From positions 1 to 41,067 of the forward strand of contig JAISXF010000077.1 of NCBI GenBank assembly GCA_031270845.1: a stretch of 41,067 nt of DNA, given 5' to 3'. The stretch comes from Prevotellaceae bacterium (GTDB lineage: Bacteria; Bacteroidota; Bacteroidia; Bacteroidales; UBA932). Made by a program: the position numbers and the translations under genes. Under the pieces are notes generated by a model, which saw only the letters and a program-made list of their open reading frames with translations, was not told where the DNA came from and did no database searches. This document shows, in pieces, positions 1-41,067 of the stretch; the stretch's first letter is position 1, and the number at the start of each line of letters is the position of its first letter.

Positions 1-187
1 TCTCGCGCGAGATTATTTTTATCTCGCGCGAGATTATTTTTATCTCGCGCGAGATTATTTTTATCTCGCGCGAGATTATTTTTATCTCGCGCGAGATTTT
101 TTTTATCTCGCGCGAGATTATTTTTATCTCGCGCGAGATTATTTTTATCTCGCGCGAGATTATTTTTATCTCGCGCGAGATTTTTTC
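1..187. repeat. 21-bp palindromic tandem array 1 (left edge)
   Basis: Nine consecutive 21-bp units start at 1, 22, 43, 64, 85, 106, 127, 148 and 169. Each carries the perfect palindrome TCTCGCGCGAGA (ATCTCGCGCGAGAT with flanks), separated by an A/T-rich spacer. The unit at 85 has one A-to-T change in its spacer. The array starts at the first base of the window, so it probably extends further left. Its right end lies about 20 bp before the -7 box of the first gene, so the last unit is close to that promoter's upstream element. Function is unknown. Confidence 0.95.
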
Positions 188-207
188 AAAATGTCATACA
201 TTTTTTT

Positions 208-215
208 TATCTTTG
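208..215 (+). promoter_or_regulatory. Bacteroidota-type -7 box TATCTTTG
   Basis: A perfect match to the Bacteroidota primary sigma -7 consensus TAnnTTTG, followed by CA. It lies 50 bp before the ATG at 266, giving a predicted transcript start near 222 and a leader of about 45 nt. The -33 element is not clear; the matching distance falls in the T-tract just after tandem array 1. Confidence 0.7.
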
Positions 216-265
216 CATTCGAATCATAATTTTACATAAATATTAATTTTTAAATTTTAAAAGCA

Positions 266-1144
266 ATGAAAAAAACAGTATCCCTTTTTATGATGATGGC
301 CGGTCTGGGAATCGGCCTGGTAAGCGTATTATATAACGCGGTGAGCGGCTGGGAAATATTCCCCGACGTCGGCAGCGGCCTGACCCTCGCCATGGCGCTG
401 GGCGTAGTTACATATAATGATATTCCGCTCGTCGTGCTGGACAATATCCGCCGCTGGCACGGAAAAATAGGCGACCAGTTTGCCAGTCTCGACAACCTCG
501 TTACCATCCTTGGCCAGAACTTAACGCCCTGGAGCGTCCCGATGACCCTCTACAATACGCTGCTGGCCAACCGCAATGAACTTGATGCGCGGATACGGAA
601 ATGCCGTACCAGCGACGGCTCGTCAACCGACCGGCTCATGCGCAACAGTTTGCTTAAGACAACCATCGGGTTATGCCTCACGCAGGTGAAAGCATGGGCG
701 ATAAACGAATATTACGCCGGCGTTTTGACCCTCGACGACGTGCACCGGCTTGGTTTTTTTGCCCCCGGCGATACGAGCGGGTTCCGCGCGCGCCACAAGG
801 CAACCGACCTTGTGCCGGAAATTAAGGTGAAGATAATCAATATGGATTACGTGCACGTGGTTATTGACCAGGCGCTCGACGAAAATGCCGGTCCCGTGCT
901 GCATGGCTGGCCAAAGGGCGTGCGTCAGGCGCAGATTGTGATTATCGCTGTCGATGGGCGAACCGAAGTCGTCCGTCAGCTCACCTCGCGTCTGCATACG
1001 AATATTCGGATGCCCGAAGGCTCTCGAGGCAAGCATTTTCTCGCCATGGCGGCCTTCCTTAAGCATGTTGACGACGAGCCGCGCTATGGCCAGCAGATGA
1101 CCTTCTCGATGCCCGTCTCTACCGCCGACCTGCTGCTCGTGTAG
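266..1144 (+). CDS. Hypothetical protein with N-terminal membrane segments
   Basis: A 292-residue protein that I do not recognise. It opens with MKK and a hydrophobic stretch at about residues 5-26. A second weaker hydrophobic stretch lies at about 35-55, so it is probably anchored in the inner membrane or begins with an uncleaved signal. The remainder (about 60-292) is soluble in character. It has an alpha-helical-looking middle (about 85-165) and a later part rich in alternating hydrophobic residues (about 185-290) that could be a beta-sandwich; that fold is a guess. It is a single-gene unit: a promoter at 208 and a terminator at 1243-1274 flank it, and an unrelated gene (nrdJ) follows. The start is supported by the A-rich sequence immediately upstream and the position of the promoter. 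An overlapping minus-strand reading frame at 671-1159 is taken as a shadow. Confidence 0.7.
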   Translation: MKKTVSLFMMMAGLGIGLVSVLYNAVSGWEIFPDVGSGLTLAMALGVVTYNDIPLVVLDNIRRWHGKIGDQFASLDNLVTILGQNLTPWSVPMTLYNTLLANRNELDARIRKCRTSDGSSTDRLMRNSLLKTTIGLCLTQVKAWAINEYYAGVLTLDDVHRLGFFAPGDTSGFRARHKATDLVPEIKVKIINMDYVHVVIDQALDENAGPVLHGWPKGVRQAQIVIIAVDGRTEVVRQLTSRLHTNIRMPEGSRGKHFLAMAAFLKHVDDEPRYGQQMTFSMPVSTADLLLV

Positions 1145-1161
1145 GGAGAGGAGCCGCACAG

Positions 1162-1234
1162 TTACGCATTACGCATTACGCATTACGAAGTTGAGAGTTG
1201 AGAACATAGACTTTTAGACTTTGAGACAATAGAC
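1162..1234. repeat. Heptanucleotide tandem repeats (TTACGCA, AGTTGAG, and degenerate TAGACTT-like)
   Basis: Three short repeats of about 7-bp period follow each other: TTACGCA three times plus TTACG (1162-1187), AGTTGAG twice (1189-1203), and a looser series of AGAC motifs spaced 7-8 bp (1208-1234). They lie between the end of the hypothetical gene and its terminator. Similar heptads with other sequences occur at five other gene boundaries in the window. Confidence 0.85.
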
Positions 1235-1242
1235 AAAAACAT

Positions 1243-1274
1243 AGGGGCGAACCGATGTGTTCGCCCCTTTTTTT
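1243..1274 (+). terminator. Rho-independent terminator after the hypothetical gene
   Basis: The inverted repeat AGGGGCGAAC / GTTCGCCCCT has a short loop and is followed at once by a run of T on the plus strand. It lies 100 nt after the stop codon, with heptad repeats in between. Confidence 0.85.
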
Positions 1275-1280
1275 GTCTAT

Positions 1281-1320
1281 CGTCTCTGTTCCGTCTCTGT
1301 TCCGTCTCTGTTCCGTCTCT
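1281..1320. repeat. 11-bp tandem repeat (CGTCTCTGTTC)
   Basis: Three full 11-bp units and a 7-bp partial unit follow directly after the terminator. The period differs from the 7-, 21- and 42-bp repeats elsewhere in the window. No coding potential and no known function. Confidence 0.9.
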
Positions 1321-1376
1321 CATCTGCTCTAGATGGCAATAACTTTTCCACAATCGATTGTTGAAAAATCGAAATC

Positions 1377-1516
1377 GCTTGTTACAACTCGCATCCCGCC
1401 GTGTTTGTTAATTACCCGTTAATAAGTAACGCGCCGGAGGTGTCTCAAAACAGAAGCGTTTGTTGTAACTTCGCGAACCCTCCCGAAGGGCCGGACGACG
1501 ATCCGCCCGTGAGGGA
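1377..1516 (+). promoter_or_regulatory. Possible structured 5' leader of nrdJ
   Basis: The 230 bp between the 11-bp repeat and nrdJ hold no gene. Near the end a nested hairpin can be drawn: outer stem CCCTC (1478-1482) with GAGGG (1511-1515), and inner GGG/CCC plus CGGA/TCCG (1488-1507) around the loop CGACGA. Related motifs GTTACAACTCGC (1381-1392) and GTTGTAACTTCGCG occur further upstream. No B12-box sequence typical of cobalamin riboswitches was seen, although the enzyme needs cobalamin. No perfect TAnnTTTG box was found here; TAACTTTT (1340-1347) is the closest. A structured leader is plausible but unproven. Confidence 0.3.
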
Positions 1517-1550
1517 CTAATTACTTTATATTTTATAAATTATACGGAAA

Positions 1551-4121
1551 ATGACCGATATAAAAAAGCAAAAAACAGCGGCTTCTGCCGCCACCGGCAG
1601 CGATGCCAAAGGCTATCAGTATGACGACGTGCTGCGTGCTGCGCAGGAATACTTTAACGGCGACCGCCTCGCCGCCGATGTCTGGATAAACAAGTACGCC
1701 ATGAAGGATTCCGACGGCCACATCTACGAGCGAACGCCCGATGACATGCACCACCGCATGGCCGGCGAGTTCGCCCGTATCGAGCAGAAGTATCCCAATC
1801 CTCTCAACAAAAATACCATCTTCGAGCTGCTGCGCAAATTTCGGTATATCGTTCCCCAGGGCGGCCCGATGGCCGGCATCGGTAACAATCATCAAATCGT
1901 ATCCCTGTCCAACTGCTTTGTCATCGGCCGTACAAACCCCGCCGATTCCTACGGCGGCATTATCCGTATCGACGAAGAGCAGGTACAGTTGATGAAGCGG
2001 CGCGGCGGCGTCGGGCATGACCTCTCGCACATCCGCCCTTCGGGCAGCGCCGTCGAAAACAGCGCCCTGACCTCGACCGGCATCGTTCCGTTCATGGAGC
2101 GGTACTCCAATTCCACGCGCGAAGTGGCTCAGGACGGGCGGCGCGGCGCCCTGATGCTCACCATTTCCATCCGCCACCCCGATGCCGAGCAGTTTATTGA
2201 CGCCAAAATGGAGCAGGGGAGGGTTACCGGCGCCAATGTCTCGGTGAAGATTGATGATGAATTTATGAAAGCGGCTATCGCCGGAGCGCCTTACCGCGTG
2301 CAGTTCCCTGTCGATGCCGCGCCGGAGGCGATAAAGAACACGCGCGAAATTGATGCCGCGGCGCTTTGGAAGAAGATAATTCATAATGCCTGGAAGTCGG
2401 CTGAGCCGGGCATTTTGTTTTGGGATACGATTATCGGCGAGTCCATCGCCGACTGCTACGCCGAGCTCGGCTTCAGTACCGTAAGTACCAATCCCTGCGG
2501 CGAGATTCCGCTCTGTCCTTACGACAGCTGCCGCTTGATGGCCATCAATCTGTATTCTTATGTGGACAATCCGTTTACGCCTGCGGCGGTATTCAATAAG
2601 AATCTCTTTAAAAAGCATGTCGCTATCGCCATGCGTTTGATGGATGATTTGATAGATCTGGAGCTTGAGAAGATAGATTCGATCCTTGCCAAGATTGACC
2701 GCGACCCCGAAGACGGGGAAGTTAAGCGCGTCGAGCGGGAGTTGTGGATGAATATTAAAGAAAAGGCGCTCAATGGGCGTCGTACGGGGCTTGGCATCAC
2801 CGCCGAAGGCGATATGCTGGCGGCGCTCGGTCTCATCTACGGCTCCGACGAGTCGATTGACTTTGCCGAAGACATCCAGCGGATGCTGGCGCTCGAGGCC
2901 TATCGTGCCTCGGTTGTGCTGGCCAAAGAACGCGGCGCTTTTTTGATATATGATGCCCGTCGCGAAGAGCAAAATCCGATGATTAACCGTCTGCGTGCCG
3001 CTGACGCGGCGCTCTATGACGAGATGGCGCTGCATGGCCGGCGTAACATCTCCATGCTCACCATTGCGCCCACAGGCACGGTGAGTATGATGACGCAAAC
3101 CACGTCGGGTATCGAACCGGTTTTCGCGCCCATGTATCGCCGTCGCCGTAAGGTGAACCCGAACGACAGGAACGCCAAAATCACGAGCATCGACGAGCAG
3201 GGCGACGCGTGGGAAGAGTACAGCGTCTGCCATTACAAGTTCCGCACGTGGTGCGAAATCAACGGTTATAACATGGCCGAAGTAGAAGCCTGCACCGAAG
3301 CCGAACAGAAGAAGTTGGTCGAGCAGTCGCCGTATCGTAAGGCGTCGGCGAATGAAATCGACTGGGTCGCGAAGGTGAAAATGCAGGGACGGATGCAGAA
3401 ATGGGTCGATCATTCTATCAGCGTAACGGTGAATTTGCCGGCCAATATCAGCGAAAGCGCCGTGGCCGACGTTTATAAAGCGGCGTGGGAGAGTGGTTGC
3501 AAAGGTATCACGGTATATCGCGACGGGTCGCGCGGCGGGGTGCTGATTAATAACGACCCGAAGAAGGATGAGGCGATGATGCCCGTTAAGCGCCCCGATG
3601 TGCTCAAGGCGGAAGTCGTCCGTTTCCAGAATGGCCGGGAGCAGTGGATTGCTTTAGTGGGGATGTACAAAGGCAAGCCGTATGAAATCTTTACCGGTTT
3701 AGTGGATGAGGACGTGCGCATGATTCCCAAGGCCGTAACGATGGGCGAAATTGTGAAAGTGAAGGACGGAGCAGGGAAGTCGCGGTACGATTTCCGGTAT
3801 ATCGACCGCTACGGCTACCCGAATGTGGTCGGGGGCATTTCGCACATGTTTAATAAGGAGTTCTGGAATTACGCCAAGCTCATTTCGGGCGTCCTGCGCA
3901 ACAATATGCCGATAGTCGATGTCGTCAATCTCATACAGGGACTGGAATTGGACAGCGCCTCTATCAATACCTGGAAAAACGGGGTGGAGCGCGCCCTCAA
4001 ACGCTACATTCCCAACGGCACCACCGTATCTAAAACCTGTGCCAAATGCGGCCACGAAGCGCTCGTTTATCAGGAAGGCTGCCTCACCTGCCGGCATTGC
4101 GGCGACTCTAAGTGCGGATAA
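1551..4121 (+). CDS. nrdJ: Adenosylcobalamin-dependent (class II) ribonucleoside reductase
   Basis: An 856-residue class II ribonucleotide reductase, which converts ribonucleotides to deoxyribonucleotides using adenosylcobalamin and needs no oxygen. The active-site set is visible. Cys122 (in SLSNC) and Cys327 would be the redox pair; Asn314, Cys316 (thiyl radical) and Glu318 form the NPCGE motif. Cys327 lies 11 residues after Cys316, as in characterised class II enzymes. There is no N-terminal ATP-cone. The C-terminus ends in a cysteine-rich tail (about 830-856, CAKCGH...CRHCG...CG) that probably binds zinc and passes electrons from thioredoxin. It is followed 3 bp later by ispE, so the two are probably co-transcribed. 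The ATG is preceded by an A-rich stretch, normal for this phylum. Confidence 0.96.
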   Translation: MTDIKKQKTAASAATGSDAKGYQYDDVLRAAQEYFNGDRLAADVWINKYAMKDSDGHIYERTPDDMHHRMAGEFARIEQKYPNPLNKNTIFELLRKFRYIVPQGGPMAGIGNNHQIVSLSNCFVIGRTNPADSYGGIIRIDEEQVQLMKRRGGVGHDLSHIRPSGSAVENSALTSTGIVPFMERYSNSTREVAQDGRRGALMLTISIRHPDAEQFIDAKMEQGRVTGANVSVKIDDEFMKAAIAGAPYRVQFPVDAAPEAIKNTREIDAAALWKKIIHNAWKSAEPGILFWDTIIGESIADCYAELGFSTVSTNPCGEIPLCPYDSCRLMAINLYSYVDNPFTPAAVFNKNLFKKHVAIAMRLMDDLIDLELEKIDSILAKIDRDPEDGEVKRVERELWMNIKEKALNGRRTGLGITAEGDMLAALGLIYGSDESIDFAEDIQRMLALEAYRASVVLAKERGAFLIYDARREEQNPMINRLRAADAALYDEMALHGRRNISMLTIAPTGTVSMMTQTTSGIEPVFAPMYRRRRKVNPNDRNAKITSIDEQGDAWEEYSVCHYKFRTWCEINGYNMAEVEACTEAEQKKLVEQSPYRKASANEIDWVAKVKMQGRMQKWVDHSISVTVNLPANISESAVADVYKAAWESGCKGITVYRDGSRGGVLINNDPKKDEAMMPVKRPDVLKAEVVRFQNGREQWIALVGMYKGKPYEIFTGLVDEDVRMIPKAVTMGEIVKVKDGAGKSRYDFRYIDRYGYPNVVGGISHMFNKEFWNYAKLISGVLRNNMPIVDVVNLIQGLELDSASINTWKNGVERALKRYIPNGTTVSKTCAKCGHEALVYQEGCLTCRHCGDSKCG

Positions 4122-4124
4122 ATA

Positions 4125-4877
4125 ATGATCTGCTTTCCGCCGGCTAAAATCAACATCGGCTTATCGGTAAAATCCCGACGCGAGGACGGGTTCCATGAAA
4201 TCGAAACCCTGTTGTGCCCGGTTGCGCTCTGCGATGTGCTGGAGATAACCGCTTCGGAGGCGTTCTCCTTTCACTTGTCGGGGCTGCCGGTCGAGGGCGA
4301 TGTGGAGTCGAATTTATGCGTAAAAGCCTACCGCCTGTTGCAGGCGACGTTCGACTTGCCGCCTCTCGCCGTCTATCTGCATAAGGTTATCCCTGCCGGC
4401 GCAGGGTTGGGCGGCGGCTCGTCGGACGCAACGGCCATGCTGCAATTGCTGAACGAGTTCTTTGCGCTGGGTTTATCGCCTGCGCAGCTTTGGCAGTATG
4501 CCGTACAATTGGGCAGCGACTGCGCCTTTTTCCTCCACAACCGCCCGATGCTCGCTACCGGTCGCGGCGAAATACTGACAGACTTTCCCGTCCCGCAACT
4601 CAGCGATTACCGTATTGTATTGCTCTTCGCGCCGGTATCGGTTTCTACGGCTGCCGCCTATGGCGCCGTTACTGCGCAGTTGCCGGCGCATCCGCTGACC
4701 GACTTGCTGGCGCAGCCTGTCGAAACATGGAAAGATTGCCTCGTAAACGATTTCGAGCAGTCTGTCTTTGCACAGTACCCCATCCTGGCCTCGCTCAAAG
4801 AGCAACTCTATGACGCCGGCGCCGTCTATGCCGCCATGAGCGGCAGCGGTTCGGCATTGTTCGGGCTGTTTCGTTGA
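4125..4877 (+). CDS. ispE: 4-diphosphocytidyl-2-C-methyl-D-erythritol kinase
   Basis: A 250-residue GHMP-family kinase of the non-mevalonate (MEP) isoprenoid pathway. It phosphorylates the 2-hydroxyl of CDP-methylerythritol using ATP. The N-terminal PAKINIGL contains the expected catalytic Lys8. The glycine-rich ATP-binding motif PAGAGLGGGSSDA is at 90-102, and the likely catalytic Asp is Asp132 in GSDCAFF. A second glycine-rich segment, MSGSGSALFG, lies near the C-terminus. The protein is somewhat shorter than the E. coli enzyme but complete. It starts 3 bp after nrdJ and converges on rpoC, whose terminator lies between them. Confidence 0.95.
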   Translation: MICFPPAKINIGLSVKSRREDGFHEIETLLCPVALCDVLEITASEAFSFHLSGLPVEGDVESNLCVKAYRLLQATFDLPPLAVYLHKVIPAGAGLGGGSSDATAMLQLLNEFFALGLSPAQLWQYAVQLGSDCAFFLHNRPMLATGRGEILTDFPVPQLSDYRIVLLFAPVSVSTAAAYGAVTAQLPAHPLTDLLAQPVETWKDCLVNDFEQSVFAQYPILASLKEQLYDAGAVYAAMSGSGSALFGLFR

Positions 4878-4904
4878 AGCCACCGAGTGCATTCTTTCTT
4901 AGCT

Positions 4905-4938
4905 GAAAAAGAAAACCCCGGATCGTTCGACCCGGGGT
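4905..4938 (-). terminator. Rho-independent terminator of the rpoBC operon
   Basis: On the minus strand ACCCCGG pairs with CCGGGGT, with a short TCG/CGA inner extension, and is followed by TTTTCTTTTT. It lies just beyond the rpoC stop codon at 4992-4994. On the plus strand the same stem lacks a T-run, so it is a weak terminator at best for ispE. Confidence 0.8.
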
Positions 4939-4991
4939 CTCTTCCATATTATAAACACAAAAAGGAGCGTATGATAAACGCGCGCTTATTT

Positions 4992-9257
<4,266 letters not shown>

Positions 9258-9317
9258 GTTTTTGACTATTTAATTATTGATTCTTAGCGTTTATTTTACT
9301 TCTCCTTTCGGAATCTG

Positions 9318-13136
<3,819 letters not shown>

Positions 13137-13175
13137 TGTAATGGGATTAGTTGACTGATAAACTATTTTAACGAC

Positions 13176-13210
13176 AAAAAGGCTTAGAACCCCAAAAGGG
13201 TTCTAAACCT
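13176..13210 (-). terminator. Terminator-like attenuator between rplL and rpoB
   Basis: On the minus strand a 12-bp stem (GGTTTAGAACCC with GGGTTCTAAGCC, one G-U wobble) encloses a short T-rich loop and is followed by TTTTT. It lies inside the ribosomal protein/RNA polymerase operon, 33 nt after the rplL stop. By analogy with the partial terminator between rplL and rpoB in E. coli it would lower transcription of the polymerase genes relative to the ribosomal proteins. The stem is seen directly; partial read-through is inferred because rpoB has no other evident promoter. Confidence 0.75.
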
Positions 13211-13242
13211 GTGTTTGGCTTCCCGAATCACGGGCGGAACGT

Positions 13243-13617
13243 TTATTTAATTTCAACTTCCCCGCCGGCTTCTTCAAGTTGCGCTTTAATTTGTTCGGCT
13301 TCCGCTTTTGAAACTTTCTCTTTTATCGCTTTCGGAGCTGCATCTACTAATTCCTTAGATTCTTTTAAGCCCAACCCGGTAACTTCTTTTACTGCCTTCA
13401 CTACCTGCAGTTTTGCCTGACCGGGTGAGGTTAAAATTACATCGAAAGCGGTTTGTTCTGCTTCTTCAGCGGCGCCCCCTGCGGCCGGAGCGGCTACTGC
13501 TACTGCAGCGGCGGCCGGCTCAATGCCGTACTCTTCTTTCAGGAGGGTTGCCAATTCTTGAACTTCTTTTACAGTAAGATTTACTAATTCTTCTGCAAGT
13601 TTTTTAATGTCTGCCAT
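13243..13617 (-). CDS. rplL: 50S ribosomal protein L7/L12
   Basis: A 124-residue stalk protein that recruits translation factors to the ribosome. The three parts are visible: an N-terminal helical dimerisation region (about 1-35), an Ala/Gly/Val-rich flexible hinge (about 35-52), and a C-terminal factor-binding domain with [20 protein letters not shown]-like sequence. It follows rplJ by 74 nt and precedes the attenuator hairpin before rpoB. Confidence 0.98.
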
Positions 13618-13691
13618 AATTATTTAATTTTTAATGTTTTTGTTTTTTGTTTTTAATATCAGACCGGCATTACCGGCCCATTTGTTTTTGT

Positions 13692-14213
13692 TTATGCGGC
13701 GCGTTCTTCCAGTGTTTTTAAGATTCCTGCAATGGTTTGGCCGCCCGACTGCAATGCCGAAATGACATTCTTCGCCGGCGACTGCAATGCACCAATCACA
13801 TCACCAATCAACTCTTCGCGCGATTTCACATGTACCAACGTTTCCAAAGCGCCAGCGCCAAGATACAGGCATTCCTGTACATAAGCGCCTTTCAGTTCGG
13901 GTTTACCGTGCTTGGCGCCAAATTCCTTAATCAAGCGCGCCGGTACGTTGGCGGTTTCCGTAAACATGACCGACGTGGGGCCACTCAATACCTCGTACAA
14001 CGCTGTTTCGGGGAAGTTGTTTTTTTCCAATGCTTTTTGGAGTAGCGTGTTTTTGACTACTACCAACTTGATGTTTCTCGCAAAACACTCCCTGCGTAAC
14101 TTTGTAGTATTTTCGGCATTCAGACCCGAAGTATCGGCAATGTAAAAATGAGGCGTTTGTTGAAGCTGCTCTGCCAGGCTCTCAATAATAATCTTCTTGT
14201 CTTCTTTTCTCAT
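13692..14213 (-). CDS. rplJ: 50S ribosomal protein L10
   Basis: A 173-residue L10 that anchors the L7/L12 dimers to the 23S rRNA stalk base. The N-terminal RNA-binding domain (about 1-110) and the C-terminal helical tail that binds L7/L12 are both present, and the length is standard. It starts 18 nt after rplA ends. In many bacteria L10 represses its own mRNA by binding its leader; no leader of the classical long type is visible in this short gap. Confidence 0.97.
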   Translation of the reverse strand: MRKEDKKIIIESLAEQLQQTPHFYIADTSGLNAENTTKLRRECFARNIKLVVVKNTLLQKALEKNNFPETALYEVLSGPTSVMFTETANVPARLIKEFGAKHGKPELKGAYVQECLYLGAGALETLVHVKSREELIGDVIGALQSPAKNVISALQSGGQTIAGILKTLEERAA

Positions 14214-14231
14214 CTCTTGTTCTCCTTTTCT

Positions 14232-14933
14232 TTATTCTGCAGCTGTCAACGTTTTCGTATCAACACATATGCCGGGGCTCATGGTTGACGAAATGAAAAC
14301 GCTTTTGATATACGTACCCTTCAAGGCTGAAGGTTTTAGCTTAACAACCATATTTAAAAATTCGTGTGCGTTGTCGGTAAGTTTCTCCACATCGAACGAC
14401 ACTTTCCCAATGGATGCGTGAACGATACCCTGTTTATCCACCTTAAAGTCGATTTTACCCGCTTTAACTTCCGATACCGCTTTACCGACTTCCATCGTTA
14501 CCGTACCGGTTTTGGGATTGGGCATCAACCCGCGAGGACCCAGCACGCGACCCAATGCACCCACTTTTGCCATTACCGACGGGGTGCAGATAATCACGTC
14601 GATGTCCGTCCATCCGCTCTTAATTTTTTCAATATAATCGTCAAGTCCTACATGTTCGGCGCCTGCCGCTTTCGCTTCCGCCTCTTTGTCGGGCGTGCAG
14701 AGCACCAGTACACGAGTAGTTTTCCCTGTCCCATGCGGAAGAGTTACTACGCCGCGTACCATTTGGTTCGCTTTCCGCGGGTCAACACCCAATCGTACCG
14801 CCAAATCAACCGCTGCATCAAATTTGGTAAAAGAAACTTCTTTTACTAATTTCATAGCTTCGACCAGCTTGTATTGTTTCAAGGGTTCAACCTTTGCGTA
14901 GGCGATTTTCTGTTTTTTTGTCAGCTTACTCAT
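14232..14933 (-). CDS. rplA: 50S ribosomal protein L1
   Basis: A 233-residue L1, part of the mobile stalk near the ribosomal E site. The family signature region around [18 protein letters not shown] is intact. It lies 15 nt downstream of rplK and forms the usual rplK-rplA pair, which L1 itself represses in many bacteria. Confidence 0.98.
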
Positions 14934-14948
14934 CTCTTCTACATGTTT

Positions 14949-15395
14949 TTAATTTACATCTACAGGAAATGCGCCTTCGACGACAATTCCCATACTCCGG
15001 GCGGTTCCGGCCACCATCCGCATAGCCGACTTGAGCGTAAATGCATTCATGTCGGGCATTTTGCTCTCGGCAATGGTACGGACTTGTTCCCACGACACGG
15101 TAGCGACCTTCTTGCGGTTTGGTTCGGGTGACCCCTTTTGTATCTTGGCTGCTTCCTGTAACTGGACGGCAACCGGGGGCTGTTTTACGATAAATTCAAA
15201 GGACTTATCGCTGTAAACCGTAATGATAACCGGCAGCACTTTCCCGGCCTTGTCTTGCGTGCGTGCATTAAACTGCTTGCAAAACTCCATTATGTTTACG
15301 CCTTTCGAACCTAATGCAGGACCTACCGGCGGCGAGGGATTAGCCGCTCCGCCTTTGATTTGTAGTTTAATTAATCCGGCAATTTCTTTAGCCAT
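14949..15395 (-). CDS. rplK: 50S ribosomal protein L11
   Basis: A 148-residue L11 of the GTPase-associated centre. The N-terminal proline-rich segment [15 protein letters not shown] and the C-terminal rRNA-binding domain (about 75-148) are complete. It lies 12 nt after nusG. Confidence 0.98.
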
Positions 15396-15407
15396 AACTG
15401 TTTTCTT

Positions 15408-15956
15408 TTATTCTTTTTCTACTTGTACAAAACCTAACTCCAGCAAGGTTCTCCGGCCAAAAATCTTGACCGTTACTTTCAGCTTCTTCCTGTCTTCGTT
15501 CACTTCCTCAATCGTACCGTCAAATCCGTTGAAAGGACCGTCGGTTACTCTCACCTGTTCGCCTATGACAAACGGCGTAATGTTTTCCTCTTCTCCCTCG
15601 GCCAGTGCATCCACACGGCCTAAGATGCGATTTACTTCCGCCGGACGCAGGGGCATCGGTTTAGAACCTTTGACTTCCCCCAGAAAGCCCGATACGTTCG
15701 GAATGTTGCGTAAGACATGTTCCACTTCTCCCACCAGAGCAGCTTCTATTAAAACATACCCCGGATAATAGATGCGATCCTTACTAATTTTTTTACCATT
15801 TCTTACCTGGTAAATTTTCTCGGTAGGAATAAGCACCTGCGCGACATAGTCCTGAAGTCTCAAGCGTTTGATCTCATTTTCGATGTACTCTTTCGCTTTC
15901 TTTTCACGGCCGCCCGCAGACCTTAATACATACCACTGTTTAGCAATTTCGCTCAT
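15408..15956 (-). CDS. nusG: Transcription termination/antitermination factor NusG
   Basis: A 182-residue NusG that binds RNA polymerase and couples it to Rho or the ribosome. The N-terminal NGN domain begins WYVLRSAGGREKK. A KOW-containing C-terminal domain (about 125-182) includes GEQVRVTDGPFNGFDGTIEEV. Length is normal for Bacteroidota. It follows secE by 20 nt. Confidence 0.97.
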   Translation of the reverse strand: MSEIAKQWYVLRSAGGREKKAKEYIENEIKRLRLQDYVAQVLIPTEKIYQVRNGKKISKDRIYYPGYVLIEAALVGEVEHVLRNIPNVSGFLGEVKGSKPMPLRPAEVNRILGRVDALAEGEEENITPFVIGEQVRVTDGPFNGFDGTIEEVNEDRKKLKVTVKIFGRRTLLELGFVQVEKE

Positions 15957-15976
15957 TGTCCGTAAAGATTTTAATA

Positions 15977-16171
15977 CTACAAATCGAAGGTATAAATAAC
16001 CTGCATGCCGTTACGGAATAACAAGTCCATAGCAAATACTATCAACGACAAGATAACCGAACCGACCATCACAACCACAGCACTGTTTTGCAGCTGCGCC
16101 CACGACGGCCACGTTACCTTATGCACCAACTCGTTGTACGATTCTTTTAAATACGTTTTAATTTTTTTCAT
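15977..16171 (-). CDS. secE: Preprotein translocase subunit SecE
   Basis: A 64-residue SecE with one membrane segment (about residues 30-52, VVVMVGSVILSLIVFAMDLLF). An amphipathic N-terminal helix containing SYNELVHKVTWPSW is the family signature. It is a core part of the SecYEG channel in the inner membrane. The reading frame is open further upstream to 16246. I chose the ATG at 16171 because it gives the usual short SecE (single membrane span), and the upstream extension is poorly SecE-like. It sits between tRNA-Trp and nusG. Confidence 0.93.
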   Translation of the reverse strand: MKKIKTYLKESYNELVHKVTWPSWAQLQNSAVVVMVGSVILSLIVFAMDLLFRNGMQVIYTFDL

Positions 16172-16278
16172 TTTTTTAACGATTGTGCCGGAAGCTTCGC
16201 GGTTGGAAGCGCTTGCGAATAGTCCCGGCGTGTTCTCATTTTTCACTCAGCGGCCGTAACACACCGCCTTGTTACTTG

Positions 16279-16349
16279 CAGGGGCAGAGCGATTCGAACG
16301 CCCATCAACGGTTTTGGAGACCGCTATTCTACCCTTGAACTATGCCCCT
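16279..16349 (-). tRNA. tRNA-Trp (CCA anticodon)
   Basis: A 71-nt cloverleaf with acceptor stem AGGGGCA/TGCCCCT. The anticodon stem GCGGT/ACCGT flanks the loop CTCCAAA (anticodon CCA), and the T-arm contains GTTCGAATC. CCA is not encoded. It lies between tuf and secE on the same strand. A C/G-rich hairpin at 16354-16369 in the short gap after tuf may help release or process it. Confidence 0.95.
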
Positions 16350-16394
16350 GTAACCCCCTTGTGGGGGGGATGGGTTTATTTCAAAACGATTATT

Positions 16395-17582
16395 TTAGTC
16401 AAGAATTTTCGTTACCTGGCCGGCGCCAACCGTACGGCCGCCTTCGCGGATAGCGAAACGCAACCCCTCGCTCATGGCCACCGGGTAAATCAAATCCACG
16501 GTAATCGTTACATTGTCGCCCGGCATCACCATTTCCACGCCTTGCGGCAGGGTAATTTCGCCGGTGATGTCCAACGTACGCAGATAGAATTGCGGGCGGT
16601 ATTTGTTGTGGAACGGGGTGTGCCGTCCGCCTTCTTCTTTCTTCAATACGTAAATTTCGGCTTCATACTTCTTGTGCGGCTTGATGGTGTTCGGGCGCGC
16701 AACAACCTGCCCGCGCTTAATTTCCTTTTTATCAATCCCGCGCAGCAGCAACCCGACGTTGTCGCCGGCTTCGCCCCTGTCGAGCAGCTTGCGGAACATT
16801 TCCACACCGGTAACCGTTGTCTTTTTCGGTTTTTCGCCAAGGCCGATAATTTCCACCTCTTCGCCTACCTTAATCATACCCGTTTCGATACGTCCTGTAG
16901 CCACCGTGCCGCGACCGGTAATCGAGAACACGTCTTCGACCGGCATAACAAACGGTTTTTCGTTTTCGCGCGGGGGAATCGGAATGTACGTATCTACGGC
17001 TTCCATCAGTTCGACTACTTTGGCTTCCCATTCCGGCTCGCCGTTGAGCGCACCGAGGGCAGAGCCGCGAATAACCGGCGCGTTGTCGCCGTCGAAGCTA
17101 TAGAAGTTCAACAAATCGCGAACATCCATTTCTACCAGGTCGATGATTTCGGGGTCATCCACCATATCTACTTTGTTCAGGAATACCACTACGCGGGGAA
17201 CGTTTACCTGACGCGCCAACAGAATATGTTCGCGGGTTTGCGGCATCGAGCCGTCGGTAGCAGCTACTACCAGAATCGCTCCGTCCATCTGGGCGGCGCC
17301 GGTAACCATGTTCTTTACATAGTCAGCATGACCGGGGCAATCTACGTGAGCATAGTGCCGGTTCGCTGTTTCGTATTCCACATGTGCGGTGTTAATCGTA
17401 ATACCGCGTTCTTTTTCTTCGGGCGCATTGTCGATAGAATCGAATGAGCGCACCTGCGACAGACCCTTCTTTGCAAGAACCATCGTTATTGCAGCTGTCA
17501 GAGTCGTTTTCCCATGGTCAACATGACCGATGGTCCCAATATTAACGTGGGGTTTCGTCCGTTGGAATGTTTCTTTTGCCAT
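16395..17582 (-). CDS. tuf: Elongation factor Tu
   Basis: A 395-residue EF-Tu, the GTPase that delivers aminoacyl-tRNA to the ribosome. The GTP-binding elements are clear: P-loop GHVDHGKTT (19-27), DCPGHADY, and NKVDMVDD. Domains 2 and 3 are complete to the C-terminal KILD. It lies downstream of four tRNA genes, with a 113-nt A/T-rich gap, and upstream of tRNA-Trp and secE. No -7 box was found in the gap, so transcription probably comes from the promoter before the tRNAs. Confidence 0.99.
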
Positions 17583-17695
17583 AATTATTTGTTTTTAGAT
17601 TTTAAATTATTTCTATTTTTTTAGTTGTTATGTACCTGTTTCTATTTTTTATCTTTTCACGTTCATCCATCTTCATCTTTTCATCTTTTTCGTAG

Positions 17696-17767
<72 letters not shown>

Positions 17768-17773
17768 CTTTGG

Positions 17774-17846
17774 AGCGGAAGACGAGGTTCGAACCCGCGA
17801 CCCTCAGCTTGGAAGGCTGATGCTCTACCGACTGAGCTACTTCCGC
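17774..17846 (-). tRNA. tRNA-Gly (TCC anticodon)
   Basis: Acceptor stem GCGGAAG/CTTCCGC; anticodon stem TCAGC/GCTGA with loop CTTCCAA. A CCA end is encoded just beyond at 17771-17773, unlike the neighbouring tRNAs in this cluster. Confidence 0.95.
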
Positions 17847-17897
17847 ATGGTTACCCGCAAGCGGTTCGGCGACTCTCTGCCTGCTGCCTGCTGCTTG

Positions 17898-17980
17898 TGG
17901 GGAGAGCAGGATTCGAACCTACGAAGGCGTTCGCCAGCAGATTTACAGTCTGCCCCAGTTGGCCACTTTGGTATCTCCCC
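17898..17980 (-). tRNA. tRNA-Tyr (GTA anticodon)
   Basis: An 83-nt class II tRNA with a long variable arm. Acceptor stem GGGGAGA/TCTCCCC; anticodon loop CTGTAAA, giving GTA. Second of the four-tRNA cluster. Confidence 0.95.
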
Positions 17981-18067
17981 AAACCGATTATTCGGTTCCT
18001 CTTGAACAGTGCCGGCAAAAACCGCTACCGAACGCAAGAATATCCTTTTTCGCAATCAATTGGATAG

Positions 18068-18141
18068 AGCCGATGGAGGGATTCGAACCCCCGACCAGCT
18101 GATTACAAATCAGCTGCTCTGGCCAACTGAGCTACATCGGC
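18068..18141 (-). tRNA. tRNA-Thr (TGT anticodon)
   Basis: Acceptor stem GCCGATG/CATCGGC; anticodon stem GCTGA/TCAGC with loop TTTGTAA, giving TGT. First tRNA of the cluster, about 40 nt after the -7 box at 18181-18188. Confidence 0.95.
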
Positions 18142-18180
18142 AATATGTCAAATAACGCCACTTTTTGGCAAAATGGAGCG

Positions 18181-18188
18181 CAAAGGTA
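18181..18188 (-). promoter_or_regulatory. -7 box TACCTTTG for the tRNA-tuf-secE-rpoBC operon
   Basis: On the minus strand this is a perfect TAnnTTTG match followed by CG. It is the only such box between the helicase gene and tuf, and it points into the four tRNAs. The predicted transcript start is near 18173, about 30 nt before tRNA-Thr(UGU). Confidence 0.7.
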
Positions 18189-18310
18189 CTGCTTTTATTT
18201 TTATCCGCCAAATTTTTTAGGGTTTTAATCGTAAAAAAATAGCTGACGAAGGCATATTGCATTGGTTATGAAAAAAATAATTTGCAAAAAATAGTTAACG
18301 GTGATTTCGC

Positions 18311-18335
18311 AATTCGTAATTCGTAATTCGTAATT
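18311..18335. repeat. Heptad repeat AATTCGT x3 plus AATT
   Basis: Three 7-bp units and a partial unit end 8 bp before the -7 box of the helicase promoter. The -33 element of that promoter would therefore fall inside the repeat. The same heptad unit occurs before the SusC-operon promoter (30359-30393). Confidence 0.9.
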
Positions 18336-18343
18336 AAAATAAG

Positions 18344-18351
18344 TACCTTTG
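18344..18351 (+). promoter_or_regulatory. -7 box TACCTTTG for the helicase-HAD operon
   Basis: A perfect TAnnTTTG match followed by CA, 25 bp before the ATG at 18377. The predicted start is near 18358, leaving a leader of under 20 nt that contains AAAGGA. Confidence 0.75.
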
Positions 18352-18376
18352 CAGCCCCATTTATAAAGGAATTTTT

Positions 18377-20572
18377 ATGATAGACAATAATCAGGACGCT
18401 GTTTTCCGTTTAGCCGTGGAATTTGTGAACCAAACCGCACAGCACCTCTTTCTGACAGGGAAGGCGGGGACGGGGAAAACAACATTTTTGAAATATATTT
18501 CAAAAAACAGCCATAAACGTACGCTCGTGGCGGCGCCTACGGGCGTGGCGGCCATTAATGCCGGCGGCGTTACGCTGCATTCCCTGTTCCAGTTGCCGCT
18601 CGAGCCTTATATCCCCAACAGCCGCCTGAAGGATACGTTTAAGTTCGGCAAACAGAAGCAAGACCTCCTGCGGCAGGCCGAACTGCTTATCATCGACGAG
18701 GTGAGCATGCTGCGTGCCGATATACTCGACGCCATCGACGCCACGCTGCGCTTTATCAGGCGTAGCTATAAACCTTTCGGCGGATTGCAAATGCTCTACA
18801 TCGGCGACATGTTCCAGCTGCCGCCGGTGGTGAAGGACGACGAGTGGGCGCTGCTGAAAGACTATTACGAAAGCCCGTTTTTCTTTCATGCAAGGGCTTT
18901 GCGGGAGGCGCCGCCGCTGTATCTGGAACTGAAAACAGTGTACCGGCAGCGCGAACAGACCTTTGTCGAGCTGCTCAACCGCGTGCGCAATAACGAACTC
19001 TCGGACGACGACCTGACGCTGCTCAATGCCCGCTATCGTCCCCGCTATACGCCGCCGGCCGACAGCGGCGCGATTATCCTGTGTACGCATAATTATCAGG
19101 CCGACCGGATTAATGCCGAGCGCATCGCGGCTATCCCGCTGCCGGCGCAGACATTCACAGGCGAAGTAACGGGCGAGTTCCCCGATTATGCCCTGCCTAC
19201 CGAATTGAATCTCCAGCTCAAAAAAGGCGCGCAGGTGATGTTTATCAAAAACGATACAAGCGACGAGCGCCGGTACTATAACGGGAAGATTGCCGAAATT
19301 ACCGACATCGCCGGCGGGGAAATTTGGGTGCGCCCCGAAGGCCACAAAGCAGCCTTTAAGATAGAACAGGAGACATGGAAAAACGTGCGCTACACGGTCA
19401 ATAAAGAACGGAACGAAATTGAAGAGGAAGCCCTGGGCGCGTTCAAACAGTACCCGCTGCGGCTGGCGTGGGCGATTACGATTCATAAAAGTCAGGGACT
19501 GACCTTCGACCAGGTGGTGATTGATGCCGCGCAGGCATTCGCCGCCGGGCAGTCGTATGTTGCACTGAGCCGCTGTACGTCGCTTGCGGGCATCGTCCTG
19601 CAGTCGCCGATAACGCCCGAATGTATCCGCACCAATGCCTATGCGCAGGCGTTCTCGCAGAACGAACAGCCGGCCGAACAGCTACAGCGCTCGCTCGCCG
19701 AGGCCAAACGGCGCTTTTGGGCGGAGCGGCTTGTCCGGTATTTCGACTGGCAGCCGTTATGCAATCTGCTGCACGGCTACCGGCGATTGACGGCCGATAA
19801 AATTTCGGAAGAGCTGCAAAGCGCGCACGAGCTGTCGGAACAGCTCTACGAAACCGCCCTGCAGCAGGGGCAGGTCGCGCAGCGTTTCCAGCGGCAGCTC
19901 GAACAGCTCGTCGCTCACCGGCAAGGGAATACCGACGATTTGACGCTCATCAGGGAACGATGCACCAAAGCCGTCGCCTATTTCCATGACGACATCCGCA
20001 CTAAAATACTGCAGCCTCTGGCGCAGCACATCGCGACGTTTACCCGCGTGAAAAAGGCTCGCGCCTACTGGCGGGCGCTGCATGAACTGGAAAACGACAT
20101 TATTTGCTTTACCGCAAACCTCGCAGACGTCCGCTACAACGACGAGCCGATGATGGCCGCCGGCGTCGTCCTGCCGCCCCTGCGCCAGCCGGATGCAATC
20201 GACAGGCCGGCGGCCAAAAAGGAAACAGGCGCCGGAAAAAAACCGCGATTCGATAAGCAAACAACGGAGCAGATAAGTCTGAAGCTCTTCCGGGAGGGGA
20301 AATCCATTGCCGAAATAGCCAAAGAACGGAATTATGCCGTATCGACCATCGAAGGGCATTTGGCAGAATGCGTGAAAAACGGCACGCTGGCGGTAACCGA
20401 CCTCGTGCCGCAGGAAAAAATAGACGTGATACTGCCGCTGGTGCAGTCGATTGTCAAAGGCAACGAACCGGCCATACTCTCGCCTGTCCGGGAAACGCTC
20501 GGCAGCGGGTACAGTTACATGGAAATACGCACAGTCCTTAATCATTACATACGAACATTAGAAGAAGAATAA
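18377..20572 (+). CDS. Pif1-like DNA helicase with C-terminal helix-turn-helix domain
   Basis: A 731-residue superfamily 1 helicase of the Pif1/RecD2 type, expected to unwind DNA 5'-to-3' in replication or repair. Visible motifs: Walker A GKAGTGKTT (28-36), Walker B IIDEVSML (105-112), motif III GDMFQLPP (143-150), HKSQGLT (370-376) and YVALSRC (394-400). After the motor core comes a helical, glutamine-rich region (about 420-600). A C-terminal segment (about 629-731) has a helix-turn-helix of the kind seen at the end of RecQ-like helicases (SIAEIAKERNYAVSTIEGHL). The tail is probably DNA- or protein-binding. It is followed 5 bp later by the HAD gene, so the two are likely co-transcribed. Substrate preference cannot be judged from the sequence. 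Confidence 0.93.
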   Translation: MIDNNQDAVFRLAVEFVNQTAQHLFLTGKAGTGKTTFLKYISKNSHKRTLVAAPTGVAAINAGGVTLHSLFQLPLEPYIPNSRLKDTFKFGKQKQDLLRQAELLIIDEVSMLRADILDAIDATLRFIRRSYKPFGGLQMLYIGDMFQLPPVVKDDEWALLKDYYESPFFFHARALREAPPLYLELKTVYRQREQTFVELLNRVRNNELSDDDLTLLNARYRPRYTPPADSGAIILCTHNYQADRINAERIAAIPLPAQTFTGEVTGEFPDYALPTELNLQLKKGAQVMFIKNDTSDERRYYNGKIAEITDIAGGEIWVRPEGHKAAFKIEQETWKNVRYTVNKERNEIEEEALGAFKQYPLRLAWAITIHKSQGLTFDQVVIDAAQAFAAGQSYVALSRCTSLAGIVLQSPITPECIRTNAYAQAFSQNEQPAEQLQRSLAEAKRRFWAERLVRYFDWQPLCNLLHGYRRLTADKISEELQSAHELSEQLYETALQQGQVAQRFQRQLEQLVAHRQGNTDDLTLIRERCTKAVAYFHDDIRTKILQPLAQHIATFTRVKKARAYWRALHELENDIICFTANLADVRYNDEPMMAAGVVLPPLRQPDAIDRPAAKKETGAGKKPRFDKQTTEQISLKLFREGKSIAEIAKERNYAVSTIEGHLAECVKNGTLAVTDLVPQEKIDVILPLVQSIVKGNEPAILSPVRETLGSGYSYMEIRTVLNHYIRTLEEE

Positions 20573-20577
20573 ACCGC

Positions 20578-21240
20578 ATGCATCATTCTATCGAAAAACA
20601 CCCCGCCCCCGCCGCCGTCCTCTTCGACCTCGACGGCGTCCTGATTGATACCGAACCGCAATACGATGTATTCTGGCGGCAAACGGGCGAACGATACCGC
20701 CCCGATCTCGACCGCCTCGACCGGCAGGTAAAGGGAATGACGCTCCCCCGCATCCTCGCCCGCTATTTTTCCCATCTGCCCGAAGCCATACGGCAGGAAA
20801 TAGCCACGGCCAATCAGGCCTTCGACCTGCAGCTGGAGATGCGCCCTTTCCCCGGTGCGCTGGAGTTCCTGCAAGCCCTGCGGCAAACGGGTCTCAAAAC
20901 GGGACTGGTAACCAGTTCCGGCGATGCCAAACTGGCTGTCGTCTTCCGGACGCTCCCGATACGCGGTTTTTTCGATACCGTCGTTTCGGCCGACCGCATC
21001 ACGGAAGGCAAGCCACACCCGATGTGCTACCTGCTGGCGGCCGCCGATTTGGCGGTACGGCCGGAGCAATGCGTTGTCTTTGAAGATTCGCCCGCCGGCA
21101 TGACCGCCGCCAAAAACGCCGCCATGCGTCTTATCGGCCTTTCGACAACCCTGCCGGAGGCGACCGTCCGCAACTACACGCAGGAAGTCATTGCTGGCTT
21201 CTCCGACACCGAAACCATACTGTCTTTAATTACGAGTTAA
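20578..21240 (+). CDS. HAD-superfamily phosphatase / beta-phosphoglucomutase-like
   Basis: A 220-residue HAD hydrolase. Motif I is FDLDG with nucleophile Asp17 and acid/base Asp19. Motif II is TSSG (about 112-115), the motif III lysine is Lys145 in EGKPHP, and motif IV is FEDSPAG with Glu169 and Asp170. A helical cap is inserted at about 25-85, as in beta-phosphoglucomutase and related sugar-phosphate phosphatases. The substrate is not evident. The stop codon (ACGAGTTAA) forms part of a heptad repeat that continues downstream, an odd placement that may reflect repeat growth at the gene end. Confidence 0.9.
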   Translation: MHHSIEKHPAPAAVLFDLDGVLIDTEPQYDVFWRQTGERYRPDLDRLDRQVKGMTLPRILARYFSHLPEAIRQEIATANQAFDLQLEMRPFPGALEFLQALRQTGLKTGLVTSSGDAKLAVVFRTLPIRGFFDTVVSADRITEGKPHPMCYLLAAADLAVRPEQCVVFEDSPAGMTAAKNAAMRLIGLSTTLPEATVRNYTQEVIAGFSDTETILSLITS

Positions 21241-21261
21241 GAACTAAGAGTTAAAAGTTAA
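21234..21261. repeat. Heptad repeat (GAGTTAA-like) overlapping the HAD gene stop
   Basis: Four 7-bp units in order: GAGTTAA, GAACTAA, GAGTTAA, AAGTTAA. The first unit contains the HAD stop codon. Confidence 0.85.
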
Positions 21262-21366
21262 GAGTGGCTTACGCCGGACAAATTACCGCATCCACGCGGA
21301 CGGCAGGGCTGCATCCTTTCTTTTTTATGCTGAAAATGAATGCATCTTTGGGTTCGGCATAACCGA

Positions 21367-21461
21367 TTTGGGGAACTCCCCAATTCATTTGGGGAACTCC
21401 CCAATCCATTTGGGGAACTCCCCAATTCATTTGGGGAGCTCCCCAATTCATTTGGGGAACA
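21367..21461. repeat. 21-bp palindromic tandem array 2
   Basis: Four full 21-bp units (starts 21367, 21388, 21409, 21430) and a partial fifth. Each has inverted arms TTGGGGA/TCCCCAA; the fourth has the perfect palindrome TTGGGGAGCTCCCCAA. The array sits between two convergent genes (HAD plus, LRR minus). With its strong stems it could stop transcription from either side, but no T-run follows. The 320-bp gap around it also contains heptad repeats at both ends and no credible gene. Confidence 0.95.
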
Positions 21462-21527
21462 TCAAAATTTAGAAAAAGGGATGCTCACCTGCACGGGGAT
21501 TGATGCGCCTTCGGAAGGGGGAATTTA

Positions 21528-21569
21528 AAAACGTAAAACGTAATGCGTAAAACGTAATGCGTAATTAAT
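21528..21569. repeat. Heptad repeat AAAACGT/AATGCGT overlapping the LRR gene stop
   Basis: Alternating 7-bp units in order: AAAACGT, AAAACGT, AATGCGT, AAAACGT, AATGCGT, AATTAAT. The last unit contains the minus-strand stop codon of the LRR gene (21565-21567). Confidence 0.88.
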
Positions 21570-23874
21570 TACATAGTACTTTATTTACAGTCCAGCCATT
21601 GCCTTCGGCGATAGCTGTAGTGCAGCCGGAGGTAGCGGAGCCGGGGTTGCCATAGCCGGAGGAACCCAACTTCGGGTTGTAGCAGATATAAACCGTTTTT
21701 GTGGCGTCGGGGATGGAGATGTCGTGCAGGGTCCCGAATAAAGCATTGAGCGCCGCGACGGTAAAGAGGTTGGATTGTACCTGCAGGGTGACTAACGCGG
21801 GATTATTGCTTACGGACAATGAGGTCAAATTATTACCGTAACAATGCAAATAGACTAGCGCGTCATTATTGCTTACGTCTAATGAGGCCAATGAATTAGA
21901 GGAACAATCCAAACTGGTTAGCGCGGTATTATTGCTTACGTCTAATGTGTCCAATTGATTATTGTTACACCGCAAAGCCGTTAGCGCGGTATTACTGCTT
22001 ACGTCTAATGTGCCCAATGGATTATGGTCACAGAGCAGGGTTTTTAGCGCGGTATTAGCGTTCACGTTCAATGCCGTCAATGAATTGACGCTGCAATCCA
22101 AAAGAGTCGCTGCGGAATTATTGCTTACGTTTAATGAGAGCAAGTTATTGTTGCTACACTGCAAATTAGTTAGCGCGGTATTCTGACTTACGTCCAATTC
22201 GGTCAGTTGATTGCTGAAACAACCCAAAAACGTTAGCGCGGAGCAGTGCGTTACGTCTAACGCCGTTAATTTACTATTGATACCGTACAAATAGTTAATG
22301 GCCGTTGCCTGCGCGGTAATGGTATGCGAGCCGCCAGGATAGAAGTGCGTTTTCATGTTTGCGTCGGTATAGGTGTTTGCATCACCGTCGCCCCAGTCAA
22401 TGTACATGGTGCCGGTGAAGCTCATGTTCAAAGATATGCTGCCGGTGCTGGTGGAGGCCATGCTGAGAAACTCTCCGGCAACGGTAATGACGCCCTGCGT
22501 GGTGGTCGTGCCGCAGTTACCGGTGGCGGTTACAGTATAGGAATGTGCGCCAATGGTGGCCGAAGCGGCGGCTGTGCCGGTAATCTCTACGTTCGGGGCA
22601 TTCCAGGTATAGCCCAGGCCGGCGGGCAGGCCGGTAACGGTAACGGCGGTGGCATCGGTTGTGCCGTAAGTAATGATGCTGGTTAGCGACTGCCCTAACG
22701 ATATTGTCTGGACATCGGTTCCCTGCGCAGACAGTAAAGCCACAACCGGCGCAATCGTAGCGCCGATGGTAACGCACGTATCGGCGTAGCAACCGAAGGC
22801 ATTCCACGCCCGCACGCAGACGGTTACGCTGCCCGATTCGGGCATCCGTACCGTGAAGGTGCTGTCGCCGGAAGGCGTGCAGTATTCCACCGTTGGAAAT
22901 TCGCAATCAACTTCCGTCGGCGTGTCGTTCCCCGTTAAATACGGATTATGCGAAGAACCGGTAACCGTCTGCGTAAAGCAGTATGAGCTGCCGCTGCCGG
23001 CGGAGGCGGTAAGAATAAAGGTGCTGTCGGCGCAGTAGGTCGCCGGCGGGCTGATAAACACCGGCACGGGCGGCGGCACCACCGTAACCGTAACAGGCGC
23101 GCCGGTGGCGGTGCAGCCGGCGGCGTTCATTATATCTATAGTATAACCGGTAGTCGCCGTTGGCGAGAAGGTCGCGGAGTTCGCCGTTATCCACGTGGCG
23201 CCGTTGTCGAAACTGTAGGAGGCGGCGCCGGCGGTGGCGGTGAGCGTCGTCGTATCGCCGGCACAGATACTGTCAGGCGCGGCGGTAAGTATCGGCGCGG
23301 TGGGCGGCGGCGGAATTAACCCCGGACAGCCCGTCGCGTCGGTGAGGGCCGTGATGCAGCCCGTATAGCGCCGGGTGGGTTCGGTAATGGAGCCGTTAAT
23401 CTCAATGGGCGGCGTGCCGTGCAACTCGTAGAACCCGGCGCCGAGGGTGGCGTTGGGCGGGTAGTCGGAGACGTAAGCGCACCAGTTGAATTTGGTACCG
23501 GTCAGGTCGCTGCTGAGCGTAACGGTGAGCGTCGAGCTGAAGGGTACAGGGCCGGCGTGGCCGTCAAGGTAAAAGCCGCGCCCGTTGAGCGTACCGGGGA
23601 TAACCGTCCCTGCGCCGGCATCGACAACAGCGGCGGTAATCGTGGCCGGCGCCCAGGAGCCCAGCGTCCCGACGGGCTGGTAATCGACGAAGACCCATAC
23701 CGTATCGCGATGGCGGGGCGGCGTCGGGGCGGTGTTCCAGAAGACCTCGAAGGTAACGGTGGGCGGCGTGGCCGCGTAGTCGGCGCCGAGCTGGTTGATT
23801 TCAGCGACGCGCGACTGCCCGAAGGCTGGGGAGAGGGAGAGCGATAAGATTGCAATTAAAAAGCGATGTTTCAT
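21565..23874 (-). CDS. Secreted cysteine-ladder leucine-rich-repeat protein
   Basis: A 769-residue exported protein with a signal peptide at about 1-19. The N-terminal part (about 20-185) looks like an all-beta domain I cannot name. It is followed by a Pro-rich linker (PGLIPPPPTAP) and Ig/PKD-like modules to about 535, including a WGDGDA motif typical of PKD folds. Eight 21-residue leucine-rich repeats (536-703; DNA 21766-22269) have the pattern LxxLDVSxNxxLTxLxCxxN. Seven of the eight carry a cysteine at the same position. This cysteine ladder resembles the repeats of Listeria internalin J, a surface adhesin family. A 66-residue cap ends the protein. No type IX secretion C-terminal domain is evident. 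It lies 8 nt after a small reading frame in the leader (23882-24235) and is probably transcribed from the promoter at 24259-24266. A role in surface binding is an inference. Confidence 0.85.
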   Translation of the reverse strand: MKHRFLIAILSLSLSPAFGQSRVAEINQLGADYAATPPTVTFEVFWNTAPTPPRHRDTVWVFVDYQPVGTLGSWAPATITAAVVDAGAGTVIPGTLNGRGFYLDGHAGPVPFSSTLTVTLSSDLTGTKFNWCAYVSDYPPNATLGAGFYELHGTPPIEINGSITEPTRRYTGCITALTDATGCPGLIPPPPTAPILTAAPDSICAGDTTTLTATAGAASYSFDNGATWITANSATFSPTATTGYTIDIMNAAGCTATGAPVTVTVVPPPVPVFISPPATYCADSTFILTASAGSGSSYCFTQTVTGSSHNPYLTGNDTPTEVDCEFPTVEYCTPSGDSTFTVRMPESGSVTVCVRAWNAFGCYADTCVTIGATIAPVVALLSAQGTDVQTISLGQSLTSIITYGTTDATAVTVTGLPAGLGYTWNAPNVEITGTAAASATIGAHSYTVTATGNCGTTTTQGVITVAGEFLSMASTSTGSISLNMSFTGTMYIDWGDGDANTYTDANMKTHFYPGGSHTITAQATAINYLYGINSKLTALDVTHCSALTFLGCFSNQLTELDVSQNTALTNLQCSNNNLLSLNVSNNSAATLLDCSVNSLTALNVNANTALKTLLCDHNPLGTLDVSSNTALTALRCNNNQLDTLDVSNNTALTSLDCSSNSLASLDVSNNDALVYLHCYGNNLTSLSVSNNPALVTLQVQSNLFTVAALNALFGTLHDISIPDATKTVYICYNPKLGSSGYGNPGSATSGCTTAIAEGNGWTVNKVLCN

Positions 23875-23881
23875 AACGATA

Positions 23882-24235
23882 TTAATTTAAATGATTTTTA
23901 CATGATTTTTTGTTCCCGCAGGTTGCGGGGAAAGAAAAAACGTTTTTTTCCGTCCCAGCCGGGCTGGCGAAAGAAAAAACGTTTTTTTTTCGTCCCAGCC
24001 GGGCTGGCGAAAGAAAAAAACGTTTTTTTTCGTCCCAGCCGGGCTGGCGAAAGAAAAAAACAGTTTTTTTTCGTCCCAGCCGGGCTGGGGAAAGAAAAAC
24101 CGTGGTTTTTGTATTTAAGAAATAATTGTGCTGTGCTGTGCTAAATGCGTCAGCGCAGCGCACAGCTGCGGGTTTTTCCGGTATAAATCCGGGGGCTCCG
24201 GCATTTTTTATCAGTAATTTATTAACAGCAGACAT
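23882..24235 (-). CDS. Small leader reading frame A (conserved N-terminus, repeat-encoded C-terminus)
   Basis: A 117-codon frame starting 23 nt after a perfect -7 box and ending 8 nt before the LRR gene. Codons 1-33 (contains LIKNAG and FIPEKP and CADAFST) align without gaps to the small frame at 30432-30569, with 22 of 33 residues identical. From about codon 45 the frame runs through the roughly 40-bp tandem array. Because 40 is not a multiple of 3, each unit is read in a different frame, giving alternating segments such as SPARLGRKK and ASPAGTEK. I judge the first 45 codons as possibly a real peptide and the rest as frame-open repeat. It could instead be a non-coding leader RNA. No function is known. 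Confidence 0.35.
   Translation of the reverse strand: MSAVNKLLIKNAGAPGFIPEKPAAVRCADAFSTAQHNYFLNTKTTVFLSPARLGRKKTVFFFRQPGWDEKKRFFLSPARLGRKKNVFSFASPAGTEKNVFSFPATCGNKKSCKNHLN
23912..24110. repeat. About 40-bp tandem array 3 in the LRR gene leader
   Basis: Five units at spacings of 40, 40, 40 and 41 bp; the first (23912) and last are degenerate. The three central units contain the inverted repeat CCAGCC-G-GGCTGG. The first has AAAAAACGTTTTTT, with small variation in A/T-tract length in the next ones. If the promoter at 24259 drives the LRR gene, the array is transcribed in its 5' leader and would form GC stems separated by A/U tracts. Confidence 0.93.
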
Positions 24236-24252
24236 ATATTTATATTGGATAT
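24113..24252 (-). repeat. Dispersed promoter-linked leader module, copy A
   Basis: The conserved core begins at 24203 (minus strand TGCCGGA), exactly 55 nt after the -7 box. It aligns to copy B (30464 onward) over about 73 nt with only about ten differences. It includes the shared hairpin-forming stretch GCTGCGCTGACGCATT and, after a short variable repeat, the shared tail AATTATTTCTTAAAT (24113-24127). The module is placed in front of a secreted-protein gene. Confidence 0.85.
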
Positions 24253-24258
24253 GATGTG

Positions 24259-24266
24259 CAAAGATA
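24259..24266 (-). promoter_or_regulatory. -7 box TATCTTTG of leader module A / LRR gene
   Basis: A perfect TAnnTTTG match on the minus strand, followed by CA as in copy B. It lies about 80 bp beyond the stop codon of the upstream regulator gene. The predicted start is near 24252; the leader to the LRR start would be about 380 nt. Confidence 0.7.
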
Positions 24267-24347
24267 CTGTATTTTTCTTTAATCTGCCAAAAGAAACAGC
24301 CCGTTTTTATTCAAAAGGGGAGCATTGCCGGTGCGCACAACAAAGAA

Positions 24348-27212
24348 TTAGCCTTTAAACTCCAGTATAAAATCGTTCAGGTTTTCGTCGGGCGCGAGCT
24401 GCAGCTTCTTACGCAGCCGGTAGCGGGCTACTTCAACGCCCCGTACCGAATTGCCGAGAAGCTGTGCAATCTCTTTTGTCGAAAGGTTGAGGCGCAGGTA
24501 GGCGCAAAGTTTCAGGTCGTGCGAGGTGAGCTGCGACGAGCGCTTTTTCAGGTTCCGGAAAAAGCGGTCGTGGATAAGGTCGAAGTTGGCTTCAAAGACT
24601 TCCCAGTCCTTTTTCGTCGAAAGGTTCTGGTTGATGAGCTTGATGATGTTTTTAGTGCTTTTATCGTTCGTGTTCCCGTTCTTTTGCAGTTCCTGCTTGA
24701 GCGTTTCCAGGACATTATTTTTCTGGATAATCGCCATGGCGCTTACGGCAAGTTCTTTTGCTTTGTAAAGCACGTCGGCTTCCAGTTTTTCATTTTTAAG
24801 TTTGATAATCTTCTGTTCTTTCCGTTGCAGTTCTTCCTGCTGTCGTTTTTCTTCCTGCTGCATTATTTTCTGATGCTGCCGCCGCAGCCGGGCGCGCCCT
24901 ACCCCGTATGCTACGAGCAGCAGGCAGAGGCCGGCTATCCCGTAGCCGATATAGGCGGCGTGCCCGGCGTACCACGGGGGCGCAATCACAAAGCGGTAGG
25001 CGGTTTGTGCGATTTGGTCGCCGTTGCCGTCGATGGCTTTCAGGGCGAATACATACTTGCCCGGAGGCAGGCGGGAATATTCCTTTTCATAGTTGGCGGG
25101 CGCCGGCGACCAGTCGTTTTCCAGCCCTTCGAGTTTATAATACAGCTGCTCGCCGGCCGGAGAAAAAGAGGGATATGCAAATATAAACCGCAGGCTGCCG
25201 TACGATGCCGGCAAAGAGGCCTGCTTCGCGCCGGGGGCTAATTTGATATACTGTTGTCTGGTGGTACAGGCTTCGATGGTACGCAGCAGAATGGCGGCCG
25301 GCACACGCGGGCGCTTCGGCTGGTTGCCGTCGAGCAGGGCAAAGCCGCGGTTGAGGCCGATGAACGACAGCCCCCGATTGTTGGTATAGATGCATTCGTT
25401 GTATGTCATCGCCTGTCCCTTGAGTGCATGATGGGAAATCCGGCGGACGATACGGCCGTTTTCGGCATTGTCGAAGGCGATGCAGGCCCATTCGTCGCGG
25501 CAGACAAACCAGTATTGATGCGGCCGGGCGGGAATGATTTTATGCGCGGCGGCAAATTTGCCGAGGGTTTGATTCAGCCGGTCGTAGGGCACAATCGAGT
25601 CGCGGATGTCGTCGTACGTATAGAGTTGGCGGCCGGTGGCAAAGACCATCCGGTTGTTCACTTTAAACAGTTGGATATGGGCGTCGGCGGCGTGCCCGGC
25701 AATCGTATAGCTTTTGCGCTCGTCGATAGCGGTGAGCGACGGGTTGAGCCGCAGCCGGAACAGTCCCTTTTCGATGTGCCCGGCCCAAATGTTTCCCAGA
25801 CGGTCAATCTCAAGATAGCGGACAGGCTCTATAAAATCGGGAACCGTATGCGCATACTGCCATATTGCCTGCCGGTTCTTTTTATAGATTACCAGTTTCG
25901 TATAGGTGCTTTGCAGCAGCACCTCTTCGCCGTCGGACGGAGTAAACAGGCGTAAACAGTAGCCTCCGGTGATGTTCGACACGGGAATCGCCCGCCGGCC
26001 TTCTATCCGGAACGTGCCGGCGTTATGCCCGCACAGCAGCTGTCCGTCCCAAACCGACAGACCCCACACCTGTCCCTGCGTTTCGGGCACGATGGTAAAG
26101 TGCGCCTCGCCGGGGGCGCGTGCATACAGCCCTCTATTTGTACCGAGGTACAGCATGCCCGCATGTTCCATAACGGCATATACCGACTCGACATTATCGT
26201 AATGCCCGTAATAAAAATGCAGCGGCGAATCGACGGCGATGCAGTCGATACCGCGGTCTAATGCCAGCCAGATATTCCCTTCCCTGTCGCAGCACAGCCC
26301 CAGTACCGTATTATTTTGTAATCCGTTCGATTTATGCAGATGCCACTGCTGGCGGCCATGCCGGTCGATGGCTATGACGCCGTTCAGTATCGTGCCGAAG
26401 ATATAGATGGAGTCCTGCATGACTAAGGCGCGGTTAATTTGGGCATCTCGGAGCAGGCGGTCGGCTTCCGCCGGCCAGGGCGTATATGTACGGCCGTCGT
26501 ACAGGTAAAGGCCGTCATGCTGGGTCGCGATAAGCATCCGGCGCCGGTCGAAGGGCAACAGCGCGGCTATCTGTTTTGTTCCGGTAAACTGTTCGCCGCC
26601 GGGGAGCCGTTCGACCCGACCATTATGACACACATAAAGCCCGTCGATGGTGGCGGCATAGAGCCGGTTGTCTATTTTTTCCATGGCCAGACAGGACGAG
26701 GGGAAGACGGTTACCTGCAGCGGCTGCCCGTCGGAATAGGCAAAACAGGCGACAAACGAGCGGAAGATAACCGTATCGCCGGCCAGAATAATCGACCACA
26801 CATCGTCGTTATGCAGGGAATAGGACGTCAGGGAATCGCTGACCGAATGATATTCCAGGTCGTTGAACGCATTGCGCTCCCAGTAGCCGAACTGCTCGAA
26901 TGCCCCGCAGTAAATGCGTTGCGAGAGCGAGTCGTAGATCACCGTCCGCACGCGCCGGCAGCCGGGCAGCTTATGCAATGTCCAGTGTACGCCGTCGAAC
27001 TCAAGCAGGCCGCCGTTGTTGGCCACGTAGATAATGCCCTGCCCGTCCTGTGTAACAGCCCAGTTCTGGTCTGCCGCGCGGTATTGCGAGAGCCGGTAAT
27101 TCGTAATATCGGGATTGTATCCGTACTGCCCTGCGGCGAGCGCAGTCGTTGCGGCAACGAAAAACGAAAGGAAGAAGCCGGCCAGCCGGTATGTGTCAGT
27201 AAACGATTTCAT
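24348..27212 (-). CDS. Membrane-anchored one-component regulator: beta-propeller sensor with LuxR-type HTH
   Basis: A 954-residue protein with an N-terminal signal/anchor (about 1-26). A long periplasmic region contains repeated propeller blades of the 'two-component regulator propeller' type (about 40-640; e.g. GNIWLALDRGID, GNIWAGHIEKGLF). A Y_Y_Y-like Ig domain follows (about 665-743, YYKLEGLENDW...YSRLPPGKY). One transmembrane segment (about 751-773) leads to a charged coiled coil (about 775-820). The C-terminus (about 893-954) is a LuxR/FixJ-type helix-turn-helix (LSTKEIAQLLGNSVRGVEVARYRLRKK in two parts). There is no histidine kinase or receiver domain, so it would sense an external ligand and bind DNA from the membrane. 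Such proteins are common in Bacteroidota next to glycan and surface-protein genes. Its target is not known; the adjacent LRR gene or the SusC locus are candidates. Confidence 0.9.
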   Translation of the reverse strand: MKSFTDTYRLAGFFLSFFVAATTALAAGQYGYNPDITNYRLSQYRAADQNWAVTQDGQGIIYVANNGGLLEFDGVHWTLHKLPGCRRVRTVIYDSLSQRIYCGAFEQFGYWERNAFNDLEYHSVSDSLTSYSLHNDDVWSIILAGDTVIFRSFVACFAYSDGQPLQVTVFPSSCLAMEKIDNRLYAATIDGLYVCHNGRVERLPGGEQFTGTKQIAALLPFDRRRMLIATQHDGLYLYDGRTYTPWPAEADRLLRDAQINRALVMQDSIYIFGTILNGVIAIDRHGRQQWHLHKSNGLQNNTVLGLCCDREGNIWLALDRGIDCIAVDSPLHFYYGHYDNVESVYAVMEHAGMLYLGTNRGLYARAPGEAHFTIVPETQGQVWGLSVWDGQLLCGHNAGTFRIEGRRAIPVSNITGGYCLRLFTPSDGEEVLLQSTYTKLVIYKKNRQAIWQYAHTVPDFIEPVRYLEIDRLGNIWAGHIEKGLFRLRLNPSLTAIDERKSYTIAGHAADAHIQLFKVNNRMVFATGRQLYTYDDIRDSIVPYDRLNQTLGKFAAAHKIIPARPHQYWFVCRDEWACIAFDNAENGRIVRRISHHALKGQAMTYNECIYTNNRGLSFIGLNRGFALLDGNQPKRPRVPAAILLRTIEACTTRQQYIKLAPGAKQASLPASYGSLRFIFAYPSFSPAGEQLYYKLEGLENDWSPAPANYEKEYSRLPPGKYVFALKAIDGNGDQIAQTAYRFVIAPPWYAGHAAYIGYGIAGLCLLLVAYGVGRARLRRQHQKIMQQEEKRQQEELQRKEQKIIKLKNEKLEADVLYKAKELAVSAMAIIQKNNVLETLKQELQKNGNTNDKSTKNIIKLINQNLSTKKDWEVFEANFDLIHDRFFRNLKKRSSQLTSHDLKLCAYLRLNLSTKEIAQLLGNSVRGVEVARYRLRKKLQLAPDENLNDFILEFKG

Positions 27213-27231
27213 GTGTGATTATATTAGAACG

Positions 27232-27239
27232 CAAATATA
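27232..27239 (-). promoter_or_regulatory. -7 box TATATTTG of the propeller/LuxR regulator
   Basis: A perfect TAnnTTTG match on the minus strand, 20 bp before the ATG at 27212. The leader would be only about 13 nt. Confidence 0.65.
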
Positions 27240-27305
27240 GTTATATTTCCCGAACCCGATTTCCTGATTCCGGCCTTCCCAATTCTTATATTTAAAAAAA
27301 AGTTG

Positions 27306-27313
27306 TACCTTTA
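27306..27313 (+). promoter_or_regulatory. Near-consensus -7 box TACCTTTA of the antiporter gene
   Basis: Seven of eight positions match TAnnTTTG. It lies 10 bp before the ATG at 27324, so the mRNA would be nearly leaderless. It is divergent from the regulator promoter about 70 bp away. Confidence 0.5.
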
Positions 27314-27323
27314 CCCGCAAATT

Positions 27324-28859
27324 ATGGGTATAGAACACTTTTTATTAGTCGCAGCAGTATTGCTATTTTTAAGTATCATAGCCGGAAAAACCGGCTATCG
27401 GTTCGGGGTGCCGGTGCTGTTGCTTTTCCTTATAATAGGCATGCTGGCCGGCTCGGAAGGGTTCGGCATACTCCTTTTTGATAATTTCCATGTGGCGCAG
27501 AATATCGGCGTGATAGCGCTGATATGTATCCTGTTTTCGGGCGGTATTGATACCAAATACCACGAAATCCTGCCCATCGCGCGGCAGGGGCTTGTCCTCG
27601 CCACGCTTGGCGTACTGCTCACGGCGCTTATCACCGGCGCGTTTATCTATTTTCTGACCAACTGGTTCTTCCCCACCGTAACGCTGACCTTCCTCGAATC
27701 GCTGCTGCTGGCGTCGGTGATGTCATCGACCGACTCGGCATCGGTGTTTGCGCTGCTGCGCTCGAAGGGGCTGCTGCTGCGCCACCGCCTGCGCCCGCTG
27801 CTGGAGCTGGAAAGCGGAAGTAACGACCCGATGGCATACATGCTCACCATTACCCTGATTTCGATTATCCTGCAGCTGCAGGTTGCGGAAGAAGCGACCA
27901 TTGCCTGGGGCAGTGTGATACTGATGTTCTTTGCACAGCTCGTTATCGGCGCCCTGCTGGGGTTCCTGCTTGGGAAGGTGGCCGTGCGGGTGATTAATAA
28001 AATTAATGTCGATAACGATTCGCTCTACCCGATACTGCTGCTCTCGTGCATGCTGTTTGTATTTTCCCTGACCTATTTCCTGAAGGGCAACGGCTTTCTG
28101 GCCGTCTATGTCGCCGGACTGGTGATGGGCAACAGCAAATTTGTCCACAAACGCACCACGCTGAAGTTCTTCGACGGGCTGGCGTGGCTCTTTCAGATTG
28201 TGATGTTCCTTGCGCTGGGGCTGCTGGTCAATCCTTCGGAGCTGCTGCCGATTATGGGCATCGGTATTGCGGTGGGGATATTTATGATTGTCTTCTCGCG
28301 GCCGGCGGCGGTGCTTATCAGCCTGCTTCCGTTTCGGAAGATGACCTTCAACGACCGGCTCTATGTATCATGGATAGGCCTGCGCGGCGCGGTGCCGATT
28401 ATCTTCGCCACCTACCCGATGATTGCCGGCATACCCCACGCCCGGACGATGTTCAACATCGTGTTCTTTATTACCATCCTTTCGTTAATGGTGCAGGGCA
28501 CGACCGTGTCGTGGTTTGCCCGTCTGCTGGGGCTTTCGAGGCCGGTTAAGGCCAAGCAGCGGATGGCCGATTTCGATGTGGACTTTGCCGACGAAATGAA
28601 ATCGTCGATGATGCAAATCACCGTTACCGATGCGATGCTCCAGAACGGCCATCACCTGATGAACCTCCCGCTGCACGCCCGCGCGCTGGTGGTGATGGTG
28701 AAGCGCGAGGAGAGCTATTTTATCCCCAAAGGCAGTACCGAACTGCGTACCGGCGACAAGCTGCTGCTGATATGCGAAGACGATAAAATACTCGAAGAGA
28801 CCTACAAAATGCTGGGCGCCGAAGTCGCCACGAAAGTAGAAATCGAAGAGGAAGACTGA
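27324..28859 (+). CDS. Potassium(cation)/proton antiporter, CPA1 type with TrkA-C domain
   Basis: A 511-residue inner-membrane antiporter, similar in plan to CvrA/NhaP2. About 12 hydrophobic segments span residues 3-400. These include the early GVPVLLLFLIIGMLAGSEG region, the SSTDSASVFALLRSKG ion-pathway motif and LELESGSNDPMA. The cytoplasmic C-terminus (about 425-500) looks like a TrkA-C ligand-binding domain (ELRTGDKLLLICEDD). It would exchange K+ or Na+ for H+ and help with ion or pH balance. The frame opens at a TTG at 27303, but ATG 27324 matches the family start and the promoter position. The lipid kinase gene follows after 17 bp. Confidence 0.92.
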   Translation: MGIEHFLLVAAVLLFLSIIAGKTGYRFGVPVLLLFLIIGMLAGSEGFGILLFDNFHVAQNIGVIALICILFSGGIDTKYHEILPIARQGLVLATLGVLLTALITGAFIYFLTNWFFPTVTLTFLESLLLASVMSSTDSASVFALLRSKGLLLRHRLRPLLELESGSNDPMAYMLTITLISIILQLQVAEEATIAWGSVILMFFAQLVIGALLGFLLGKVAVRVINKINVDNDSLYPILLLSCMLFVFSLTYFLKGNGFLAVYVAGLVMGNSKFVHKRTTLKFFDGLAWLFQIVMFLALGLLVNPSELLPIMGIGIAVGIFMIVFSRPAAVLISLLPFRKMTFNDRLYVSWIGLRGAVPIIFATYPMIAGIPHARTMFNIVFFITILSLMVQGTTVSWFARLLGLSRPVKAKQRMADFDVDFADEMKSSMMQITVTDAMLQNGHHLMNLPLHARALVVMVKREESYFIPKGSTELRTGDKLLLICEDDKILEETYKMLGAEVATKVEIEEED

Positions 28860-28876
28860 CCGCAAAGAATACCGCT

Positions 28877-29836
28877 ATGGGCGAAGAACGAATCAAGGAA
28901 GCGTGGATGGTGATTGTCAATCCGAAGGCCGGCAGCGGACGGGGGCTTACCGACTGGCCGGTTATTTCGAACCGGATGAACCGCAGCGGCGTCGATTTCA
29001 GCTGCGTATTTACCGAACACAAGTACCATGCCGTCGAACTCACCGTAAAGGCCATCAACGACGGCTACCGCAAGTTGGTGGCCATCGGCGGCGACGGGAC
29101 GATTAACGAAATCGTCAACGGGCTTTTCATCCAGCAGAAAGTGAAGCCGGCAGACGTCTCGCTCGCCGTTATCCCCGCCGGTACGGGCAACGACTGGCTG
29201 CGGATGTTCGGCATCCCCGAAACGTATTCTCAGGCGGTGGAGTCGATAGTCAATCACCGTACCATCCTGCAGGATGTGGGGCTGATTACGTTCTGCGAAA
29301 CGCGGGTCGAACACCGGCGCTACATGGCCAACGTCGCCGGCATGGGCTTCGATGCGATGGTGAACCGCCTCTTCAATCACTTAAAGGACGAGGGACGCTA
29401 CAGCAAGAACATGTACCTGAGCGGGACGTTCCGCACGCTGCTCTCGTACCGCCCGAAACGCTTTACGGTGAAGGTCGATGGCGTGCCGGTCTTCGACGGC
29501 GACGTGCTTTCGGCGGCGGTCGGCATCGGCAAATACAACGGCGGCGGGATGAACCAGATGCCCAATGCCGTGATCGACGACGGTCTGTTCGACATCACCA
29601 TCGTCCGGCACATGAATCCGCTTCGCGTGCTGTATCATTTCCGAAAGCTGTACAACGGGAAGATATACCGCATCTCCGGCGTCATCGCCCGGCAGGGCAA
29701 ACAAATCCACATCGACACCACGCCCGAAAGCCCCATCGAAATCGACGGCGAGGCGATGGGCTATTCGCCGTTCACCTTTGAGCTTATCCCGCGAAGCATT
29801 AAAGTGGTCGTCGGCGCAGAATATGGCATACAGTAA
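28877..29836 (+). CDS. Diacylglycerol kinase-family lipid kinase (YegS-like)
   Basis: A 319-residue soluble or membrane-associated lipid kinase. The catalytic-domain signatures are present: NPKAGSGRG (15-23), the nucleotide-binding GGDGT (71-75) and IPAGTGNDW (99-107). The C-terminal beta-sandwich includes EIDGEAMGYSPF. Members phosphorylate diacylglycerol, phosphatidylglycerol or sphingoid lipids. Bacteroidota make sphingolipids, but nothing here fixes the substrate. It lies 17 bp after the antiporter and is likely in the same transcript. No strong terminator follows. Confidence 0.9.
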   Translation: MGEERIKEAWMVIVNPKAGSGRGLTDWPVISNRMNRSGVDFSCVFTEHKYHAVELTVKAINDGYRKLVAIGGDGTINEIVNGLFIQQKVKPADVSLAVIPAGTGNDWLRMFGIPETYSQAVESIVNHRTILQDVGLITFCETRVEHRRYMANVAGMGFDAMVNRLFNHLKDEGRYSKNMYLSGTFRTLLSYRPKRFTVKVDGVPVFDGDVLSAAVGIGKYNGGGMNQMPNAVIDDGLFDITIVRHMNPLRVLYHFRKLYNGKIYRISGVIARQGKQIHIDTTPESPIEIDGEAMGYSPFTFELIPRSIKVVVGAEYGIQ

Positions 29837-29895
29837 CCAATCTTTGCGCTGAAAATGTATTTTAAAATAATAACAATACATCAAAACCGTACGGG

Positions 29896-29958
29896 ATGAA
29901 GTATGAAGTATGAAGTATGAAGTATGAACTATGAACGATGAACTATGAACTATGAACC
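29896..29958. repeat. Heptad repeat ATGAAGT/ATGAACT x9
   Basis: Nine 7-bp units: four ATGAAGT, then ATGAACT, ATGAACG, ATGAACT, ATGAACT and ATGAACC. Located 60 bp after the lipid kinase stop. No coding potential of note. Confidence 0.93.
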
Positions 29959-30006
29959 GGCATCGGGATTATGTTAGGCGGTTAAGCGGAACGGCCGGGA
30001 GATTTT

Positions 30007-30321
30007 TCGCCATAGGTAGAAAGTGTCTCCGCAATGCTGAGAAATTTTTCGCTGAGAAATTTTTTTCCATAGGGGGAAAGTCGTTTGACAATGTCGAGAG
30101 ACTTTCCCCCATAGGGGGAAAGTCGTTTGACAATGTCGAGAGACTTTCCCCCATAGGGAGAAAGTCGTTTGACAATGTCGAGAGACTTTCCCCCATAGGG
30201 AGAAAGTCGTTTGACGATGTCGAGAGACTTTCCCCCTATGGAAAAAAAGTTGCTCGACGTCGTGGAGAGACTTTCTACCATATGCAAAAAGTTGCTCGAC
30301 GACGTGGAGAGACTTTCCCCG
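30007..30321. repeat. 42-bp palindromic tandem array 4
   Basis: About seven units. AGT reference points at 30079, 30121, 30163, 30205, 30248 and 30290 give spacings of 42, 42, 42, 43 and 42. A degenerate first unit at 30022 is displaced by an extra 15-bp duplication (GCTGAGAAATTTTT repeated). Inner units contain CCCCC-ATA-GGGGG and long inverted arms GGGGGAAAGTC/GACTTTCCCCC. The central units are nearly identical, and the ends diverge. Because 42 is a multiple of 3 the array is open in several frames, giving false reading frames on both strands. Function unknown. Confidence 0.95.
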
Positions 30322-30330
30322 AATAACGAG

Positions 30331-30393
30331 TTCATCGTTCATCGCTCATCGTTATATTCGTAATTCGTAATTCGTAATTCGTAATTCGTAATT
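30331..30393. repeat. Heptad repeats TTCATCG x3 and CGTAATT x5
   Basis: Three TTCATCG-type units (30331-30351), a transition, then five identical CGTAATT units (30359-30393). The array ends 7 bp before the -7 box at 30401, so the expected -33 region lies within it, as at the helicase promoter. Confidence 0.92.
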
Positions 30394-30400
30394 TATTTAC

Positions 30401-30408
30401 TATCTTTG
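30401..30408 (+). promoter_or_regulatory. -7 box TATCTTTG of leader module B / SusC operon
   Basis: A perfect TAnnTTTG match followed by CA, identical to copy A at 24259-24266. The predicted start is near 30415, giving a leader of about 370 nt before SusC. Confidence 0.75.
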
Positions 30409-30431
30409 CAGCATCTTAATTTTATAAACAG

Positions 30432-30569
30432 ATGACAAATGTTCATAACTTTCTAATAAAAAGTGCCGGAAACCCCCGCTTTATACCGGAAAAACCCGTA
30501 GCTTTGTGCTGCGCTGACGCATTCAGCACAGGCGCACAGGCGCACAGGCGCACAGGCGCACAGGCGTAA
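30432..30569 (+). CDS. Small leader reading frame B (45 codons)
   Basis: Begins 23 nt after the -7 box, the same distance as in copy A. Its first 33 codons align without gaps to frame A (22 of 33 identical residues, with several conservative changes such as S/T, L/F, A/V, V/L). Shared elements include LIK-AG, FIPEKP and CADAFST. Codons 34 onward are encoded by the octamer repeat and end in TAA after the last unit. Two codon differences are silent and eleven change the residue, so selection on a peptide is not clear. The reading frame after the repeat differs between the copies. It may be a real peptide, a leader peptide, or chance openness in a conserved RNA. Confidence 0.35.
   Translation: MTNVHNFLIKSAGNPRFIPEKPVALCCADAFSTGAQAHRRTGAQA
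30527..30566. repeat. Octanucleotide tandem repeat CACAGGCG x5
   Basis: Five perfect 8-bp units inside small frame B. Copy A has instead three AGCAC-type 5-bp units at the matching place. Unit gain or loss would shift the frame. Confidence 0.93.
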
Positions 30570-30783
30570 TTATTTCTTAAATCCAAACAATCTTACTGCA
30601 TCCCCGCAGGGCATCCGCTCTTGTCGGGGTTTTGTATGCCTGCCCCGCGCGGGCGCGCCAATACATCTTTTCATAACAGGCAACCGGCGTGTTCTGCATC
30701 GCATCAGCGGCGCCCACACGTCTGCTGCCTGCCTTTTTTTATACAGTTAACCTTTATTTTATTTACCTTAAAAAAACAATCTA

Positions 30784-33700
30784 ATGATGCATGTACTTAA
30801 GAAAACAAACAGACAGCGGTTACTGCCGCTGCTTTTAGTCGGTTCGATGCTTTGTCTGTTCCCTGCGGGCGCGCTGACGGCGCAGCAGGTAACGGTTGCG
30901 GGTCGCGTTACCGACGCCGCGGGCGAGGCGTTACCGTTCGTCAATGTGGTCGTCAAAGGCGCGACACAGGCCGTTCTCACCAACGAGAACGGCGACTACT
31001 CAATCCACGTGCCGGGGCCGGAAACAGTCCTGCAATTCTCTTTTGTGGGCTATGTTACGCAGGAGCTGCCGGTGGGCGACCGGCGAACGATTAACATCGT
31101 CCTCGAAGAGGAGGTCGGGTTGCTCGACGAGATTATCGTCGTCGCCTACGGTACCCAGAAGAAGAGTTCGGTAACGGGGTCGATTGCGACCGTCAAATCC
31201 GAAGCGCTGGCGACGGTAACGGCGCCCAACGTGCAGTCGATGCTGCAGGGGAAAGTCGCCGGGATGCAGGTGCTCAACACGTCGGGGCGCCCGGGCGATG
31301 CGCCGGTGATACGTATCCGCGGCAAAAGCTCGCTCGGCTCCGATGCTTCCATCGAGCCGCTCTGGGTGGTCGATGGCGTGATTATGAACATGAGTATGCA
31401 GCTCAATCCGAATGATATTGATAACATCAGTATTTTGAAAGATGCGACGGCCACGGCGCTCTACGGGTCGCGGGCGACGAATGGCGTGATACTCGTTACC
31501 ACAAAAGGCGGCAAGGCCGGCGATAACCGTATCGAAGCGAGCGCCAAATTCGGCATCGCGACGCAGCATCTCGGAAAATTTAAGCTGATGAACGCCGCCG
31601 AACTCTATGACTATTCGATAGCCATGCAGGGCGCTACCGAGAGCTACCCCTGGCTGCGCGATAAGGACGCCCTGCTCGCGCATGATACCGACTGGTTCGA
31701 TACGGCCACGCAGACCGGCACGTCGCACAACTATACCGTTTCGCACACGCTCGGTACCGAAGGGATGCGGAACTTCCTCTCGGCCGATATGTACCGCGAA
31801 ACAGGCACCGTGCGCGGGTTCACCTACGAACGGTTCAGTCTGCGCGATAATGTTGATGTTAAAGTCAACAACCGCCTCACCCTGCACGGTAAGTTTGCCG
31901 GCAGCTTCCGCCATGACGACAACCGCCAGCACAGCCTCTACAGCGCCATGACATACCTCCCCTGGGATTATCCCTATAATCCGGACGGCACCGTGCGTAC
32001 CGGCAAGGAGAACGGTATCAGTACGGCCGAAGACTGGCACGGCCGCGACGAAAGCAACTACCTTTACAATAATCAGTACGACTACGAAAAGAGCAAAACC
32101 GTCAATGTGTCGGGGACGCTGGGCTTCGACTGGAAAATAACCGACTGGCTCACCTTCGAGTCGAACAATAACATTGAGTTCCGCTTCCGCCGCCATACGC
32201 TTTATTCCGACCCGCGCTCGATAGGCTCGGAAGGTACGGGCGGCACCATCGGCAACCGAACCTACTTAGCCACGACACGGTATGCCAACCAGCTTATCCG
32301 TTTCGGAAAAATATTCGATGGCCTTCATGCCGTCAATGCCTTCCTCGGCTATGAGTTTAACGATTACCTGTACGAAGATACCGACGCCTCGGGACAGTCA
32401 ATACCGGCCGGCGGCGAAGTGCTTAACGTGAGCGCCACGCCACTGGCTACAAAAGGCACAAAGTACGGAAACGCCATGCAGTCGTATTACTTTAACGCCA
32501 ATTACACGTATGATGATAAATATAATGCGCAGTTCTCGTTCCGTCGCGACGGCTCGTCGAAATTCGGCCGCGAGAAACGCTACGGGAACTTCTGGACGGC
32601 TGGCGCCGCATGGTCGGTCGATAAGGAAGCATTTATGAAGAATGTGCCGGCGATCGACTTCCTCAAACTCCGCGTGAGCTACGGGATGATTGGGAACTCG
32701 TCGAGCCTGGGCAATTATTCGTACCTGAGCGTATATGGCCTCACGACACACTATGCCGGTACTCCGGCCTCGTTCCCCAATGTGCTCGGCAACCCCGACC
32801 TGTCGTGGGAAACCTGCTACGAAACCAATATCGCTATCGACACCCGCATCCTGAACCGCTTTAACCTGACCGTCGATTACTATATCAAGAATACTTCGGG
32901 GCTGATTTATTCCCGCAAGCTCAGCTCGCTGACCGGCTATAACAGCCGGTACGAAAACATCGGAGCGGTACGGAATAACGGCATCGAAATCACCTTCGAC
33001 GCCGACATCATCCACCGCGCAGGGTGGCTCTGGAGGGCCGGTTTTAATGTCGGATATAATAAAAATAAGATTACCGAATTAGCCAACAACAATGCCGACC
33101 AGCTGCCCAGCGACACAAGTAACAAACTGTTCCGCGTCGGCGAAGACCGCGACACCTTCTACCTGCCCGAGTGGGCTGGCGTGGATGTCTATACGGGCGC
33201 CCCGCTGTGGTATGCCTACGACGAAAACGGCGCCCGGCGGATTGTTACCGACGTCGCCCAGGCCTCGCGGGTGCTGGCCGGCTCGTCGAACCCGAACTTC
33301 TTCGGCGGCATCCAAACCAGCCTCTCGTACCGGGGAATTACCCTCTCGGCGACGGGGTCGTTCGTTACCGGAAACAAGATATACCACGCCGCCCGACAAT
33401 TCTATGATAACGACGGCGCCTACCCGACCTACAACGGCATGAGCCTCTCGTCGAACAAAAGCTGGGTGCGCTGGGAACGCCCCGGCGACATCGCCACCCA
33501 CCCCCAGGCCATCTCGGGCGGCAATAACCTCTCGAACGAGCCTTCGACACGCTTCCTCGAAGACGGCAGCTATTTCCGGCTCACCAATGTGTCGCTCTCG
33601 TACGACATCCCCGCCGGCCTGCTTAAGAAAATAGGACTCCGGTACGCGCAGCTTTACGTCAGCGGCGAGAACCTCTTTACGCTGACAAAATTCTCGGGCG

Positions 33701-33801
33701 CCGACGTCGAAGTAGGCGCCGGAAATTCGAACGGTAACTACAACACCGACCTCTATCCGCTGGTGCGCAGGGTATCGGTAGGCCTTAATTTTAATTTCTA
33801 A
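30784..33801 (+). CDS. SusC/RagA-family TonB-linked outer-membrane transporter
   Basis: A 1005-residue outer-membrane protein. In order: a signal peptide (about 1-33), a carboxypeptidase-regulatory-like domain (about 36-107, VTVAGRVTDAAGEALPFVNV) and a TonB-box-like segment (113-134, LLDEIIVVAYGTQKKSSVTG). The plug follows (about 135-245, with WVVDG and GVILVTTKGG), then a beta-barrel to the terminal aromatic residue (VGLNFNF). It would import oligosaccharides or other large nutrients with energy from TonB. It is followed 18 bp later by SusD and two lipoprotein genes in one operon. ATG at 30787 is an alternative start. The long leader upstream contains module B. The roughly 215 bp between that module and the start hold no clear gene; a weak 5-bp CCCCG/CGGGG stem followed by TTTT lies at 30602-30633. 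Confidence 0.95.
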   Translation: MMHVLKKTNRQRLLPLLLVGSMLCLFPAGALTAQQVTVAGRVTDAAGEALPFVNVVVKGATQAVLTNENGDYSIHVPGPETVLQFSFVGYVTQELPVGDRRTINIVLEEEVGLLDEIIVVAYGTQKKSSVTGSIATVKSEALATVTAPNVQSMLQGKVAGMQVLNTSGRPGDAPVIRIRGKSSLGSDASIEPLWVVDGVIMNMSMQLNPNDIDNISILKDATATALYGSRATNGVILVTTKGGKAGDNRIEASAKFGIATQHLGKFKLMNAAELYDYSIAMQGATESYPWLRDKDALLAHDTDWFDTATQTGTSHNYTVSHTLGTEGMRNFLSADMYRETGTVRGFTYERFSLRDNVDVKVNNRLTLHGKFAGSFRHDDNRQHSLYSAMTYLPWDYPYNPDGTVRTGKENGISTAEDWHGRDESNYLYNNQYDYEKSKTVNVSGTLGFDWKITDWLTFESNNNIEFRFRRHTLYSDPRSIGSEGTGGTIGNRTYLATTRYANQLIRFGKIFDGLHAVNAFLGYEFNDYLYEDTDASGQSIPAGGEVLNVSATPLATKGTKYGNAMQSYYFNANYTYDDKYNAQFSFRRDGSSKFGREKRYGNFWTAGAAWSVDKEAFMKNVPAIDFLKLRVSYGMIGNSSSLGNYSYLSVYGLTTHYAGTPASFPNVLGNPDLSWETCYETNIAIDTRILNRFNLTVDYYIKNTSGLIYSRKLSSLTGYNSRYENIGAVRNNGIEITFDADIIHRAGWLWRAGFNVGYNKNKITELANNNADQLPSDTSNKLFRVGEDRDTFYLPEWAGVDVYTGAPLWYAYDENGARRIVTDVAQASRVLAGSSNPNFFGGIQTSLSYRGITLSATGSFVTGNKIYHAARQFYDNDGAYPTYNGMSLSSNKSWVRWERPGDIATHPQAISGGNNLSNEPSTRFLEDGSYFRLTNVSLSYDIPAGLLKKIGLRYAQLYVSGENLFTLTKFSGADVEVGAGNSNGNYNTDLYPLVRRVSVGLNFNF

Positions 33802-33819
33802 TCATAATAAATAACGATA

Positions 33820-35532
33820 ATGAAAACAATCAAAATACATCTGCTACAAATACTGCTATGCGTCGCCTGTACCCTGCTGATGAGCGACTGCGACCTCGAG
33901 CGGCTGCCCTACGACGCCATGGTCAACGAAGGCATCAACGCCGGCAGCGCCGAATCAATCACGCTTGGCACCTACGCCAAACTGAAAGAAGAATACTATT
34001 ATAAAACACTCCACCAGGTGGGCGAATACGGCGGCGATAACATATCACTGAGCGGCACCACCTCCGACCAGCTGTTTAACTTCTATCGCTATACACGTGT
34101 AACAAACAGTTATTATACGGCGCGCGTATGGCTCTTTACCTATCAGATGGTGGGCAATATTAATTCGTTGCTGCCGGCGCTCGAAGAGTACGACCCGCCG
34201 GTGGACGAACGGGAGTCAATCGACCACCTGAAAGGGGAAAACCTGCTGCTGCGGGCGTTCCTTTATTTCAACTGCTGTAACGTCTTCGGCCGTCCCTACC
34301 TCGATGCCGCCGGCGCGGAGAACAACCCGGGCATTCCGTTGAAGACGGTCTCCGATATCAACTACTTCCCCCCGCGTGCATCGGTTAAGGACGTCTATGA
34401 ACAAATCATTGAAGACGCCACGCGCGCCGCCGCCCTGATGAAACGCTCGCCGGGGACAACCCCGAAAAACAACAGCTATGTGTCGCAGGAAGTGGCATGG
34501 GCTTTCCTTTCCCGTGTATATCTTTATATGGGCGCGTATGAAAAGGCGGAAGCTTACGCCGACTCGGTGATCAACGCCGGCCGCTATTCCCTGCTCGAAG
34601 ACGACAGCTATGCGAAATACCCCCAGCACGCCCCCGAAAGCAATACGGAATCGATTTGGGTAATCCGAATGTTGAAGGATGTGGACTTTGAAGCCTATTA
34701 CATGGACTGGTATTCGGTAGGCAGCCTCTATGCCACGCTCGACGAAATTGGATGGGGCGAAATGTATCCCTCCGAATCCTACCTCGCCCTGCTCCGCGAG
34801 AACCCCGAAGACCTGCGCTTCAAGTTTATCGCCGACCAGTACGAGGCAACCAACAGCCTGTGGATGATTTATACCGTCGGCAACGAAGCCAACAAAACAT
34901 GGACATACGCCACCCAGACAGTCGTCCAGGAAGGCGACGACTACCGGATTACAACCAACGCCAACCTCTACACCAGTCCGCTGGTGCAGAAGGAAACAAT
35001 CGACGGGAAAACGCAGTACTACGTGGTTACGGTGGCGGGCAGTGTTCGCTACAATGTACATATCGAACGGGCGCTGCAGGCACGCAACGGCTACCCGAAA
35101 CGGTTTATCCTCAAATGTTCCTACCAGGAGCAGCAGTCGCAGCTTTACTCGCCGGTGCTGTTCCGCCTCGCCGAGATATACCTCACCCGCGCCGAAAGCC
35201 GTTTCTATCAGAACGACATCGCCGGTGCCATCGAAGACATGAATGTCATCCGCCGTCGGGCGAAAATCCCCGAACGCCAGTACGCCGATGCCGGCAGCGA
35301 CGCCGATGTCCTCGAATGGATTCTCAACGAACGCCGCCTCGAGCTGGCGTGGGAAGCGCAGCGCAAGTATGATATTTTCCGCAAGCAACAAACGCTCGAC
35401 CGCCGCTACCCCGGATCGCACCTCGCGTCGGCGCTGCCGATAGAAATCAGACCCGACGACGACCGGATTGTCGAATATATCCCTGTGAGCGAAATCGACG
35501 CCTACCCGGGCGACTTGCAGCAAAACCCCTAA
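33820..35532 (+). CDS. SusD/RagB-family surface lipoprotein
   Basis: A 570-residue nutrient-binding lipoprotein that forms the lid of the SusC transporter. The lipidated cysteine is probably Cys24 in LLMSDCDLERLP; Asp just before Cys is unusual for a lipobox, though the CDLxxxP context is typical of SusD. The family's helical TPR-like scaffold is present (e.g. RAFLYFNCCNVFGRPY, RLAEIYLTRAES), with the C-terminal region containing ILNERRLELAWEAQRKYD. Located directly after SusC in the same operon. Confidence 0.95.
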   Translation: MKTIKIHLLQILLCVACTLLMSDCDLERLPYDAMVNEGINAGSAESITLGTYAKLKEEYYYKTLHQVGEYGGDNISLSGTTSDQLFNFYRYTRVTNSYYTARVWLFTYQMVGNINSLLPALEEYDPPVDERESIDHLKGENLLLRAFLYFNCCNVFGRPYLDAAGAENNPGIPLKTVSDINYFPPRASVKDVYEQIIEDATRAAALMKRSPGTTPKNNSYVSQEVAWAFLSRVYLYMGAYEKAEAYADSVINAGRYSLLEDDSYAKYPQHAPESNTESIWVIRMLKDVDFEAYYMDWYSVGSLYATLDEIGWGEMYPSESYLALLRENPEDLRFKFIADQYEATNSLWMIYTVGNEANKTWTYATQTVVQEGDDYRITTNANLYTSPLVQKETIDGKTQYYVVTVAGSVRYNVHIERALQARNGYPKRFILKCSYQEQQSQLYSPVLFRLAEIYLTRAESRFYQNDIAGAIEDMNVIRRRAKIPERQYADAGSDADVLEWILNERRLELAWEAQRKYDIFRKQQTLDRRYPGSHLASALPIEIRPDDDRIVEYIPVSEIDAYPGDLQQNP

Positions 35533-35575
35533 TATATATGTAACAACAGTTAAAACTATTTAAAATAAACAAAGC

Positions 35576-36460
35576 ATGAAAAAATATCTACTCATCAGTA
35601 TGACCCTCCTGCTGGTCGCATCGTGCGCCAAAGAGGAAATCCCGATACCAACAGCGCTGTTAGTCGAAGAACTCGACCTCACTCTGGTGGCCGAAGGGGA
35701 AACCTATCGTAACCGTTTTTATACTACTGCCGCCTCCGTCGGCATAGCTATTCCCGAAGATGCAGCGCAATGGCTCCATGCAAGCATCGACGGCGGCTAT
35801 CTTCTAATTACCGCCGACCGGAACGCATCTATCGGGATTCGCTCCGCAGCCCTGAAAGTAGTAACGCCCGAACGGGATGCTACCATAAACATTACGCAAC
35901 AGGGGCTGCCCACCAAGCTCATCAAGATTACCGGAGGGGCGCCCTCTTCCACAGCCAGCGGCGAAGGAAAGTGGGAATACACCTGGGACGGCGACCGCAC
36001 CACCTACTGGCACTCGAATTACAACTCCCCCTCGGCGCAGTACACCGACCATTTATTGCAATGGGATTTGGAAAGCGGCGCCGGCAGCCTCGATCTTATC
36101 ATTACCTACCCGCGCAATAATGTAGGCGGAGCTAATGGCCGGACAGGCTATTTCTGTATCTATGTAAAAGGCGACGGCACAGACGTACCCGGCGGTATCG
36201 ACGGCGAAGAGCCGGACTGGGACTGGGGTGAACCGCTCGGATCGGTCGATGCCGACGGATACAAATTAGTCTATAAAGGCGACGATACATTTAAACAAAA
36301 CGCATACGGCGGTCCTACAATCATCGTACTGCCTACTCCAATCGGCCATCCCACAGGCGTAAAAATGCTCTTTCGGGGAGGCCCTGCCGGCGCACCGGGC
36401 ATTTCACGGGGAGGCCACGGCAGCCTCGCCGAAATGGAACTGTATGGCAAAGTAGGCTGA
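35576..36460 (+). CDS. Lipoprotein with BACON and discoidin-like (F5/8 type C) domains
   Basis: A 294-residue lipoprotein with lipobox LVASC (Cys17), followed by AKEE. This resembles the acidic lipoprotein export signal that sends Bacteroidota lipoproteins to the cell surface. Residues about 28-110 resemble a BACON beta-sandwich ending in INITQQG. Residues about 113-292 look like a discoidin/F5-8C carbohydrate-binding fold with WEYTWDGDRTTYWHSNYNS. No catalytic motif is seen. It is the third gene of the SusC operon and probably binds the glycan at the surface (the usual SusE/F-like place), which is inferred from context. Confidence 0.8.
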   Translation: MKKYLLISMTLLLVASCAKEEIPIPTALLVEELDLTLVAEGETYRNRFYTTAASVGIAIPEDAAQWLHASIDGGYLLITADRNASIGIRSAALKVVTPERDATINITQQGLPTKLIKITGGAPSSTASGEGKWEYTWDGDRTTYWHSNYNSPSAQYTDHLLQWDLESGAGSLDLIITYPRNNVGGANGRTGYFCIYVKGDGTDVPGGIDGEEPDWDWGEPLGSVDADGYKLVYKGDDTFKQNAYGGPTIIVLPTPIGHPTGVKMLFRGGPAGAPGISRGGHGSLAEMELYGKVG

Positions 36461-36503
36461 TAACTCAATTACTATTATTTAAAATAACATCATATATTCG
36501 ATT

Positions 36504-38402
36504 ATGAAACAGAAACACATTTTTTTCAATATATTGTTGTGGCTGTGTATAACAACAACAATATTCGGATCGGGGAGCTGTACCGACCCCGTCTATCCAG
36601 AAATCGATGCCCCCGACCCGAACCGTTCGAGCATCAATGATATTCTATCGTTCCACTTGGACCTCACGCAATTCCCCGAATACAGGGAAGGCGATGCGGT
36701 GAATGTGGTTATTGTTCCCGAAATGGACTCTATCTACGTGGAAGTGCCGTGGTACGCAAGCATCATTATGGCGCCGGCAATTACCGTCTCCCCCAACGCT
36801 ACCATAGCCCCTGTATCGGGCAGCGTGCGCGATTTTTCGCAGGGAACGGTGATTTATACCGTCAGAGCCAATAACGGCGATAAAAGAGAATGGAAAGTCG
36901 ATGTCCGCTGGATGGACGAGCCCGAACCGCCCCTCCACGACGACCCGCTCCGCCCGCTCGAAGAAACCGACAAATATAAAATCCACCTGATACCCGTCTA
37001 TTCCAATGCCTATACCAGCGGGTCGGGGGTATCGCTCTCGTCGTCGAACGGGGTATCCTGGACTACGTCCGGAGCCACCGGTGTGGGAAGCATCTACTTC
37101 AATGTCCGCTATCACGGCGAGTTGCAGTTAGCCCTGCGCGGACGCGCCGGCAATACCACCGGCAATACGTTAAGAGTACGGATATACATCAATGGCGAAC
37201 AGTATGTGGAAAACAGCGCGCCTTACGACCATACCTACCTCTACCGGAAAACCAATCAAACCTCCGATACTCTCACCATTCACCGCATTTATCTGCCCGA
37301 AGTGCCGTCGGGACATGCCGGCCACACCGTCCGTATTGACCTGAGCGTGGAAGGCACCCGCAACGGCTCCTACTACTTCCGCTTCCCAGAGCTGTGGGTT
37401 TCCGGATGGGCGACGCGCGGAAAGGGAGGCAAGGATCTAACGGGGCTTAACTGGGTTCCGTTAAGCAATGAACATTTCGGACGCCGCGGTCCTTCCGTCC
37501 ACATCACCCCCGACAAGCCCGCCGGAAACATGGAATACTTCTACAGCGAAGTATTTATCCCTGTCGGGCAGGATAACATCGGCTCCTACTTTATGTGTAA
37601 TGGCTTCGGGCAGGGCTATGCCGGCATTCAGGTGAACTCCGCCGTGCAGCGCAGGGTGCTTTTCTCCGTCTGGTCGGCCTTTACCACCGACGACCCCGCC
37701 GGCATGGGCAAGTACGCTCCCCGGTTAGTCCGCGTCAATAACGACCCCGCCTTCAGGAGTACGATAACCTATACCAAATTCGGTGGCGAAGGGTCGGGCG
37801 GACAAAGCTACATGGTATATCCATGGGTGGCCGGCAAAACCTATAAAATGCTTACCCGTGTGCGCCCGCACCCGCAACCCGAACGATTCCCCAACTCGTC
37901 GCTCTACAAAGCATGGTTCCACGACGGCGAAAAATGGATATTCATTGCCGAATGGCGGCGCATAGAATTGGATGCTGCCGATAACAACGGCATCGTCCCC
38001 ACTACCAAATGGTACACCGGAGCACATCACTTCCTCGAAAATTTCTCTGTGAACGAAGGTAACAAAACCCGCTACGGAACATGGAACAACGACTGGTATA
38101 TCGGCAATGCCGGCGAATGGTACGAGACCGCCGACTATACCTTCAGCAACGACGCCACTGCCTCGGCCGGCGACCGCGTGGACTATGCCGGAGGCATCCT
38201 GCCCGCCGGCGACCCGCAGGCCGGCGCCGTATTTCTTAAAATGGGCGGTTATTTTACCGACAACGTGCCCTCGCAAACACGATTCGTTAAACCGCTGCGA
38301 AACGACCGCCCGGAGATTGATTTTGCTGCCCTCAATGCAATGGGCACCGACGACCACTCGGAAGACGCCATCATCGATGCCAACGAACAGTACGAAGAAT
38401 AA
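36504..38402 (+). CDS. DUF3472-domain surface lipoprotein
   Basis: A 632-residue lipoprotein; likely lipidated at Cys26 (GSGSC). Residues about 43-137 resemble the N-terminal Ig-like domain of SusE-type glycan-binding proteins (VSGSVRDFSQGTVIYTVRA). Residues about 155-300 resemble a DUF5077-like beta-sandwich (LRVRIYINGEQYVENS). Residues about 315-490 match DUF3472 (YFYSEVFIPVGQDNIGSYFM, FHDGEKWIFIAEWRRIEL). The activity of DUF3472 is not established. Its position at the end of a SusCD operon suggests glycan binding or processing. A strong terminator follows 38 bp after the stop. Confidence 0.8.
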   Translation: MKQKHIFFNILLWLCITTTIFGSGSCTDPVYPEIDAPDPNRSSINDILSFHLDLTQFPEYREGDAVNVVIVPEMDSIYVEVPWYASIIMAPAITVSPNATIAPVSGSVRDFSQGTVIYTVRANNGDKREWKVDVRWMDEPEPPLHDDPLRPLEETDKYKIHLIPVYSNAYTSGSGVSLSSSNGVSWTTSGATGVGSIYFNVRYHGELQLALRGRAGNTTGNTLRVRIYINGEQYVENSAPYDHTYLYRKTNQTSDTLTIHRIYLPEVPSGHAGHTVRIDLSVEGTRNGSYYFRFPELWVSGWATRGKGGKDLTGLNWVPLSNEHFGRRGPSVHITPDKPAGNMEYFYSEVFIPVGQDNIGSYFMCNGFGQGYAGIQVNSAVQRRVLFSVWSAFTTDDPAGMGKYAPRLVRVNNDPAFRSTITYTKFGGEGSGGQSYMVYPWVAGKTYKMLTRVRPHPQPERFPNSSLYKAWFHDGEKWIFIAEWRRIELDAADNNGIVPTTKWYTGAHHFLENFSVNEGNKTRYGTWNNDWYIGNAGEWYETADYTFSNDATASAGDRVDYAGGILPAGDPQAGAVFLKMGGYFTDNVPSQTRFVKPLRNDRPEIDFAALNAMGTDDHSEDAIIDANEQYEE

Positions 38403-38440
38403 CACCCACTCTGGCGCTTAATCAGAAATTACGAATGAGA

Positions 38441-38476
38441 ACGCGGGCGGTATCCTTACCGCCCGCGTTTTTTTGT
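38441..38476 (+). terminator. Rho-independent terminator of the SusC operon
   Basis: A 12-bp perfect stem, ACGCGGGCGGTA/TACCGCCCGCGT, with loop TCCT and a following T-run. It lies between the convergent DUF3472 and GH3 genes. On the minus strand the stem lacks a T-run. Confidence 0.92.
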
Positions 38477-38569
38477 CTGAAGGGTGATTGATGTGATTAC
38501 CCCTTATTCGATATGTGATGCGTTAATAAGGGAAGACGGTTTGTTTTTTGAGGTGTTGCGGTTGTTTTG

Positions 38570-40834
38570 TTAAAGAGATAAAGTAAACGTCGCTTTGTTT
38601 TCCGTTGCGGAGCTGCCGCCGATGAATACCCAAAATTCGCCCGGTTCTGCGGTCAGGAGCAGGTCGGCGTTGTAGAATTTCAGCGCTTCGGGGGTAATGG
38701 TGAAGGTGATTTGCCTGCTTTCGCCGGGCTGTAGCGCCACTTTTTGAAATCCTTTCAATTCTTTTACCGGACGGGTAATACTGCCTGTGCAGTCGCGGAT
38801 GTACAGCTGCACCGTTTCTTCGCCGGCGCAGTCGCCGCTGTTGGCGATCGTAACGGATGCCGTAATACTGCCGGCGGCTGTAAGTGTCGTGTCCGATAAT
38901 TGCACGGCGGAGCAGGTAAATTGCGTGTAGCTTAACCCGTGCCCGAAGGGATAGAGTGGCTCGTTGCTTACGTCAAGGTATTTGGATGTATATTTTTCTT
39001 TGTCGTTGAAGGGGCGGCCGGTGTTTTTATGGTTGTAGTAAACGGGGATTTGCCCGACGTTGCGCGGGAAAGTCATGGTGAGTTTCCCGGAGGGGTTGGC
39101 GTCGCCGAACAGGACGTCGGCAATAGCGTCGCCCGCCCGCGTGCCGGCATACCATGTTTCGAGGATGGCGTCGAGGTGGTCGTGTTCCCACGTGAGGGTG
39201 AGCGGACGGCCGTTCATCAGCACCAGTACTACGGGCTTGCCTGTTTCCTTTAACGCTTTGAGCAGCGCCTGCTGGTGTCCGGGCAGGTCGATGTGGCTGC
39301 GGCTGGCGGCTTCGCCGGACATGCCGAAAGGCTCGCCCAGTACGGCGACTATTATATCGGCGCGGCGGGCAGTTTGCAGAGCTTCGGCAAGCAGTTGCTG
39401 CGGCGAGCGGCTGTCAGGAATAATGTTCCCGCCATGTTGGTTTAGCTTGTCGCGGAGCGTGGCGTCATCTATCAGGTTGCAACCTTTGGCATATAAAAAA
39501 GTGTTGCCGGCGAATTTATTTTCCAGCGCACTCCACAGGCTCACGGCTTGTTGCGGGTTGCCGGCAGCGCTCCAGTTGCCGATAAGGTTGCACCGGTCGT
39601 GCACCAGCGGGCCGATGAATGCAATTTTTTTCGAGGCGTCGAGCGGCAACGTGCGGTGGTCGTTTTTGAGCAGGACGATGCTTTTCACGGCGGCTTCCTT
39701 GCTCAGGGCAAGTTTTTCGGTGTTCATGATTTGCGTTGCGGCGCGCTCTTCATTTATACCGCGATAAGGGTCGGCGAATAAGCCTAATTTATATTTTGCT
39801 TCAAGGATACGGCGGCAGGCGGCGTCAATTGTGGTTTGTTTTACTTTTCCGGCTTTTGCTAATGCGGGCAGTTCGTCAATAAAATATTCGCTGACCATGT
39901 CCATATCTACTCCGGCATTGATGGCCATGGCTGCTGCTTGCGCCTTGTCGCCAACGCCGTGGTTTTCCATTTCGGCGATAGCGGTGTAGTCGGTTACCAC
40001 CAGCCCGCTAAAACCCCATTGGCGGCGCAGCAGGTCGGTGAGCAGCCAGCGGTTGCCGGTGGCAGGTATGCCGTCAATTTCGTTAAACGACGTCATGATT
40101 GACGATGCGCCGGCTTCTACGGCGGCTTTGTAGGGCGGAAGGTATTCGTTGAACATCCGCAGGCGGCTCATGTCGGTGGTGTTATAGTCGCGTCCGGCTT
40201 CGGCTGCGCCATAGAGCGCAAAATGTTTGATGCACGACATAATGGCGTTCGGCTTCGATAGGTCGCCCTGTTCATAGCCCTGCACCATGGCGCGGGCTAT
40301 TTCAGCGCCTAAAAAAGGGTCTTCGCCGGCGCCTTCGCTTACCCGTCCCCAACGCGGGTCGCGGGCAATATCAACCATCGGCGAGAACGTCCAGTGGATG
40401 CCATCGGCGCTGGCTTCATCGGCTACGGCTACGGCGATGCGCCGTATCAGTTCCGTGTCCCACGTGGCGGACAGTCCCAGCGGGACAGGGTAAATGGTGC
40501 GGTGTCCGTGAATCACGTCGTAGCCGAACAGGAGCGGAATGTGCAACCGCGATTGGGTTACCGCCAGTTCCTGTAACTTCCGCACGGCATTGGGCGTATA
40601 GGTATTGAATACGCCGCCGACCTGTCCGTCTTTGATTTTCTGCTCCACCGCCTCGCTCAGGCGAGGGCCGGTAACGTCGAAACCGACGGTGGGCAGGTGG
40701 AGTTGCCCGATTTTTTCTTCGAGCGTCATTTGACCCATCAGGTCATCTACAAATTTATCCATTTCGGATTTGTGCGACGAGCAGCTAATAAATAAAGCGG
40801 CCGTTAGAAATAAAAACATTTTTTTCATCACCAT
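38570..40834 (-). CDS. bglX: Family 3 glycoside hydrolase lipoprotein (beta-glucosidase BglX-like)
   Basis: A 754-residue GH3 enzyme. The N-terminus MKKMFLFLTAALFISCSS is a lipoprotein signal (Cys18). The (alpha/beta) barrel domain carries KH at 203-204 and the nucleophile Asp282 in GLVVTDY. The second alpha/beta domain holds the likely acid/base Glu508 in MSGEAASRSHI. A C-terminal fibronectin III-like domain (about 635-754) has PVKELKGFQKV. It would release terminal beta-linked glucose or related sugars from oligosaccharides, in the periplasm or at a membrane face. It converges on the SusC operon and may complete the glycan pathway. ATG 40828 is an alternative start that gives the usual MKKMF. 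No clear -7 box was found upstream on the minus strand. Confidence 0.94.
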   Translation of the reverse strand: MVMKKMFLFLTAALFISCSSHKSEMDKFVDDLMGQMTLEEKIGQLHLPTVGFDVTGPRLSEAVEQKIKDGQVGGVFNTYTPNAVRKLQELAVTQSRLHIPLLFGYDVIHGHRTIYPVPLGLSATWDTELIRRIAVAVADEASADGIHWTFSPMVDIARDPRWGRVSEGAGEDPFLGAEIARAMVQGYEQGDLSKPNAIMSCIKHFALYGAAEAGRDYNTTDMSRLRMFNEYLPPYKAAVEAGASSIMTSFNEIDGIPATGNRWLLTDLLRRQWGFSGLVVTDYTAIAEMENHGVGDKAQAAAMAINAGVDMDMVSEYFIDELPALAKAGKVKQTTIDAACRRILEAKYKLGLFADPYRGINEERAATQIMNTEKLALSKEAAVKSIVLLKNDHRTLPLDASKKIAFIGPLVHDRCNLIGNWSAAGNPQQAVSLWSALENKFAGNTFLYAKGCNLIDDATLRDKLNQHGGNIIPDSRSPQQLLAEALQTARRADIIVAVLGEPFGMSGEAASRSHIDLPGHQQALLKALKETGKPVVLVLMNGRPLTLTWEHDHLDAILETWYAGTRAGDAIADVLFGDANPSGKLTMTFPRNVGQIPVYYNHKNTGRPFNDKEKYTSKYLDVSNEPLYPFGHGLSYTQFTCSAVQLSDTTLTAAGSITASVTIANSGDCAGEETVQLYIRDCTGSITRPVKELKGFQKVALQPGESRQITFTITPEALKFYNADLLLTAEPGEFWVFIGGSSATENKATFTLSL

Positions 40835-40925
40835 ATTTTTTTAATTGTTAATTTGTACTGTTGCGTTTAAAATTGAGATAAATTTTTATTCAAATAAATC
40901 GTTAGTTGTTTTTCTAAAAAAACCG

Positions 40926-40933
40926 AATCTTTG
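40926..40933 (+). promoter_or_regulatory. Near-consensus -7 box AATCTTTG at the right edge
   Basis: Seven of eight positions match, with CA following as in the other boxes. It points out of the window to the right; the gene it serves, if any, is beyond the edge. Confidence 0.4.
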
Positions 40934-41033
40934 CAGTATAATTGTAAGAAATAACATAGTAAAATCTTTAAGGAATCCCGCTTCTGAAGCCGGAAGCGCG
41001 CATTTTGGGGCGGCTGGTTTCCTGCTTTCGTAT

Positions 41034-41067
41034 CTTGGCACGGAAGTTCCGTTCCTTGGCACGGAAG
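41034..41067. repeat. Start of 21-bp tandem array 5 (right edge)
   Basis: One full 21-bp unit (41034-41054) and 13 bp of a second. The unit contains ACGGAA-G-TTCCGT. The array is cut by the window edge, so copy number is unknown; the unit length matches arrays 1 and 2. Confidence 0.75.

Follow-up and report, generated by a model that had tools for sequence, protein, structure and literature searches.

Two short open reading frames in the window (the whole stretch of 41,067 nucleotides analyzed here), frames A and B, belong to a repeated leader module that we consider, with a probability of roughly 0.55, to be a phase-variable transcription attenuator. Its mechanism would be of the pil1/pil3 type known from streptococcal pilus loci, in the form of a multi-locus Bacteroidota variant. 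About 41 copies of the module, A and B included, occur in nine genomes, with about 10 loci per genome. In order, the module comprises a TAnnTTTG promoter-like box, an ATG or GTG codon, an ungapped block of 22 codons, a tandem tract, a hairpin with a T-run and, usually, a gene on the same strand.

Leader modules A and B in the window

The leader ORF of module B (45 aa) lies on the forward strand at 30432-30569. It starts at an ATG (30432) and, in its present phase, ends at a TAA (30567-30569) directly past the tandem tract. The leader ORF of module A (117 aa) lies on the reverse strand at 23882-24235; it runs leftwards from an ATG at 24235 to a stop at 23882 and passes the hairpins in its present phase. 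When we compared the translations, the ungapped alignment of the first 33 codons given in the original prediction was confirmed, with 22/33 residues identical, as was its count of two silent codon differences (CTA/CTG and TTC/TTT). The likeness of A and B goes beyond chance: a BLASTN search of the window's genome (a 2.0 Mb draft in 116 contigs, of which the window is contig C42) yielded 12 matches with E ≤ 1.3e-4, some of which lie at the ends of contigs, where the repeat has interrupted assembly.

Both modules are preceded by a putative promoter −7 box, P1, with the sequence TATCTTTG (30401-30408, forward strand, in module B; 24259-24266, reverse strand, in module A), which matches the Bacteroidota-type consensus TAnnTTTG (PMC7366714). 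Across copies, a putative P1 was present no more than 90 nt upstream in 31/40, against about 0.04 expected per copy. A generic scan of module B for sigma-70 promoters and terminators found nothing, which is due to the scan's loop limit and promoter model.

Downstream of module B are a gene for a SusC-like TonB-dependent receptor (30784-33801, forward strand; Pfam Plug and CarbopepD_reg_2) and, in the same apparent operon, a SusD-like gene (33820-35532, forward strand; Pfam SusD_RagB). Module A is followed by a gene for a 769-aa surface-type protein with leucine-rich repeats (21565-23874, reverse strand; Pfam LRR_4). The next gene on the same strand usually lies 100-350 nt past the core, and the genes found there over all copies encode SusC/SusD pairs, LRR and Ig-like surface proteins, DUF6261 and HU-like proteins, and an aminotransferase.

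Distribution of the module

A profile of 24 residues of the block found about 43 places in nine genomes (E < 5e-4), about 41 of which could be read with enough sequence for block analysis. The positive genomes were the window's own, seven congeners and a single genome from a sister genus (G009); G007 had no match to this profile and was the sole negative among the nine genus genomes examined. One further weak match was found elsewhere (E 0.009). These bacteria are uncultured Bacteroidales, and the congeners of the window's genome are metagenome assemblies. The nucleotide core, allowing up to 3 mismatches, was absent outside the genus from 300 genomes of the family, and a search of genome and viral collections gave no match beyond the congeners. 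The sister genus was reached by the protein profile only.

Several contigs end within the leader core or tract (G000:C38, C67 and C56; G001:C57, C158, C184 and C203; G005:C71), so the drafts probably lack further copies or tails. At about position 7000 of G000:C83 (L047), a truncated or degenerate copy consists of the core alone, before an aminotransferase gene, with neither leader frame nor promoter. Another block copy (L178, G005:C36, 1184-1252) has neither tract nor hairpin, and its frame of 22-23 codons ends about 20 nt ahead of a lipoprotein-like gene.

A conserved and probably translated leader frame

The block (VHNFLIKSAGNPRFIPEKPVAL, 30441-30506 on the forward strand in module B) has no gaps within its 66 nt across copies. 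We tested 15 representatives less than 85% identical to one another against column permutation. Frame 0 contained no stop where about 20 were expected, and only 2 of 2000 permutations were as low. Differing codons had a mean BLOSUM62 score of 0.31, compared with −0.35 by permutation (28/2000 as high), and the other five frames scored worse than frame 0. The later copies came from a protein profile search, which biases the sample towards open frames; an earlier test on the 23 copies known before that search had the same outcome (5 and 7 of 1000). In the sister genus, two copies have ATG as the codon preceding the block and five have GTG, and the distances from the ATG to the same core codon are 78, 81 or 84 nt, differing by multiples of 3 only. 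These results support a leader frame that is conserved and probably translated.

The exact peptide is another matter. Differences within the block are spread evenly over the three codon positions (849/751/795), the third being no more variable than the first, so what has been retained is a frame that stays open and roughly similar, and not the exact peptide. Pairwise dN/dS values lie around 1 and scatter from 0.27 to 3.6, and we dropped dN/dS as proof of selection on the peptide. The original prediction, which proposed that a conserved peptide may be encoded and at the same time doubted strong selection on it, is partly supported: a conserved frame is borne out, and so is the doubt. It overlooked the tandem tract and the terminator-like hairpin that lie further along. 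Copies with stops or frameshifts, which it had regarded as counting against a peptide, do exist (an in-frame TAG in G002 C80, a 5-nt frameshift in C32 and a core with no frame in C83), but they are rare among the roughly 41. Openness of the frame is kept more than the peptide. Since the frame runs into a frame-shifting tract and then a terminator-like hairpin, this suggests that translation itself, and not the peptide, is what matters. No leader peptide matched a Pfam family above the cut-off.

An inverted repeat, CCTTGC-nnn-GYAAGG, also lies within the ORF (block columns 34-48, for example in L179-L184) and is complete in 13/41 copies.

Tandem tract, hairpins and reading phases

A tandem tract begins no more than 22 nt past the block. 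In module B it consists of 5.1 copies of the 8-nt unit GCACAGGC (30526-30566, forward strand), and in module A of 3.2 copies of the 5-nt unit AGCAC (24127-24142, reverse strand). Tracts were detected in 32 copies, all with a unit of 5, 7 or 8 nt and with up to 23 units; a few of them have fewer than three units, and several module copies have a short tract or none. The same place carries different motifs in different lineages: CAGCA, CGCACAG, GCACAGGC, CAGCGAAG and CACCGCAG in the genus, and CTCAA, CACCCAA and CACTCAA in the sister genus. With such units, the gain or loss of one shifts the frame. Three paralogs in G009 (C3, C141 and C28) have near-identical leaders and closely similar tails with about 2, 8 and 17 units, respectively; this is a comparison between paralogs, and draft assemblies may misstate the length of a tract.

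Repeats with a 7-nt unit are also common elsewhere in these genomes, where they account for 71/112 of the tandem repeats outside leaders (ATTCGTA, ATGAAGT and ATGAACT types) and are intergenic. Unit length alone is thus a weak argument, and we abandoned indivisibility by 3 as proof of phase variation. Loci of such intergenic 7-nt repeats in the window include 29896-29960, 30356-30393, 18311 and many others. Upstream of module B, positions 29952-30326 hold an array of hairpin units of about 42 nt (GAGAGACTTTCCCCCATAGGG...), with several open frames on either strand; the start of this array (MNRHRDYVRRLSGTA) also occurs upstream of the copy on C74.

Past the tract, most copies have a stop in one or two frames and then a hairpin with a T-run. 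In module B, folding predicts a terminator-like hairpin of −15.5 kcal/mol followed by TTTT (30602-30633, forward strand), and one of the three phases of its tail (30570-30750) runs through the hairpin without meeting a stop until 30748. Module A has an array of terminator-like hairpins with T-runs (23939-24103, reverse strand). Hairpins with T-runs, at −15 to −28 kcal/mol, separate tract and gene in most copies whose tail is complete (−28.3 in C2, −16.8 in G002 C136, −20 to −27 in the G009 copies); they are weak or absent in C14, C40, G006, G008, G001 and some others.

We followed all three frames after the tract in each copy. Both types of phase were present in 15/15 of the copies with a clear hairpin that were tested, at least one phase stopping before the hairpin and at least one passing it; G001 C244 has no open phase. 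Shuffled tails give both phases with a frequency of 0.45-0.88 per tail, so their presence is what the mechanism needs and is not proof of it. An open tail frame has a chance probability of 0.02-0.39, which is not individually significant in most copies, and the hairpin arrays lack stops. As proof of phase variation, an open tail frame and the occurrence of both phases were weak when set against shuffles. Of 18 copies, 15 are at present in the early-stop phase, with 10.3 expected (P = 0.015, related copies not being corrected for).

Proposed mechanism

RNA polymerase would start at P1, and a ribosome would start at the ATG or GTG some 20-60 nt further on, translate the fixed 22-codon block and enter the tract, whose units are 5, 7 or 8 nt long. 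Slippage as the DNA is replicated would alter the number of units and with it the reading frame at the tract's exit. Most phases would then bring the ribosome to an immediate stop, the hairpin and T-run would form, and transcription would end ahead of the surface gene (off). Another phase would let the ribosome pass the hairpin towards the gene start, the hairpin would be blocked and the gene would be transcribed (on). The sequence itself shows the module and its copies, a coding-like frame, a tract that shifts the frame and differs in copy number, the hairpins, the phases and the genes downstream. That the promoter is active, the leader translated and the tract prone to slip within a population, and that termination and antitermination take place, we infer. 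Among 14 tails examined, none had an exact TAnnTTTG between tract and gene, which favours this mechanism.

Alternative explanations

The main rival places the function in the DNA of the core, as a second promoter ahead of the tract. An exact TAnnTTTG, P2, stands at the block end in 26/40 copies (TAGCTTTG at 30499-30506, forward strand, inside the module B ORF); its varying positions are the two n of the consensus, and a TTG lies 20 nt upstream of the P2-like box in 24/40. P2 may be a real promoter, which would put a start at the tract. Tract and hairpin would then belong to an untranslated leader and the open frame would be a by-product. However, the box is lost in 14/40 copies, yet only one copy has an in-frame stop, and a second promoter leaves unexplained the ungapped 30 nt upstream of it, the swap of start codons and P1. 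We regard it as unlikely. The CCTTGC-nnn-GYAAGG repeat overlaps the −33 position of the P2-like promoter. Rather unlikely, too, is that duplication and recombination have spread a repetitive leader together with its genes, with the tract being neutral slippage and the hairpins ordinary terminators or repeats. Intergenic 7-nt repeats and hairpin arrays are indeed abundant in the same genomes and several downstream genes are paralogs, but the open frame has been retained across two genera, different motifs have grown at one place into tracts much longer than other repeats, and the downstream genes are unrelated.

A small protein that functions in trans and has a repetitive C-terminus would account for the conserved frame and for a present phase that often stops right past the tract. 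It fits poorly with the missing third-position excess, the varied motifs and lengths of the tract and the lack of a Pfam match, and we judge it quite improbable. Least probable of all, and very much so, is a structured cis-regulatory RNA with a hairpin in the core or block that works without translation: a core hairpin (TGTGCTG...CAGCACA) in the window's genome and the CCTTGC-nnn-GCAAGG stem of 13/41 copies speak for it, but neither stem is universal and the leader matched no Rfam family.

Comparison with known systems

In S. gallolyticus pil1, GCAGA repeats in a leader ORF shift the frame (Danne et al. 2014, PMC3894217). When the leader is longer, the ribosome opens a premature terminator and pil1 is on; pil3 is similar (PMC3894217). 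In that species the mechanism has been proven (PMC3894217). The module shares with these loci a frame-shifting tract in a short leader ORF (a pentanucleotide in Streptococcus gallolyticus), a common phase that stops before the terminator, other phases whose longer frame reaches it, and surface structure genes downstream. Its anatomy matches theirs in every point that sequence can show. In contrast to pil1/pil3, it occurs in a different phylum without Shine-Dalgarno starts, at about 10 loci per genome and with exchangeable 5-, 7- and 8-nt motifs; it adds a conserved N-terminal block and a second promoter-like box, it precedes SusC/SusD and LRR genes, and it is known from sequence alone. Our literature search found a repeat-in-leader attenuator described only for the two streptococcal pilus loci.

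In leader-peptide attenuators of the trp and his type, a translated leader controls a terminator hairpin, as we propose here; however, we saw no run of regulatory codons, and the proposed variable is the repeat number rather than an amino acid. DNA inversion is the main known route of phase variation in Bacteroidota, and at Bacteroides surface loci recombinases turn invertible promoters on and off at random. The module would likewise switch Bacteroidota surface genes on and off at random, through a tandem tract instead of inversion by a recombinase. In Clostridioides difficile, the flagellar switch upstream of flgB undergoes inversion (PMC8890394). Like the module, that system places phase variation in the leader of surface genes, but it works by DNA inversion and not by the repeat slippage proposed here.

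It is possible, and we suggest it only tentatively, that one modular leader switch has been copied before many unrelated surface loci of a genome and that each tract slips independently, so that a clonal population would hold many surface combinations without a recombinase. To find this anatomy in a second phylum, at about ten loci per genome and with other motifs, would point to independent evolution, and it makes the idea testable through repeat-number reporters. If the phase-variable attenuator is real, Bacteroidota would have a second and simpler route of phase variation, a repeat that slips within a translated leader and acts on SusC/SusD and adhesin-like genes.
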